Shown here piece by piece: positions 1-64,000 of a stretch of 64,000 nt of DNA. The stretch is from Rugosimonospora africana (GTDB lineage: Bacteria; Actinomycetota; Actinomycetes; Mycobacteriales; Micromonosporaceae): positions 1 through 64,000 of the forward strand of contig NZ_BONZ01000076.1 of the NCBI RefSeq assembly GCF_016862975.1, given 5' to 3'. Every line of letters starts with the position of its first letter. Within the stretch, counting starts at the first letter, position 1. A program made the translations under genes and the position numbers. The notes under the pieces are model-generated. The model made no database searches. It was given only the letters and a program-made list of their open reading frames with translations, and was not told where the DNA came from.

Positions 1-1574
1 CCGACGTCGGCCTGGTCAAGTTCGACCTGCTCGGGCTGGGCATGCTGTCGGCACTGCACTACGCATTCGACATGATCGACTCCGAGCTGGACCTGTCCAC
101 GATGCCGCTGGACGATCCCGAGGTCTACGCGATGCTGACCAGGGCCGATTCGATCGGGGTGTTCCAGGTCGAGTCCCGGGCGCAGATGGCCACCCTGCCC
201 CGGCTGAAGCCGACGAAGTTCTACGACCTGGTCATCGAGGTGGCACTGATCCGGCCCGGACCGATCCAGGGCGGCTCGGTCCACCCGTACCTGCGCCGGG
301 CCAACGGACGCGAGGAGCCGACGGTCCCGCATCCGTTGATGGCCAAGGCGTTGGCCAAGACCAAGGGGGTGCCGCTGTTCCAGGAGCAGCTGATGCAGCT
401 GGCCATCGACGTCGCCGGGTTCAGCGCCGCCGAGGCCGATCTGCTGCGCCGGGCGATGAGCGCCAAGCGGTCCATGCAGCGGATGGCCGAGCTGCGCGAC
501 CGGCTGTACCAGGGCATGGCGGCCAACGGCATCACCGGTGCGCTCGCCGACGACATCTACCTGAAGCTGTCCTCGTTCGCGAACTTCGGGTTCCCGGAGA
601 GCCACGCGATGAGCTTCGCCTACCTGGTGTTCGCGAGCGCCTGGCTCAAGCGGTACCACCCGGCCGCGTTCTGCGCGGCGCTGCTGAGTGCCCAGCCGAT
701 GGGTTTCTACTCGCCGCAGACCCTGGTCGACGACGCGCGCCGGCACGGGGTGGAGATCCGCCGTCCGGACGTCAACGCCAGCGGGGCGAAGGCGAGCCTG
801 GAGGTCGCCGGCGCCCGCCGGGTGCGGGCCGGCGGGAGGGGCGAGCCGCCGACCGACTGGGGCAAGGGCGGTCCGGCGGTACGGATGGGGTTGGCCACCG
901 TACGGACTCTCGGCGACGACGTAGCCCAGCGCATCGAGGATGAGCGCCGGGAGCACGGCCCGTACCGTGACATGGTCGACCTGGCCCGGCGAGCGGCACT
1001 GACCACCGCGCAGCTCGAAGCGCTGGCCACGGCGGACGCGTTCGCCTGTTTTGGCCTGTCCCGCCGGGAGGCGCTGTGGGCGGCCGGCGCGGCGGCGCAG
1101 GAACGGGAGGGGCGGCTGCCCGGCACGGCCAGCGGGGTCGCCGCGCCGGTGCTGCCCGGGATGGACGCGATCGACCGGCTGGTGGCCGACGTCTGGGCGA
1201 CCGGGCTGTCCCCGCAGACTCACCCCGCCGAGTTCGCTCGGGAGCACCTGACCTCGATCGGCGCGCTGCCCATCGAGGCACTGGCCGGGCTGACCGGAGG
1301 GCGCCGGGTGTGCGTGGGCGGCATCGTCACCCACCGGCAGCGCCCGGCGACCGCGGGCGGGATCACCTTCATCAACCTCGAGGACGAGACCGGGCTGCTC
1401 AATGTGGTCTGCTCGCCCGGCCTCTGGCAGCGGTACCGCAGGGTGGCCCGGACCAGCCACGCGCTGCTCGTGCGGGGAATGCTGGAGAAGGTCGACGGCG
1501 TGATCAACTTGGTCGCCGACCGGTTGGCCCCGCTGAGCGTGCCGGTACGATCGCCGTCCCGCGACTTTCGCTGA
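1..1574 (+). CDS. dnaE2: Error-prone DNA polymerase III alpha subunit DnaE2 (ImuC), 3' part
   Basis: C-family polymerase used in damage-induced mutagenesis; in actinobacteria it works with ImuA'/ImuB and the beta clamp. The frame is open from base 3, so the N-terminal half lies before the window. Visible are the palm motif VKFDLLGLGML, the conserved block GVFQVESRAQMATLPRLKP, the FQEQLMQLAIDVAGF block, the FGFPESHAMSFAYLV block and a C-terminal OB fold (FINLEDETGLLNVVC). FPESHA separates DnaE2 from the replicative type, which has FNKAHS (compare the gene at 46982). It ends at TGA 1572-1574. The imuA'/imuB partners are not seen here and could lie upstream. Family call is secure; the activity is inferred from homologues. 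Confidence 0.95.
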   Translation, partial: DVGLVKFDLLGLGMLSALHYAFDMIDSELDLSTMPLDDPEVYAMLTRADSIGVFQVESRAQMATLPRLKPTKFYDLVIEVALIRPGPIQGGSVHPYLRRANGREEPTVPHPLMAKALAKTKGVPLFQEQLMQLAIDVAGFSAAEADLLRRAMSAKRSMQRMAELRDRLYQGMAANGITGALADDIYLKLSSFANFGFPESHAMSFAYLVFASAWLKRYHPAAFCAALLSAQPMGFYSPQTLVDDARRHGVEIRRPDVNASGAKASLEVAGARRVRAGGRGEPPTDWGKGGPAVRMGLATVRTLGDDVAQRIEDERREHGPYRDMVDLARRAALTTAQLEALATADAFACFGLSRREALWAAGAAAQEREGRLPGTASGVAAPVLPGMDAIDRLVADVWATGLSPQTHPAEFAREHLTSIGALPIEALAGLTGGRRVCVGGIVTHRQRPATAGGITFINLEDETGLLNVVCSPGLWQRYRRVARTSHALLVRGMLEKVDGVINLVADRLAPLSVPVRSPSRDFR

Positions 1575-1627
1575 CCCGCGGCGGCTCACACATTGCCCGC
1601 CCGGAAGCGGTAACGCGACGGGGGCCG

Positions 1628-1649
1628 CGGACACATAGAGGGGTGTCCG
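1628..1649. repeat. 7-bp inverted repeat upstream of ECF sigma gene
   Basis: CGGACAC (1628-1634) and GTGTCCG (1643-1649) flank an 8-nt spacer, 26 bp before the sigma-factor ATG. It could be an operator or an mRNA hairpin in the 100-bp dnaE2-sigma gap. No canonical -35/-10 pair is clear, which would fit an ECF-type self-recognised promoter. Function unproven. Confidence 0.4.
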
Positions 1650-1674
1650 TACCGGCCCGCAATGGGGAGATCAC

Positions 1675-2220
1675 ATGAAATCGCCGGGTGAGCGCGATGA
1701 GTCATGGTTCGCCAGCGTCTACACCGCGCACTACCCGGACCTCGTGAGATACGGGCTACGCCGGTTGGCCGACAGGGAGGCTTCCGTCGAGCTGACCCAG
1801 GAGGTCTTCGTCGTCGCCTGGCGCCGTCGCGCGGAGGTACCCGAACACAGCCTGCCCTGGCTGTACGGGGTGGCCCGCCACCTGCTCGCCAATCACTGGC
1901 GTGGTCGCCGCGCCAATCCCGCCGCACTGCCGCTGGATGAGCCGGACGCGCTGCCGCATCCCGTCGGGGGCGGCGAGCTGGATTCGGTCTCCGGCCTGAT
2001 CGACCTGCGCACCGCGTTGGCCATGCTGACCGACGCCGACCGGGAGATCCTCTGGCTCATCGGCTGGGAGCAGCTCAGCGTCTCCGAGGCCGCGGTCGCG
2101 CTGCATTGCAGCCGGACCGCGGCGGCCGTACGCCTGCATCGCGCCCGCAAACGGCTGGCCGCCGTGATGGCGGCGCCATCGCGGGCCGTCCGCCCGAGCC
2201 CGGCACCCGTCCGCCCCTGA
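1675..2220 (+). CDS. ECF-family RNA polymerase sigma factor
   Basis: 181-residue alternative sigma factor. Region 2 spans about residues 12-80 (YTAHYPDLVRYGLRRL, ELTQEVFVVAWRR, LPWLYGVARHLLANHWR) and recognises the -10 element. Region 4 spans about 112-165 (LTDADREILWLIGWEQLSVSEAAVALHCSRTAAAVRLHRARKRL), a helix-turn-helix for the -35. There is no extra C-terminal domain. The next gene, 71 bp downstream, encodes a membrane-anchored protein of the kind that often accompanies this sigma group, so they probably form a sigma/sensor pair. The regulon is not predictable from the window. Confidence 0.9.
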   Translation: MKSPGERDESWFASVYTAHYPDLVRYGLRRLADREASVELTQEVFVVAWRRRAEVPEHSLPWLYGVARHLLANHWRGRRANPAALPLDEPDALPHPVGGGELDSVSGLIDLRTALAMLTDADREILWLIGWEQLSVSEAAVALHCSRTAAAVRLHRARKRLAAVMAAPSRAVRPSPAPVRP

Positions 2221-2291
2221 AGCCACCGCCGCCCCCACCGCTGCCCGCCGCCTCCCATCGCCGCCTCCCATCGCGAACGGATGGAGATCCC

Positions 2292-3326
2292 ATGTTCGGA
2301 GAACGCCAGATCCAGACTCTCCTCGGGCCGGCCGACCCGGCCCGGGACGTGACGGTGCCGCCCGCCCCGTGCTCACCGCGGGAGCTCATCGCGCGGGCCG
2401 AGGCCGCCGCGCGCGACAGCGCCGTGGCCCACCGCGCCGGTGCTCGGCGTACCCGGCCCAGCCGCCGGCTGGTACTGATCGCCGCGGCGGCGGCCGTCAT
2501 CGCCGGCGCCGGTACCACCGCCGCGGTCGCCCTCCGGCGGGACGCCGGGACGGCCACCGGCACGCCGAACGGAACCCAACTGGGGCCGGTACTGCAACCG
2601 ATCGCCTACCAGTACGAGACCGACCCGCCACCGGCCGCCAGCTACCTGCGTACGCTCGCCGGCCAGCTCACCGCCACTCCGTACGACGGCCACACCGGCC
2701 GGTACGCGTACCACGACTACAAGGACTGGGGCGGGATGGAGGCGACCAGCCCGGAGGGCTACACGATGAGCTACGTGGAGGAGCGGCGGACCTGGGTGGC
2801 ACCGGACGGCTCCGGCCGGATCCGGACGACCACGTTGCCGCCGGAGTTTCCCGACGCCGCATCGCAGCGCTACTACCAGCAGAAACTCGGCGGCAGGCCG
2901 GCCGTGCAGCCGGGGCGGCCGTACGACGACGTGCCGGCCGGCATGGCCGGTCCGGGGCAGCCGCTGACGTCCGACCGTGCCGAACTCGCCCAGAAGCTGC
3001 ACGTGGACGAGGGCGGCGGTGCCACGGCCAAGACCATCATGGACAAGTACCAGGCGTACATCGTTCCCCGGGCGGCCCGGGCGCAGATCCTGGACATCCT
3101 GGCCGACCTGCCCGGATTCGTCTGGCGTGGCCAGGTGACCGACCGGGCCGGGCGTGCCGGCGTGGCGGTCAGCTTCGATGATCCGCAGAACGACCAGCAG
3201 TCGATCATGATCTTCGACGCTCACACCGGCGAGCTGTACGCGCACGAGATCGTGTCGATGCGCGAGCGGCGGGTCGCGGTATACACCCTGTTCCTGCGGT
3301 ACGGCTACGCCGACCAGTTGGGTTGA
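2292..3326 (+). CDS. Membrane-anchored CU044_5270-like protein, putative partner of ECF sigma factor
   Basis: 344 residues starting at ATG 2292 (MFGERQIQTLLGP). The N-terminus is short and cytoplasmic, followed by a basic stretch (RRTRPSRR) and one hydrophobic segment at about residues 58-80 (LVLIAAAAAVIAGAGTTAAVAL). The rest is probably extracellular. Architecture and position right after an ECF sigma gene match the CU044_5270 family, which actinobacteria carry in many copies. A role as anti-sigma or co-sensor is inferred only; no zinc-binding ZAS motif (HxxxCxxC) is visible in the cytoplasmic part. The start is chosen because the longer frame upstream runs into low-complexity proline codons. 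Confidence 0.65.
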   Translation: MFGERQIQTLLGPADPARDVTVPPAPCSPRELIARAEAAARDSAVAHRAGARRTRPSRRLVLIAAAAAVIAGAGTTAAVALRRDAGTATGTPNGTQLGPVLQPIAYQYETDPPPAASYLRTLAGQLTATPYDGHTGRYAYHDYKDWGGMEATSPEGYTMSYVEERRTWVAPDGSGRIRTTTLPPEFPDAASQRYYQQKLGGRPAVQPGRPYDDVPAGMAGPGQPLTSDRAELAQKLHVDEGGGATAKTIMDKYQAYIVPRAARAQILDILADLPGFVWRGQVTDRAGRAGVAVSFDDPQNDQQSIMIFDAHTGELYAHEIVSMRERRVAVYTLFLRYGYADQLG

Positions 3327-3527
3327 CGCCACCCGCCGACGGGGGACCGCCCGCGACCGTGCTCCCCGAGGCGCGGTCGCGGCGGCGTGCGCCGGGGTTG
3401 GCAGCGCGCGGGCCGGCCGGTCCGGCACGCGGCGAGCCCGACCGCCGTCGGCTGGCTGGTAGCGCTCGCCCGGCTGGGCGGTCCGGCGCAGCCGCAAGCC
3501 CGACCGCCGTCCGCGTAGGCTGCCGGA
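3327..3527. other. GC-rich intergenic tract with an imperfect ~62-bp duplication
   Basis: No gene seen. The block AGCCCGACCGCCGTC occurs twice (near 3435 and 3497), each preceded by GGTCCGGC, giving an imperfect tandem duplication of about 62 bp that ends at the promoter of the next gene. Confidence 0.5.
3516..3521 (+). promoter_or_regulatory. -10 box TAGGCT of a probable leaderless promoter
   Basis: TAGGCT ends 6 nt before GTG 3528, with no Shine-Dalgarno in between. This places the transcription start at or beside the start codon. Confidence 0.5.
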
Positions 3528-4259
3528 GTGGAGCGAACACACACCCGACCGGCCGGGCCGCGGACCGCCGTGGTCTGGGCCGCGCTGCGTGAGGAGACCG
3601 ACCGCCGGGGTGCCAGCCTCGTCGTGGTCGATGTCGGCGGTGGTACCGGCGGGTTCGCCGTACCGCTGGCCGAGACCGGGCACCGGGTCACCGTCGTCGA
3701 TGCCAGCCCGGACGCGCTGGCCGCGCTGACCCGGCGGGCGGCCGAGGCCGGGGTGGCCGGGCGGGTGGCCGCGATCCAGGGCGACGGTGATCGCCTGGCC
3801 GAACTGGTGCCGGCCGGCTCGGCCGACCTGATCCTGTGCCACAGCCTGCTGGAAGTCGTCGACGACCCGGCCGAGGTGGTCCACGCGCTCGCGGCCACGC
3901 TGCGCCCGGGCGGCGCACTGTCGGTGGTGGTCGCCAACCGGGCCGCCGCGGTGCTGTCCCGTGCCATGAACGGGCACCTCGACGCGGCCGGGGCGCTGCT
4001 GCGCGACCCGGACGGGCGGGCCGGACCGGGCGACAAGCTGCGCCGGCGTTTTGACCCGGCCGAGGCCGCCGCGCTGCTGGGCGCCGCCGGGCTGACCGTG
4101 GAGAAGATCCAGGGGGTACGCGTACTCGCCGACCTGGTACCCGGCGGGGTCGCCGACGCCGACCCGGATGCCCTGCTGGCATTCGAGCTGGCTGCCGCGG
4201 AGCTGCCGCCCTACCGGGACATCGCCACTGCGCTGCACGTGTACGCGCGAAAGCCGTGA
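3528..4259 (+). CDS. Class I SAM-dependent methyltransferase
   Basis: 243 residues. Motif I of the Rossmann fold is at about residues 27-52 (VVDVGGGTGGFAVPLAETG, then VTVVDAS), with motif II/III near DLILCHSLLEVVDDP. The domain belongs to the Methyltransf_11/25 group, whose substrates cannot be read from sequence. The start is GTG 3528, directly behind a TAGGCT box. The stop overlaps the GTG of the following phosphodiesterase-like gene (GTGA), so the two are translationally coupled. Substrate unknown. Confidence 0.85.
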   Translation: MERTHTRPAGPRTAVVWAALREETDRRGASLVVVDVGGGTGGFAVPLAETGHRVTVVDASPDALAALTRRAAEAGVAGRVAAIQGDGDRLAELVPAGSADLILCHSLLEVVDDPAEVVHALAATLRPGGALSVVVANRAAAVLSRAMNGHLDAAGALLRDPDGRAGPGDKLRRRFDPAEAAALLGAAGLTVEKIQGVRVLADLVPGGVADADPDALLAFELAAAELPPYRDIATALHVYARKP

Positions 4260-5395
4260 TCGCTGACGACAGCGCGGCCGGTGGCCTGGCCGACGTGCTG
4301 CCCAGCGCGCTGGCCGTGCTCGGCGTGCCGGACAGTCCCGACGCGCTGGGACTGCGGGAGCGCCTGGATGGGGTACGGCGCATCGTCGTGCTGCTCGTCG
4401 ACGGGCTCGGGTATCACCTGCTGCCGCTCGCCGCGCCGACCGCCCCGACCCTGGCCGAGGTGCTCGCCGGCCGGCTCGGCACGCTGACCGAGCTGGCCGC
4501 GCCGTTCCCGTCCACCACCCCGGTCAGCCTGGCCACGCTCTGCACCGGGGTGCCCTCCGGTGCGCACGGCATCCTCGGCTTCACGGTCAACGTCCCCGGT
4601 ACCCGCCGGGTGCTCAGCCACGTGACCTGGTCCGGCGATCCGGACCCGGGCCGGTGGCAGCCGGTACCGACGCAGTTCGCGCGTGCCGCCCGGGCCGGCG
4701 TACCGGCGTGCGTGGTGGCCCGGCCCGAGTTCGCGGGCAGCGGGCTGAGCGAGGCCGTGTACCGGGGCGCCCGGTACCTCGGCGCCCCCGACGAGTCGCT
4801 GGCCGACCGGATCCTCGATGCGCTGGCGGAGCACCGGCTCGTCTACGGCTACTACCCCCAGCTGGACACCACGGCGCACGTCTCGGGCATCGCGTCAGAG
4901 GAGTGGGCCGCGGCGGCGTCCGATGTGGACAGGCTGCTCGCCCGGCTGGTCGGCGGCCTGCCGGCGGATGCCGCGCTGCTGGTCAGCGCCGACCACGGGA
5001 TGCTGGACGTGCCGGCCGACCACCGGTTCGATCTGGCCGACGACGCGCGGCTGCGCGAGGGTGTCGCGGTGATGGCCGGTGAGCCCCGGGTGCGGTATCT
5101 GCACACGGCTCCGGGCGCCGTACCGGACGTGCTGGCCGCGTGGCGCGACGCGCTCGGGCCGGCCGCCCGGGTCTACAGCCGCGAGGAGGCGGTCGCCGCC
5201 GGGTACTTCGGCCCCGTACCCGAGGAGCACCTCGCGCGCATCGGCGACGTGGTGGTGATCTGCCAGGACCGGTATGTGGTTCTGGACAGCCGGCGGGAGC
5301 GGAACACCGTGTGCCGGCTGGTCGCGTACCACGGTTCAGACAGCGACGTAGAGCGCGGCGTACCCCTTGTCGTCTACAGTGGACAATCGGCCTAG
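4256..5395 (+). CDS. Alkaline phosphatase superfamily protein (nucleotide pyrophosphatase/phosphodiesterase-like)
   Basis: 379 residues. Superfamily metal and nucleophile motifs are present: IVVLLVDGLGYH (metal-binding Asp), AAPFPSTTPVSLATLCTG (the Thr region that acts as nucleophile), YPQLDTTAHVSG (Asp/His metal ligands) and LVSADHGMLDV (Asp-His). No signal peptide or membrane segment is evident, so it is probably cytoplasmic. GTG start 4256 overlaps the methyltransferase stop by 4 bases. Physiological substrate unknown. Confidence 0.85.
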   Translation: MIADDSAAGGLADVLPSALAVLGVPDSPDALGLRERLDGVRRIVVLLVDGLGYHLLPLAAPTAPTLAEVLAGRLGTLTELAAPFPSTTPVSLATLCTGVPSGAHGILGFTVNVPGTRRVLSHVTWSGDPDPGRWQPVPTQFARAARAGVPACVVARPEFAGSGLSEAVYRGARYLGAPDESLADRILDALAEHRLVYGYYPQLDTTAHVSGIASEEWAAAASDVDRLLARLVGGLPADAALLVSADHGMLDVPADHRFDLADDARLREGVAVMAGEPRVRYLHTAPGAVPDVLAAWRDALGPAARVYSREEAVAAGYFGPVPEEHLARIGDVVVICQDRYVVLDSRRERNTVCRLVAYHGSDSDVERGVPLVVYSGQSA

Positions 5396-5520
5396 AGCGA
5401 CCGCGGTGGTCTAGTTCGCTAGAAAGCTCACCAGCGCGCACGAGCCGGACATCACGGACCGGCGCCGGGCGGCGGCGAGCCGCGCCGGCGCGAGCGGCCG
5501 GGAATGTCGGGGGGCCGGGT

Positions 5521-5526
5521 TACCCT
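5521..5526 (+). promoter_or_regulatory. -10 box TACCCT of a probable leaderless promoter for dinB
   Basis: TACCCT ends 6 nt before GTG 5533. No Shine-Dalgarno precedes the GTG. Confidence 0.5.
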
Positions 5527-5532
5527 CCTGAC

Positions 5533-6888
5533 GTGGGGCGTAGCCAGCAGGTGCCACGGGGAGACGCGGCCGGATTCGGACCCGACGCGGACGACACCGG
5601 CTGCGTCATCCTGCACGTGGACATGGACGCGTTCTTCGCCTCTGTCGAGGTGCGCCGCCGCCCCGAGTTGCGTGGCCGTCCGGTGGTCGTTGGCGGGATC
5701 GGTCCTCGCGGCGTGGTCAGTTCCGCGAGCTACGAGGCCCGGACCTTCGGCGTGCGCAGCGCGATGCCCAGTGTGAGGGCGCGGCGGCTGTGCCCCGGAG
5801 CGGTCTTCCTGCCGCCCGATTTCACCGAATATTCGCGGGCGTCGCGGGCGGTGATGCAGATCTTCCGGGAGATCACCCCGCTCGTCGAGCCGCTCTCCAT
5901 GGACGAGGCGTTCCTCGATGTGGCCGGCGCCCGGCGCCTGCTCGGCCGGCCGGCGGCCATCGCCGCGACGATCCGCCGCCGGGTCGCGGAGGAGCAGGCA
6001 CTGACCTGCTCGGTAGGGGTGGCGCCGAGCAAGTTCGTGGCCAAGCTCGCGTCCACCCGGGCCAAGCCCGACGGCATGGTGGTCGTGCCCGCCGGCCGGG
6101 TCCTGGACTACCTTCACCCGCTGCCGGTAGCCGCGCTGTGGGGAGTGGGGGAGCGCAGCGCCGAGGCCCTGCGCCGGCTCGGCCTGACCACCATCCGCGA
6201 TCTCGCCCAGGCGCCGGTCGGCATGATCCGGTCCGCGCTCGGCGAGGCGGCGGCCAGCCACCTGCACGAGTTGGCCTGGGGACGTGATCCGCGGGCGGTG
6301 GTGCCGGAGCACGTGGAGAAGTCCATCGGTGCGGAAACGACGTTTGACGACGACATCGACGATCCGCTGGTGATCCGGCGCACTCTGCTCGCCTTGGCAG
6401 GCAAGGCGGCGGCTCGGCTGCGCCAGACGGGCCAGGCCGGCCGCACGGTGTCGATCAAGGTGAGGCTCGCCGACTTCCGCACCGTCAGCCGTTCCCGGAC
6501 ACTCCCCGGGCCGACCGATGTGACCAACGAAGTCTTTGAGACGGCTTGGGCGCTCTATGACATATTGCGGCCCGGCGACCGGATCCGGCTTCTCGGCGTG
6601 CGCATCGAGGGGCTGATCGAGGCGGAGCGGGCGCCCCGCCAGCTCGCCCTCGACGGCCGGGAGCACGGCTGGGCGGAGGCGGAACGCGCGGCCGACGCGG
6701 CGGTGGCCAGGTTCGGCGCCGGGGCGGTGCGCCCCGCCAGCCTGCTGGACAAGGGCCCAGGTCGGGTCGGCGAGTCGGAGTGGTCGGGGATGCCGGGACC
6801 CTGGAACGGGGCCCGAGAGGAGGCCGCTCCCGGAAAATCCCGACACCTGAGTGTCGACCGGCTTTCCGACCCGGGTAGCCCCTCGTAG
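5533..6888 (+). CDS. dinB: DNA polymerase IV (Y-family translesion polymerase)
   Basis: 451 residues from GTG 5533. The catalytic core begins ILHVDMDAFFASVEVRR (first metal-binding Asp, steric-gate Phe region), continues with SYEARTFGVRSAMP and has the acidic pair in PLSMDEAFLDV. Thumb and little-finger domains follow (KFVAKLASTRAKPDG, LWGVGERSAEALRRLG, ETTFDDDID). The frame is open further upstream but conservation starts only at DDTGCVILHVD, and the TACCCT box supports 5533. A tail of about 45 residues after the little finger is poorly conserved. It lies 4 kb from dnaE2, so two lesion-bypass polymerases are near neighbours. Confidence 0.93.
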   Translation: MGRSQQVPRGDAAGFGPDADDTGCVILHVDMDAFFASVEVRRRPELRGRPVVVGGIGPRGVVSSASYEARTFGVRSAMPSVRARRLCPGAVFLPPDFTEYSRASRAVMQIFREITPLVEPLSMDEAFLDVAGARRLLGRPAAIAATIRRRVAEEQALTCSVGVAPSKFVAKLASTRAKPDGMVVVPAGRVLDYLHPLPVAALWGVGERSAEALRRLGLTTIRDLAQAPVGMIRSALGEAAASHLHELAWGRDPRAVVPEHVEKSIGAETTFDDDIDDPLVIRRTLLALAGKAAARLRQTGQAGRTVSIKVRLADFRTVSRSRTLPGPTDVTNEVFETAWALYDILRPGDRIRLLGVRIEGLIEAERAPRQLALDGREHGWAEAERAADAAVARFGAGAVRPASLLDKGPGRVGESEWSGMPGPWNGAREEAAPGKSRHLSVDRLSDPGSPS

Positions 6889-6968
6889 ACTTGCCGGTAA
6901 GCAGCCACCCGGCTGTCACGGTCCGTCGATCCATACTGGAGAGACATCAATGACCGGGGAGGAGTGCC

Positions 6969-7352
6969 GTGCCGCTCTCGGAACACGAGCAGCGGCTGTT
7001 CGAGCAGATCGAGCGGTCGCTTGCCGAGGATCCAAAATTCGCCTCGGCCGTGCGCGCCACCGACCCGCGTTTTCACGCCCGACGCCGGCTGTTGGTCGCC
7101 GGCGCTCTCGTCGTCGCTGGTCTGGCGTTGGTCGTTTATGGTGCCGTCAGCAAGAGTGCCCTGCTAGGCGTGGCGGGTTTCGTCGTCATGCTGGTCGCCG
7201 CCGCGTTCGGGCTGACATCCCTGCGCCGATCGCACGGCACCGAGCTGCGATCGGTCGGCGGGGTAGCCAGCCGACCCACCCGGCAACGACGTAGTTCCTT
7301 GATCGACCGGCTGGAGGAGCGCTGGCGCCAGCGCCCGGAGGACAGAGGGTAA
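6969..7352 (+). CDS. DUF3040 domain membrane protein
   Basis: 127 residues. It opens with the DUF3040 signature LSEHEQRLFEQIERSLAEDPKFA and has two adjacent hydrophobic segments at about residues 41-59 and 64-83, then a basic tail. DUF3040 proteins are small actinobacterial membrane proteins of unknown function, often found near division genes. The start is GTG 6969, preceded by GGGGAGGAG. A perfect hairpin follows 34 bp after the stop. Confidence 0.88.
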   Translation: MPLSEHEQRLFEQIERSLAEDPKFASAVRATDPRFHARRRLLVAGALVVAGLALVVYGAVSKSALLGVAGFVVMLVAAAFGLTSLRRSHGTELRSVGGVASRPTRQRRSSLIDRLEERWRQRPEDRG

Positions 7353-7386
7353 GCGCTTCGACTGTCCCGGACAGTCATCGGTGTGG

Positions 7387-7422
7387 CGTGGAAGGGCGGT
7401 CCTAACGGGCCGCCCTTCCACG
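7387..7422. terminator. Perfect 13-bp hairpin, probable bidirectional terminator
   Basis: CGTGGAAGGGCGG (7387-7399) pairs perfectly with 7410-7422 around a 10-nt loop. It lies between the convergent DUF3040 and transglutaminase genes. There is no T-run, so termination may be of the T-poor actinobacterial type. Confidence 0.65.
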
Positions 7423-7539
7423 CACCTCACCCAGGCTCACCCCTGCACCTCACACCCAGGCTCACCCCTGCACCTCACCCAGGCTCACCCCTGCGGCTCA
7501 CCCCGGCTCGCCCCTGCGGCTCACCCGCGGCTGACCCTG
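7423..7539. repeat. 23-bp tandem repeat, about five copies
   Basis: Units at 7423-7445, 7446-7470 (25 bp), 7471-7493, 7494-7516 and 7517-7539. Copies 1 and 3 are identical, copy 2 carries a 2-bp insertion, and copies 4 and 5 diverge. Each unit pairs a CTCACCC-type block with a CCCCTG or CCCTG end. The array starts exactly where the preceding hairpin ends. The rest of the gap to 7588 holds no gene. Confidence 0.8.
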
Positions 7540-7588
7540 TCTGGCTGACGCCCGCCCGAGAGTGGCGGGCGCCCGATCTCCCGAAGCT

Positions 7589-10069
7589 CTACCGGGCGGT
7601 GGCCCGGCCGGGGATCAGCCGGCGTGGGCTGAGGACTCGTGTGGTGCGGTCCCAGGACCGGGTCACGGTCGAGGTGACGGAGCTGGTGCGCTCGACCAGG
7701 CCGCCACGCCAGCGGCGCAGTACGGACGGCGGTAGGACGACCGCGCGCAGCCGGGTACGCCAGAGGGCCCGGTGGGAGATCGCCGACCGTACCGTGCGCA
7801 GCGACTCGGACAGGCCGGTGGCTGGCAGCGGTATCCGGGAGTACCGCGCCCGCTCCTCGGCCTGACCGATCAGCCGTACCGCGTCCGCCGCCTCCGCGCC
7901 GAGGAGCATCGAGTCGGCCAGCCGCGCCACGGTCACCCGTGGCGTCTCGGCGTCGTCCACCGGGATGTCGAAGTCCACCAGCGTGTCGATCAGCTCGTCC
8001 CAGGTCGTGTGGGCGTCGGCACGTGCCGCCTCCGCCCGGCCCGCGTCCTCGACCACCCTCATCTCGCCCGGCGGGGAGTCCACGATCTCGCCCCCGGCGG
8101 TCGCGCGGACGCCGGTACCCACCGCGGAACGCGGCCTGCGGTTGCGGCGGATCATCGACCGGCGCAACCCCGGCAGCGCGAGCAGCAGCACTACCAGCAC
8201 GATCGCCCCGGCCAGGTACCACGGCCACATCGGCGCGCTCGGGTGCTGGGTGTGGGCGCCCGCGCTGGCGCCGGCCGGATCCTCCGGCAGCTTACGGTCC
8301 TGCGGGTTGCTGCCGTCGGGCCCGGCCGAACTGGGTGCCCCGACAGTGCCGGTGCTACCGGTCGGGTCCTTGTGGTTGACGTCGGGCGCCCAGGCCGGGC
8401 TCACCGATCCGGCGACGCCAGCGGTCGGCGTGGCGTCGAACGGCACCCAGCCGTACCCGGCGAAGTAGACCTCGGTCCACGCGTGCAGGTTCTCGTTGGT
8501 CAGCGTGTACGTGTCGTTCTGCCGGTTGGTTCCCCGGGTGAACCCGAACGCGACCCGGGCCGGGATGTCCGCCGCCCGTACCATCCAGGCCAGCGCGGAC
8601 GCGTACTGCTCGCAGTAGCCCTTCTTGTTGTTCAGGAAGTCGACGATGTCGCTGCCGCTGGTGCCGGTCTCGGTGCTCAGCGAGTACTCGAACTTGTTGT
8701 CCGCGGAGAAGTAGTTGTACAGCGCGAGCACCTTGTCGTACGGCGTCGTCTTGCCCGCGGTGAGGCTGGCCACCAGCGAGTCGACCTTCGGCTGGGGAGG
8801 CACCGAGGTGTCCATGCGCTGGATCGGGTTGTCCTGACTCAACGGTTTCGCGCTGCGCAACGCCTCGGGCTTGTAGTCGGTGTGCAGGAACTCGAAGGAG
8901 TACTGCTTGCCGGCCGAAGAGGAGCGGTTGGAGTAGACCAGGCCGCTGTTGGGGTCGTAGAGCCAACTGCTGTCCAGCTTCTGGAACTTCGTCGGCTGGC
9001 TGTAGACCGGCAGCAGCGCCATGTTGAGGTTGTTCGTGACCGTGATGTTCGCCTGGTACTTCTTCTGGGTGACTCCGGGCAGGTTGATCGGCGCGGTGGA
9101 GGGAGCGCTGGTAACGGACTTCCCGCTGCGCGAGGACTGGGAGCTGAAGCCTGCCTCGACCAGCCGGTCGGCCTCACCGATGCGCAGGTAGTACGGCGAC
9201 GGGTCGTTGGTGGTCACCTTCAACATGTCGTGCGTGCTCTTCAGGTTGAGCTGGCCGGACAGCGCCGAGAACAGGTTGACGCTGGTGCCCCGGCCGTTGC
9301 CTCCGGGGCCGATGCCCTGACCGTCACCACCGGCGCCGAACCTGTCCAGCAGGCCGTTCGTCATGCCGGGGATGGCCAGTGGCAGCAGGATGGCCAGCGC
9401 CACACCGACCACGGCCAGCCGGCGACCCGCCGCGGCCAGCGGCGAGGGCTCCCACAGGTCGACGTCGCGTCCCTCGCCGGTGAACCGGCGGCCGAACCGC
9501 CGTACCCGGTCCACGTTGTCGGTGACCAGCAGCCACAGGAAGCCGACCGCGCCGACCACGAACGGGATGAACGAGACGCTGTCCGGGTGGACCAGAACCG
9601 GGATCCAGTACATGGCCAGCATCGGGAACCCGGCCAGCGCGGGCCGGCGCAGGCCGGCCGCGACCAGATCGACCAGGATGGCCACCAGGCCGACCGAGGC
9701 CGTCGTCAGAAACAGCAGGCCCTCCCGGTCGGGTACCGGAATGCCGTAGTCGTTGATGTCCCGGTTGGCGCTGGACAGCAGGGTGCCGAAGTGCTGCAGG
9801 GTGGTACCCGTCGGGATGGTCCCGGCGATCGCCCCCTTGGAGCCGAACAGCCAGGTCACCATGATGGTCAGCGCGGCGAGCATGGCCAGCAGCTGAGTCC
9901 ACATCGGACTGCGCAACGCCCGGGTGCCGAGGGCGGCCAGGCAGACCGCGCCGACCGCGAACAGGCAGTCGATGCACCAGGTCCAGGTCTCGTAGATGGT
10001 GGCCAGCGGAGCGGTCGCGAGCAGGGTGGCAGCGGCGGCGACGAGGGTGACCTGCCGGCGTTGGTTCAT
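7589..10069 (-). CDS. TgpA-type membrane transglutaminase-like protein
   Basis: 826 residues. The N-terminal DUF3488 half has about seven membrane segments (roughly residues 6-24, 34-50, 57-75, 117-139, 143-158, 166-183, 208-226). A long extracellular part holds the transglutaminase fold with a complete triad: Cys486 in GYCEQYASALAWMVRAAD, His529 in NLHAWTEVYF and Asp545 in WVPFDATP. A last membrane helix (WYLAGAIVLVVLLLALPGL) and a cytoplasmic domain follow. It is the third gene of a moxR-DUF58-tgpA operon; such trios are thought to act on envelope proteins. Substrate unknown. Confidence 0.9.
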   Translation of the reverse strand: MNQRRQVTLVAAAATLLATAPLATIYETWTWCIDCLFAVGAVCLAALGTRALRSPMWTQLLAMLAALTIMVTWLFGSKGAIAGTIPTGTTLQHFGTLLSSANRDINDYGIPVPDREGLLFLTTASVGLVAILVDLVAAGLRRPALAGFPMLAMYWIPVLVHPDSVSFIPFVVGAVGFLWLLVTDNVDRVRRFGRRFTGEGRDVDLWEPSPLAAAGRRLAVVGVALAILLPLAIPGMTNGLLDRFGAGGDGQGIGPGGNGRGTSVNLFSALSGQLNLKSTHDMLKVTTNDPSPYYLRIGEADRLVEAGFSSQSSRSGKSVTSAPSTAPINLPGVTQKKYQANITVTNNLNMALLPVYSQPTKFQKLDSSWLYDPNSGLVYSNRSSSAGKQYSFEFLHTDYKPEALRSAKPLSQDNPIQRMDTSVPPQPKVDSLVASLTAGKTTPYDKVLALYNYFSADNKFEYSLSTETGTSGSDIVDFLNNKKGYCEQYASALAWMVRAADIPARVAFGFTRGTNRQNDTYTLTNENLHAWTEVYFAGYGWVPFDATPTAGVAGSVSPAWAPDVNHKDPTGSTGTVGAPSSAGPDGSNPQDRKLPEDPAGASAGAHTQHPSAPMWPWYLAGAIVLVVLLLALPGLRRSMIRRNRRPRSAVGTGVRATAGGEIVDSPPGEMRVVEDAGRAEAARADAHTTWDELIDTLVDFDIPVDDAETPRVTVARLADSMLLGAEAADAVRLIGQAEERARYSRIPLPATGLSESLRTVRSAISHRALWRTRLRAVVLPPSVLRRWRGGLVERTSSVTSTVTRSWDRTTRVLSPRRLIPGRATAR

Positions 10070-10106
10070 CGTGACCCGTCCTCTTCTCCGGGCGGTCGTC
10101 GCCCGC

Positions 10107-11438
10107 TCACGTGCCCGGCCGGCCGACGGCTCCGGAGCCGGTGGTGGTGGTCACCGTCTCGGCCATGGCCGCCCGCCAGGCGAAGCCCTGCGAGCCCCGC
10201 GCGGCCTGGGGCCACAGCCCGGGCAGCTTGTCGCCGTGTCGCACGCCGACGACCCGCCAGCCGGTGCGCAGCAGCGACAGCGCGGCCGCGCCCTGTGTCT
10301 GGTCGGCTTCCTCGCGAGCGGCGGTCGGCAGGTTGAGCCAGGTGGTGCTGTCGATGAGGAACCCGACGCAGGTGGCGTTGCTGGTGCGCAGTGCGCCGAG
10401 CAGTTCGGCCTCGGTCGGGGAGAGCATGCCGAGTACCGAGATGATCATCCCGCCGTCGGCGCGGTGGCGCACCATGTCGATCAGGTTGGTCACCTCGCTG
10501 TTCGGGGACAGCTTGACCTCGGCCAAATGGTCGAGGATCGCGCCGTCCCCCTCGGCCTCGGTGGCGTCGATGTCCACTCCGGCGTCCGTGACCAGCCGCA
10601 GCCGGTACCCGCCGTGCCTCAGGTGCATCGCGATGCTGGCGATCGCCGACACCGCCCACTCGAAGCTGGCGGTCGGACCCTCGCCGCGATGCGCCAGTGT
10701 CCGGGTGTCCAGGACCAGCGTGGCCCGGCTCTCCCAGGGCTGCTCCTCCCGGCGCACCATCAGCTCGCCGACCCGGGCCGTCGAGCGCCAGTGCACCCGG
10801 CGCAGGTCGTCGCCGTGCCGGTACTCGCGGGTGGCCGCGTCGTCCTCCCCGTGGACCGCGACCGACCGGGCCCGCGACTCGCCGGTACCCGCGTACTCGC
10901 CGGCAAGCCGCACCGACGGCAGCGCGGTCACCTGCGGAATCACGGTGAGGCGGTCGATCGAGGGGAAGGAACGGGTCAGCTCGCACAGTCCGAACGGATC
11001 GGTCAGCCGCACCACGAGCGGTCCGACCTCGTACCGGCCGCGGACGTCGGCCCGGACCGTGTACGCCACCGAACTGGCCTGGTGCCGGCCGAGCCGTTCC
11101 AGGACCAGGCGGGGACGGCTGCCCAGCGCGTAGGGGAGCCGGTCCTCCAGTAGCAGGGTGCCGGTGGGCAGGCCGGAGAGGTTCTGGAGGCGCAGCACGA
11201 CCCGGGCGGTCGCCCCGACCGGGGTGCGGTGCGGATCCAGAGTCCGGGTGCAGGCCAGCTTGTACCGGGTCCGCCCGACGTACCAGGCACCGAGCAGCGG
11301 CAGCGCCGCGATCAGCAGCGCGACCCGGAGCAGGTCCTTCTCGCCGAACACGACGGACAGCACCGCCATCGCCACGGCACACGCCAGGAACGACTTGCCA
11401 CGCGTGGTGAGCCCGCGCAGCCCCTCGCGCACGGTCAT
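10107..11438 (-). CDS. DUF58 domain protein
   Basis: 443 residues. Two N-terminal membrane helices (about residues 15-50: SFLACAVAMAVLSVVFG, VALLIAALPLLGAW) precede a beta-rich region. The DUF58 core is REYRHGDDLRRVHWRSTARVGELMVRREEQPWESRATLVLDT, followed by a von Willebrand A-like domain. DUF58 proteins are regular partners of MoxR ATPases. The start overlaps the moxR stop by 4 bases, and tgpA starts 37 bp after its stop, so the three genes are one transcription unit. Confidence 0.9.
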   Translation of the reverse strand: MTVREGLRGLTTRGKSFLACAVAMAVLSVVFGEKDLLRVALLIAALPLLGAWYVGRTRYKLACTRTLDPHRTPVGATARVVLRLQNLSGLPTGTLLLEDRLPYALGSRPRLVLERLGRHQASSVAYTVRADVRGRYEVGPLVVRLTDPFGLCELTRSFPSIDRLTVIPQVTALPSVRLAGEYAGTGESRARSVAVHGEDDAATREYRHGDDLRRVHWRSTARVGELMVRREEQPWESRATLVLDTRTLAHRGEGPTASFEWAVSAIASIAMHLRHGGYRLRLVTDAGVDIDATEAEGDGAILDHLAEVKLSPNSEVTNLIDMVRHRADGGMIISVLGMLSPTEAELLGALRTSNATCVGFLIDSTTWLNLPTAAREEADQTQGAAALSLLRTGWRVVGVRHGDKLPGLWPQAARGSQGFAWRAAMAETVTTTTGSGAVGRPGT

Positions 11439-12493
11439 CGCCCCCTGGGCGAGGGATCGCGCGGGTCGCGCGGCGGGGTCGCGGGACGGGTGTTGTACGG
11501 CGACCGTTGCCGGTCGGTGGGCAGCGGCAACCGGTGGATCAGATCCGCCACCACGGCGTCGGTGGTCCGCCGGGACAGCTGCGCCTCGGCGGTCGGGATG
11601 AGCCGGTGGGCCAGCACCGGGACGGCCAGCGCCTGGAGGTCGTCGGGCAGCACGTAGTCGCGGCCTTCCAGGGCGGCCACCGCCCGCGCGGTCCGCAGCA
11701 ACTGCAGGGTGGCGCGCGGCGAGGCGCCCAGCCTCAGCTCGGGTGCCTCACGGGTCGCGTTGACGAGGTTGACCGCGTACTGCTTGACCGCGTCGGCGAC
11801 GTGCACGTCCCGGACGGTGGCGATCAGGCCGCGTACCGTCTCGGCGTCGGTCACCGGCTGCAGCGCCACCAGCGGATCCTCGGCGCCGTGCACGTCGAGC
11901 ATGGCGAGCTCCGCACCGGCGTCCGGGTAGCCCATCGCGATGCGGGCGGTGAACCGGTCGCGCTGCGCCTCGGGCAGCGGGTAGGTGCCCTCCATTTCGA
12001 TCGGGTTCTGCGTCGCGACGACCATGAACGGGCGCTGCAGCGGGTAGGTGACCCCGTCGACGGTGACCTGCCGCTCCTCCATGCACTCCAGCAGGGCGGA
12101 CTGGGTCTTGGGCGAGGCCCGGTTGATTTCGTCGCCGACCACGATGTTGGCGAACACCGCTCCCGGCTTGAACTCGAAGTCGCGCGTCTCCTGGTTGTAG
12201 ACGCTGACGCCGGTGACGTCGCTGGGCAGCAGGTCCGGAGTGAACTGGATGCGCCGCACGCTGCAGTCGATGGAACGGGCGAGAGCCTTGGCGAGCTTGG
12301 TCTTGCCCACACCGGGGACGTCCTCGATGAGCAGGTGACCCTCGGCCAGCAGCACCGCGAGAGCGAGCCGCACGGTCGCGGTCTTTCCCTCGATGACCTG
12401 GTCGATGTTGTGAACGATGGCTTCGGCCGCGGCGGCGAATTCCGGCGCCGGCATCGGCCCACCGAGCTCATCAGCGGTAGTTTGGATGGTCAA
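11435..12493 (-). CDS. MoxR-family AAA+ ATPase
   Basis: 352 residues. Walker A is IEDVPGVGKTKLAKAL (about residues 57-72) and Walker B is VGDEINRASPKTQSALLECMEE, which contains the MoxR-specific NRA segment. Sensor 1 is VVATQNPIEMEGTYPLPEAQRDRF. MoxR ATPases act as chaperone-like remodelers for the VWA/DUF58 partner encoded next. I place the start at TTG 12493 because AGAGGAGG lies 4 nt upstream; an in-frame GTG at 12517 would add eight residues encoded partly by that Shine-Dalgarno. Stop/start overlap with DUF58 shows coupling. Confidence 0.9.
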   Translation of the reverse strand: MTIQTTADELGGPMPAPEFAAAAEAIVHNIDQVIEGKTATVRLALAVLLAEGHLLIEDVPGVGKTKLAKALARSIDCSVRRIQFTPDLLPSDVTGVSVYNQETRDFEFKPGAVFANIVVGDEINRASPKTQSALLECMEERQVTVDGVTYPLQRPFMVVATQNPIEMEGTYPLPEAQRDRFTARIAMGYPDAGAELAMLDVHGAEDPLVALQPVTDAETVRGLIATVRDVHVADAVKQYAVNLVNATREAPELRLGASPRATLQLLRTARAVAALEGRDYVLPDDLQALAVPVLAHRLIPTAEAQLSRRTTDAVVADLIHRLPLPTDRQRSPYNTRPATPPRDPRDPSPRGR

Positions 12494-12821
12494 CTGGCCT
12501 CCTCTTGGTATCCACACGGCTGCCGGTGCGGGTCACGGGCACGCCAGTGCGGTCGCGGGAGACCAGTCCCTGCCTCCCCCGCTAGGACCACCTGCATCTT
12601 CTCAGGCTAGCCACTTTTGTGGGGTACGCCGAGTGGGCCGAATAGTACAGCAACGTAACCACCGTTCGGGTTATCCGGCGTAACAAGATCGTTGCAGCTC
12701 GCCATTCACTGGAACCTATCACCGCTCTCGTCGGTCCCTACTTCTCACTCACGTTCCGCTGGCCGCAGGGGTTCAGCCCGCCACGTTGGCCGCGGCCGTC
12801 GGCACAGCGATCGGTCGATCG
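12494..12821. promoter_or_regulatory. 328-bp gap: promoter region of the moxR operon
   Basis: No gene seen. On the minus strand a TG-extended -10 (TGTACTAT, core at 12642-12647) is a candidate promoter for moxR, giving a leader of about 140 nt. No -35 match is convincing. The rest of the gap shows no recognisable structure. Confidence 0.3.
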
Positions 12822-13178
12822 TCAGAACCTGCCGACCGCGACGACAACCGACAGGATCAGCAGGAGGATCGTCGGCGCCGCGTTCGGGTACTCGCGACGG
12901 CGCGCATGGACGACCAGTGCGCCGACCATGGTGACGGCCAGGCCGACCGCGGCGAGCGGAGTGAGCACGGTCGCGACTCCGGTGGCCCAGGGCAGCACGA
13001 CGCCGATCGCGCCGAGCACCTCGACCGCGCCCAGTGCCTTGAGGCCGGCCGGGGGCCAAGATTTTGACCACCCCATCGTGGTGGCCAGCTTCTCCTTCGG
13101 CGACGCCACCTTGGTGCCGCCGGCGGCGAGGAAGGCCAGGCAGAGTACGGCCTGAACGACCCAGAGAAAGATGTCCAT
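12822..13178 (-). CDS. DoxX-family membrane protein
   Basis: 118 residues with four hydrophobic helices covering most of the length (IFLWVVQAVLCLAFLAAG, then GLKALGAVEVLGAIGVVLP, VLTPLAAVGLAVTMVGALVVHA and PTILLLILSVVVAVG). The order and the KVASPKEKLATTMGW linker fit the DoxX-like quinone/redox membrane family. ATG 13178 has GGAG 8 nt upstream; an ATG 12 bases earlier (13190) is an alternative. A palindrome sits just before the gene, suggesting repressor control. Function unknown. Confidence 0.8.
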   Translation of the reverse strand: MDIFLWVVQAVLCLAFLAAGGTKVASPKEKLATTMGWSKSWPPAGLKALGAVEVLGAIGVVLPWATGVATVLTPLAAVGLAVTMVGALVVHARRREYPNAAPTILLLILSVVVAVGRF

Positions 13179-13192
13179 GAGCGGCTCCATTT

Positions 13193-13207
13193 GTTGAGTA
13201 CGTCAAC
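13193..13207. promoter_or_regulatory. Candidate operator palindrome upstream of DoxX gene
   Basis: GTTGA-gtacg-TCAAC, perfect 5-bp arms, 3-15 bp before the outer doxX ATG. It resembles sites of small winged-helix repressors (MarR/HxlR-like), but no regulator gene lies next to it. Confidence 0.4.
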
Positions 13208-13274
13208 CGTCTGGGTAGACTCGTTCATCGGCGGCGCCGCGTCAACAGGCGAGCGGCCGCGGTTCGGGACGAGG

Positions 13275-13280
13275 TACACT
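13275..13280 (+). promoter_or_regulatory. -10 box TACACT for the leuS leader transcript
   Basis: TACACT ends 6 nt before the leader-peptide ATG 13287. The leader peptide therefore probably begins at the very 5' end of the mRNA. Confidence 0.55.
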
Positions 13281-13286
13281 GCGCTC

Positions 13287-13325
13287 ATGATTCGGGCCTC
13301 TCGGCTTCTTAGGCGGCCGTGCTGA
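13287..13325 (+). CDS. Leader peptide of leuS attenuator (MIRASRLLRRPC)
   Basis: Twelve codons from ATG 13287 to TGA 13323-13325. It contains two adjacent leucine codons, both CTT (13305-13310), a codon rare in this GC-rich genome. It is followed at once by two RNA hairpins, the second with a T-run, and then leuS. This is the layout of ribosome-mediated attenuation sensing charged leucyl-tRNA. It has no Shine-Dalgarno and is probably leaderless. Expression is inferred from this layout. Confidence 0.65.
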   Translation: MIRASRLLRRPC

Positions 13326-13344
13326 CGCGATAGCGACAGCACGG
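13317..13344 (+). promoter_or_regulatory. Leader hairpin 1 of leuS attenuator
   Basis: CCGTGCTG (13317-13324) pairs perfectly with CAGCACGG (13337-13344). Its 12-nt loop can form an inner CGC-GATA-GCG stem. The 5' arm overlaps the last codons and stop of the leader peptide, so a ribosome at the stop would block it. Confidence 0.6.
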
Positions 13345-13346
13345 CG

Positions 13347-13371
13347 ACCCCTCCTGCGCGAGGGGTTTTTT
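13347..13371 (+). terminator. Rho-independent terminator in leuS leader
   Basis: ACCCCTC (13347-13353), loop CTGCGC, GAGGGGT (13360-13366), then a run of six T (13366-13371). It is the clearest intrinsic terminator in the window and lies 46 bp upstream of leuS. Leader bases 13297-13303 (CCTCTCG) can pair with its 3' arm (13359-13365) with one G-U, a possible alternative fold. Confidence 0.85.
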
Positions 13372-13417
13372 CGTGCCCGAAGACGATCCCGGCCCTACTC
13401 ACACACAGGTGGCGATC

Positions 13418-16288
13418 ATGACTGAGGTAGCGACAGAGGCGGCGGTGTCGGCGTCGGAGATCCCGCCGTTCCGCTACACGGCCGAGCTGGCGAACCGGAT
13501 CGAGGCCCAGTGGCAGGACTACTGGGAGGAGCACGGCACCTTCCAGGCGCCGAACCCGGTCGGGCCGCTGGCCGACCCGGACCACCCGAGGGCCGGGGCC
13601 CCCAAGCTGTACGTGGCCGACATGTTCCCGTACCCGTCGGGTGCCGGCCTGCACGTTGGGCACCCGCTGGGCTACATCGGCACCGACTCCTACTGTCGGT
13701 ACCAGCGCATGATCGGGCGCAATGTGCTGCACCCGATGGGCTTCGACGCGTTCGGGCTGCCGGCGGAGCAGTACGCGGTGCAGACCGGTACCCATCCGCG
13801 CAAGACCACCGAAGAGAACGTCGAGCGGTACCGCGGCCAGCTGCGCCGCCTGGGCCTGGCCTATGACGACCGGCGCAGCATCGCCACCACCGACGTGCCG
13901 TTCTACCGCTGGACCCAGTGGATCTTCCTGCAGATCTTCAACTCCTGGTACGACCGGAATGCTGGCGGCGGCGCCGGCAAGGCCCGGCCGATCGCCGAGC
14001 TGATCGCCGAGTTCGAGTCCGGGACCCGGCCCACGCCGGACGGGCGGGCCTGGTCGACGCTGACCGACGTGGAGCGTCGCAAGATCGTTGACGATCACCG
14101 GCTGGCCTATGTGTCGGAGGCTCCGGTCAACTGGTGCCCCGGCCTGGGCACCGTGCTGGCCAACGAGGAGGTCACCGCCGACGGCCGCTCGGACCGGGGC
14201 AACTTCCCGGTCTTCAAGCGCAATCTGAAGCAGTGGATGATGCGGATCACCGCGTACGGTGACCGGCTGATCGAGGACCTGGAGTCGCTGGACTGGCCGG
14301 AGCCGATCAAGCTGATGCAGCGCAACTGGATCGGCCGCTCGACCGGTGCGCACATCGACTTCCCGACCTCGGCCGGGCCGGTCCGCGTGTTCACGACCCG
14401 GCCGGACACCGTATTCGGCGCGACCTACCTGGTCCTGGCGCCGGAACACGAGCTGGTCGAGGCGCTGGCGCCCAAGGTCTGGCCGGCCGACACCCGACCG
14501 GCCTGGACCGGCGGGCACGACACCCCGGGCGAGGCGATCTCCGCGTACCGCAAGTACGCCGCCGCCAAGACCGACGAGGAGCGCATCGCCGACGCCAAGG
14601 AAAAGACCGGCGTCTTCACCGGCGCGTACGCGACCAACCCGGTCAATGGGGCGCAGATCCCGGTGTTCGTCGCCGACTACGTGCTGGCCGGCTACGGTAC
14701 CGGCGCGATCATGGCGGTGCCCGGCCAGGACGAGCGCGACTGGGATTTCGCCGAGGTCTTCGAGCTGCCGATCATCCGTACCGTTCAGCCGTCCGAGGGC
14801 TTCGACGGAAAGGCGTACGTCGGGGACGGCCCGGCCATCAATTCGAGCTCACCTCAGGGTTTCAGCCTGGACGGCATGGGCGTCGTCGACGCCAAGAAGG
14901 CGATCATCGAGTGGCTGGAGGCCAACGGACACGGTGCCGGGGCGACCACGTACCGGCTGCGGGACTGGCTGTTCAGCCGGCAGCGGTACTGGGGCGAGCC
15001 GTTCCCGATCGTGTACGACCAGACCGGCCTGCCGGTGGCGCTGCCGGAGTCGATGCTGCCCGTCGAGCTGCCCGAGGTGGAGGACTTCTCGCCGAAGACC
15101 TACGACCCCGATGACGCCGACACCGACCCGGAGACGCCGCTGTCCCGGGCCCGGGACTGGGTGGAGGTCGAGCTGGACCTGGGCGATGGCCCGAAGCGGT
15201 ACACCCGCGAGACCAACGTGATGCCGCAGTGGGCCGGTTCCTGCTGGTACGAGCTGCGGTACCTGGACCCGACCAACGACCAGGCGTTCGTCGACCCGGC
15301 CAACGAGCGGTACTGGATGGGGCCGCAGGCCGCTGACGGCGACTGCGGCGGGGTCGACCTGTACGTCGGCGGTGCCGAGCACGCCGTGCTGCACCTGCTG
15401 TACGCCCGGTTCTGGCACAAGGTGCTGTTCGACCTGGGGCACGTCTCGTCGTTCGAGCCGTTCCGGAAGCTGATCAACCAGGGGTACATCCAGGCGTACG
15501 CGTACACCGACGAGCGCGGCAGGTACGTGCCGGCCGAAGAGGTGGAGGAGCGCGACGGCCACTTCTACTACGACGGCGCGGAGGTCCGCCGCGAGTACGG
15601 CAAGATGGGCAAGTCGCTGCGCAACGTGGTGACCCCCGACGACATGTGTGCCCAGTACGGCGCCGACACCTTCCGGGTGTACGAGATGTCGATGGGCCCG
15701 CTGGAGGTCTCCCGGCCGTGGGAGACCCGGGCCGTGGTCGGCGCTCAGCGCTTCCTGCAGCGGGTCTGGCGGGCGCTGGTCGACGAGCAGACCGGGGCGA
15801 GCCGGGTCGTCGACGAGCCGGCCGACGAGGACACGCGCCGCATCCTGCACCGCGTCATTTCGGGCGTCCGCGATGACATGGAGGGCCTGCGGTTCAACAC
15901 GGCCATCGCGAAGCTGATCGAGCTGGCGAACCGGATCACCGGGATGGCCGGAAACGGTACCCCGCGGGAGGTGGCCGACCCGCTGGTCCGGATGGTCTCG
16001 CCGTTCGCCCCGCACGTCGCCGAGGAGCTGTGGCGCCGGCTGGGTCACGAGGACACCGTGGCGTACGTGGACTTCCCGGTCGCCGACCCGGCGCTGCTGC
16101 GGGTGGAGTCGGTGACCTATCCGGTGCAGGTGAACGGGAAGGTGCGCGGCCGGATCGAGGTCGCCGCGGACGCGGAGCAGGACGCGGTACGGGAGGCGGC
16201 GCTGGCCGCCGTCGCCGAGACGCTGGCCGGCCGCGAGCCGCGGAAGGTGATCGTGGTACCGGGCCGGATGGTCAGCGTGGTGGTCTGA
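13418..16288 (+). CDS. leuS: Leucyl-tRNA synthetase
   Basis: 956 residues. Class I synthetase charging tRNA-Leu in the cytoplasm. The HIGH-type motif lies in [16 protein letters not shown] (HVGH), the CP1 editing domain includes [19 protein letters not shown], and the KMSKS-type loop is KMGKSLRN. The tRNA-binding C-terminus ends [18 protein letters not shown] 13418 follows AGGTGG; an in-frame GTG at 13373 lies inside the terminator region and is unlikely. It is probably regulated by the leader attenuator. The last 17 bp overlap the convergent TVP38-family gene. Confidence 0.97.
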
Positions 16289-16961
16289 CGTCGGTGTCGG
16301 TCGGGCTCATCCGCTCGCGGCGCATCGAGGAGCGCCAGTACGCCGCGGCGCACACCGTGACGATGAGCCCGGCCCCGGCCGGCGCGAGGGTGAACACGCC
16401 GAGGCGACCCTGGCTGATCACGGCCGCCCCGACTCCGGCCCAGGTCGCCGCGGACGGGGTGGCGCCGATGAGCGTACCCAGCAGGTAGTGCCGGGTACGC
16501 ACGCCGGTGCTCCCGTACAGGTAGCTGACCAGCCCGAACGGCGCGATCGGTACCAGCCGGACCACCACCACGGCGAGCAGTCCGCGGCGGGACAGCCAGG
16601 TGTCGAACCGCGCCGCCCGGCCACGCAGCCGGCCGGCCACCGCGCCGCGAGCCAGCCACCGCGCCGACGCGAACGCGAGACCCGCGGCGAGCAGCCCGGC
16701 GGCCAGCGCGTACGCGAACCCGGCCAGGGCACCGAACAGGGCGCCGCAAGCCACCGAAACGGCGGTACGCGGAACCAGGGCCAGCAGCAGCCCGACCGCC
16801 AGTGCGAGGACCGGGGCCGGCCCGAGCCGCGCGGCGGAGTCGGCCAGCCGTTGCAGCGGCAGAGCGTAGGCGGTCACCGCCATGGCGGCGACCACCACGC
16901 CGAGCAGGACCACCCGCGACCAGGGTGACCTGCGAAGCCGCGAAGCGCTCGGCAGGCTCAC
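16272..16961 (-). CDS. TVP38/TMEM64-family (VTT/SNARE-associated domain) membrane protein
   Basis: 229 residues with about five to six hydrophobic segments. The family core is visible: [36 protein letters not shown], then the [37 protein letters not shown] block. This is a DedA-related lipid-scramblase-like fold, but bacterial substrates are unknown. Its 3' end overlaps leuS by 17 bp on the opposite strand. It begins 4 bp into the end of gatD (16958-16961), so murT, gatD and this gene may share an mRNA. Confidence 0.85.
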
Positions 16962-17680
16962 GCCGCCCGGACGGCGGCCAACCGCTCGCCGCGCAGCCGT
17001 TCCGGCCAGGCGTCGTCCAGCGGAGGCAGGTTGTCGATCCCGGTTGCCCAGCGCAGCAGCAGGTCGGCCAGCCCGGGGTTACGGGACAGGGCCGGACCGT
17101 GCGAATACGTCCCCACGATGCTGCCGTTCCAGGCCCCCTCGGTGGCGCCGTCGTTGCCGATGCCGACCGAGACCTTGGCCAGCGGCCGGGCGCTCGGCCC
17201 GAGGTGGGTGCGCCCGCCGTGGTTCTCGAAGCCGCTCAGCATGGGCAGGCCCAGCTCGGGGTCGACCGTGCCGGCCAGCTCGCCGACCGCCCGCGACGGT
17301 CCCCGGTCCGAGGTCAGGTCGAGCAGGCCGAGGCCGGCGCATGGCTGGCCCTTGGCGAAGAACGACTGGCCGAGCAGCTGGTACCCGGCGCAGATGGCGA
17401 GCACCACCGCGCGCCGGTCGACAGCGCGGCGCAGCCCGCCGTCGGCGATCAGCCGCTGCGCGGCCAGCGACTGGGGGCCGTCCTCACCGCCGCCCAGCAG
17501 GTAGATGTCGGCGTCCACAGGTACCGGCTGGTCCGAGCGCACCTCGAAGCACTCCACCGGCAGCCCGCGCATGGCCGCCCGCCGGGACAGGATCAGCAGG
17601 TTGCCCCGGTCACCGTAGGTGGACAGCAGGTCGGGGTAGACCCAGACGATGCGCAGAGCGCTCATTCCGTTAATTGACAC
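16958..17680 (-). CDS. gatD: Lipid II isoglutaminyl synthase, glutaminase subunit GatD
   Basis: 240 residues, class I glutamine amidotransferase fold. Nucleophile Cys97 lies in LAICAGYQLLGQ and His194 in TYSHGPALSRN; the N-terminus VYPDLLSTYGDRGNLLILSRRA is typical of GatD. It supplies ammonia to MurT for amidating the alpha-carboxyl of D-Glu in the lipid II stem. GTG 17680 has GGAG 7 nt upstream and overlaps the murT stop by 11 bp; ATG 17665 is the alternative. Coupling with murT matches the fixed MurT-GatD complex. Confidence 0.93.
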   Translation of the reverse strand: MSINGMSALRIVWVYPDLLSTYGDRGNLLILSRRAAMRGLPVECFEVRSDQPVPVDADIYLLGGGEDGPQSLAAQRLIADGGLRRAVDRRAVVLAICAGYQLLGQSFFAKGQPCAGLGLLDLTSDRGPSRAVGELAGTVDPELGLPMLSGFENHGGRTHLGPSARPLAKVSVGIGNDGATEGAWNGSIVGTYSHGPALSRNPGLADLLLRWATGIDNLPPLDDAWPERLRGERLAAVRAA

Positions 17681-19514
17681 GGTCCAGCTCCGCTCGGATG
17701 TCCTGGAAGGCGGTGTAGTTGGCGATGACCTCGAGCCGGCCGGGCGGCGTCGCGGCGAGCGCCTGGGCGAACGACCGGACGTGCGTGAACGGCACTCCGT
17801 TGACCTCCAGCCGCACGGCCAGGTCGAAGGCCCGGTCGCCGCTGATCAGCACCGGCCGGCCGGCCAGCGGCGAGAAGTCCACGTCGAACAGCCAGGAGGT
17901 GTCCAGGCCGTCGGGGTCCCGAGCGTTGATCGACAGCAGGGTCGGCGCGTGGTCGGCCATGTCGAACGCCTCCAGCCAGCCGGCCGGGTTCTTGGCCAGC
18001 AGCAACCGGATCGCCTTGCCGTCGCGCTCCACCTGGGCGTAGCGGCCGGCCACGGAGGCGACCTCGGCGAGCCGGGGAGCCGCCTCGGCCGGCGGTACCC
18101 CGAATTCGGCGGCGATGGCCAGCGCGGTGGCCGCGTTCGCCCGGTTGACCCGACCCGGCAGCTGGAGCGTGATCCGGTGCCGGACACCCCACGGGTCGAC
18201 GACGGCGTCGCTGTCGACCGTCCACTGCGGAGTGGGGCGGCGCAGCGCGCAGTTGGTGCAGTGCCAGTCGGCGTCGGGGTTGCCGCCGCCGGAGTCGACC
18301 AGGGGCTCGGCGACCGCGTCGACCGACGGCTCGCCGCCCTGGCTCGCGGGCATCGTCTCGGAGCGGAGCGGGCCGGGCGCGGTCTGTGCGGTGGGCGAGG
18401 AGGCTGCCGCGCCGGCCGGGGCGACGACGGCCGGTATCGGGCCGCCCGGCGCCATGCTCGGCGCGGTCGGCCCGGACTGGGTCATCGTGGGCGCCGTGCT
18501 GCCGGTCTCGACCGTGGGCGGCGCGGTCGCGCTGGTCCGGATGCCGCTGGCCGCCGCGGCCTCGGCCGCGACCGAGGCGGCACCGGCGGTGTTCGCCTGG
18601 ACCGCGTTGGGGGGAGCGGTGCTGGGCGGAGCGGCGTTGGGGGGAGCGGCGCTGGTGTGGATCGTCTCGGGCGGCGCGAAGGCGGCCCCGGCCGGGCCGG
18701 GCATCCCAGGCCCCGCGGCGCTGGGCATCCCGGGGACCGCGCCGGGCATCCCTGGGCCGGCAGCGCCCGGTATCGGGCCCGCCAGGCCGCCGGGTGGGCC
18801 GTCGTGCGGGATGTTGCCGGAGGCGATCATGCTGCCCGGGGCCTGGCCCGACGCGGCGAGCGCGGAGGCCGCCGCCGGGGGAGTCTCGCCGGCGCGGGCG
18901 ATGGCGCCGCCGCACTCCGGGCAGACCCAGGAGTCGTCGTGCCAGCGCTGCCCGGCGGCGACCCAGGTGACCCGGTCGGAACCGCCGGTCGCCCAGACCA
19001 CCATCGGATCGTCCGCGTTCGCCACCAGGTGGACCGGCTGGCCGCGAAGGGTCTCCTGCCAGAGCTGGGCCATCATCGCCACCTCCTTCGCCCGGTCAAG
19101 CTGGTCGCGGCTCAGGTTGAGCAGCGCGATCACCTTCGGGTGGGTGGCCGCCAGCACCTGCGGCAGGTAGTGCTCATCGGTCTCGAGCACCGCATACGGC
19201 GTGTCCCCGGCCTTGGCCAGGGCCGACGTGTGCCCGGTGGGCATGTTGGCGCCGTAGGAGTTGGTGGCCACCGGGCCGAGGACGCCGAGGGCGGCCGTGG
19301 CCAGCCGGGTGGTGGTGGTCTTCCCGTTGGTACCGGAGATGAGTGCGATCTGCCGGCCGTTGGAGAGATGGGCCAGCAGGTCGGGGTCGATCATCAGACC
19401 GAGTCGTCCGCCGATGACCGAGCCGTCCCCCCGCCCAGTGGCGCGCGAAAGCGCCGCCGCGCCCTTGGATACGGAGGTGGCGAGCTTGGCTCGGAGGGGT
19501 TTCCGCGTCGTCAC
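17670..19514 (-). CDS. murT: Lipid II isoglutaminyl synthase, Mur-ligase subunit MurT, with large insertion
   Basis: 614 residues from GTG 19514. The ATP-binding motif is [14 protein letters not shown] (about residues 60-70); a Mur-ligase central domain and a C-terminal DUF1727 domain (SWLFDVDFSPLAGRPVLISGDRAFDLAVRLEVNG) follow. The zinc ribbon has CPEC at 198-201 and CTNC at 419-422, separated by about 217 residues, most of them a Pro/Ala/Gly/Ser-rich insertion; without it the protein would be about 407 residues, the usual size. It activates D-Glu of lipid II for amidation with GatD. A TACGCT box 7 nt upstream supports the start. It is transcribed divergently from the dcw cluster. Confidence 0.93.
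   Translation of the reverse strand: MTTRKPLRAKLATSVSKGAAALSRATGRGDGSVIGGRLGLMIDPDLLAHLSNGRQIALISGTNGKTTTTRLATAALGVLGPVATNSYGANMPTGHTSALAKAGDTPYAVLETDEHYLPQVLAATHPKVIALLNLSRDQLDRAKEVAMMAQLWQETLRGQPVHLVANADDPMVVWATGGSDRVTWVAAGQRWHDDSWVCPECGGAIARAGETPPAAASALAASGQAPGSMIASGNIPHDGPPGGLAGPIPGAAGPGMPGAVPGMPSAAGPGMPGPAGAAFAPPETIHTSAAPPNAAPPSTAPPNAVQANTAGAASVAAEAAAASGIRTSATAPPTVETGSTAPTMTQSGPTAPSMAPGGPIPAVVAPAGAAASSPTAQTAPGPLRSETMPASQGGEPSVDAVAEPLVDSGGGNPDADWHCTNCALRRPTPQWTVDSDAVVDPWGVRHRITLQLPGRVNRANAATALAIAAEFGVPPAEAAPRLAEVASVAGRYAQVERDGKAIRLLLAKNPAGWLEAFDMADHAPTLLSINARDPDGLDTSWLFDVDFSPLAGRPVLISGDRAFDLAVRLEVNGVPFTHVRSFAQALAATPPGRLEVIANYTAFQDIRAELDRVN
18273..18893 (-). repeat. Low-complexity Pro/Ala/Gly insertion inside murT
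   Basis: Codes for about 207 residues with degenerate PGMPG-, APPN- and TAP-type repeats and no predicted fold. The frame stays open and codon GC bias is as in the flanks. At DNA level GGGGGAGCGG-like and GGCATCCC-like blocks recur, which suggests growth by slippage. Confidence 0.8.
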
Positions 19515-19521
19515 GCGGGCA

Positions 19522-19527
19522 AGCGTA
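19522..19527 (-). promoter_or_regulatory. -10 box TACGCT of a probable leaderless promoter for murT
   Basis: On the minus strand TACGCT ends 7 nt before GTG 19514. No Shine-Dalgarno is present. Confidence 0.5.
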
Positions 19528-19631
19528 TCGGACCCGGTTGCCCGATAACGCCAGTCCAACCGCGAACACCCGGTGCCCTGCGGCGCGTCGCCGTCGCGGG
19601 CGGGGATGACGGCCGGATTCCTGTTTCTCTC

Positions 19632-19670
19632 CGGCCCCTCTCCGGAGCTCGGTGAGCCGGAGAGGGGCCG
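19632..19670. other. Strong 14-bp hairpin in the divergent murT/mraZ gap
   Basis: CGGCCCCTCTCCGG (19632-19645) pairs perfectly with 19657-19670, and the loop adds a GCTC/GAGC inner stem. No T-run on either strand, and no gene ends here. It could be part of an unannotated RNA, a protein site or an insulator. Confidence 0.5.
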
Positions 19671-19925
19671 CTTCTCCCGTCGCGCTCCGCCCCCGTTCCG
19701 TTTACACGTCGTACCCGCCCCTTGGCCCTCCACATCGCTCCCCGGAGCGCCTCCGATACCGGAGAGTCCTGCCTCGCTAGTCGTTTTGTCCGTATTTCCG
19801 GCTCGGTCACGCGCTTGTCGGATAGCTGATCAAGAATGTCGCCCGGCCTCCCCCTCCACTCGAAGCCACCACGTCTGAGCTGCCTGTTTGCTCGGAACTC
19901 CCACGCCGACACGGGGATTTTCTCG

Positions 19926-19953
19926 TTGACGGTGGAGGGAAGTGGAGTACAGT
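19926..19953 (+). promoter_or_regulatory. Promoter of the dcw cluster (Pmra)
   Basis: -35 TTGACG (19926-19931), 16-bp spacer, -10 TACAGT (19948-19953). Predicted start near 19960, about 59 nt before the mraZ GTG. It overlaps the MraZ boxes. Confidence 0.7.
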
Positions 19954-19957
19954 GGGG
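19932..19957 (+). promoter_or_regulatory. MraZ operator: three 10-bp-spaced repeats
   Basis: GTGGAG (19932), GTGGAG (19942) and GTGGGG (19952) are in exact 10-bp phase, with weaker copies TGGCA (19963) and TGGGA (19972). MraZ is known to bind TGGGN-like direct repeats with 5-nt spacers and repress its own operon. The boxes fill the spacer and the -10. Confidence 0.75.
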
Positions 19958-20018
19958 CGCACTGGCAGGGCTGGGAGGTTCGGCCGGTCCCGGGGGGTCG
20001 GGCGTCAGGGGGTGGGCC

Positions 20019-20450
20019 GTGTTCTTAGGCACCCATACCCCGCGCCTGGATGAAAAGGGCCGGTTGATCCTTCCCGCGAAGTTTCGGGATGAGCTGGCGG
20101 GAGGTGTCGTGATCACAAAGGGGCAGGAGCGCTGCCTGTACGTGTTCCCGATGCCCGAGTTCCAGCGCATCGCGGGCCAGTTGCGCGACCAGCCGATGAC
20201 TCACAAGGCCGCCCGGGCATACAGCCGGGTGTTCTTCGCCAGCGCACACGACGAGGTGCCCGACAAGCAGGGCCGGGTCACCATCCCGGGCCACCTGCGG
20301 GAATATGCCGGGCTGAGTCGTGAGCTCGTGGTGATCGGAGCGAGCAGCCGGGTCGAGATCTGGGACAAGCAGTCCTGGGAGAGCTACCTCGCCGACAGCG
20401 AAGAGGACTTCGCTGGCATCGAAGAGGGGGTGCTACCCGGCGGGATGTAG
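20019..20450 (+). CDS. mraZ: MraZ, transcriptional regulator of the dcw cluster
   Basis: 143 residues, the family length. Two SpoVT/AbrB-type half-domains are visible: [16 protein letters not shown] and [18 protein letters not shown]. It forms a ring oligomer that binds direct repeats at its own promoter, and three such repeats are present upstream. GTG 20019 ([15 protein letters not shown]) is preceded by GGGGG. It probably represses the whole downstream cluster. Confidence 0.96.
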
Positions 20451-20649
20451 CGGCGTGACGCTGCCGTACCGCGAGATCTCCAGCCGCTCGCCTTCCTGAC
20501 GTCACTTCCCCGGCGCCAGGTGGGTAGAGCGGATGGGGATCTGACGGTACGGCAACGTGTCGCACCCGTACCGAGGTGACCGCGAATCACCCGTACGGCA
20601 GGTGGTGAACCTACAGGGTCGCCACGACGAGGTCGACAGGGGGTCGGCA
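20451..20649. other. 199-bp mraZ-rsmH gap with a 7-bp stem-loop
   Basis: GGTACGG (20546-20552) pairs with CCGTACC (20566-20572) across 13 nt. No clear promoter or gene. A second CCGTACGG block follows at about 20590. Confidence 0.4.
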
Positions 20650-21768
20650 ATGGGGGGACAGCGCCCTGACGGGCGTCTGGTCGGTCCGGCCCAGGAGCCG
20701 GCTCGGTCGCAGCCGGAGGTACACGTTCCGGTGCTGCTCGACCGCTGCCTTGAGCTGCTCGCCCCCGCCCTCGACGCGCCCGGCCGGTCGAACCGGAACG
20801 CGGTACACGTCGACGCCACGCTGGGACTGGGCGGCCACGCCGAGGCGGTACTCGCGCGGCATCCGCGACTGGTACTGGTCGGTCTGGATCGGGACCCGAA
20901 CGCGTTGCGCCTCTCCGGTGAGCGGCTGTCCGGGTACGCCGACCGGACGCACCTGGTCCACGCCGTGTACGACGAGCTGCCCGAGGTCCTGGACGACCTG
21001 GAAGTCGACGAGATCGATGGCGCCCTGTTCGACCTCGGCGTCTCGTCGATGCAACTCGACGAGGCCGAGCGCGGGTTCGCGTACGCGCAGGACGCCCCGC
21101 TGGACATGCGCATGGATCCGACCACCGGCATCACCGCCGAAGAGGTGGTCAACACGTACGAGGCGGCCGAGCTCAGCCGGATCCTGCGGGTGTACGGCGA
21201 GGAGAGGTTCGCCTCACGGGTCGCCTCGGCGATCGTCCGGGAGCGTGGACGGGCCCGGATCACATCCAGCGCCCGCCTCGCCGAGCTGGTCCGGGACTCC
21301 ATCCCGGCACCCGCCCGGCGCACCGGCGGGCACCCGGCCAAGCGCACGTTCCAGGCGCTGCGCATCGAGGTAAACGGGGAACTCGACGCGCTGCGCAAGG
21401 CGTTGCCGGCGGTGCTGGACCGGCTGGCGATCGGCGGCCGGATGGTGGTGCTGTCCTACCACTCGCTGGAGGACCGGATCACCAAGCAGGCGATGGCGGC
21501 CCGGGCCCGGTCGACCGGGCCGGTGGATTTGCCGGTGGAACTACCGGGCAGCGGTCCGAAGCTGCGGCTGCTGACCCGGGGGGCCGAGTTGCCCGGTTCC
21601 GAGGAGGTGGCGGCGAATCCGCGAGCCGCGTCGGTCCGGCTGCGTGCGGCCGAACGTATCGATGAAAGCAAGAGGGCACAGGTCAAAGCACTGCACCAAC
21701 CGGTGGCGCGTGGGGGTCGCGCGCGGCCGGGCAACCCGAGGGAATCCGAGCAGGGGGAGGGGCCATGA
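20650..21768 (+). CDS. rsmH: 16S rRNA (cytosine1402-N4)-methyltransferase
   Basis: 372 residues. The SAM motif is [16 protein letters not shown]; further family blocks are [41 protein letters not shown] and [13 protein letters not shown]. It methylates N4 of C1402 in the ribosomal P site. Start ATG 20650 has AGGGGG at good spacing. Its TGA overlaps the ATG of the FtsL-like gene (ATGA). The C-terminal ~35 residues are basic and poorly conserved. Confidence 0.96.
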
Positions 21769-22352
21769 GGGAGTCGACCGCGACGACCACCCGTCGCAGC
21801 CCAGCACGCACCGTGGATCGAGCGGCGCCACCAGGCGCCCGGTCGGTCAACGCGAACAGACTGCAGTTCACCACCGATGGGGCCACAGCGCTGGCACCCG
21901 CGAGCGCGCCGACTCCGGCGGTTCGCCGGGGAAAGGGCCGCGGGGCGCTGCGGGTGGCGCCGCCGGCGCCGGTCACCGCGCCGCGGGCGCCGTTCGTGGC
22001 GCTCGTCCTCGTCGTGGTGGTGGCCGGGGTACTCGGCATCCTGGTACTCAACACGAAGATCAACGAGAACGCGTTCCGGCTGGCTCACCTGGAGGATCAG
22101 CAGAACACCCTGGACGAGCAGGAGCAGCAGCTCAACGAGCAGCTGGCCGATGACTCGTCACCGACCAACCTGGCCGCCCTGGCACGGGCGCAGGGCATGG
22201 TCAACGCCGGGCAGCCCGCGTACATCACGCTGCCCAACGGTGCCGTGATCGGCGTACCGCAGCCGGCCAACGGCATGCCGAGCGTGACCGGCCAGCAGGC
22301 CACCACGCAGACCGCGGCGAACCAGGGGGCGACCACCGGGGCGGGGCACTGA
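21765..22352 (+). CDS. ftsL: FtsL-like cell division protein
   Basis: 195 residues. A long basic/Ala-Pro cytoplasmic part precedes one membrane helix at about residues 77-97 ([20 protein letters not shown]). A short coiled coil follows ([29 protein letters not shown]), then a Gln/Thr-rich tail. Position between rsmH and ftsI and this topology identify an FtsL equivalent, the divisome linker that binds FtsB/FtsQ. Sequence identity in this family is low, so the call rests mainly on synteny. Strong SD (GGGGGAGG) before ATG 21765. Confidence 0.8.
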
Positions 22353-22355
22353 GCC

Positions 22356-24698
22356 GTGCCGTCCCGCCGCAGTGATCCACCCCGCCGCCAATCGACCGGC
22401 CGGGCATCGGCGGACCCCACGGTCCTGCCGCTGCACGGCCGGTCGGACGCCGATCAGCAGCAGCGCGGCCGGTCGGCCGATCAGCAGCAGCGCGGCCGGT
22501 CGGCCGGTGGCCAGGCCACCGGCCGGGGCGGGATCTCCGACGCCCGCCGGTACTCGCCGCGTGGCCGGACCGTCCGCGAGGGGGTCGGTCGCGACCCGTT
22601 CCGGCCGGCTCTCGAGCTGCTGCGCAATGAGCAGACCGACGACCGGCGGGGCCGTTCGGCGCCGGGAAAGCGCTCGGGTGCGGGCGGCCGTACCGGCGCG
22701 GCCCGGCAGCAGGTCGGAGGCCGGCAGGGCAGTGGCACGGTCCGGCAGGGCAGTGGCACGGTCCGGCAGGGCAGTGGCACGGTCCGGCAGGGAAGCGGGG
22801 GCCGGCAGGGTGGCGGCGGCCGGCAGGGAGCGGCCCGGCAGGGAGCGGGGCGGCCGGGCGAGGCGATGCCGCGCCGGGCCACGGCCAAGGGCACGGCGAC
22901 TCGTCGCCGGCCGGTACGCAAGCCGAAGCGGCAGCCGCGGCTGGCGGAACCGGCCCGGCGGCTGCGCGCGGGTACCGCGGTCGTGCTGGTGCTGTTCTCG
23001 ATCATCGCGGGCCGGCTGGTCATGCTCCAGCTGGTGGACGCGCGCGGGTACGCGCTGAAGGGGTTGCACGACAGGCTGGTCACCCAGCCGCTGTTCGCCC
23101 AGCGCGGGGCGATCTACGACCGGAACCATCAGGTGTTGGCGCAAGCCGTGGAGGCGAAGTACGTGTTCGCCGACCCGTCGCAGATCAACGCCAAGGCCGT
23201 CGCGTCGACCGCGGACGCGTTGCGCGCGCTGCTCGGCGTACCGACGTCGGAGCTGGTTCCGAAGCTCTCCCGCAAGACCCGGGCGGACGGCAGCAAGGAC
23301 GAGTTCGAGTACCTGGCCCGCGGGGTGCCCATCTCGACCGCCAACGCGGTGATGGCGCTCAACCTGCCCGGGATCGGCGTCGGCCACGACGAGCGCAACG
23401 AGGTGCCCGGTCACGACCTGGCCGCCAACCTGGTCGGGTTCGCCAGCAACAACGGCGCGACCGGGGACAGCCTGACCGGCCGGGTGGGGCTGGAGGAGGG
23501 CTACAACGACCTGCTCTCCGGTACCGACGGCTCGCACACGTTCGAGGTGGGGCAGGGCGACCTGAGCGCGCCCATCCCCGGCGGGTACGACGAGACGAAG
23601 GCCGCGCACCCGGGCAGCTCACTGGAGCTGACCATCGACCGGGATCTCCAGTACGAGTTCCAGCAGGTGCTCACGAAGCAGATGCAGGGGTACCACGCCG
23701 ACTTCGGTTCGGCGGTGGCGATCGACATCCACACCGGCGAGGTGCTCGCGCAGGCCAGCTACCCGAGCTACGACGCGAACAAGCCCGGCGAGTACACCTC
23801 GGACCAGATGATTGACGCGAACACCCAGATCTCGCTCGACCCGGGCTCGATCCACAAGGCGATCACGCTGGGCGCGGCGTTGCAGTCCGGGGCGATCCAG
23901 CCGGACACCACGGTCACCCTGCCCGGTAGGTCGATCAACAAGGGCGGCACGAACTACACGGACACCACCCCGCTGGACAGAGGCACGAAGATCACCCTCC
24001 CAGGCATCCTGGCGTACTCGTCGAACGTCGGGGCGATCGAGGTCGCGGACAAGATGACCCCGCAAACGCTGTACAACTACCAGCTCAAGTTCGGCCTGGG
24101 TAAGTCGACGAAGGAGGGGATCCCGGGCGAGTCGGCGGGCCTGGTCCAGCCGCCGTCGAACTGGAGCGGCTCCAGCTACGGTTCGATCCCGATCGGCGAC
24201 GGTGTTTCGACCACTCCGCTGCAGATGGCCGCGGTGTACGCGACAATTGCCAATAACGGGGTATACATCCAGCCACACCTCATCAAGGCGACGATATCGC
24301 CCGATGGTACGAGTCATCCGGCCGCGGCGCCGCAGACCCGTCGGGTGCTGTCCCCGCAGGTCGCCGCGGTGCTACGTCATGATCTGGAGGCGGTGGTGAC
24401 CGCGAAGGGTGCGACCGGGCACAGGGCGGCGATCCCGCAGTACCGGGTGGCCGGCAAGACGGGTACCGGTCTGCTCGTGCGCAACGGCTCGTATGCACCC
24501 GGCGACGTGGCGTCGTTCATCGGCATGGCGCCGGCCGACGCGCCACGCTACGTGATCGCGGTGTTCGCGCACAGTCCCGGCGGTGAGGGCGGCGACGTGT
24601 CCGCGCCCGCGTTCCAGCAGATGATGTCGTTCACGCTGCAGCATTACGGGGTGGCGCCGACCGGTACCGCGGTGCCGACGTTCACGCTGACCCAATGA
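22356..24698 (+). CDS. ftsI: Septal peptidoglycan transpeptidase FtsI (PBP3-type) with long N-terminal extension
   Basis: 780 residues, about 200 more than usual FtsI. Residues 1-203 are basic, low-complexity and probably cytoplasmic, with tandem repeats ADQQQRGRS (x2) and RQGSGTV (x3). The membrane helix is about 206-226, then the PBP dimerisation domain (FAQRGAIYDRNHQVLAQ). The transpeptidase domain carries the SxxK motif SIHK (Ser498, Lys501), SSN (555-557) and KTG (701-703). It crosslinks septal peptidoglycan with FtsW. GTG 22356 lies 3 bp after the ftsL stop. Confidence 0.95.
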   Translation: MPSRRSDPPRRQSTGRASADPTVLPLHGRSDADQQQRGRSADQQQRGRSAGGQATGRGGISDARRYSPRGRTVREGVGRDPFRPALELLRNEQTDDRRGRSAPGKRSGAGGRTGAARQQVGGRQGSGTVRQGSGTVRQGSGTVRQGSGGRQGGGGRQGAARQGAGRPGEAMPRRATAKGTATRRRPVRKPKRQPRLAEPARRLRAGTAVVLVLFSIIAGRLVMLQLVDARGYALKGLHDRLVTQPLFAQRGAIYDRNHQVLAQAVEAKYVFADPSQINAKAVASTADALRALLGVPTSELVPKLSRKTRADGSKDEFEYLARGVPISTANAVMALNLPGIGVGHDERNEVPGHDLAANLVGFASNNGATGDSLTGRVGLEEGYNDLLSGTDGSHTFEVGQGDLSAPIPGGYDETKAAHPGSSLELTIDRDLQYEFQQVLTKQMQGYHADFGSAVAIDIHTGEVLAQASYPSYDANKPGEYTSDQMIDANTQISLDPGSIHKAITLGAALQSGAIQPDTTVTLPGRSINKGGTNYTDTTPLDRGTKITLPGILAYSSNVGAIEVADKMTPQTLYNYQLKFGLGKSTKEGIPGESAGLVQPPSNWSGSSYGSIPIGDGVSTTPLQMAAVYATIANNGVYIQPHLIKATISPDGTSHPAAAPQTRRVLSPQVAAVLRHDLEAVVTAKGATGHRAAIPQYRVAGKTGTGLLVRNGSYAPGDVASFIGMAPADAPRYVIAVFAHSPGGEGGDVSAPAFQQMMSFTLQHYGVAPTGTAVPTFTLTQ
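22452..22505 (+). repeat. 27-bp perfect tandem duplication in ftsI
   Basis: Two identical 27-bp units (22452-22478, 22479-22505), in frame, coding for the ADQQQRGRS repeat. Confidence 0.9.
22722..22784 (+). repeat. 21-bp perfect triplication in ftsI
   Basis: Three identical 21-bp units in frame (22722-22742, 22743-22763, 22764-22784) coding for RQGSGTV, followed by degenerate RQG-rich copies to about 22845. Confidence 0.9.
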
Positions 24699-24741
24699 CA
24701 CGACGCGCGCGGCCCTGCTCCTACCGCTCATCCGGTGCGGG

Positions 24742-24747
24742 TAGGGT
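24742..24747 (+). promoter_or_regulatory. -10 box TAGGGT of a possible leaderless promoter for murE
   Basis: TAGGGT ends 8 nt before GTG 24756; no Shine-Dalgarno. It would allow murE-murF-mraY-murD-ftsW to be made apart from Pmra. Confidence 0.4.
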
Positions 24748-24755
24748 CTGACGCC

Positions 24756-26414
24756 GTGCCCGGCTATCCGCGTCCCCGCACGGTGCCTCCGCGCCCGCTC
24801 GCCGACCTCGCCGACCTGCTCGACCTGGGCGTCGGGCCCGACGAGGTCGGGGCAGAGCTGGTCTCCGGTGAAGCAGAGGGCGTGCCCGCCTCCGCTCGGA
24901 TCGTCGGCGACCCCGGCACGCTGGTGCGCGGGGTGACCCACGCCAGCGATGCGGTGGTGCCCGGCGACCTCTTCGCCGCGCTACCCGGCGCGAAGGTGCA
25001 CGGTGCCCGGTTCATCCCGGCGGCCGCCGAGGCCGGCGCGGTCGCGGTGCTCACCGACCAGGCCGGCGCCGAGGCCGCCGACCAGGCCGGGCTGCCCGCG
25101 CTGATCGTTCCGGAGCCGCGCAGGGTGCTCGGGCAGGTCGCCGCGGCCATCTACGACCGGCCGACCGAGAAGCTGACCGTGATCGGGATCACAGGCACCG
25201 CGGGCAAGACCTCCACCGCGTACCTCATCGAGTCCGGCCTGCGCGCCGCCGGCATCACGACCGGGCTGATCGGTACGGTCGAGACCCGGCTCGGCGACCT
25301 CGTCATCGAATCCGAGCGGACCACCCCGGAGGCCGGTGATCTCCAGGCGCTGTTCGCCGTCGCGGTGGAGCGCGGGGTCTCCGCCCTGGTCATGGAGGTG
25401 TCCAGCCACGCCCTGGCGCTGTCCCGGGTGGAGGGCACCGCGTTCACCGTCGGCGGGTACACCAACTTCGGCACCGACCACCTCGACTTCCACGCCTCCA
25501 TCGAGGAGTACTTCGAGGCCAAGGCCATGCTGTTCGACGGGCGGTGCCGGTACGAGGTGATCAACCTCGATGAGCCGGCTCTCCAGCCGCTGCTGCGCCC
25601 GGCCACGATCACCTATTCGGCGAACGGCGACACCGCCGCGACCTGGTGGGCGGACGGGATCGAGGAAGCCGGGTACGGTCAGCGGTTCCGGGTACACGGG
25701 CCGAACGGCGTCGAGGTCGACGGCGCGGTCTCCCTGCCCGGCCGGCACAACGTCGCCAACGCGCTGCTCGCCCTGGCGAGCCTCGTCGCCGCCGGAGTGG
25801 AGGCCGAGGTCGCCGCGATCGGGATCGCGGCCTGCCCCGGGCTGCCGGGGCGGCTGGAGCGGGTCGCCGCGCCCGGCCCGGTGGTCGGGGTGGTGGACTA
25901 CGCGCACAAGCCGGACGCGATCGTGGCAGCCCTCGCCGCGCTGCGCCAGGCGGGCACCGGACGGCTGATCTGCGTGATCGGCGCCGGCGGCGACCGGGAC
26001 CGCGGCAAGCGGCCGATGATGGGCCAGGCCGCGGCGGAGGGCGCCGACTTCGTCCTGATCACCGACGACAATCCCCGGACCGAGGACCCGGCGGCCATCC
26101 GGGCCGAGGTTTTGCGGGGCGCGCAGGCGGTATCCGGTGCTCAAGTGATCGAGATGGCCGGCCGCCGGCAGGCCATCGCCGAGGCGGTCGCCCGGGCGCA
26201 GCCCGGGGACGTCGTGGCGCTGCTGGGCAAGGGCCACGAGCGGGGGCAGGAGATCGACGGCGAGATCCAGCCGTTCGACGACCGGATCGAACTCGCCCGG
26301 GCGCTGACTGAACGGTTCGGTGAGGATGCCCGGCCGACGGGGGCGGAATCCGGAGATCCCGGACAGGCTGACCAGGCGGCGACTCCCGGCGACCGGAGTC
26401 AGGAGGCACGATGA
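24756..26414 (+). CDS. murE: UDP-MurNAc-L-Ala-D-Glu:meso-diaminopimelate ligase
   Basis: 552 residues. The ATP loop is ITGTAGKTSTAYLIESG; central-domain blocks are ERTTPEAGDLQALF and VSSHALALSRVEG. The C-terminal domain has the DNPR signature (ITDDNPRTEDP) that selects meso-diaminopimelate over lysine, so the wall is of the DAP type. It adds the third residue of the stem peptide in the cytoplasm. The start is set at GTG 24756 by the TAGGGT box. Its stop overlaps the murF ATG. Confidence 0.95.
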   Translation: MPGYPRPRTVPPRPLADLADLLDLGVGPDEVGAELVSGEAEGVPASARIVGDPGTLVRGVTHASDAVVPGDLFAALPGAKVHGARFIPAAAEAGAVAVLTDQAGAEAADQAGLPALIVPEPRRVLGQVAAAIYDRPTEKLTVIGITGTAGKTSTAYLIESGLRAAGITTGLIGTVETRLGDLVIESERTTPEAGDLQALFAVAVERGVSALVMEVSSHALALSRVEGTAFTVGGYTNFGTDHLDFHASIEEYFEAKAMLFDGRCRYEVINLDEPALQPLLRPATITYSANGDTAATWWADGIEEAGYGQRFRVHGPNGVEVDGAVSLPGRHNVANALLALASLVAAGVEAEVAAIGIAACPGLPGRLERVAAPGPVVGVVDYAHKPDAIVAALAALRQAGTGRLICVIGAGGDRDRGKRPMMGQAAAEGADFVLITDDNPRTEDPAAIRAEVLRGAQAVSGAQVIEMAGRRQAIAEAVARAQPGDVVALLGKGHERGQEIDGEIQPFDDRIELARALTERFGEDARPTGAESGDPGQADQAATPGDRSQEAR

Positions 26415-27853
26415 TCCCGATGAGGCTCGATGAGGTCGCGGTCGCGGTCTCCGGCAGGCTGGTGGGCGCCGACCCGGCGGCGACGGTGACCGGCAGCGTG
26501 GAGTTCGACTCCCGCAAGATCGGTCGGGGAGGGCTGTTCGTGGCCTTCCTCGGAGAGAACGCTGACGGGCACGACTTCGCCCCGACCGCGATGACCGCCG
26601 GCGCTGTCGCTGTGCTCGGCACCCGGGAACTGCCCGGGGTGCCGATGGTGATCGTGTCCGACCCGCTGGCCGCGATGGCCGCGCTGGCCAGGGCCGTGGT
26701 CGACCGGCTGCCCGAGCTGACGATCGTCGGGCTGACCGGCTCCTCCGGCAAGACCACCACGAAGGACCTGATCGCCCAGTTGACCGCTCGCCTCGGCCCG
26801 ACCGTCGCGCCGGCCGGCTCGTTCAACAACGAGTTGGGCCACCCGTACACGGTGCTGCAGGCCGGTCCGGAGACCCGGTACCTGGTGCTGGAGATGGGCG
26901 CCCGCGGGATCGGGCACATCCGGTACCTGGCGCAGGCCGCGCCGCCCCGCATCGGCGTGGTGCTCAACGTCGGCGTGGCGCACATCGGCGAGTTCGGGTC
27001 GCAGGACCAGATCGCGGTGGCCAAGGGCGAACTGGTCGAGGCGCTGGGCCCGGACGGGCTCGCGGTGCTGAACGCGGACGATCCGCGGGTGGCCGCGATG
27101 GCGTCCCGGACCATCGCCCGGGTGGTGATGGTCGGCGAGGCCGACTCGGCCGAGGTACGGGCGCGGGACGTGCGCCTCGACGACCGCGGACGCGCCTCGT
27201 ACACGCTGGTCACGCCGGAGGGCAGTGCCGCCGTACAGCTCGCGGTCACCGGCCGCCACCAGGTGGCGAACACGCTCGCGGCGGCCGCGGTCGCCCGTGA
27301 GCTGGGTGCCCCGGTGGCCGACCTGGCCGGTTGGCTCGGCGAGCTGCGGCTGGTGTCGACCCGCAGGATGGATGTGTTCGACCGTGCCGACGATGTCACG
27401 GTCATCGATGATTCGTACAACGCCAATCCGGCTTCGACCTCGGCGGCACTGACGGCGCTGACGGACATGGTCCGCGGCCGGCGGGAGCGTGCGGACCGGG
27501 CGGACGGAGCCCGGGTGCGCAGCATCGCCGTGCTCGGTTACATGGCCGAGATGGGCGAGTACGAGCGGTCTGGCCACGAGGAGGTCGGACACCTGGCGGC
27601 CACGCTGGGCGTCGACCTGCTCGTCGTGGTCGGTCAGCAGGCCGCGCCGATCCATGACGGAGCGGTCGCGGTGGCCAATTGGGGAGGGAAGTCGGTGCAG
27701 GTGACCGATCAGGACGCCGCCGTCGCGTTGTTGCGCGACGAGCTGCGCGCTGGCGACGTGGTACTGGTGAAGGGTTCGCGGTACCGCACCTGGGCGGTGG
27801 CGGACGCGCTGCGTGCCCCGGAGGAGCTGGACCGCGCGGAGAGCCACTCGTGA
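26411..27853 (+). CDS. murF: UDP-MurNAc-tripeptide:D-Ala-D-Ala ligase
   Basis: 480 residues. The ATP loop is [18 protein letters not shown]; further blocks are [29 protein letters not shown] and [12 protein letters not shown]. It completes the UDP-MurNAc-pentapeptide. ATG 26411 is preceded by GGAGG and overlaps the murE stop (ATGA). The mraY start overlaps its own stop, so all three are translationally coupled. Confidence 0.96.
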
Positions 27854-28953
27854 GGTCCGTCATCGTGGCGGCCTGCGTGGCCTTCGTGCTGTCCCTGTTC
27901 GGGACGCCGTTCGCCATCAGGGGTTTCACCAAACTGAAAGCGGCCCAGCCGATCCGGGACATCAACGTGTCCCACTCCGGCAAGCGTGGCACGCCGACCA
28001 TGGGCGGGGTGGTGTTCATCGTCGCCACGGTGGTCGCCTACTTCGCCGGCCACCTGGTGCTCAAGACGCTGCCGGACACCCAGATCGTGCCGCCCAGGCC
28101 GACCGTCACCGGGCTGGTGCTGCTCGGACTCATGGTGTTCTGCGGCGGCATCGGCTTCATCGACGACTTTCTCAAGGTGCGCAAGCGCAACAGCCTCGGG
28201 CTGAACAAGCGCGGCAAGCTGATCCTGCAGGTCATCGTCGGTGCGGTGTTCGGCATCGTCGCGCTGTACTTCCCGGCCACCAACGGGCAGACAGTCGCGA
28301 GTACGGACATCTCGTTCGTGCGGGACATCCACTGGCTGAACATCGGCAAGGTGGCCGCCGTCGTGCTGTTCGTCGCGGTGATCATGTCGACCACCAACGG
28401 CGTGAACCTCACCGACGGGTTGGACGGCCTGGCCACCGGCGCCTCGGTGATGGTGATCGGCGGGTACATGCTGATCGCGTTCTGGCAGTACCGGCACTGG
28501 TGCGCGGACACCCACGCGCCCGGGTTCACCGCGCAGTACTGCTACCAGGTGCGCGACCCGCTGGAGATCGGCCTGATCGCCGGGGCCGCGGCCGGGGCAC
28601 TGCTCGGCTTCCTGTGGTGGAACGCCTCGCCGGCCCGGATCTTCATGGGCGACACCGGCTCGATGGCGCTCGGCGGGCTCATCGGCGGCCTGGCCATCTC
28701 CACCCGTACCGAGCTTTTGCTGCTGGTCATGGGCCTGCTGTTCGTGATCATCACGATGTCGCTGATCATTCAGATCATCTCATTCCGGACTACCGGTAAA
28801 CGGGTGTTCCGGATGTCTCCACTGCACCATCACTTCGAGCTGGCCGGCTGGAGTGAGGTCAACATCGTGATCCGGTTCTGGATCATCGCGGGCATCGGTG
28901 TGACCGTCGCGCTCGGCCTGTTCTACGGCGACTTCCTGAGGAACGTGTATTGA
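27850..28953 (+). CDS. mraY: Phospho-MurNAc-pentapeptide transferase MraY
   Basis: 367 residues, polytopic (about ten helices). It makes lipid I at the inner face of the membrane. Catalytic blocks: [45 protein letters not shown] and the histidine cluster [14 protein letters not shown]. Start GTG 27850 overlaps the murF TGA. The stop overlaps the TTG of murD. Confidence 0.97.
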
Positions 28954-30404
28954 ACCGGGTCCTGATCGGTGGCGCCGGCGTGGCCGGCGTCGCCGCGGCG
29001 CGCGTGCTGCGGGCCGGGGGCGCGGACGTCACCCTGGTGTCTGCCAAGTCGTCGGCCGGCTCCGATGAGCTGGCCGACGAGGGCGTCGCGGTGGTGATCG
29101 CCGACCCGGCGCCGATCGAGCTGCTGGACGGGATCGACGAACTGGTCGTCTCGCCCGGCTTCACGCCGCGCAACCCGCTCGTCACCGCAGCGCTCGACCG
29201 GGGCCTGGAGGTGTACAGCGAGCCGGAGCTGGCCTGGCGGCTACGCGGCGCGGGTGCACCGGACTGGCTGGGTATCACCGGTACCAACGGCAAGACCACG
29301 ACGACCACGATGCTGGCCGCCATCCTCACCGCGGCCGGCCTGAGCGCGGCGGCGCTCGGCAACATCGGCGAGCCGCTGGTCTTCGCGGCCAGCGGGATCT
29401 CCGGGCCGGGGCACCAGCTGGCCGGCACGCCCAGCTACGAGGTGCTGGCCGTCGAGCTGTCCAGCTTCCAGTTGCACTGGTCGCGCGACCTCGCACCCCG
29501 GGCCGGCGCGCTGCTCAACCTCGCCGAGGACCACCTCGACTGGCACGGCTCCTTCGAGGCGTACGCGCAGGCCAAGGAGGCGATCTGGCGCGCCGCCACG
29601 CCGGAGGGCGGCGGGGTGGCGGTGGGCAATCTCGATGACCCACGGGTCGCCGAGGCGCTGTCCCGAGTGACCGGCCGCACGGTCGGCTTCACGCTGGCCG
29701 CGCCGAACGCCGGTGAGCTGGGTGTGCGCGACGGCTGGCTGTACGACGACGCGTTCGGCGGCGGGCGGCTGGTCGAGGCGACGGCGATCCGGCCGCCGGG
29801 TGCGCACAACGTCAGCAACGCGCTGGCCGCCGCGGCGCTGGCCCTGTCGTACGGGGTCGGGCCGGCGGCGGTACGCGACGGGCTGGCCGGGTACCGGCCG
29901 GAAGGGCACCGCAACGCGTACGTGGCCACTGTCGCCGGAGTGGACTACGTGGACGACAGCAAGGCGACCAACCCGCACGCCGCGTACGCGTCGTTGACCG
30001 CGTACCCGCGTGTGGTCTGGGTGGCCGGCGGTCAGCTCAAGGGCGTGGACGTCGGTGAGCTGGTGGCCAGCGTGGCCGACCGGCTCGCCGGGGCGGTCCT
30101 GCTCGGGGTCGATCGCGCCCAGGTGGCACAGGCGTTGGCGCGACACGCCCCGCAGGTACCGGTGGTGGATGTGGCCAGCGTCGATGATGGTGCGATGGGC
30201 GAGGTGGTGCGCGCGGCGGCCGAGCTGGCGCGTCCCGGCGACACCGTGCTCCTGGCGCCGGCGGCCGCATCCCTGGACATGTACCCCAGCTACGCCCGGC
30301 GGGGTGACGCGTTCGCCGCCGCGGTGGGCGAACTGGCGGAGCGGGCCGGCGAGCCGGCGAGGGACGGTCGGGCCGACCGGGATCCAGGAGGCGCCCCGAG
30401 ATGA
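28950..30404 (+). CDS. murD: UDP-MurNAc-L-Ala:D-Glu ligase
   Basis: 484 residues. The ATP motif is [19 protein letters not shown]; also [37 protein letters not shown] and [11 protein letters not shown]. It adds D-Glu, the residue later amidated by MurT/GatD. The start is TTG 28950, with TGAGGAA 6 nt upstream, overlapping the mraY stop. The stop overlaps the ftsW ATG. The Asp/Glu-rich tail is poorly conserved. Confidence 0.96.
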
Positions 30405-31813
30405 CCGCCGAGGTCGAGGCGGGATCGCGCTCCCGCGAGTGGAACCGGGCCGGCGTCCGGTCGGGTCCGCTCGCCGCGCTGCGCGGTGTGCTCGCCCGGC
30501 CCCTGGCGTCGTACTACCTGCTGCTGTCCAGCTCCGGCCTGCTGCTGGTGATCGGCCTGGTCATGGTGTTCTCGGCGACCAGTGTTCAGTCCTACGCCGG
30601 CTCCGGCAACGCGTACGAGCAGGTCACCTGGCAGACCCTGTACGCGCTGATCGGGCTCGTCGCCTTTTGGATCTTCCAGCGGCTGCCGGTGGACACCTAC
30701 CGCTCGCTGGGCAAGCCGCTCCTGATCATCTCGATCGTCCTGCTCACCCTGCTGGACCTGCTCAGCCTCGCGGTCAGGTTCCACATCCTGCGCCACCCCG
30801 GATTCGGCTCGCTGCTGCACGCGGACGTGCACAACAGCAACTGGCTCTACATCGGCCCGCTGCAGATGCAGCCGTCCGAGCTGGCCAAGCTGGCGCTGAC
30901 CCTGTGGGGCGCCGGGGTGCTGGAGGCCAAGGGGTCGGAGATCGGGAACTGGCGAGAACTGGCCCGGCCGCTGTTCCCGGTGGTGGGGCTGATCGTGGTG
31001 ATGGTCGGGGTGAACGACCTCGGCACCACCCTCTGCCTGATGATCCTGTTCCTCGGGCTGCTCTGGGCCGCCGGGGTGCGTTGGCGGGTGTTCGCCGCGC
31101 TCGGCATGGTCGGGCTGGCCGGCGTGGTGGTGCTGATCTCGACGGTGGCGTACCGGGTCGCCCGGATCACCACGTTCGCCGGGCACAGCAGCCCCAAGGC
31201 TCAGGACGGGCCGGCGTACCAGGGGCTGCACGGCCTGTACGCGATCGCCGACGGCGGCTGGTTCGGGGTCGGGCTCGGCGAGAGCCGGCTCAAGTGGGGT
31301 TGGCTGCCCAACGCGCACAACGACTTCATCTTCGCGATCATCGCCGAGGAGTTGGGCGTGGTCGGCTGCTTCGTGGTACTCGGCCTGCTGTCCGTGCTCG
31401 CGTACACAGGCCTGCGCATCGCCCGCCGGGTGCAGACCCCGTTCCGGCGGATGGTGGCCGCGGCGATCACCGTCTGGTTGGTCGGTCAGGCCACGATCAA
31501 CATCGGCGGAGTGGTCGGCCTGCTGCCGATCACCGGCCTGCCGCTGCCGTTCATCTCGGCCGGTGGCACCGCGTTGATCGTCACGCTCGCCGCGGTGGGG
31601 CTGCTCGCCTCGTTCGCCCGGGCGGAGCCGGACGCGGCCCGGGCACTGCACGCCCGGCCGTCGGACCGGTGGGTACGGCTACTCTGGGCGCCGCTCCCGC
31701 CGTTGCCGAAAAACCGGCGGGGTACTCCCAACCGGGCATCGCGCCCGCCGCGACGACCGACCCAGAACCGGGCGCCGCGACGGCCGCGCCGCCCGTCGCA
31801 GGACACCCGGTGA
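30401..31813 (+). CDS. ftsW: SEDS peptidoglycan glycosyltransferase FtsW
   Basis: 470 residues, about ten membrane helices between residues 35 and 415. SEDS signatures: LLLVIGLVMVFSATSV, LQMQPSELAKLAL, LPNAHNDFIFAIIAEELGVVG and LPLPFISAGGTALIVTL. It polymerises septal glycan from lipid II with FtsI. The C-terminal 60 residues are Arg/Pro-rich and cytoplasmic. ATG 30401 has AGGAGG 8 nt upstream and overlaps the murD stop. Confidence 0.95.
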   Translation: MTAEVEAGSRSREWNRAGVRSGPLAALRGVLARPLASYYLLLSSSGLLLVIGLVMVFSATSVQSYAGSGNAYEQVTWQTLYALIGLVAFWIFQRLPVDTYRSLGKPLLIISIVLLTLLDLLSLAVRFHILRHPGFGSLLHADVHNSNWLYIGPLQMQPSELAKLALTLWGAGVLEAKGSEIGNWRELARPLFPVVGLIVVMVGVNDLGTTLCLMILFLGLLWAAGVRWRVFAALGMVGLAGVVVLISTVAYRVARITTFAGHSSPKAQDGPAYQGLHGLYAIADGGWFGVGLGESRLKWGWLPNAHNDFIFAIIAEELGVVGCFVVLGLLSVLAYTGLRIARRVQTPFRRMVAAAITVWLVGQATINIGGVVGLLPITGLPLPFISAGGTALIVTLAAVGLLASFARAEPDAARALHARPSDRWVRLLWAPLPPLPKNRRGTPNRASRPPRRPTQNRAPRRPRRPSQDTR

Positions 31814-31885
31814 GCCGAGGAGCGAGGCGGTGCGGTCCCACCGGCCGCCTTGGAGAACAGCAGATGGTGAGAAGAGGAGCCGAGT
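31811..31885 (+). other. ftsW-murG spacer with GAGC-AGCGAGG-type motif
   Basis: CGAGGAGCGAGG (31816-31827) follows the ftsW stop directly. The same motif recurs twice after murG. Nothing else recognisable apart from the murG Shine-Dalgarno. Confidence 0.4.
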
Positions 31886-33037
31886 ATGGCGTGGGATAGG
31901 CCGGGCGGGTTCGGCCAGGTGAGCGACCCAGGGCCGAAGTTGCGGTCGATCGTGCTGGCCGGTGGGGGGACCGGTGGGCACATCTACCCGCTGCTGGCCT
32001 TCGCCGACTGCCTGCGCCGGCACGACCCCCGGCTGCGGATCACCTGCCTGGGTACCCCCCGCGGGCTGGAAAACGAGATCATCCCGCCGCGCGGCTACGA
32101 CCTGCGGCTCGTCCCGGCGTACCAGCTGCCCCGTTCGATCAACATGAACCTGGTGCGTACGCCGGACCGGATGTGGCGGGCGTCGAAGGCGACCCGGGCG
32201 GTGCTCGACGAGGTGGACGCCGACGTGGTGGTCGGGTTCGGAGGCTACGTCTCGGTACCGGCGTACCTGGCCGCGTGGCGACGGCACACGCCGATCGTGA
32301 TCCACGAGGTGAACGTGCCGCCGGGCGTGGCCAACAAGATGGGCATGCGCTTCACCGACAACCTCGCGGTCGGCTTCCCGTATCAGGTCGAGCAAGTACC
32401 GGCACTCAGCAACGCGCGGGTCACCGGGGTACCGCTGCGGGAGCAGATCTCCCGGCTGGACCGGTGGGCGCTGCGGGCCCGGGCCCGGGAGTACTTCGGG
32501 CTCCACCCGGACCTGCCGGTGCTGTTCGTGTTCGGGGCCTCGCAGGGCGCCCGGTCGATCAACCTGGCCATGGCCGGGGCGGCGAAGTCGCTGTCCTCCG
32601 CCGGAGTCCAGGTCCTGCACATCATGGGTGCCCGCAACGAGCCGGTGGACATCCCGCCGGACCTGCCGGTGCCGTACCGAACGATGACCTTCCTGTCCGA
32701 GATGGAGCTCGGGTACGCGGCGGCCGACCTGACACTGTGTCGGGGCGGCGCCATGACCTGCGCGGAAACTGCCGCAGTCGGCATGCCGGCGGTGTACGTC
32801 CCGCTACCCTACGGAAACGGGGAGCAGCGACGGAACGCCCTGCCGGTGGTCCAGGCGGGTGGCGGTCTGATCGTCGACGATGCCGAACTGAGCCCGGACT
32901 GGATCGAGAGGACGGTGATCCCGTTGGTCCGCGATCCCGCGCGGCTGGCGGCGATGTCCCGCGCGGCCGCGAGCTACGGCAGGCGCGACGGCGACGAGGC
33001 GCTGCGCGCGTACGTCTACCAGGTGGCGGGCTCGTGA
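31886..33037 (+). CDS. murG: UDP-GlcNAc:lipid I GlcNAc transferase MurG
   Basis: 383 residues, GT-B glycosyltransferase at the inner membrane face that turns lipid I into lipid II. N-terminal glycine loop VLAGGGTGGHIYPLLAFAD; also VVGFGGYVSVPAYLAAW, IHEVNVPPGVANKM, FVFGASQGARSINLA and the donor-binding LCRGGAMTCAETAAVGMPAVYVPLPYGNGEQRRNA. ATG 31886 is preceded by GAGGAG. It is the first gene after the tight coupling ends, 72 bp past ftsW. Confidence 0.96.
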   Translation: MAWDRPGGFGQVSDPGPKLRSIVLAGGGTGGHIYPLLAFADCLRRHDPRLRITCLGTPRGLENEIIPPRGYDLRLVPAYQLPRSINMNLVRTPDRMWRASKATRAVLDEVDADVVVGFGGYVSVPAYLAAWRRHTPIVIHEVNVPPGVANKMGMRFTDNLAVGFPYQVEQVPALSNARVTGVPLREQISRLDRWALRARAREYFGLHPDLPVLFVFGASQGARSINLAMAGAAKSLSSAGVQVLHIMGARNEPVDIPPDLPVPYRTMTFLSEMELGYAAADLTLCRGGAMTCAETAAVGMPAVYVPLPYGNGEQRRNALPVVQAGGGLIVDDAELSPDWIERTVIPLVRDPARLAAMSRAAASYGRRDGDEALRAYVYQVAGS

Positions 33038-33113
33038 CCGAGCGTCAGCGAGGGAACCATGAGTTCAGCGCCGTCGTGCCTCACGGCGCGTCCGAGCGGA
33101 GCGAGGAGGCGGC
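33038..33113 (+). repeat. REP-like element between murG and murC
   Basis: Two direct motifs, CGAGCGTCAGCGAGG (33039-33053) and CGAGCGGAGCGAGG (33093-33106), flank a perfect hairpin: GCGCCGT (33068-33074), 8-nt loop, ACGGCGC (33083-33089). The second motif supplies the murC Shine-Dalgarno. Confidence 0.55.
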
Positions 33114-34584
<1,471 letters not shown>

Positions 34585-34598
<14 letters not shown>

Positions 34599-35379
34599 CG
34601 GACGCGAAGACGACCACGGTGCCCGGCGCTGGACTCTGGTCCGGGCGCCGGCCCAGGCGGTACCGTCCTCGGTCCGTCGCTTCAACCAGCGCGCCCGGCA
34701 ACGCCGGATGCAGGCAGCCGCTCCCTGGCTGGCCGGACTCGTCGCGATCGTGCTGCTCGGCCTCGTCGGCCTGGTGCTCTACCGTTCGTCCCTGTTCGGG
34801 GTGCGCAGCGTGGCGGTACGCGGTAACGCGATCGTCACCGCCGATCAGGTGCGGTCGGCGGCCGCGGTGCGGCACAACGCCCCGCTGGCCTCGCTCGACC
34901 TGAAGTCGGTGCAGCGCCGGATCGAGAAGCTGCCGGCGGTGCGCCAGGCGCGGATCACCCGGGACTGGCCGTCCACCCTGGTCGTCACGGTCACCGAACG
35001 CACCCCGGTGGCCGTGCTCGCCCGGCCAGACAAGCGGTACGACGAGATCGACGCGTCCGGCGTGGTGTTCTGTATCGTGCCGGACCGCCCGGACAAGCTC
35101 CCGCTGATCGAGGTGACCTCGCCCGGGCCGTCCGACCGGGGCACCCGGGCCGCGCTGGCGGTGCTCGCCGCGCTGACCGGCGAACTGCGCGACCTGCTCG
35201 GCACGCTGGTGGCGGACTCGCCGACGCAGATCCGGCTGCAGTTGCGCGACGGCCGCCAGGTGGTGTGGGGGGACGCGACCGCCAACACCGAGAAGGCCGA
35301 GGTGGCGACGGTGCTCCTGCGCCGGGGCAAGGGCAAGGTGATCGACGTGAGCGCGCCCAACACGGTGACGGTGAACTGA
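34585..35379 (+). CDS. ftsQ: Cell division protein FtsQ (DivIB)
   Basis: 264 residues. A basic cytoplasmic part, one membrane helix at about residues 45-66 (PWLAGLVAIVLLGLVGLVLY), then the POTRA domain (LFGVRSVAVRGNAIVTADQVRSAA) and the beta domain (LPAVRQARITRDWPSTLVVTVTERTPVAVL). GTG 34585 is chosen because GGAGG lies 6 nt upstream; ATG 34561 would add eight residues and overlap murC by 38 bp. It scaffolds FtsL/FtsB and regulates FtsWI. Confidence 0.93.
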
Positions 35380-35388
35380 GGCTTTCGA

Positions 35389-35413
35389 GGCCCGCCGGGA
35401 CTGTGGGCGGGCC
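35389..35413 (+). terminator. 8-bp hairpin after ftsQ
   Basis: GGCCCGCC (35389-35396), 9-nt loop, GGCGGGCC (35406-35413), 10 bp after the ftsQ stop. No T-run. Confidence 0.4.
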
Positions 35414-35488
35414 GGGGAAAGCAAGGCCAGCCAGGCCCGGGAAAAAACAGCTAACAGCGACGGAGTCGCGACACGCCGGGGCCGGTCC

Positions 35489-35517
35489 TTGGAGGACGGG
35501 GAGGCGACGCATACCTT
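35489..35517 (+). promoter_or_regulatory. Candidate ftsZ promoter TTGGAG-N17-TACCTT
   Basis: -35 TTGGAG at 35489-35494, -10 TACCTT at 35512-35517. It predicts a leader of about 165 nt before ftsZ. Confidence 0.45.
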
Positions 35518-35686
35518 GCCGAAGAGGGCACAGTTGACATAAGTCTAAGCCTCTAGTAAAGGGTGAGGGTTTACCTCTGGCGAGGGTGGGCCTCCACCCT
35601 TGGCGTACGAGGGGTCGGCAGGGTCCGCCCCAAGCTCAGGTCCGCCGTAGGTTGCAGACCGGCCTCGGTCGAAAGGGAAGGTACCG

Positions 35687-36790
35687 ATGACTCCTCCGCA
35701 CAACTATCTCGCGGTAATCAAGGTCGTCGGCATTGGCGGCGGCGGAGTCAACGCGGTCAACCGGATGATCGAGGTTGGCCTCAAGGGCGTCGAGTTCATC
35801 GCGATCAACACCGATGCGCAGGCACTGCTGATGAGCGACGCCGACGTCAAGCTCGACGTCGGCCGGGAGCTGACCCGGGGCCTGGGCGCCGGCGCGAACC
35901 CCGATGTCGGCAAGAACGCAGCCGAGGACCACCGGGACGAGATCGAAGAGGTGCTCAAGGGCGCCGACATGGTGTTTGTGACCTGCGGCGAGGGCGGCGG
36001 CACCGGCACCGGCGGCGCGCCGGTCGTCGCGCAGATCGCCCGGAAGCTGGGCGCGCTGACGATCGGTGTGGTGACCCGGCCGTTCTCGTTCGAGGGCAAG
36101 CGCCGCCAGGTGCAGGCCGAGGCCGGCATCGAAGAGCTGCGCAACCAGTGCGACACGCTGATCGTGATCCCCAACGACCGGCTGCTGGCGCTCGGTGACC
36201 GCGGCATCAGCATGATGGACGCGTTCCGCCAGGCGGACCAGGTGCTGCTCTCCGGTGTGCAGGGCATCACCGACCTGATCACCACGCCCGGCCTGATCAA
36301 CCTCGACTTCGCCGACGTCAAGAGCGTGATGAGCGGCGCCGGCAGCGCGTTGATGGGCATCGGCAGCGCGCGCGGCGACAACCGCGCGGTCGACGCCGCG
36401 CAGCACGCCATCTCCAGCCCGCTGCTGGAGCAGAGCATGGACGGCGCGCGCGGCGTGCTGCTGTCCATCGCCGGCGGCTCGGACCTCGGCCTGTTCGAAA
36501 TCAACGACGCGGCCCAGTTGGTCACCGACGCGGCCCACCCGGACGCGAACATCATCTTCGGTGCGGTCATCGATGACGCGCTCGGCGACGAGGTGCGGGT
36601 GACCGTGATCGCCGCCGGCTTCGACGGGGGCGCCCCGGCATACAAGCCGGTCGAGCCGTCGCGCAAGCAGACGCCGCCGGAGCCGCCGAACGCCGGTGCG
36701 TCCCGGCCACCGACGACACCGCCGCCCACGCCGCGCCGGGTGCTCTTCGATGACGTGGACGTGCCGGACTTCCTCAAGAACGGTGCCTGA
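35687..36790 (+). CDS. ftsZ: Cell division GTPase FtsZ
   Basis: 367 residues. Tubulin-like GTPase that forms the Z ring. N-terminal [37 protein letters not shown], tubulin signature [17 protein letters not shown] and T7 loop [11 protein letters not shown]. The linker is Pro-rich and the C-terminal peptide is [12 protein letters not shown], the site that binds SepF (encoded 950 bp downstream) and other partners. ATG 35687 follows AGGGAAGG. It probably has its own promoter. Confidence 0.98.
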
Positions 36791-37511
36791 CCAGGACGAG
36801 CGGCGGGCGGAACTGGCCGCGAACCTGGGCCGGGTCCGCCGCCGCATCGCCGACGCCTGCGCAGCCGCGGGTCGGGCTCGCGACGAGGTCACCCTGGTCG
36901 CGGTCACCAAGACGTACCCGGCGCAGGACGTACTGCACCTGGCCGGCCTCGGCGTCGGTGACGTCGGGGAAAACCGGGACCAGGAGGCGGCACCGAAAGC
37001 GACGCAGGTCAGCGCCGCCGGGGTGGACGTGCGCTGGCACTTCGTCGGTCAGCTGCAGCGCAACAAGTGCCGCTCGGTGGCCGGGTACGCCGACCTCGTG
37101 CACTCCGTGGACAGCGTGCGCCTGGCCATGGCGCTCGGGGACGCGGCGGCACAGCGCCGGGAGTCGCCGCTCGACGTGCTGGTACAGGTCAGCATCGACG
37201 GCGACCCGGCGCGCGGCGGCGCCAGGCAGGGCGGCCCTCCGGACACCGACCTGGACCAGGTGGCCGAGGCGGTCGCGGCCGCCGAGTCGCTGCGGCTGAG
37301 CGGCGTCATGACGGTCGCTCCGGTGGATTGGGACCCGGGTGCGGCGTTCGAACGACTTGCCGGAATCGCCGAACGACTGCGGGTCAATTACCCGACAGCC
37401 ACGCTGATCTCCGCTGGTATGAGCGCTGACGTGGAATCGGCCGTCGAATTCGGCGCGACACATGTGCGCATCGGCAGCGCATTGCTCGGAAACCGACCGG
37501 CGCTGCGGTAA
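36783..37511 (+). CDS. yggS: YggS-family pyridoxal-phosphate homeostasis protein (PLPBP)
   Basis: 242 residues, TIM-barrel PLP-binding protein like the N-domain of alanine racemase. The PLP lysine is in [37 protein letters not shown] and [29 protein letters not shown] are family blocks. It binds PLP and has no known catalytic activity. GTG 36783 overlaps the ftsZ end by 8 bp. The laccase-domain gene (pgeF/yfiH) that many actinobacteria have between ftsZ and yggS is absent. Confidence 0.93.
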
Positions 37512-37737
37512 CCTCATTCTCGGACACCAAACTACACGGTTGTTATTTCGCCGTTGGTTCGACCAGTCCGGCTCGGCGCATCTGGCGTCGCCCGGCGATC
37601 CGGACCAGTCGCAGGCGAGGGATGCGGCCGTTGAATACGGCGCGGGATCCGTGGGGCGGTCGGTGCCGGAGTCGGTGTTCAGGCGGGGCCACGCGGCATC
37701 GGCCGGGGGCGGTGTCGAAGGGCGGAGAGGGACAGCG
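37512..37737. other. 226-bp yggS-sepF gap
   Basis: Slightly lower GC at the left end (37525-37560), which may hold a sepF promoter. No -35/-10 pair is convincing. No gene. Confidence 0.3.
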
Positions 37738-38319
37738 ATGGGCGCGATGCGCAAGGCGGGCGTATGGCTCGGCCTCATCGAGGACGATGAGGACCGCGGC
37801 TACGACGACGAGGACTTCGAGGACGAGGTCGAAGAGACCCCGGCTCCCATCCGTCCCCGTGCGACCGCCGATCGACTGGCCGAGGCGCGGGAATCCGGTC
37901 GGGTCGACCGGACAGCCGTGCGTCCGCTCGGGCGGCCTGGTTCGCAAACCATGTCGGCCTACCCGACCCGGGACAATCTGGCCCTTGCACCACAAGTTCA
38001 GTTGCGGGAGCGTGCGGTGGTGAACGAAGAGGAGGAGCGCCGGTACCAGATCACCACGCTGCATCCGACCACGTACAACGAGGCACGTACGATCGGCGAG
38101 CACTTCCGAGACGGCGTACCAGTGATCATGAACTTGACCGAAATGGCTGAGGCGGATGCCAAACGTCTGGTTGATTTCGCGGCCGGTCTGGCGTTCGGTC
38201 TGCGCGGTACGATGGAGCGCGTGACCAATCGGGTGTTCCTGCTCTCACCGGCCAACGTTCAGGTCACAGAGGCGGACAAGGCCAGGATCGCTGAGGGCGG
38301 GTTCTTCAACCAGAGCTGA
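37738..38319 (+). CDS. sepF: Cell division protein SepF
   Basis: 193 residues. The N-terminal amphipathic membrane anchor is MGAMRKAGVWLGLIEDDED, followed by an acidic, disordered linker. The C-terminal SepF fold is YNEARTIGEHFRDGVPVIMNLTEMAEADAKRLVDFAAGLAFGLRG, ending in RVFLLSPANVQV. It ties FtsZ to the membrane; in actinobacteria, which lack FtsA, it is the main anchor. ATG 37738 is used; ATG 37747 is a close alternative. Confidence 0.95.
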   Translation: MGAMRKAGVWLGLIEDDEDRGYDDEDFEDEVEETPAPIRPRATADRLAEARESGRVDRTAVRPLGRPGSQTMSAYPTRDNLALAPQVQLRERAVVNEEEERRYQITTLHPTTYNEARTIGEHFRDGVPVIMNLTEMAEADAKRLVDFAAGLAFGLRGTMERVTNRVFLLSPANVQVTEADKARIAEGGFFNQS

Positions 38320-38340
38320 GCCAAGGGACCCCCCGGAGAC

Positions 38341-38637
38341 GTGAAATCGATCATCGGCCAGACTCTGTATCTGGTGCTGTATTTCTTCCTTCTGATCTTG
38401 CTCGGCAGGTTCGTGATGAGCGCTGTCTTGGCCTACGGACGGCGCTGGCATCCCCGTCGGGGAGCGGCAGCAGCACTTGAGGTCGTGTGGAGCGTCACTG
38501 ATCCGGCCCTCAAACCGTTGAGGCGTGTGATCCCTCCGCTTCGAGTTGGTACCGTGAGCGTTGACCTATCGGCCCTTGTGCTGCTGCTTATTCTGTACGT
38601 GCTGATGAACGTCGTGAGACGGCTGTTGATCTCTTAG
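38341..38637 (+). CDS. YggT-family membrane protein
   Basis: 98 residues with two membrane helices ([18 protein letters not shown] and [19 protein letters not shown]) around the conserved [22 protein letters not shown] loop. Family function is unknown; it is regularly found between sepF and divIVA and may take part in membrane organisation. GTG 38341 is preceded by CCGGAGAC, 21 bp after sepF. Confidence 0.9.
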
Positions 38638-38693
38638 GTGTACCTTGCCTGGACGACAGCCACCTGCGGCCGCAACTGACCCGAGGAGTTTCG

Positions 38694-39488
38694 ATGCCGC
38701 TGACCCCGGCCGACGTGCACAACGTCGCCTTCAAAAAACCCCCCATTGGTAAGCGGGGGTATGACGAGGAGGAGGTCGACGCCTTCCTCGATGAGGTCGA
38801 GCGCGAACTTGCCCGTCTGATCGAAGAGAACAACGAGCTTCGCGCGCAGGCTGAGCGCGGTGGCGGACGCCCGAGCGCTCCCGCCGGCCCCGGTGGCGAC
38901 CCCCGGCTCGCTCAGGAGAATGCCGAGCTGAAGGCTCAGCTGGACCGGGTCAACCGGGACAAGGCGGCGGCCGAGCAGGCTGCCCGCTCGATGCAGTCCG
39001 AGCTGGAGCAAGTCCGTGCGCAGGGTGCGCCGGTGGTGAACGGCGATGGTGAGCAGCAGGCGCTGCGCGTGCTGATGATGGCTCAGCGGACCGCTGACGA
39101 CCACGTCGCCGACGCCCGCCGTGAGTCGGACAAGCTGCTGTCCGACGCTCGGTCGAAGTCCGAGGAAGTCACCCGCGAGGCGCGGGCCAAGGCCGACGCG
39201 CTGGAGCGCGACGCCCGCCAGCGGCACCAGGAGGCCATGGGCGGCCTGGACGCCAAGCGGTCGGCGCTGCAGAAGCACATCGAGGAGCTGAAGCAGTTCG
39301 AGCGGGAGTACCGGACTCGGCTGCGGGCCTACCTGGAGAGCCAGCTGCGCGACCTCGGCGACCACGGCAAGGGCCTGGAAGCCGAGCTCAACCAGGTTGA
39401 GGCGTCCAGGGTGGCAGCCGGTGGATTGGCCGCGGCCGGGGCAGCATATGGTGGGCGTCCAGGAATCGATAGCGCTAATAGTCGGTAG
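38694..39488 (+). CDS. divIVA: DivIVA-family polar growth protein (Wag31)
   Basis: 264 residues. The N-terminal membrane-curvature domain is [36 protein letters not shown], then a Gly/Pro linker and a long coiled coil at about residues 75-245 rich in Ala, Glu, Arg and Lys. It marks poles and septa and directs tip growth in actinobacteria. ATG 38694 has GAGGAG upstream. A TACCTT box at 38641 may be a promoter element. Confidence 0.95.
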
Positions 39489-39514
39489 TCGCCACGCCTC
39501 CCGGAGGATGAGTA

Positions 39515-40240
39515 GTGATCGTCGGAAGCCTTCTGCTCATTCTCGTGGCGGTGGGTCTGCTCGGCCTCGGGCTGGTGAGCGGTTCCAACGCGTTCCTGAT
39601 CGGCTCGATCGCCGCGAGTTTGCTCGCGGCGATCTTGCTGATCGTGGGCGCTCGCCGAGCCGCCGCGAGCCGAGCCGCCGCTAATGGTCGATCGTCGCGC
39701 GGCCTCGACCCGAGCGGTCTGGTCGACACGATGGCCGGCCAGGCCGAAGCGCGCGACCCGCGCGGCGGGTCGGACGCGCGTGAGGCGCTGCGTCAGGCGG
39801 CCCGAGGTAATCGGATGGGCGCTGCCCCCGGTGAGCGCGACGGCGCGCTGGGTGACCCCATGGCTGGGGACACCATCATCGACGAGGCGCCCACCCAGGT
39901 ATTCATTCCGCCGCAGTCGCGGATGGGCATGTCGCCCGAGCGCGACCTGGACGACCCCGACGGCGAGGAGTTCGGCGGCGCGGAGTTCGGCGACGAGGAT
40001 CCGCCGGACGAGCCTGCGGCCCAGGTCGTGTCCCCGCAGGACGCTGCGCGCGTGGCGCAGATGAGCACCGAGGTGCTCGTCATCGACGGCCGGCCCCGCT
40101 ACCACCACCCGGCCTGCGTGCACTTGCTGGGCAGGGAAAACGAGCCGCTACCGGTCAGCGAGGCGGTCGACCTGGGCTTCACGCCGTGCGGCTTGTGCGA
40201 GCCGGACGCCGCGATGCTCGCCGAGGCGCGTCGAGCCTGA
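39515..40240 (+). CDS. Two-helix membrane protein with C-terminal Ada-like zinc motif
   Basis: 241 residues, family not named. Two membrane helices sit at about residues 2-23 and 27-46 (MIVGSLLLILVAVGLLGLGL, FLIGSIAASLLAAILLIVG). An acidic, disordered middle follows, then a C-terminal segment with YHHPACVHL (Cys201) and GFTPCGLC (Cys225, Cys228). Spacing and the PC-x-x-C ending resemble the Ada metal-binding fold. The gene follows divIVA by 26 bp and has GGAGG at proper spacing before GTG 39515. A role in polar growth is inferred only from position. Confidence 0.7.
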   Translation: MIVGSLLLILVAVGLLGLGLVSGSNAFLIGSIAASLLAAILLIVGARRAAASRAAANGRSSRGLDPSGLVDTMAGQAEARDPRGGSDAREALRQAARGNRMGAAPGERDGALGDPMAGDTIIDEAPTQVFIPPQSRMGMSPERDLDDPDGEEFGGAEFGDEDPPDEPAAQVVSPQDAARVAQMSTEVLVIDGRPRYHHPACVHLLGRENEPLPVSEAVDLGFTPCGLCEPDAAMLAEARRA

Positions 40241-40280
40241 GCGGGCTCGTCCAGGTCCCGCCGTCCAGCCGAGGTGAGCT

Positions 40281-41777
40281 CTGGACCTGACCCGGGCGCT
40301 ACTGCTGGCCGCCGCCGTACTCCTGGTGGCGGTCGGCGCCGTCCGGCTGTCCACCAGGCTCGGGCTGCCCAGCCTGCTGGTGTACCTCGCTCTCGGCGTC
40401 GCGATCGGTGAGGCCGGCCTCGGCATCCGATTCGATGACGCGGAGCTGACCCGTACGCTCGGGATCTGCGCGCTCATCGTGATCATCGCCGAGGGCGGGC
40501 TGACCGCTCGCTGGTCCGCGCTGCGTCCGGTGCTCGGGCCGGCGGTGGTGCTGTCGACGCTGGGGGTGGCGGTCAGCATCGCGGTCGTCGGCCTGGTGGC
40601 CCGGCTGGTGCTGAACGTCGGGTGGCAGGTCGCGCTGCTGTACGGCGCGGTGCTCTCGTCCACCGACGCGGCGGCGGTCTTCTCCACCTTGCGCAGGCTG
40701 CGGCTGCGCCCCCGGAACACGGCGATCCTGGAAGCCGAGTCCGGCATCAACGACGCGCCGGTGGTGCTCCTGGTCACCCTGCTGTCCACGGGTTCGCTCA
40801 GCGACCACCCGTGGTGGCAGGAGTTGCTGCTGGTCGGGTACGAGCTGGTGGTCGGCGCCGCGGTCGGGCTGGTGGTCGGCCTGCTCGGGCGGTGGGCGCT
40901 GCGCCGGGCCGCGTTGCCCTCCGCCGGCCTGTACCCGCTGGCCGCGATCGGGCTGACCGTGTTCGCGTACGCCACCGGGACGGTCGCGCACGCGTCCGGC
41001 TTCCTCGCCGTCTACGTGGCCGGGGTCGCGCTGGGCAACGCCCGGCTGCCGCACCGGCACGCGATCCTGGGGTTCGCCGAGGGGGTGGCGTGGCTGGCCC
41101 AGATCGGGCTGTTCGTGCTGCTCGGCCTGCTCGCGTCGCCCGGCAGGCTGGGACACGCGGTGGTGCCGGCACTGATCGTCGGGCTGGCCCTGGTGCTGGC
41201 GGCACGGCCGCTGTCGGTGCTGGCCAGCGCCACGCCGTTCCGGATCCGCTGGCGGGATCAGGGCTTCCTGTCCTGGGCCGGACTGCGGGGCGCGGTACCG
41301 ATCGTGCTCGCCACCATCCCGCTGTCCGAGCGGGTACCCGGCGCCCGGGACCTGTTCGATGTGGTGTTCGTCCTGGTGGTGGTGTTCACCCTGGTACAGG
41401 GCAGCACGCTGCCGGCGGTGGCGCGGTGGCTCCGGGTACAGGCGCCGGCCGAGGCGACCGAACTCATGGTGGAGACCGCCCCGCTGGAACGGATGCGGGC
41501 CGACCTGTTGCAGGTGGACGTACCAGCCGGTTCCCGACTTGCCGGTGTGTACCTGGACGAGTTGCGCCTGCCGGTCGGCGCGGTGGTGACGCTGGTACTG
41601 CGGCGGGGCACCGGGTTCGTTCCCGAGCCGGACACCCGGCTGTGTACCGGCGACAGCCTGCTCATCGTGGCGACGGTCGAGGCCCGCGACGCGGCCGAGC
41701 GGCGGCTGCGCGCGGTGAGCCGGCGCGGCCGGCTGGCCCGCTGGTTTCACGAGGAGGGCCGCGAGGAGCTGGCCTGA
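40281..41777 (+). CDS. CPA1/NhaP2-type cation:proton antiporter with TrkA-C domain
   Basis: 498 residues. About twelve helices with antiporter motifs SSTDAAAVFSTL and ILEAESGINDAPVVLLVTLL (Asn-Asp ion site). A cytoplasmic TrkA-C (RCK_C) domain covers about residues 405-480 (VPAGSRLAGVYLDELRLPVGAVVTLVLRRG). The group exports K+ or Na+ in exchange for H+. The first conventional start, GTG 40326, would cut the first helix; CTG 40281 with AGGTGAG just upstream gives MDLTRALLLAAAVLLVAVGAVR, a complete helix, so I prefer the CTG. Confidence 0.85.
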   Translation: MDLTRALLLAAAVLLVAVGAVRLSTRLGLPSLLVYLALGVAIGEAGLGIRFDDAELTRTLGICALIVIIAEGGLTARWSALRPVLGPAVVLSTLGVAVSIAVVGLVARLVLNVGWQVALLYGAVLSSTDAAAVFSTLRRLRLRPRNTAILEAESGINDAPVVLLVTLLSTGSLSDHPWWQELLLVGYELVVGAAVGLVVGLLGRWALRRAALPSAGLYPLAAIGLTVFAYATGTVAHASGFLAVYVAGVALGNARLPHRHAILGFAEGVAWLAQIGLFVLLGLLASPGRLGHAVVPALIVGLALVLAARPLSVLASATPFRIRWRDQGFLSWAGLRGAVPIVLATIPLSERVPGARDLFDVVFVLVVVFTLVQGSTLPAVARWLRVQAPAEATELMVETAPLERMRADLLQVDVPAGSRLAGVYLDELRLPVGAVVTLVLRRGTGFVPEPDTRLCTGDSLLIVATVEARDAAERRLRAVSRRGRLARWFHEEGREELA

Positions 41778-41830
41778 CGCGCGGCGCACCGGCACTTCTC
41801 AGGTCAATCGGGTCAGATCGTGTGGCATGT

Positions 41831-41859
41831 TTGTCGGCGGCCCGTACGTTCCGTATCCT
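41831..41859 (+). promoter_or_regulatory. Promoter TTGTCG-N17-TATCCT
   Basis: -35 TTGTCG (41831-41836), 17-bp spacer, -10 TATCCT (41854-41859). It lies 61 bp upstream of the DksA-like ATG. Confidence 0.65.
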
Positions 41860-41920
41860 TGCCAACCTCTGGAGTGCGCGGCGCCCCGCCGCGCGCCCGT
41901 TTTTGCATCTGGGGGATGCC

Positions 41921-42634
41921 ATGGCCGAGCGTGCACCTGCCACGCGGAAGGCCGCATCGGGGGCGGCCGCGGCGACGGCGCGGACAAGTGGCACAAAACG
42001 CCCGAGGGGTACGGGCGAGTCCTCTTCTGTCGCGAAGTTGACGGCGGCGCATCCCCGAACGCAATCCGCCTCGCCGGCCGGCGCGGCGCCGACGACAACC
42101 GATCCGGCACAGCCGATCGCTGCGGAGAACGCGGCCGAGGGAGCGACGATGGCCAAGCCAGCCGAGACCAGGACCACTGCGACCAAGTCCACCGCGACCA
42201 AGTCCACCGCGGCCAAGTCCACCGCGACAGCCACCGAGGCAAAGGGCACCAAGGTCGCGCCCAAGACCACCCGCAGCGCGGCGGAGACCGAGAAGATCCG
42301 GGTGGCCCTGGTCGAACGGCTCGGCGAGCTGAAGGACGAGTACCGGTCGACGGTGTCCGAGATCACCGAACTCCAGCGCGACCGGCTGACCGACTCGGCC
42401 GGCGACGACCAGGCCGACACCGGCACCAAGACGTTCGAGCGCGAGCAGGAGATCTCGCTGGCCAACACGATCCTGGAGCGGGTGACCCAGGTCGAGCGGG
42501 CCCTGGACCGGCTCGGCGAGGGCGGCTACGGCTGGTGTGAGCGGTGCGGCAACCCGATCCCGGTCGAGCGGCTGGCGGCGTTCCCGTCCGCTACCCTCTG
42601 CGTGTCTTGCAAGCAGTTGGAGGAGCGGCGCTGA
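41921..42634 (+). CDS. TraR/DksA-type zinc-finger protein with Lys/Ala/Thr-rich tail
   Basis: 237 residues. The C-terminal DksA-like part (from about 120) has a coiled coil (RVALVERLGELKDEYRSTVSEITELQRDR) and a C4 zinc finger, CERCG at 206 and CVSC at 227. The first 120 residues are Ala/Thr/Lys-rich with a KSTAT repeat, like a histone H1 tail. An internal ATG at 42149, with GAGGGAG 5 nt upstream, would give a 161-residue form without most of the tail. Such proteins bind RNA polymerase; target genes unknown. Confidence 0.85.
   Translation: MAERAPATRKAASGAAAATARTSGTKRPRGTGESSSVAKLTAAHPRTQSASPAGAAPTTTDPAQPIAAENAAEGATMAKPAETRTTATKSTATKSTAAKSTATATEAKGTKVAPKTTRSAAETEKIRVALVERLGELKDEYRSTVSEITELQRDRLTDSAGDDQADTGTKTFEREQEISLANTILERVTQVERALDRLGEGGYGWCERCGNPIPVERLAAFPSATLCVSCKQLEERR
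42179..42223 (+). repeat. 15-bp triplication in the DksA-like gene
   Basis: GCGACCAAGTCCACC at 42179 and 42194 with a one-base variant at 42209, coding for the repeated A-T/A-K-S-T unit. Confidence 0.85.
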
Positions 42635-43254
42635 GCACCGACGGTGTGATCAACGGTGTGTCCGGGCCGGGCGAGGGGGCCGCGGTGGCGGACGAGGAGG
42701 CACCGGCCACCACGGTGACACCGGCGCGCCCGCGTGGCCTGGCGCTGGGCGTTCTCGCGGGCGCCATGATCCTCGTGGTGCTCATCGACGTCCTGACGAA
42801 GTACCTCGTGGTCGCGAAGCTCACCGACCACGCGCCGGTCAAGGTGCTGGGTGGCTTCTTCTATCTGGACCTGACCCGTAACAGCGGGGCGGCGTTCAGC
42901 CTGGGCACCGGCCACACCTGGGTGTTTCCCCTGGTCACTCTCGTGGTGCTGGGGTTCATCGGCTGGCTGGCCCGGCGGCTGCGCTCGGTACCCTGGGCGA
43001 TCGCCCTCGGACTCGTGCTCGGCGGCGCGCTGGGCAACCTCGGCGACCGGCTGTTCCGGGCACCCGGGTTCCTCGAAGGGCACGTGGTCGACTTCGTCAG
43101 CCTGTTCGGCCCGAACGGCGAGCACTGGCCGATCTTCAACCTGGCCGACGCGTCGCTGTGCTGCGGCGTCGTACTGGCCGTGCTGCTGGAGGTGTTCGGC
43201 AGGCGCCGGGACGGCGGCCACGGACGCGACACGGGGCAGCGTGGCGAGCACTGA
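42631..43254 (+). CDS. lspA: Lipoprotein signal peptidase II
   Basis: 207 residues. Four membrane helices; catalytic Asp motifs are [24 protein letters not shown] and [10 protein letters not shown]. It cleaves signal peptides of diacylglyceryl-modified prolipoproteins. The N-terminal 40 residues precede the first helix. CTG 42631 is placed 5 nt after GGAGGAG and overlaps the preceding TGA; GTG 42646 is the conventional alternative but lacks a Shine-Dalgarno. Its end overlaps the next gene by 14 bp. Confidence 0.9.
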
Positions 43255-44185
43255 CGGCGAGCGCCGCTTCATGCCGGTACCGGACGGCCTGGACGGCATG
43301 CGGCTCGACCAGGCCGTGTCGCGCCTGTTCGGACTCTCCCGTACCGCAGCCGCGGCGCTGGTCGAGGCCGGTGACGCCATCGTCGACGGGCAGCCGCGCC
43401 CGAAGTCGGACAAGGTGAGCGCCGGCTCGTGGCTGGAGGTCACGCTCCCGCCGCCGCCCGGCGCCGCTGTCGCTCTCGCCCCGGAGCCGGTCGACGGGCT
43501 GCGGATCGTCTATGACGACGACGACATCGTGGTGGTGGACAAACCGGTCGGGGTCGCCGCGCATCCGAGTCCGGGCTGGACCGGCCCGACCGTCATCGGC
43601 GGGCTGGCGGCGATGGGCGAACGCATCGCGACGAGCGGCGCCGCCGAGCGGCAGGGTGTGGTGCACCGGCTGGACGTCGGCACCACCGGGCTGATGGTGG
43701 TCGCGAAGAGCGAGGTGGCGTACAGCGCTCTGAAGCGCGCGTTCAAGGAACGCGAGGTGGAGAAGCGGTACAGCGCCGTGGTGCAGGGCCACCTCGACCC
43801 GTTGCGGGGCACGATCGACGCGCCGATCGACCGGCACCCCGGCCGCGACTACAAGTTCGCGGTGGTGTCCGGCGGCAAGCCGAGCATCACGCACTACGAC
43901 ACCATCGAGGCGTTCCCGTCGGCCAGCCTGGTCGACGTACACCTGGAGACCGGCCGTACGCACCAGATCCGGGTGCACTTCGCGGCGCTGCGGCACCCGT
44001 GTGTGGGCGACCTGACCTATGGCGCCGACCCGACCCTGGCAGCCCGGCTGGACCTCACCCGGCAGTGGCTGCACGCCCGGGAGCTGTCCTTCGAGCACCC
44101 GACCTCCGGTGAGCGGGTGCGGTTCGAGAGCGAGTACCCGAGCGACCTGAGCCACGCGCTGGCTGTGCTGGGCGACGGTTGGTGA
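43241..44185 (+). CDS. RluA/RluD-family rRNA pseudouridine synthase
   Basis: 314 residues. An N-terminal S4 RNA-binding domain ([30 protein letters not shown]) precedes the catalytic domain, with the active Asp in [19 protein letters not shown] and the blocks [40 protein letters not shown]. By analogy with RluD it modifies the 23S rRNA, but the exact sites cannot be read. GTG 43241 overlaps the lspA end, a common actinobacterial pairing. Confidence 0.92.
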
Positions 44186-44198
44186 GCGGCGGCGCTCG

Positions 44199-44900
44199 GT
44201 GAGACCGGCGCTGTCCCGGCTGGTCCGCGGCGCCCGGCGGATCGGGTATCAACTGGCCGCCGTGGTGGCCGCGCTCGTCGCGGTCGCCGTGGTACTCGCC
44301 GTCCGGCACGGTTCGGCCGAGCCCTCGGGCACCGCGACCGGCGACGTCGTCCGGGTCGGTGTCGGGCAGGGCGCGTCGATTCCGGCGTACCTGCGGGACA
44401 GCCGCGACCGGCTGGACGCCATGCCGGCCGGGCAGTCCGGGTACGCGCTGGTGTCGCTTGCCGGTTACCTGTCGCCCGGGGAGTTGGTGCCGGTACTGGC
44501 CGGAGTGGAGACCTTCCAGGTGTACGCCCGGGTACCGCTGCCCGACGTGCAGACCGCGATCGTCAAGATCCCGGTCGCCACGATCCCCGACGACGTGACG
44601 GCCGGCATGGACGCCGAGGCCGGGGAGCGTGCCCGGCAGGCGTCGCGCGCCGGCGACCAGGTGGCCGCGACCGAGGCCGAGCGCTACCGGCAGCACTGCG
44701 CCTGCGTGTACGCGGCGGTGGTGCGCGCCCCGGCCGGTACCCTGCGGCAGCTGGCCGCCCGGGCCTCGGTACGGGCCGTCGACCCCGCGCCCCGGGTGAG
44801 CCAACTCGACCTCGCGGTGTTCCTTCCGCCGCTGCCCGAGCAGAGCGATACGGCACAACCTCCGAAAGACTCCGCACCACTGCCGTCCGGCTCGAAGTAA
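44199..44900 (+). CDS. Hypothetical single-pass membrane protein
   Basis: 233 residues, not recognised. A basic N-terminus and one membrane helix at about residues 17-39 (YQLAAVVAALVAVAVVLAV) are followed by a probably extracellular domain. A predicted alpha/beta stretch (YALVSLAGYLSPGELVPVLAG, VETFQVYARVPLP) and a single close Cys pair (CAC) are visible. The C-terminus is Pro/Ser-rich. GTG 44199 lies 13 bp after the pseudouridine synthase. Confidence 0.6.
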   Translation: MRPALSRLVRGARRIGYQLAAVVAALVAVAVVLAVRHGSAEPSGTATGDVVRVGVGQGASIPAYLRDSRDRLDAMPAGQSGYALVSLAGYLSPGELVPVLAGVETFQVYARVPLPDVQTAIVKIPVATIPDDVTAGMDAEAGERARQASRAGDQVAATEAERYRQHCACVYAAVVRAPAGTLRQLAARASVRAVDPAPRVSQLDLAVFLPPLPEQSDTAQPPKDSAPLPSGSK

Positions 44901-45086
44901 GAGTGTGCGACGCCCGATGATCTCGACTGGTACGAGCCGAAGGCACCAGCGCGCGGCGACCGCAGACGTGGGAGAGTAGACGAGGCATCCTCGCGTGGGT
45001 TGATCATCTGCCGAGCGTGCCGGGGGTGGGGCATCGGCGAGGACCGTACCCTTGAGAGCGGACGAGCGGGCGGTAGGAGGGTCAGC

Positions 45087-46136
45087 GTGGATCGCGCGGA
45101 GACCGGCTGGAGCGCATCGACGCCGACTCCCCGATGGCGCTCGATACTGGACCGGGCACTGCTCGGCAACCATCCGCTCACCGAGGAGGAGCAGGCGCAG
45201 GCGCAGGGCTACCAGGTCGCGCCGGCCGCGCCGCCGATCGCCGAGCAGCGCCAGCCACCGCGCGTCGAGGCCGCGCCGCCGCCCCCCGGCTACGGCGGCC
45301 AGCTCGAGTGGCAGCCGGCCCAGCAGAGCGCCTCGGACCAGATGGTGGCCACCCTGCGGCGCGACTTCGGCCGACCGCGGGTGATCGCGTTCGCCAATCC
45401 GAAGGGCGGGGTCCACAAGACCACCGCGACGGTGCTCTGCGCGGCGACCATCGGCAGCGTGCGCGGTCGGGGCGTGCTGGCCTGGGACGACAACGAGTTG
45501 CGCGGCACGCTCGGGTTGCGTGCCGGCTCGGCGCGGCACGCCCGGACGATCCGGCACCTGATCGCCGACCTCACCATGATCGAGGTGGCCGAGGGGCCCG
45601 CGCTGCTCGAGCGGCTCGACGACTACCTGCGGCACGCCTCCGACGGGTCCTACGACGTACTGGCCGGCGAGGAGAGTCCCCGGTTCGCCCAGCGACTCGA
45701 TCCGCACACCGTCCGGCGGGTGATCGAGCTGTTGCGCCGGACCCATGACGTGATCTGCGTGGATACCGGTAACAACGTGGAGAGCACAAACTGGCAGACC
45801 GTCCTGCAGGCGGCCGACCAGCTGGTGATCACGTCGGTTCCCCGGGAGGACGCGGCGTTCACCGCCGACTGGATGCTCGACCTGCTCCATGAGTGGGGGA
45901 TGGGCCAGCTCGCGGAGCAGGCGGTGACCCTGCTGTCCTGCCCGACGCCGAACCCGTCGCCGCTGCTGGACGACCTGGCCAAGCACTTCGCCACCAGGAC
46001 CAGGGCGGTGGCGGTGGTACCGTACGACCCGGCGTTGGAGCCCGGGTCTTCGATCGAGTACCCGATGCTGAGGGCTTCGACGCGGAAGGCATGGCTGCAG
46101 GCGGCGGCTGTGATCGTGGAGAGGTTTGCCAGGTAA
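45087..46136 (+). CDS. ParA/MinD-like ATPase with altered P-loop
   Basis: 349 residues. A Pro/Gln-rich N-terminal region (1-95) precedes a deviant-Walker ATPase domain. The P-loop reads KGGVHKTT (residues 106-113), so the third Gly of KGGVGKTT is His110; the signature Lys106 and the Walker Lys111 remain. Switch-like blocks: AWDDNELRGTLG and VICVDTGNNVESTNWQTVLQAADQLVIT. GTG 45087 has TAGGAGG 7 nt upstream. No ParB gene is adjacent, so a role in positioning or secretion rather than chromosome partition is likely. Confidence 0.75.
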   Translation: MDRAETGWSASTPTPRWRSILDRALLGNHPLTEEEQAQAQGYQVAPAAPPIAEQRQPPRVEAAPPPPGYGGQLEWQPAQQSASDQMVATLRRDFGRPRVIAFANPKGGVHKTTATVLCAATIGSVRGRGVLAWDDNELRGTLGLRAGSARHARTIRHLIADLTMIEVAEGPALLERLDDYLRHASDGSYDVLAGEESPRFAQRLDPHTVRRVIELLRRTHDVICVDTGNNVESTNWQTVLQAADQLVITSVPREDAAFTADWMLDLLHEWGMGQLAEQAVTLLSCPTPNPSPLLDDLAKHFATRTRAVAVVPYDPALEPGSSIEYPMLRASTRKAWLQAAAVIVERFAR

Positions 46137-46153
46137 TTTCCAGGATGCGTTCC

Positions 46154-46159
46154 TACACT
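46154..46159 (+). promoter_or_regulatory. -10 box TACACT of a probable leaderless promoter for gtrA-like gene
   Basis: TACACT ends 6 nt before GTG 46166. No Shine-Dalgarno. Confidence 0.45.
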
Positions 46160-46165
46160 GCGATG

Positions 46166-46867
46166 GTGCCGGTTACCGATGCCCTCCTGAACAAGCTCCC
46201 GCGACCGCTGCGCGAGCTGCTCCGCCGCCACAATGAGCTGATCAAGTTCATGCTCGTCGGCGGAACCACGTTCATCATCGACACCGCGATCTTCCTGGGT
46301 CTCAAGTCGACTCTGCTGGAGTCGAAGCCGCTGACCGCGAAGGTCATCAGCACCACCGTCGCGACCGTGGTCTCCTACATCCTGAGCCGGCAGTGGTCGT
46401 TCCGGACCCGGGGCGGGCGGGCAAATCATCACGAAGCACTGCTGTTCTTCCTGATCAGTGCGATCGGTGTCGGGGTCACGGTGCTGCCGCTGGGGTTGTC
46501 CCGGTACGTCCTGCACCTGGACACCCCGAACGTGAGCCGCGTCACCCAGGAGATCGCCGACTTCGTCAGCGCGCAGATCCTCGGCACTCTGCTCGCGATG
46601 GTGTTCCGGTTCTGGGCGTTCCGCCGCTTCGTCTTCCCGCACGCCAACGCCCGGCCCCGCGACCGGGGCGAGCTCGAGCCGGAGGGCGGCGAGGTCCCCG
46701 CCGGGCGCCGGCTCGAGGAGGCCGACCTTCCCGATCTCGACTCCGTCGACCTGACCGCGGCCGAGCTGCTGGGCGACCCGTGGCCGGTGCCGGACAACAA
46801 GCGTCCGGAGACCGCGGGAGAGCTCCTGGATTCGGACACCGAGGACCCGCTGTCCACTCACTCCTGA
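46166..46867 (+). CDS. GtrA-family membrane protein
   Basis: 233 residues. Four helices between residues 28 and 150 carry the GtrA signature IKFMLVGGTTFIIDTAIFLGL, then VATVVSYILSRQWSFRT and ILGTLLAMVFRFWAFRRFVF. GtrA proteins are thought to move polyprenyl-linked sugars or aid wall polysaccharide assembly. A 75-residue acidic cytoplasmic tail follows. The start is GTG 46166 by the TACACT box; ATG 46163 or 46145 would add one or seven residues. Confidence 0.85.
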   Translation: MPVTDALLNKLPRPLRELLRRHNELIKFMLVGGTTFIIDTAIFLGLKSTLLESKPLTAKVISTTVATVVSYILSRQWSFRTRGGRANHHEALLFFLISAIGVGVTVLPLGLSRYVLHLDTPNVSRVTQEIADFVSAQILGTLLAMVFRFWAFRRFVFPHANARPRDRGELEPEGGEVPAGRRLEEADLPDLDSVDLTAAELLGDPWPVPDNKRPETAGELLDSDTEDPLSTHS

Positions 46868-46941
46868 CCGGAGCACCTCACCGGCCCACGACCGGTCGCC
46901 GGATGCCGCGCGGCCGGGACAGAACTGTCGGCCGGCGGGGA

Positions 46942-46947
46942 TAGGCT
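46942..46947 (+). promoter_or_regulatory. -10 box TAGGCT upstream of dnaE
   Basis: TAGGCT 34 bp before the dnaE ATG. No good -35. Confidence 0.35.
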
Positions 46948-46981
46948 CTTCGTCGCACGTCAGGTCAGGAGGAGGTGCCCG

Positions 46982-49900
46982 ATGAACGATTCCTTCGTCC
47001 ACCTGCACGTACACACCGAATACTCGATGCTCGACGGTGCCGCGCGGCTGAAGGACCTGTTCGCGGAGACCAAGCGCATGGGCATGCCCGCGCTGGCGAT
47101 GACCGACCACGGCAACCTCTACGGGGCCTACGACTTCTACAAGCAGGCGACCGCTGCCGGGATCAAACCGATCGTCGGCATGGAGGCATACCTGACGCCG
47201 GGCACCGCCCGCCAGGACAAGAGCCGGGTGCGGTGGGCCGAGGGCGGCGAAAACGACGTCTCCGGCGGCGGCGCCTACACCCACATGACCATGCTCGCGG
47301 CCGACGCCGACGGGCTGCGCAACCTGTTCCGGCTCGGTTCGCGCGCAAGCCTCGAGGGCTACTACTACAAGCCCCGCGCCGATCGGGAGTTGCTGGCGGA
47401 ACACGGCAAGGGTGTCATCGCGACCACCGGCTGCCCGTCCGGTGAGATCCAGACCTGGCTGCGCATCGGCGACTTCGAGCGGGCCTGCCAGGCGGCTTCC
47501 GACTTCCGCGACATCTTCGGCCCGGACAACTTCTATCTGGAGCTGATGGAGCACGGGCTCGACATCGAGACCCGGGTCCGGGCCGACCTGCTCCGGCTCG
47601 GTGAACGGCTCAAGCTGCGCCCCATCGCCACCAACGACCTGCACTACACGCACGCGGCCGACGCGCAGGCGCACGAGGTGCTGCTGTGCGTCCAATCCGG
47701 CTCGACGCTGGCCGACCCCAAGCGGTTCAGGCTCGACGCGCACGACTTCTACCTCAAGTCGCCGCAAGAGATGCGCGCGCTGTGGGACGCGCAGCTGCCG
47801 CAAGCCTGCGACAACACGCTGGAGATCGCGGAGCGGATCGGCGACTACTCGTCCGTGTTCGCGCCCCGCGAGCTGATGCCGCGGTTCCCGGTGCCGCCGG
47901 GCGAGACCGAGGAGTCCTGGCTGCGCAAGGAGGTCGCCCGGGGGATGGCCCGGCGGTTCCCGGGCGGCGTGCCGGAGAAATACCGGCAGCAGTGCGAGTA
48001 CGAGCTGGGTGTCATCCTCCAGATGGGCTTCCCGGGATACTTCCTGGTCGTCGCCGACCTGGTCGCGCACGCCAAGGAGGTGGGCATCCGGGTCGGGCCG
48101 GGCCGTGGCTCGGCCGCCGGCGCGTTGATCGCCTGGGCGCTGGGCATCACCGAGCTAGACCCGCTGGCGCACGGTCTGGTCTTCGAGCGGTTCCTCAACC
48201 CGGAGCGGATCTCCATGCCGGACATCGACATGGACTTCGACGATCGCCGGCGCGGCGACATGATCCGGTACGCCACCGAGCGGTACGGCGAGGAGCGGGT
48301 GGCGCAGATCGTCACGTACGGGACGATCAAGGCCAAGGCGGCGGTGAAGGACGCGGCCCGGGTGCTCGGGTACCCGTTCGCTCTCGGCGACCGGATCACC
48401 AAGGCGATGCCGCCGGCCGTGATGGGCAAGGACGTCCCGCTGTCCGGCATCTTCGACCCGGGCCACCCGCGCTACCCGGAGGCCACGGAGTTCCGCCAGC
48501 TCTACGAGGCCGAGTCCGATGTGCAGCGGGTGGTCGACACCGCGCGCGGGCTGGAGGGGCTCAAGCGACAGGTGGGCGTGCACGCGGCCGGCGTGATCCT
48601 GTCCCGGGAACCGCTGCTGGACGTCATTCCGATCTGGCGGCGCGAGCAGGACGGCGCGGTGATCACCCAGTTCGACATGGGTGCCTGCGAAACCATGGGC
48701 CTGCTCAAGATGGACTTCCTGGGCCTGCGCAACCTGACCATCCTCGACGACTGCCTGGAGGCGGTGAAGGAGAACCGGGGCGTCGAGCTGGTCCTGGAAG
48801 ACCTGCCGCTGAACGACAAGCCGACCTACGAGCTGCTGGCGCGCGGCGACACGCTGGGCGTGTTCCAACTCGACGGCGGGCCGATGCGCTCGCTGCTGCG
48901 CTCGATGGCACCCGACAACTTCGAGGACATCTCCGCCGTCGGCGCGCTGTACCGGCCCGGGCCGATGGGTGCCAACTCGCACAACGAGTACGCGGACCGC
49001 AAGAACAACCGCAAGCCGGTCGTACCGATCCACCCGGAGCTGGCCGAGCCGCTGGCCGAGATCCTGTCGGACACCTACGGCCTGATCGTCTACCAGGAAC
49101 AGGTCATGGCGATCGCGCAGAAGCTGGCCGGCTACTCGCTCGGCAAGGCCGACCTGCTGCGCCGCGCGATGGGCAAGAAGAAGAAGGAGATCCTCGACAA
49201 GGAGTTCGAGCCGTTCGCGGCCGGCATGCGGGCAAACGGATACAGCGACGGCGCGATCAAGACGATCTGGGACATCCTCGTTCCGTTCTCCGACTACGCG
49301 TTCAACAAGGCGCACTCCGCGGCATACGGCATGGTGTCCTACTGGACCGCATACCTGAAGGCCAACTACCCCGCCGAGTACATGGCGGCGCTGCTCACCA
49401 GCGTCGGCGACGACAAGGACAAGTCCGCGGTCTATCTGGCCGAGTGCCGGCGGATGGGCATCAAGGTCCTCCCGCCGGACGTGAACGAGTCCAACGCCCG
49501 GTTCGCCGCGGTCGGCGAGGACATCCGGTTCGGTCTCGCGGCCGTGCGCAACGTGGGCACGAACGTCGTCGAGTCGATCCGCCGGCGCCGCCGGGAAAAG
49601 GGCGCGTACACCGACTTCTACGACTACCTGCGCAAGGTCGACGCGGTCGCCTGCAACAAGAAGACCGTCGAATCTCTGATCAAGGCGGGTGCCTTCGACT
49701 CGCTGGGCCACACCCGCAAGGGGCTGCTCGCCGTACACGCCGACGCGATCGACGCGTTCCTGGACGTCAAGCGCAACGAGGCGGTCGGCCAGTACGACCT
49801 GTTCGGGTCCATGTTCGACGACCCGGCCCAGGAGCAGGAGCCCAGCCTGGTCGTGACGCCGCCGATCCCGACCACCGAGTGGGACAAGGCCGACCGGCTC

Positions 49901-50503
49901 GCGTTCGAGCGGGAGATGCTCGGCCTCTACGTCTCCGATCACCCGTTGTTTGGGCTGGAGCACGTGCTGATCGGGGCGGCGGACCGGGCGATCTCGGCGT
50001 TGTCCGAGGAGGGTGCGGTCGCCGACGGCCAGGTGCTCACGCTCGCCGGGATCCTCTCCGGTGTCCAGCGCCGGATCACCAAGCAGGGCCGGGCGTGGGC
50101 CAGCGCGACGCTGGAGGACCTGGAGGGCGCCGTGGAGGTGCTCTTCTTCCCCAACACGTACGAGCTGGTCGGGCAGTACATCGCCGAGGACGCGATCGTG
50201 GTCGTCAAGGGGCGGGTGGACCGGCGTGACGAACAGCCCCGGCTCATGGCGATGGACCTGTCGATCCCGGACATCACCCAGCCGGACGACGCCAAACCGG
50301 TGGTTGTCGCGCTGCCGCCGTCGCGGTGCACCCCGCCGCTGGTGGAGCGGCTGGTCGAGGTGCTCTCCAGTCACCCGGGCGGGGCCGAGGTGCACCTGCG
50401 GGTCAACCGGCACGTGCTGCGGGTCAACCCACGGGTCTCTTCGACCCCCGCGTTGATGGCAGACCTGAAGGCGCTGCTGGGCCCGAGTGCGGTCACCGGA
50501 TGA
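46982..50503 (+). CDS. dnaE: Replicative DNA polymerase III alpha subunit
   Basis: 1173 residues. The N-terminal PHP domain starts [19 protein letters not shown]. Catalytic palm: [17 protein letters not shown], the Asp pair in [17 protein letters not shown] and [16 protein letters not shown]. Then [41 protein letters not shown], helix-hairpin-helix and OB fold ([39 protein letters not shown]). FNKAHS and full length mark the essential replicase. ATG 46982 has AGGAGGAGG upstream. Confidence 0.98.
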
Positions 50504-50618
50504 CGGCGCCGGGCGCTGGGCGCGGCCGGTCGCGGCCGCCCGGGGGATCGAAGCGGGTGCCCACCTCCGTGACGGCCCGGCTACGCCGGCCATGCCCCTG
50601 GCGTGAAAGGATTTCGGC

Positions 50619-51530
50619 GTGAGCACCCCAATCCCAGACCCCGACGGCACCGGGTCGGACGCCGCGGAGGACGGACCGGGCGAGCCGGGCGACCGGCCGG
50701 CGGGTGTCGGCCCGGCGTCGACCACCCCCTCACCAGCGATCGGCGGATGGCACGTGCCCGACGCGGGCGCCGACGTCCCGGAGCCCGCGGCGCTGGCCGT
50801 GCCGATCATTCCGGAGGGTCCGGCCGAGCCGGAGCGGACCTCCCGGCTCTCCGAGATACTGCTCGCCGTCGGGGTGGCCGCACTGATCACCGCACTGGGC
50901 TTCCCGCTGGGCTGGCTCTGGTCGGCCGCCGCGCCGTGGATCCCAGCCGAGAAAGTCCCGCGCGCCGCGGTGCTCGCCCAGCCGGAGCAGGAGCAGATCA
51001 TCGCCGACGAGGGCTGGTACCTGCTGATCACGGTCGTGGCCGGGCTGGTCCTCGCCCTGCTGGCGTGGATCCTCCTGCGTCGCCACCGGGGAGTGTTCAT
51101 GGTGCTCGGACTCGCTGTCGGCGGGGTGCTGGGCGGAGTGCTGACGCTGAAGTTCGGGCACCACATCGGGACCCACCACTTCAAGAACCTGGTGGCGAAC
51201 GCGCCGGTCGGGACCCAGTTCCCGGCTCCGGTCAACCTGCGGGTCCAGCAGATCGGACTGTGGCACCACTGGCTGCCGTACGCCCGGGGCGACGTACTGG
51301 CCCTGGCGATCACCGCGACCGCGCTCTACGTGTTGCTGGCCGGCTTCTCGGCGCACCCGTCACTGCGCGGGCCGGACCCGCAGCAGCCCGGCGTCCCGGT
51401 CTACGACCTGCCCATCGACGGGTATCCGGGGCCGGGCACCGAGCCACGGGCCATGGAGGCGGGCACCGGGCCGTCGATCGGCGGCGCGACCGGGCCGACC
51501 GGTCCGGTCGTGCTCAGTTCGGACTCGTAG
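50619..51530 (+). CDS. Four-helix membrane protein, possibly DUF2567-like
   Basis: 303 residues. A disordered Pro/Gly-rich N-terminus (1-75) precedes helices at about 80-100, 128-150, 155-175 and 225-245. The loop EQEQIIADEGWYLLITVVAG between helices 1 and 2 recalls the DUF2567 group, but this is weak. GTG 50619 has AAAGGA upstream. The 3' end overlaps the convergent LON-domain gene by 17 bp. Function unknown. Confidence 0.65.
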   Translation: MSTPIPDPDGTGSDAAEDGPGEPGDRPAGVGPASTTPSPAIGGWHVPDAGADVPEPAALAVPIIPEGPAEPERTSRLSEILLAVGVAALITALGFPLGWLWSAAAPWIPAEKVPRAAVLAQPEQEQIIADEGWYLLITVVAGLVLALLAWILLRRHRGVFMVLGLAVGGVLGGVLTLKFGHHIGTHHFKNLVANAPVGTQFPAPVNLRVQQIGLWHHWLPYARGDVLALAITATALYVLLAGFSAHPSLRGPDPQQPGVPVYDLPIDGYPGPGTEPRAMEAGTGPSIGGATGPTGPVVLSSDS

Positions 51531-52194
51531 ACACCGCCAGCTCGGTCAGCGGCACCGGAACCGCCCGGATCCGGGTCAGCAGCGCGATCTCCCGGTTCAG
51601 CAGCGTGCGCTCGGTCCGCAGCCGGCTCGTCGTGTCCGGGCTGGCCAGCAACCCCTGCCGGTCGGACAGGGGCAGCGCCGTCGTCGCGGCGATCAGGTGT
51701 GACAGCACGGTCGCCTCCTCGGGCAGCTGCTCACCCTCCCGATCGGGCCGGATCAGCCGCAGGTAGCGCTGGAACAACTCGAGCAGCCCGGGAACCAGCC
51801 GGTCGGCGTTGGTGGCCGAGTCCTCCGGCTCATCCAGCCAATTGACCTTGGCTACCAGGTACGGCTCGGTGGTGCGGTCGACCTGTTCGATCCGGAACCG
51901 TCGGTGCCCGACCGTGACCAGGTCGAACTGGCCGTCCGGGTGCTCGGTCACCTGCCGGATCTGCGCCGTGCAGCCCACCTCGTGCAGAGTCAGTGAATCG
52001 TTGGCTCCGGCGTGGTGGTCGACTTCCCAGCCGCGTTCGATGGCGACCACGCCGAACTCCCGGGGCGAACCCTCCGGCAGTGCGGTCAGGTGGCGGACGA
52101 GCGCGCGGTAGCGCTCCTCGAACACGTGCAGCGGCAGTACGAGCCCGGGGAAGAGCACCGTTCCCAGGGGGAAGAGGGGCAGCTCGTCGGTCAC
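51514..52194 (-). CDS. LON N-terminal substrate-binding domain protein
   Basis: 226 residues. It consists only of the Lon N-domain: ELPLFPLGTVLFPGLVLPLHVFEERYRALV, FGVVAIERGWE, VGCTAQIRQVTEHPDGQFDLVTVGHRRFRI. No ATPase or protease part. Such stand-alone proteins are common in actinobacteria, with no settled function. The start is GTG 52194, about 77 bp from the divergent SRPBCC gene. Confidence 0.9.
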   Translation of the reverse strand: MTDELPLFPLGTVLFPGLVLPLHVFEERYRALVRHLTALPEGSPREFGVVAIERGWEVDHHAGANDSLTLHEVGCTAQIRQVTEHPDGQFDLVTVGHRRFRIEQVDRTTEPYLVAKVNWLDEPEDSATNADRLVPGLLELFQRYLRLIRPDREGEQLPEEATVLSHLIAATTALPLSDRQGLLASPDTTSRLRTERTLLNREIALLTRIRAVPVPLTELAVSTSPN

Positions 52195-52236
52195 CCGCCG
52201 AGCGTATCTGAGTCGGGTACCGGCGTATTTTATAAG

Positions 52237-52270
52237 TTGTTGTTTTTCTAAGCCCCTGCCTATATTAGGC
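52237..52270 (+). promoter_or_regulatory. Promoter with overlapping palindrome before SRPBCC gene
   Basis: TTGTTG (52237-52242), 18-bp spacer, TATATT (52261-52266), ATG 5 nt later. The palindrome GCCTA-TAT-TAGGC (52258-52270) covers the -10 and the start of transcription. The 52225-52270 stretch is the most AT-rich of its neighbourhood. Confidence 0.65.
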
Positions 52271-52271
52271 C

Positions 52272-52766
52272 ATGCCCAATCTCGCCAGTGAGATCACGCG
52301 CGTGGCCGGGGGAGCGCAGTTGCGCCTCCGGCGGGAGTACCCCAGCGACGTCGAGGATGTCTGGTCGGCGATCACGGAGCCGGAGCGGCTCGGCCGCTGG
52401 CTGGGCACGATCGACCTGATCGGCGGCGCGGGCAGGCTGGTCCTGGGAGACGGTGAGGACGAGTACGCGGACATCGTGGTCACCGAGTGCACCCGACCGC
52501 GCCGGATCGTCCTGGACTGGACATACGCCGGCGCCTCGACGACGCGCCTGCTGGTGACCCTGACGCGGGACCCGTCCGGGCGCACCAGCGCGGTGCTGGA
52601 GCACACCTTCCCGGCCACCGAACCTGCCCGGCTGGCCGGGCAGGGCTGCGGCTGGGAACACTACGTCGACAGCCTGGCCGCCCACCTGGCCGGCGAGTCG
52701 TTGCCCGACTTCGCCGACTACTACCCGGCGAAGCTCGACCAGTGGCGGGCCGTCGCCGCCCGCTGA
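52272..52766 (+). CDS. SRPBCC/AHSA1-family ligand-binding protein
   Basis: 164 residues. The START-like fold shows in LRLRREYPSDVEDVWSAITEPERLGRWLG, IVVTECTRPRRIVLDWTYAG and the C-terminal GCGWEHYVDSLAAHL helix. Small AHSA1-type proteins bind hydrophobic ligands and are often under an ArsR repressor; no such gene is adjacent, but a palindrome covers the -10. ATG 52272 is probably leaderless. Confidence 0.88.
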   Translation: MPNLASEITRVAGGAQLRLRREYPSDVEDVWSAITEPERLGRWLGTIDLIGGAGRLVLGDGEDEYADIVVTECTRPRRIVLDWTYAGASTTRLLVTLTRDPSGRTSAVLEHTFPATEPARLAGQGCGWEHYVDSLAAHLAGESLPDFADYYPAKLDQWRAVAAR

Positions 52767-52779
52767 CCGTGACCGGCGG

Positions 52780-52833
52780 GTCAGCGTCCGCCCATCCCGG
52801 CAGCCGGTCGGCGTCCGCCCACCCCGGCGGCCC
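52780..52833. repeat. 27-bp imperfect direct repeat downstream of SRPBCC gene
   Basis: Two 27-bp units (52780-52806, 52807-52833) sharing GCGTCCGCCCA-CCCGGC, 13 bp after the stop. The remaining gap to 52953 holds no gene. Confidence 0.7.
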
Positions 52834-52953
52834 GGTGCGGACCGGAGCGGCGGGCCGATCGGGTCGCTGAGGGCGACGGGATCCTGACGTCCGGTCGGTG
52901 TCCTTCGCGTCTCAACGCGTGGGCGTGGCCGGTTGGTCCGGATCGTGGCCGCC

Positions 52954-52959
52954 TACACT
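52954..52959 (+). promoter_or_regulatory. -10 box TACACT of a probable leaderless promoter for the his operon
   Basis: TACACT ends 7 nt before GTG 52967. No Shine-Dalgarno and no leader peptide with His codons, so control is not by the classical his attenuator. Confidence 0.5.
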
Positions 52960-52966
52960 TGCCAGC

Positions 52967-54298
52967 GTGTTGAACCGCATCGACCTGCGCATACCCGCCG
53001 GTGGGCTGCCCGGCGGGGCGGACCTGCACCGGCTGCTGCCCCGCGCGGGGCTCGACGTGACGGTCGCCACCGAACAGGTGCGACCGCTGGTCGAGGCGGT
53101 CCGTGAGCATGGCTCCCGTGGGGTGGTCGAGGCGACCCAGCGGCTGGACGGGGTGACGCTGGCTGCCCTGCGGGTACCGGCGGCGAAGCTCAGTGAGGCG
53201 GCGGAAGCGCTCGATCCCGCTCTGCGGGCCGCACTGGAGACGTCGATCGCGCGGGCCCGGACGGTGCACGCCGACCAGCGCCGGCCGGACGTGACCACCG
53301 AGTTGACGGCCGGCGGGACGGTGACGCAGCACTGGCGCCCGGTACGGCGGGTCGGACTCTACGTTCCCGGCGGGCTGGCTGTGTATCCGTCCAGCGTCGT
53401 GATGAACGTGGTGCCCGCCCAGGTGGCCGGCGTCGAGTCGATCGCGGTCACCAGCCCGCCGCAGCGTGAGACCGGCCTGCCGCACCCGCACATCCTGGCC
53501 GCCTGCGCGCTGCTGGGCGTCGAGGAGGTATACGCGGTCGGCGGAGCGCAGGCGATCGCCATGCTGGCGTACGGCACCGAGGAGTCGGAGCCGGTCGACC
53601 TGATCACCGGGCCCGGCAACGTCTGGGTCACCGCGGCCAAGCGGCTCGTGCGCGGCGTGGTCGGCATCGACGCCGAGGCCGGCCCCACCGAGATCGCGGT
53701 CCTGGCCGACGACACCGCCGATCCGCGACACGTCGCGGCCGACCTGATCAGTCAGGCCGAGCACGACCCGCTGGCGGCCAGCGTGCTGGTCACCACGTCG
53801 CCCGAGCTGCTGGAGGCGGTCGAGCGGGAGCTGGCGGTGCAGGTGGCGGCGACCAAGCACGCCGAGCGGATCGGCCAGGCGCTCACCGGGACACAGTCCG
53901 CGGCCGTACTCGTCGAGGACATCGAGGCCGGGCTGCGGGTGGTGGACGCGTACGCGGCCGAGCACCTGGAGATTCAGACCCGGGAGCCGCGCGCCGTGGC
54001 CGAGCGGGTGCGCAACGCGGGCGCCATCTTCGTCGGCGCGTGGTCGCCGGTCTCGCTGGGCGACTACTGCGCCGGCTCCAACCACGTCCTGCCCACCGGT
54101 GGCTGTGCCCGGCACTCCTCCGGCCTCTCGGTGCAGACGTTCCTGCGCGGCGTGCAGCTGATCGAGTACGACGAGCACGCCCTGCGCGGCGTCGCCGAGT
54201 ACGTGGTGACGCTCGCCGGTGCCGAGGACCTCCCGGCGCACGGGCAGGCTGTGACCGCACGATTCGCGGCTGAGTCGACCGAGGGGAGCGTCGGGTGA
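52967..54298 (+). CDS. hisD: Histidinol dehydrogenase
   Basis: 443 residues. Oxidises histidinol to histidine, the last two steps. Blocks: [90 protein letters not shown] and zinc ligands in the [20 protein letters not shown] region. GTG 52967 fits the TACACT box. It is the first gene of hisDCB-orf-H-orf-priA-F. hisG, hisE and hisI are elsewhere. Confidence 0.96.
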
Positions 54299-55374
54299 GC
54301 GTCGCCGACCTGAACGGACTGCCGATCCGGGACGAGCTGCGTGGGATGAGCCCGTACGGGGCGCCTCAGCTGGCGGTCTCGGTGCGGCTGAACACGAACG
54401 AGAACTCGTACCCGCTGCCGGACGAGGTGGTGACCGCGGTCGCGAAGGCGCTGGCCGTGGCCGTACGGGACGTGAACCGTTACCCGGACCGGGACGCCGT
54501 CGCGCTGCGGGCCGGGCTGGCCGGGTACCTGGGCCACGGGCTGGATGTCAGCCGGATCTGGGCGGCCAACGGCTCCAACGAGGTGCAGCAGCAGCTGCTC
54601 CAGGCGTTCGGCGGCCCGGGGCGCAGCGCGCTCGGGTTCACCCCGGCTTACTCGATGCACCCGCTGCTCGCCACCGCGACCGGCACGCGCTGGATCGACG
54701 GCAAGCGCGATGCCGACTTCGGCCTGAAGGCCGGGGACGTGGCCGCGCAGATCCGTGAGCACCGGCCAGACGTCGTGTTCCTCTGCTCGCCGAACAACCC
54801 GACCGGCACCGCGCTGCCGCTGGACGTGGTGTCCGCGGCGCTCGACACGGCGCCCGGCATGGTGGTCGTGGACGAGGCGTACGCGGAGTTCAGCCGCCCC
54901 GGTACGCCCAGCGCGCTGGACCTGCTGCCCGGGCACCAGCGGCTGGTGGTGACGCGCACGATGAGCAAGGCGTTCGCTCTGGCCGGTGTCCGGCTCGGAT
55001 ACCTGGCCGCCGATCCGGCGGTGGTGGACGCCGTCCAGCTGGTCCGGCTGCCGTACCACCTCTCGGCACTCACCCAGGCGGCCGGGCAGGCCGCGCTGGA
55101 GCACGCGGAGGTCCTGCTGCGCACGGTCGAGGCCGTCAAGGAGCAGCGTGACCGGATCGTGGCGACGCTGCGCGCGTACGGGCTGACCGTCGCGGACAGC
55201 GACGCGAACTTCGTCCTCTTCGGAGAGTTCCGTGACCAGAAGGCGGTGTGGCAGGCGTTGCTGACCCGCGACGTGCTGGTCCGCGACGTGGGGCTGCGCG
55301 GCTGGCTGCGGGTCACCGCCGGCACGCCGGCGGAGACGGATGCCTTCCTGGCGGCGATGAAGGAGTTGGTGTGA
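54295..55374 (+). CDS. hisC: Histidinol-phosphate aminotransferase
   Basis: 359 residues, class I/II PLP aminotransferase. Blocks: [59 protein letters not shown] and the PLP lysine in [19 protein letters not shown] 54295 follows GAGGGGAG and overlaps the hisD stop by 4 bases. Confidence 0.96.
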
Positions 55375-55988
55375 CCAGTCGCTTCGCTCGCGTCGAGCGG
55401 TCGACCGCGGAGACCAAGGTGCTGGTCGAGCTGGATCTCGACGGCACCGGCAGCGCGGACATCGCCACCGGCATCGGGTTCTTCGACCACATGCTGGGCC
55501 AGATCGCCCGGCACGGCGCCATCGACCTGCGGGTGGCCACCGAGGGCGACCTGGAGGTCGACGCGCACCACACGGTGGAGGACACCGCGCTCGCGCTGGG
55601 CGCCGCGCTCGCCGAGGCGCTGGGCGACAAGCGGGGCATCCGGCGGTACGGCGACGCGCTGATCCCGCTGGACGAGGTACTGGTGCAGGCGGCGGTCGAC
55701 CTGTCCGGCCGCCCGTACGTGGTCCACGACGAGCCCGTCGACATCGCGCCCCGGATCGGTCCGATCTACCCGACGTCGATGACCCGGCACGTGTGGGAGT
55801 CGCTGGGACACAGCGCGCGGATGACGCTGCACGTCTCGGTGCTGCGGGCCGCCCGGCCGGGCAGCCAACCGGACGCGCACCACGTGGTGGAGGCGCAGTT
55901 CAAGGCGTTCGCCCGGGCGCTGCGCGACGCGGTGGCGCCGGACCCGCGCGCCGCCGGCGGGGTGCCGAGCACGAAGGGTGTGCTGTAG
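55371..55988 (+). CDS. hisB: Imidazoleglycerol-phosphate dehydratase
   Basis: 205 residues, monofunctional type without the phosphatase domain. Metal-binding histidines lie in [41 protein letters not shown] and [21 protein letters not shown] 55371 has AAGGAG upstream and overlaps the hisC stop. Confidence 0.96.
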
Positions 55989-56156
55989 ATGCTCGCGGTC
56001 GTGCTGTGTGCTGTCGGCGGGGTACTGCTCGGCGGCGCCTGGTCGCTGCGCAGCCAGGGCGCCGGGCGCCCGGCGATCGTGGTGGTCGCTCTGCTCGGCG
56101 TACTCGCGCTGGCCGGCGGGGTGCTCTGGATGCTGCCGCACGGGACGTTCTCGTGA
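55989..56156 (+). CDS. Small membrane protein inside the his operon
   Basis: 55 residues, from the ATG directly after the hisB TAG to TGA 56154-56156. Two hydrophobic helices (residues 1-20 and 29-49) are joined by a short loop, RSQGAGRPA. Its stop overlaps the hisH GTG (GTGA), so the frame is fixed by coupling on both sides. Codon bias is normal for the window. Function unknown; not a catalytic step of histidine synthesis. Confidence 0.7.
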   Translation: MLAVVLCAVGGVLLGGAWSLRSQGAGRPAIVVVALLGVLALAGGVLWMLPHGTFS

Positions 56157-56782
56157 CCGTGCCCGAGCGCAAGCGTCCTTCGGTCGTCGTGCTCGACTAC
56201 GGCTCGGGCAACCTGCGCTCGGCCCAGCGGGCGGTCGCCCGGGCCGGCGCCGAGGTCACGGTCACCGCCGATCTCGCCGCCGCCGCGTCGGCCGACGGTC
56301 TGGTGGTACCGGGGGTGGGTGCGTACGCGGCCTGCATGGCCGGCATCGACGCGCTGGGCGCCGGACCGGTGATCGCCGAGCGGGTCGCGGCCGGGGCGCC
56401 GGTGCTGGGCATCTGCGTGGGCATGCAGGTGCTGTTCTCCTCCGGCGAAGAGCACGGCGTGGTGACCAAGGGGCTGGATCTGGTTCCGGGCGTGGTGACC
56501 CGGCTGGACGCGCCCCGGGTGCCGCACATCGGCTGGAACACGGTCGGCGTACCAGACGGCTCCACGCTGTTCGCTGGGATGGCCCCGGGTACCCGGTTCT
56601 ACTTCGTGCACTCGTACGCGGCCCGGCCGGTCGACGGGCAGGGGCTGGTGACGACGTCGGAGCACGACGCGCCGTTCGTCGCCGCGTTCGAGCGGGGCTC
56701 GCTGTGTGCCACGCAGTTCCACCCGGAGAAGTCGGGGGACGCGGGCGCCGCGCTGTTGCGCAACTGGATCGCGACACTGTGA
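56153..56782 (+). CDS. hisH: Imidazole glycerol phosphate synthase, glutaminase subunit
   Basis: 209 residues, class I amidotransferase. Nucleophile Cys in VLGICVGMQVLFSSGEE, His/Glu in ATQFHPEKSGDAG, and N-terminal VVVLDYGSGNLRS. It passes ammonia to HisF. GTG 56153 overlaps the 55-aa gene. Confidence 0.96.
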   Translation: MTVPERKRPSVVVLDYGSGNLRSAQRAVARAGAEVTVTADLAAAASADGLVVPGVGAYAACMAGIDALGAGPVIAERVAAGAPVLGICVGMQVLFSSGEEHGVVTKGLDLVPGVVTRLDAPRVPHIGWNTVGVPDGSTLFAGMAPGTRFYFVHSYAARPVDGQGLVTTSEHDAPFVAAFERGSLCATQFHPEKSGDAGAALLRNWIATL

Positions 56783-57102
56783 GCAAGGAGCGGGCGGCGC
56801 GGCGGGCCGTGCGGTTGGCCGAGGCGCAGCGCGAGAGGGCCGCACGGGAACGGGCGGCGGCGCGCCGGGCGCGGCGGCGCTCGGTGCTGCGCCGGATCAC
56901 GCCGCGGCTGCCCGACCGGCGTACCGGCCGGCTCTACGCCCGGCGCAGTCGGGCGCAGCGGGCCGGCATCGGGCTGGTGGCGGCCGCGGCCATCGTGCTG
57001 ATCTGGCTCCGGGTCGGGGACCTGGGCGCGCGTATCGCGCTGACCGCCCTGGTCGTCGTGGCCTCGCCGGCCCTCATCGTGCTGACGTTCGACCGTCGTT
57101 GA
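56779..57102 (+). CDS. Basic membrane protein between hisH and priA
   Basis: 107 residues. The first 60 are Arg/Ala-rich and strongly basic, then two hydrophobic helices at about 65-80 (GIGLVAAAAIVLIWL) and 87-103 (IALTALVVVASPALIVL). GTG 56779 overlaps the hisH stop (GTGA). Unknown function; it could bind nucleic acid or acidic lipid. Confidence 0.7.
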   Translation: MSKERAARRAVRLAEAQRERAARERAAARRARRRSVLRRITPRLPDRRTGRLYARRSRAQRAGIGLVAAAAIVLIWLRVGDLGARIALTALVVVASPALIVLTFDRR

Positions 57103-57114
57103 TTGGGAGATGTG

Positions 57115-57834
57115 ATGCTGACCCTGCTTCCCGCCGTTGATGTCGCAGACGGCCAGGCCGTACGCCTGGTGCAGGGCGCGGCCGGCAGCGAGACGGCGTA
57201 CGGCGACCCGCTGGAGGCGGCGTTGACCTGGCAGCGTGACGGCGCCTCGTGGATCCACCTGGTCGACCTGGACGCCGCGTTCGGCCGGGGTTCCAACGCG
57301 GCCCTGCTGACCGGCGTGGTGCGCCAACTGGACGTCAACGTGGAGCTGTCCGGCGGGATCCGCGACGACGAGTCGCTACGCGCCGCGCTGGCCACCGGCG
57401 CGGCACGAGTGAACATCGGCACCGCCGCGCTGGAGAACCCGGAGTGGTGTGACCGGGTCGTCGGGGAGTATGGCGACCGGGTGGCGATAGGGCTGGACGT
57501 GCGCGGGCACACGCTCGCGGCGCGTGGCTGGACCCGGGACGGCGGCGACCTGTTCGAGGTCATGGAACGGCTGAACAAGGCGGGCTGCGCACGGTACGTG
57601 GTGACCGACATCCGCAAGGACGGCACGATGACCGGCCCCAACCTGGACCTGCTGCGTGAAGTGTGCGGGCGCACGGACGCCCCGGTCATCGCGTCCGGCG
57701 GGGTGTCCACTCTGGACGATCTGCGCGCGCTGGCCGGCCTGGAGGCGGACGGCGTGGAGGGGGTCATCGCCGGCAAGGCGCTGTACGCCGGGGCGTTCAC
57801 GGTCGCCGAGGCGCTGGCGGTGCTGGGCTCATGA
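57115..57834 (+). CDS. priA: Phosphoribosyl isomerase A (HisA, possibly also TrpF activity)
   Basis: 239 residues, TIM barrel. [18 protein letters not shown] carries the first catalytic Asp and [18 protein letters not shown] the second. The [10 protein letters not shown] segment matches the Arg-x-Trp loop of actinobacterial PriA, which isomerises both the His and Trp intermediates. Dual function depends on trpF being absent from the genome, not visible here. ATG 57115 has GGGAG 5 nt upstream. Confidence 0.93.
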
Positions 57835-58592
57835 GCGTCGCGGTTCGCGTGATCCCCTGCCTGGACGTCGACGCCGGGCGGGTGGTCAAGGGTGTCAACT
57901 TCGTCAACCTGCGCGACGCCGGTGACCCGGTCGAGTTGGCCGCCGCGTACGACGCGGCCGGGGCCGACGAGCTGACCTTCCTGGACGTCACCGCCTCGGC
58001 CGACGGCCGGTCGACCATGCTGGACGTGGTGCGGCGCACCGCCGAGTCGGTGTTCATCCCGCTGACCGTGGGCGGCGGCGTGCGCTCGGTGTCCGATGTG
58101 GACACCCTGCTGCGCGCGGGCGCCGACAAGATCGGCGTGAACACCGCGGCGATCGCCCGGCCCGAGCTGCTGGCCGAGATCGCCGAGCGGTTCGGCCGGC
58201 AGGTGCTGGTGCTGTCGCTGGACGTGCGGCGCTCGCCGTCGGCACCGAGCGGCTTCGAGGTGACCACGCACGGGGGCCGGCGCGGTACCGGGCTGGACGC
58301 GGTGGACTGGGCGGCACGCGGTGCCCAGCTGGGCGCCGGCGAGATCCTGCTGAACTCGATGGACGCGGACGGCACCAAGGACGGGTTCGACCTGAACCTG
58401 ATCCGCGCGGTACGGGCGGCGGTGTCCATCCCGGTGATCGCCTCCGGCGGTGCCGGCAAAGTCGCGGACTTCCCGCCGGCGGTGGCCGCCGGGGCGGACG
58501 CGGTACTGGCGGCGAGCGTCTTCCACTTCGGCGAGGTGGCGATCGGAGACGTCAAGGACGAGCTGCGGGGCAGCGGCTACCCGGTCCGCTGA
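57831..58592 (+). CDS. hisF: Imidazole glycerol phosphate synthase, cyclase subunit
   Basis: 253 residues, TIM barrel. [22 protein letters not shown] contains the first catalytic Asp, [17 protein letters not shown] the second. Joins PRFAR and ammonia from HisH. ATG 57831 overlaps the priA stop. A 6-bp hairpin (CTCCGG/CCGGAG, 58595-58619) follows. Confidence 0.97.
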
Positions 58593-58594
58593 AA

Positions 58595-58619
58595 CTCCGG
58601 CGCCACCGGCAATCCGGAG
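58595..58619 (+). terminator. Weak hairpin after hisF
   Basis: CTCCGG (58595-58600), 13-nt loop, CCGGAG (58614-58619), right after the hisF stop. No T-run. Confidence 0.35.
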
Positions 58620-58653
58620 CCCGGCAACCGGTCGGGCCTGCGCGGCGGTGACG

Positions 58654-58659
58654 TACGCT
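58654..58659 (+). promoter_or_regulatory. -10 box TACGCT of a probable leaderless promoter for GH20 gene
   Basis: TACGCT ends 6 nt before ATG 58666. No Shine-Dalgarno. Confidence 0.5.
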
Positions 58660-58665
58660 GGCCGA

Positions 58666-60150
58666 ATGTATGCCCGACCGATCGTGCCGAAACCCATCTC
58701 ACTGTCCGCCCGGGATGGGGCGTTCACCCTCACCGAGAACACTCCGCTGCACGCCCCCGAGGCGTTGGCCGATCTGGTCCGTGAGCTGCTCGGTCCGGCG
58801 ACCGGATTCCGGTTCGCCCCCGGCTCCGGCGGTATCGAGCTGGACGTCATCGACGACAGCACCCTCGGCGCGGAGGGGTACCGGCTGGTCGTGACGCCGG
58901 ATGGTGTTCGGGCCGCGGGTACCGAGGCCGGCCTCCGCTGGGCGGTACAGACGCTGCGCCAGCTGCTGCCGGCCGAGATCTTCGCCGGTGCCGCCGTACC
59001 GGACGCGAACTGGGAGATCCCGTGCGTCGAGATCGTGGACGTGCCCCGGTACGAGTGGCGGGGCGGCCTGCTGGACGTGGCCCGGTGGTGCCACCCGATC
59101 GAGTTCGTCTACAAGTACGTCGACCTGCTGGCGCTGCACAAGCTCAACCGGCTGCACCTGCACCTGACCGATGACCAGGGCTGGCGCTTCGAGGTCAAGC
59201 GGCACCCGAAGCTGACCGAGGTCGGCGCGTGGCGCACCGAGTCCAATGCCGGCCACGCCCGGGAGGGCCGGTTCGACGCGACCCCGCACGGCGGCTGGTA
59301 CACCCAGCAGGAGCTGCGCGATCTGGTCGGGTACGCGGCCCGGCGCGGCGTGTCGGTGATGCCGGAGATCGACGTACCCGGCCACATGCAGGCGGCGATC
59401 GCGGCGTACCCGTGGCTGGGCAACAACCCCGACCGGCAGCTTGGGGTACGCACCTCCTGGGGCATCTCGCAGCACATCCTCAACGTGGACGACGCGACGG
59501 TCGACTTCGTCAGCGAGGTGCTCGACGAGGTGGTCGACGTGTTCCCGTTCGAGTACGTGCACCTGGGCGGCGACGAGGTGCCGCCGGACGAGTGGCTGGC
59601 CTCGGAGGCGGCGCGACGCCGGGCGGAGCAGGCCGGTCTGTCCAGAGTGGACGGTCTGGTCGGCTGGTGGGCCGGGCGGCTCGCCGCCCACCTGGCGAAG
59701 CGCGGCCGGCACATCGGCGTGTGGGACGAGCTGCTGGACCGGAACCCGCCGGCCGGCTCGCTCGTCTTCGCCTGGCAGGACTCGTCCCGGGTGGCCGCCG
59801 CGCAGGAGGCCGGGTTCCGGGTCGTCGCCGTACCGCAGGAGTACGCCTACCTGGACTGGGCGGAGTCCGACTCGCCCAGCGAGCCGCTGGCGATCCGCGG
59901 CACGCTGCCGCTGTCCACCGCGTACGGGTACCAACCCGGCGACGTGTACGGCGTGCAGGGCCAGTTGTGGAGCGAGTACCTGCCGACTCCGGACCTGGTC
60001 GAGTACCGGGCGTTCCCCCGGCTCGCCGCGTTCGCCGAGATCGGCTGGTCGGCGCCCGAGCCGCGCGATCTGGCCGAGTTCACCGGCCGGCTGTCCGGCC
60101 ACCTGCGCCGGCTGGACGCACTCAACGTCCGCTACCGCCCGCTGGACTGA
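58666..60150 (+). CDS. GH20 beta-N-acetylhexosaminidase
   Basis: 494 residues, no signal peptide, so probably cytoplasmic. An N-terminal GH20b domain (1-125) precedes the catalytic barrel: YEWRGGLLDVARWCHPIEFVYKYVDLLALHKLNRLHLHLTDDQGW, EIDVPGHMQAAIAAYP and the catalytic Asp-Glu in HLGGDEVPPDEW. It removes GlcNAc or GalNAc from glycans and could serve peptidoglycan or chitin recycling. The last codons lie in the first copy of a 27-bp repeat. Confidence 0.93.
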   Translation: MYARPIVPKPISLSARDGAFTLTENTPLHAPEALADLVRELLGPATGFRFAPGSGGIELDVIDDSTLGAEGYRLVVTPDGVRAAGTEAGLRWAVQTLRQLLPAEIFAGAAVPDANWEIPCVEIVDVPRYEWRGGLLDVARWCHPIEFVYKYVDLLALHKLNRLHLHLTDDQGWRFEVKRHPKLTEVGAWRTESNAGHAREGRFDATPHGGWYTQQELRDLVGYAARRGVSVMPEIDVPGHMQAAIAAYPWLGNNPDRQLGVRTSWGISQHILNVDDATVDFVSEVLDEVVDVFPFEYVHLGGDEVPPDEWLASEAARRRAEQAGLSRVDGLVGWWAGRLAAHLAKRGRHIGVWDELLDRNPPAGSLVFAWQDSSRVAAAQEAGFRVVAVPQEYAYLDWAESDSPSEPLAIRGTLPLSTAYGYQPGDVYGVQGQLWSEYLPTPDLVEYRAFPRLAAFAEIGWSAPEPRDLAEFTGRLSGHLRRLDALNVRYRPLD

Positions 60151-60220
60151 GGCGTCCGCTACCGCCCGCTGGACTGAAGCGTGCGCCACCGCCCGCTGGA
60201 CTGACCGCCCGCCGGACTGA
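60126..60220. repeat. 27-bp tandem repeat spanning the GH20 stop codon
   Basis: 25-bp conserved cores at 60126-60150, 60153-60177 and 60180-60204, plus a partial copy at 60205-60220. Each full copy ends in GCTGGACTGA, so the C-terminal RPLD-stop is repeated. The period keeps frame. Confidence 0.9.
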
Positions 60221-60225
60221 ACAGT

Positions 60226-60960
60226 TCACGCCGCGTCGGGCGCGAGGTCCGGCGCGGCGTCCGGCGTGCCCGGCGCCGGGTCCGGGGCGATCGGAGCGGC
60301 TGTCGTGGCGGCGGCGACCCCTCCCGGTGCCGGCCGGCGAATCGTGAACCAGGGCAGGAACAGCTGCACCAGCGGGCCGATGGTCAGCGCGTAGAGCACC
60401 GTACCCACGTTGAACACGCCGCCCAGCACGGCGCCGGCCACCACCACGACCACCTCGATCCCGGTCCGGACCAGGCGGATCGACCGGCCGGTCCGGGCCG
60501 ACAGCCCGGTCATCAGGCCGTCCCGCGGCCCGGGGCCATACGAGGCGCCGATGTAGAGCCCACCGGCCAGCCCGTTGAGCACGATGCCGGCGACCAGCAG
60601 CCCGGCACGTGCCGCGATCGGGTGCGGTACGGGCAGGAACGCCAGCGTACGGTCGGCGACCGGCCCGATGACCAGTACGTTGCTGATCGTGCCGAGGCCG
60701 GGACGCTGGCGCAGCGGGATCCAGAACAGCAGCACGACCGCGCCGACGCCGATGGACACCCAGCCGAACGCCAGCCCCGTGCGGCGCGCGATGCCCTGGT
60801 GCAGGACGTCCCAGGGCATGCTGCCGAGGTGGCTCTGGATCATCAGGCCGGTGCTCACGCCGTACAGGACCAGGCCGGTGTAGAGCTGGGTCAGCCGGCG
60901 TGCCGGGCGATGGGGCCGGAGGTTGCCAATTCGCGTCACGGATGCCACTCTGAGGGCCAA
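60226..60960 (-). CDS. YczE-family membrane protein
   Basis: 244 residues with five helices: LYTGLVLYGVSTGLMIQSHLG, GWVSIGVGAVVLLFWIPL, AGLLVAGIVLNGLAGGLYIGA, IEVVVVVAGAVLGG and VLYALTIGPLVQLFLPWF. GLMIQSHLGSMPWDVLHQGIA and SYGPGPRDGLMTGLSARTG are family blocks. The C-terminus is Ala/Pro-rich. It is divergent from a MocR-type regulator, as in known yczR-yczE pairs. Start is TTG 60960, with GTG 60945 or 60939 as alternatives. Transported substrate unknown. Confidence 0.85.
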   Translation of the reverse strand: MALRVASVTRIGNLRPHRPARRLTQLYTGLVLYGVSTGLMIQSHLGSMPWDVLHQGIARRTGLAFGWVSIGVGAVVLLFWIPLRQRPGLGTISNVLVIGPVADRTLAFLPVPHPIAARAGLLVAGIVLNGLAGGLYIGASYGPGPRDGLMTGLSARTGRSIRLVRTGIEVVVVVAGAVLGGVFNVGTVLYALTIGPLVQLFLPWFTIRRPAPGGVAAATTAAPIAPDPAPGTPDAAPDLAPDAA

Positions 60961-60984
60961 TCGACGGCAAGGGAAGAGCCAATT
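60925..60984. promoter_or_regulatory. GCCAAT direct repeats in the YczE/MocR divergent control region
   Basis: GCCAATT at 60925, GCCAAT at 60956 and GCCAATT at 60978, all in one orientation. The last two are 22 bp apart, two helical turns. MocR proteins typically bind direct repeats. The first copy lies within the yczE 5' end. Confidence 0.5.
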
Positions 60985-60998
60985 CCGGGGGTTTGGTC

Positions 60999-62441
60999 GT
61001 GACGAGCGTGCTCCATGGGCGGCAACTGGCCCGTTTGCTCGGCCGGTGGGATGCCGGTCGGGGCATCCCCGACTATGTGGCGCTCGCCACTGCCGTACGC
61101 GGTCTGCTCAACGACGGCCGGTTGGCGCTGGGCCTGCGGCTGCCGGCCGAGCGTGAGCTGGCCACCGCCCTGGGCATCAGCCGGACCACGGTCACCGCCG
61201 GGTACCGGCTGCTGCGGGAGAGCGGCCACGTGACCAGCCGGCGCGGCGCCGGAAGCTGGACCACGATGCCGGGCGGCGCGCGGGTGGGTGCGGCCGGCAT
61301 CTGGAGCCCGAGCACCACACCCGACATGATCGATCTCGGTCGGGCAGCGCTGGACGCGCCGCCGGAGCTGACCGTCGCGGCCGCCGAGGCGCTGACCGAC
61401 CTGCCCCGCTATCTCGGCGACGCCGGCTACCACCCGGTCGGGCTCATCGAGCTGCGCACCGCGGTGGCGGACGGCTACACCCGGCGTGGCCTGCCGACCA
61501 GCCCGGAACAGATCATGATCACCAGTGGTGTTCAGAACGCGTTGGACCTCGCGGTCCGGCTGCTGGTGCCGGTCGGCCAGCCGGTGCTGGTGGAGTCGCC
61601 GACCTACCCCAACGCGCTGGTCGGATTCGCCGCGCGGCGGTCCCGGATGCTCACCTACGGGCTGGACGACGCGGGCTGGGACGGCGAGTTGCTGCTCGAC
61701 AACCTGCGCCAGAACCGGCCCCGGGTGGCATACCTGATCCCGGAGTTCCAGAATCCGACCGGCCACCTGATGCCGCAGCCGCTGCGCGAGCGGTTGCCGG
61801 CCGCCGCACACTCCGCCGGTACCGACCTGATCATCGATGAGTCCTTTGTGGACCTCGCGCTCGACGTCGAGGAGATGCCTCTGCCGGTGGCGTCGTTCGA
61901 CCGGCACGCGCGGGTGCTGACCATCGGCGGGATGAGCAAGACGTACTGGGGTGGACTGCGCATCGGCTGGGTCCGGGCGGCCGCTCCGGTGGTGCAACGG
62001 CTCGCCGCGGTGCGGGTCGGCGTGGACATGTCCGGGCCGGTACTCGACCAGTTGGTGGCGGCCCGGCTGCTGGCCCACGCGTCTTCGGTGGTCGAGGCGC
62101 GGCGGGTCCGGCTGCGGCGGCAGCGCGACGTCCTGATGGCCGCCCTGCGCGAGCGGCTGCCGGAGTGGCGGTTCCGGGTACCGGCGGGTGGCGTCACGCT
62201 GTGGCTCGAACTGGACGCGCCGATCTCCAGCCCGCTGTGCCGGGCGGTCGAGCGGTACGGCATCCGGCTGGCGCCCGGGCCGCGCTTCGGCATGGACGGC
62301 ACCATGGAGCGCTTCCTGCGGATGCCGTTCACGCTGCCGGAACGTGACCTGCTGGAGGCGGTGGACCGGATGGTCGAGGCGCGCGGGGACCTGGACGCGC
62401 CCTATCCGCGCGGGTACGACACCCCGGCGCTGGTCGCGTAG
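60999..62441 (+). CDS. MocR-type GntR/aminotransferase-like transcriptional regulator
   Basis: 480 residues. A GntR winged helix occupies about 25-85 (GLRLPAERELATALGISRTTVTAGYRLLRESGHVTSRRGAGSW). A fold-type I aminotransferase domain follows, with the PLP lysine in GGMSKTYWGGLRIGWVR and PEFQNPTGHLMP. Such regulators sense PLP or an amino-compound. GTG 60999 has GGGGG 7 nt upstream; TTG 60993 is an alternative. It probably controls the divergent yczE-like gene. Confidence 0.9.
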   Translation: MTSVLHGRQLARLLGRWDAGRGIPDYVALATAVRGLLNDGRLALGLRLPAERELATALGISRTTVTAGYRLLRESGHVTSRRGAGSWTTMPGGARVGAAGIWSPSTTPDMIDLGRAALDAPPELTVAAAEALTDLPRYLGDAGYHPVGLIELRTAVADGYTRRGLPTSPEQIMITSGVQNALDLAVRLLVPVGQPVLVESPTYPNALVGFAARRSRMLTYGLDDAGWDGELLLDNLRQNRPRVAYLIPEFQNPTGHLMPQPLRERLPAAAHSAGTDLIIDESFVDLALDVEEMPLPVASFDRHARVLTIGGMSKTYWGGLRIGWVRAAAPVVQRLAAVRVGVDMSGPVLDQLVAARLLAHASSVVEARRVRLRRQRDVLMAALRERLPEWRFRVPAGGVTLWLELDAPISSPLCRAVERYGIRLAPGPRFGMDGTMERFLRMPFTLPERDLLEAVDRMVEARGDLDAPYPRGYDTPALVA

Positions 62442-62482
62442 CTCCGATCGGCCGGGAGGCCATCGCTCGCGGGCCGGCGCTC

Positions 62483-62509
62483 GCGGGCGCTCTCGCCCAC
62501 GGCGCCCGC
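62483..62509. terminator. 8-bp hairpin between convergent genes
   Basis: GCGGGCGC (62483-62490), 11-nt loop, GCGCCCGC (62502-62509), between the MocR gene and the convergent acyl-CoA synthetase gene. No T-run. Confidence 0.45.
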
Positions 62510-62517
62510 CCAGCCGC

Positions 62518-64000
62518 TCAGATGTCGGCCAGTGCTCCGGCGTACATCGACTCGATGTCGTCCGCGAACGACTTCTCCACCACCCGGCGCTTGACCTTCA
62601 TCGATGGGGTCAGCTCGCCGTCCTCCACCGACAGGTCGCGCGGCAGGATGACGAACTTCTTCACCGTCTCCCAGCGGTTGAGCTGGGCGTTGAGCTGCTC
62701 GATGTAGCCGGCGACGAGTTCGTGTGCCGGTTGCGAGGTGACGATCTCCTGGTATGGGCGGCCGGCCAGCGGGCCGCCCTGCGCCCAGGCGGCGATCGCG
62801 TCCGGGTCCAGCGTGACCACCATGGTGCAGTAGTTGCGGGACTGGCCGATGAGCAGCGCCTGCGAGGTGTACGGGCACAGGGACTTGAACAGGCCCTCCA
62901 GGTGCGAGGGCGCGACGTACTTCCCGTTGGACGTCTTGATGAGGTCCTTCTTGCGGTCGGTCACCCGCAGGTATCCGTCGTCGGTCAACTCGCCGATGTC
63001 GCCGGTGCGCAGGAAGCCGTCCTCGGTGAACGCGGCCGCCGTCTCGTCCGGCAGGTTGTGGTACCCGCGCATGACCGGGGCGCCGCGCAGCAGGATCTCG
63101 TCGTCCTCGCCCAGCCGGCACTCCAGGTCGCCCATCGCGGTGCCGACGGTGCCGATGTGCACCTGACCCTCCCGGTTGACGAAGTTGGCCGCGCTGGACT
63201 CGGTCAGCCCGTACCCCTCCAGGATCGGCAGCCCGGCGATGGCGAAGAACTCCGCGATCTGCGGGGCCAGCGGGGCGGATCCGGAGACCAGCGCACGCAT
63301 CCGCCCGCCGAGCCGGGTGCGCAGCTTGCTGAACACCAGCCGGTCGGCGATCCGGCGCCGCATGGCCAGGCCGGCCGGGATCGGCGTGCCGGACTGCTCG
63401 TGCCCCAGCGCCTCCCGACCCACCCGTACGGCCCAGGTAAAGATCTTCGCCTTCGCCCCTCCGCCGCTCATCGCCGCGTTGACGACCGCGTTGTAGACCT
63501 TCTCGTATACCCGGGGCGCCGAGCACATGAGCGTCGGATGCACCAGGCCGAGCTTCTCCACCAGCCGGTCTACCCGACCGTCCACATAGGTGGGCAGCCC
63601 GGCGTGGGTGAGCCCGCAGATCAGCGCCTTGCCGAACGAGTGGGACAACGGCAGCCACAGGTACTGGAGGTCGTCGTCGTGCATCACGCCGGTCTCCGCC
63701 TGCACGATGCCCTGCCAGCACCAGCCCCGGTGCAGCAGCTCGACGCCCTTCGGGCGCCCGGTGGTGCCGGAGGTGTAGATGAGCGTGGCCAGCTGGTCCG
63801 GCTCGATGGCGTCGATGACGCGGTCGACCAGGCCGGGATCCTCGGCCAGCGCGGCGGCGCCCGATCGTTCCACGTCGGCGAGGCTGGTCGCGCCCGGAGC
63901 GGTGCCGTCGATGACGATCACCGCACGCGGGCCCGCCTCGGCGATTTTGGCCGCCTGCTCGGCGTTCTCCGCGATCACCACGCTCGACCCGGAGTCGCGG
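62518..64000 (-). CDS. Long-chain fatty-acid-CoA ligase (AMP-forming), 5' end cut by window
   Basis: At least 494 residues; the frame runs off the right edge, so the true N-terminus is missing. ANL superfamily: P-loop TLIYTSGTTGRPKGVELLHRG, EGYGLTESSAANFVN, TGDIGELTDDGYLRVTDRKKDLIKTSNGKYVAP. It activates fatty acids through an acyl-AMP. Size and motifs fit FadD15-like enzymes for lipid metabolism. Substrate chain length unknown. Confidence 0.92.
   Translation of the reverse strand, partial: RDSGSSVVIAENAEQAAKIAEAGPRAVIVIDGTAPGATSLADVERSGAAALAEDPGLVDRVIDAIEPDQLATLIYTSGTTGRPKGVELLHRGWCWQGIVQAETGVMHDDDLQYLWLPLSHSFGKALICGLTHAGLPTYVDGRVDRLVEKLGLVHPTLMCSAPRVYEKVYNAVVNAAMSGGGAKAKIFTWAVRVGREALGHEQSGTPIPAGLAMRRRIADRLVFSKLRTRLGGRMRALVSGSAPLAPQIAEFFAIAGLPILEGYGLTESSAANFVNREGQVHIGTVGTAMGDLECRLGEDDEILLRGAPVMRGYHNLPDETAAAFTEDGFLRTGDIGELTDDGYLRVTDRKKDLIKTSNGKYVAPSHLEGLFKSLCPYTSQALLIGQSRNYCTMVVTLDPDAIAAWAQGGPLAGRPYQEIVTSQPAHELVAGYIEQLNAQLNRWETVKKFVILPRDLSVEDGELTPSMKVKRRVVEKSFADDIESMYAGALADI

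Follow-up and report, generated by a model that had tools for sequence, protein, structure and literature searches.

The MurT protein encoded in the window, by which we mean the whole 64,000-nucleotide stretch of Rugosimonospora africana DNA analyzed here, has 217 residues between the two cysteine pairs of its zinc ribbon, a gap that is 12 residues long in most of its relatives. No relative carrying the same insert was found in the genomes searched, and the open-access literature searched yielded no description of such an insert in MurT. The reading that we favor, and consider probable, is that this is a working MurT in which a tolerated site bears one extreme, disordered loop that is probably near-neutral.

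The murT gene and the coding character of the insert

The features of the murT region to which we refer are the following.

16958..17680, minus strand: gatD, encoding the glutaminase partner; its start overlaps the murT stop
17670..19514, minus strand: murT, encoding lipid II isoglutaminyl synthase subunit MurT; GTG start at 19514, 614 amino acids plus stop
18249..18260, minus strand: second zinc knuckle, CTNC, residues 419-422
18273..18893, minus strand: low-complexity insert, residues 208-414, predicted to be disordered
18586..18655, minus strand: imperfect tandem array in the insert, 15/30-nt unit (APPNA-like repeat)
18692..18756, minus strand: imperfect tandem array in the insert, 21/24-nt unit (PGMPG repeat)
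18912..18923, minus strand: first zinc knuckle, CPEC, residues 198-201
19522..19527, minus strand: TACGCT, a -10-like hexamer 7 nt ahead of the murT start codon

The identity of the protein is supported by several lines of evidence. Pfam finds the MurT_C domain at 64.9 bits (cut-off 25) and the Mur_ligase_M domain at 46.3 bits (cut-off 24), and NCBIfam likewise ranks two MurT models first, with scores of 138 and 132 bits against a cut-off of 800. The insert was rejected as the cause of these low NCBIfam scores, because five short-spacer relatives score alike on the same models (134-151 bits); the cut-off therefore excludes these actinomycete MurT proteins generally. The adjoining gatD product matches GATase_3 of Pfam at 114 bits, and its top NCBIfam matches are GatD models, under their cut-offs. 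Sequence and fold comparisons alike point to the MurT chains of S. aureus, S. pneumoniae and S. pyogenes as the closest solved structures; VIA-align gave Z scores of 26.3-30.2 against six MurT entries, with 339-359 residues aligned at an rmsd of 4.0-7.9, and all ten of the best Foldseek rows were MurT. In the alignment with S. aureus MurT, K65 (of GTNGKT) falls on the P-loop lysine, E111 on E108 and D538 on D349. The account in PMC6113224 assigns catalytic roles to the P-loop Lys and the Glu, and the Asp is proposed to complete the triad of GatD. On the other side of murT, Pfam identifies MraZ, a MraW methylase, a transpeptidase, Mur ligases, an FtsW-type protein and a family 28 glycosyltransferase, and this is the usual division and cell-wall (dcw-type) cluster. 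Judged by its sequence, the window MurT probably amidates lipid II together with GatD. The search of the genome gave a single MurT, and no second copy was seen.

In 50 of 77 distinct upstream regions, which come from related rows and are not independent, the murT start has an in-frame ATG or GTG with a TANNNT hexamer 6-8 nt ahead of it; shuffling gave a mean of 0.2 and a maximum of 2 such regions in 200 rounds. The position of the hexamer suggests a leaderless murT transcript. Open frames antisense to murT were rejected as meaningful, since the related locus L002 has them too and they are usual in GC-rich DNA.

In the translation, 217 residues separate CPEC (residues 198-201) from CTNC (residues 419-422), as the preliminary description had stated. 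It had also described the intervening segment as low-complexity, and indeed Pro, Ala, Gly, Ser and Thr make up 75% of residues 208-414, compared with 41% of the remaining MurT; Lys and Arg account for 1% and aromatic residues for 0.5%. The repeats named there are present as well, PGMPG twice and APPNA twice. The frame is intact, as claimed, with no stop over the insert; yet five of the six frames of the tract lack stops, and because stop-free frames are common in DNA this rich in GC (about 0.81-0.83), the lack of stops counts for little by itself. Codon-position composition is more informative. GC content over residues 198-422 is 0.72, 0.76 and 0.94 at the three codon positions, and third-position GC in the MurT core is 0.91 and 0.94; the insert thus behaves as translated sequence in the murT frame.

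The internal repeats give only a modest signal of tandem duplication. Six repeated 5-mers and three repeated 6-mers occur in the insert, where 500 amino-acid shuffles reach maxima of 5 and 2; the 18 repeated 4-mers equal the shuffle maximum, and the 46 repeated 3-mers fall below the maximum of 48. At the DNA level the tandem units are 15, 21, 24 and 30 bases long, every length a multiple of three. The total tandem-repeat score was matched by 16 of 500 codon shuffles, and a single tandem score of 68 was reached by 33 of 500, the best observed score being 76. An imperfect 28-nt direct repeat (75% identity) is found at the insert borders, at 18269-18296 and 18890-18917, 621 nucleotides apart. We set it aside as a mark of recombination, because it was chosen after the fact and was equaled in 4 of 200 codon shuffles.

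Spacer length among MurT relatives

To be read at the level of residues, a MurT had to lie in one of the fetched loci; the other genomes of the family were judged by whether the match came in one piece. Among 134 loci at the spacer measurement, four (L028-L031) had no MurT match, and in four of the other 130 (L027, L122, L125 and L133) a cysteine position was unaligned and the spacer not measurable. The remaining 126 loci contain 97 distinct cores, two of which are pieces of a single MurT (genome G358). The spacer is 12 residues long in 69 of these 97 rows, which bears out the earlier statement that the cysteine pairs normally lie close together. Other short spacers are of 11 residues (two rows, both of them the G358 pieces), 13 (four), 15 (four), 16 (two) and 18 (two); longer ones are of 23 (two), 27 (five), 29 (one), 33 (four) and 53 residues (one), and the spacer of 217 occurs in the window alone. 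The same spacing in all homologues, which had been named as the result that would speak against an unusual insert, is thus not what the rows contain. Because 217 is four times the next longest value, the window MurT stands as an outlier and does not simply end a continuous series of lengths.

The cysteine tetrad is complete (CCCC) in 77 of the 97 rows, CCCG in 13, CSCC in four and CSST in one, with the two G358 pieces making up the rest; the window MurT keeps all four cysteines. Incomplete tetrads were observed in several genera of the family (L039, L051-L053, L113-L115 and others, and L004, L005, L007 and L010).

MurT was matched in 246 of 250 genomes of the same family, four genomes giving no match, and a match in two pieces within one gene was seen only in the window genome and in G009. 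The MurT of G009 (L020) has an insert of 85 residues, 66% of them Pro, Ala, Gly, Ser or Thr, which lies in another loop, just before the ribbon; this Ala/Pro-rich growth is independent of the window insert. One of the 246 matches, in G096, is partial, with an open frame of 186 amino acids. In G191 two full murT copies with equal scores lie on contig C3 (13616-14833 and 59558-60775), about 45 kb apart and in opposite orientation, the result of a duplication or of an assembly effect.

A search across the class gave a recognizable MurT in 164 of 296 genomes; since the other 132 had no match at E 1e-20, this survey covers recognizable relatives only. Six genomes gave two matches. Besides the window genome these were G358, in which MurT is split over two contigs; G451, G501 and G533, which are small genomes with a distant MurT (spacer 12 in two, not measurable in the third); and G448, of family f23. 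The G448 spacer is the one of 53 residues; it contains PAAPGSPASPAAPGGG at the same hairpin tip where relatives have 33 residues, and it is an independent, smaller growth. Loop lengths in f23 are 12, 13, 16, 27, 33 and 53, the last reached in G448 by an added Ala/Pro/Gly run, and five related rows (G448 and four relatives) have in common a YVPPGGH stretch at the hairpin tip. In the lengthened rows of both families the added residues come after the stretch that follows the first cysteine pair and ahead of the W that precedes the second pair. Because loop length has varied in two families, we regard the hairpin tip as a place of frequent length change.

Core, predicted fold and origin of the insert

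The MurT core was placed in a tree of 94 rows, built without the loop columns and after removal of identical cores, of rows lacking a measured spacer and of those with more than 60 gaps. The window MurT pairs with the MurT of L002, which has a spacer of 16, with support of 99/90. The two join rows with spacers of 18 and 29 in a wider clade of weak support (91/57), and from this weak grouping the lineage may have begun with an already lengthened loop. The preliminary description was right that the insert is large, and its size can now be refined to a net gain of about 201 residues relative to this sister MurT. The end branch of the window MurT, 0.20, is above the median of all tree rows (0.061) and was not flagged as long; its neighbors have branches of 0.13, 0.34 and 0.43. 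Of 184 columns invariant in 11 relatives, 183 are kept. A MurT from a record named Actinopolymorpha pittospori (L003:3001-4245) groups weakly with the neighbors of the window MurT, inside the Micromonosporaceae-like part of the tree, which may reflect a transfer or a doubtful record.

An AlphaFold model of the window MurT was built from an alignment of 12 MurT sequences (mean pLDDT 60.9, pTM 0.54). The blocks of the insert between residues 221 and 410 have pLDDT values of 28-39, and beyond a short helix at 214-221 the insert has no secondary structure in the model. We infer that it is disordered, taking low pLDDT as a sign and not as proof. The blocks with the zinc knuckles, in contrast, reach 67-89, and strands at 204-207 and 417-419 lie beside the knuckles, flanking the low-confidence region from 216 to 412. 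The L002 control, modeled with the same alignment rows (mean 73.8, pTM 0.70), places the corresponding strands at 204-207 and 216-218, and the local confidence there is similar. The ribbon strands are thus predicted to be kept as in a short-spacer protein, and zinc binding is putative. The predicted strands and the four retained cysteines are in line with the earlier proposal of a ribbon that still folds, with the insert looped out.

No clear source of the insert was found elsewhere in the genome. Residues 208-414 had no Pfam or NCBIfam match up to E = 1, on which ground an intein or domain insertion was rejected. No second protein copy was found among the 150 of 552 first-look candidates that were scored. 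At the DNA level, with 40 of 711 first-look candidates scored, 39 other short matches up to E 1 were listed; the best among those listed is 72 nt long at 78% identity (E 1.2e-8) and lies in an open frame, presumably of a TetR-like protein, at its Ala-rich end. A mobile or duplicated piece was rejected as the source, given the lack of a second protein copy and the shortness of the DNA matches, the longest listed being that of 72 nt. Nor does the genome have a habit of such inserts: 17 similar segments (2 internal) occur in 376 kb of it and 14 (3 internal) in 400 kb from 20 relatives, counted in open frames picked by GC alone, some of them probably spurious. Since this is no excess over the relatives, a general tendency to expansion does not explain the insert. 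When 13 genes of the murT-dcw region were compared with those of up to 20 relatives, gatD being incomplete in most of the stretches, an internal gain of more than 40 residues was found in MurT only. The amino-terminal tail of ftsI is repeat-rich and variable and gains up to about 38 residues; in the ftsI-like gene at 22356-24698 (plus strand) this tail (about 22400-22850) carries QGSGTVR-like repeats, and its length varies among relatives.

Alternative explanations and comparison with known MurT proteins

Our favored explanation is that in one lineage the hairpin tip of the zinc ribbon would have grown, by in-frame local duplication and drift, into a Pro/Ala/Gly/Ser/Thr loop of about 200 residues at a site occupied by 12 to 53 residues in other MurT proteins. 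At the base of the hairpin the two knuckles would still come together and bind a single zinc, the loop would project into the cytoplasm as a flexible strand, and MurT with GatD would still amidate the D-isoglutamate of lipid II, the loop having at most a weak effect. The solved MurT structures, as described in the available text of PMC6113224 and PMC6085368, have a ribbon that protrudes, is variable and is present in only a subset of bacteria. A consideration that counts against a neutral loop comes from S. pneumoniae, for which PMC6085368 describes a part of the ribbon as touching GatD and reports that a four-cysteine mutant had 23% activity in vitro and was not viable; disturbance of the ribbon can therefore be costly, and a huge ribbon loop might be selected against unless it were helpful.

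Such help could come from a loop that works as a flexible tether or docking arm, keeping MurT-GatD near cell-wall proteins or the polar growth machinery, a proposal that we consider rather unlikely. Zinc fingers of the ribbon class are noted in PMC6113224 as protein-interaction platforms. MurT and GatD of M. smegmatis are described in PMC10484409 as co-localizing at the poles and septum and as present in the membrane-domain proteome, although nothing ties that localization to the loop in the window. The YVPPGGH stretch common to the five f23 rows implies that some growths at the hairpin tip are kept for a time, and 35 of the 217 spacer residues are Ser or Thr. On the other hand, an insert of this size at the ribbon tip occurs in one of the 246 family genomes with MurT, it belongs to no Pfam or NCBIfam family, and it offers few charged or aromatic residues for contacts; the interaction or tethering role suggested in the preliminary description is accordingly unsupported. 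A more specific version, to which we give still less credence, is that this nearly uncharged, Ser/Thr-rich, lineage-specific arm tethers amidation to the site of cell-wall assembly or is a substrate of a Ser/Thr kinase. If true, the arm would give amidation a placement or regulation that is not known from other MurT proteins.

The remaining alternatives concern the integrity of the gene or its product. The draft genome consists of 219 contigs, the insert is GC-rich and an imperfect direct repeat stands at both of its borders, all of which one might expect if some 620 bases from elsewhere had been joined into murT by an assembly or sequencing artefact. The insert is nevertheless in frame, with third-position GC as in the core, and the scored candidates contain no second protein copy; misassembly of the tract is unlikely, and we hold the artefact as a whole to be quite improbable. 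About as improbable, or slightly more so, is a two-piece MurT, in which the insert is removed or avoided, either because the halves are made separately or because the loop is cut. By inference only, a long disordered loop would be an easy target for proteases, and a two-piece enzyme might still come together on the ribbon. The insert, however, matches no intein and no other family. Finally, a large insert within a conserved domain could mark a MurT that is decaying and has lost its constraint. The nearly complete set of invariant columns, the cysteine tetrad, a core branch not flagged as long, the single MurT found in the genome and the retention of gatD and the neighboring dcw-type genes all speak against this, and we think decay highly unlikely.

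We therefore return to a working enzyme with a near-neutral loop as the probable explanation. The sequence itself, its rarity among the genomes searched, the variability of the site and the integrity of the core are established, and on top of these the disorder, activity, mode of growth and near-neutrality of the loop are probable and zinc binding is putative. The function of MurT-GatD is essential in some Gram-positive bacteria, according to the available text of PMC6085368. If the enzyme works, the window holds a natural experiment indicating that the halves of a MurT ribbon can come together with more than 200 residues between them, and it points to a permissive position in this cell-wall enzyme, which would be useful for tags or probes. 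About lipid II amidation as such it would teach us little that is new, unless the loop binds something.

The nearest relative found, the MurT of the MAG Actinobacteria AC_7 (L002), is 84% identical to the window MurT and has the same tetrad, an adjoining gatD and a divergent mraZ-like gene upstream (gatD and mraZ being named by eye), but its spacer is 16 residues long and not 217. The solved MurT proteins of S. aureus (6gs2/6h5e/7q8e), S. pneumoniae (6fqb) and S. pyogenes (9sq9/9sqj) have the same Mur ligase middle and C-terminal domains, the GTNGKT loop, the catalytic Glu and Asp positions, a Cys4 ribbon after the middle-domain strands and an adjacent gatD. The spacer of 217 residues in the window compares with 18 residues in S. 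pneumoniae, calculated from the cysteine positions in PMC6085368, and with 18 in S. aureus according to the alignment. A further comparison is with the MurT of G448, which has an Ala/Pro/Gly-rich growth at the same hairpin tip and keeps its tetrad, but whose spacer reaches 53 residues, including the YVPPGGH stretch.
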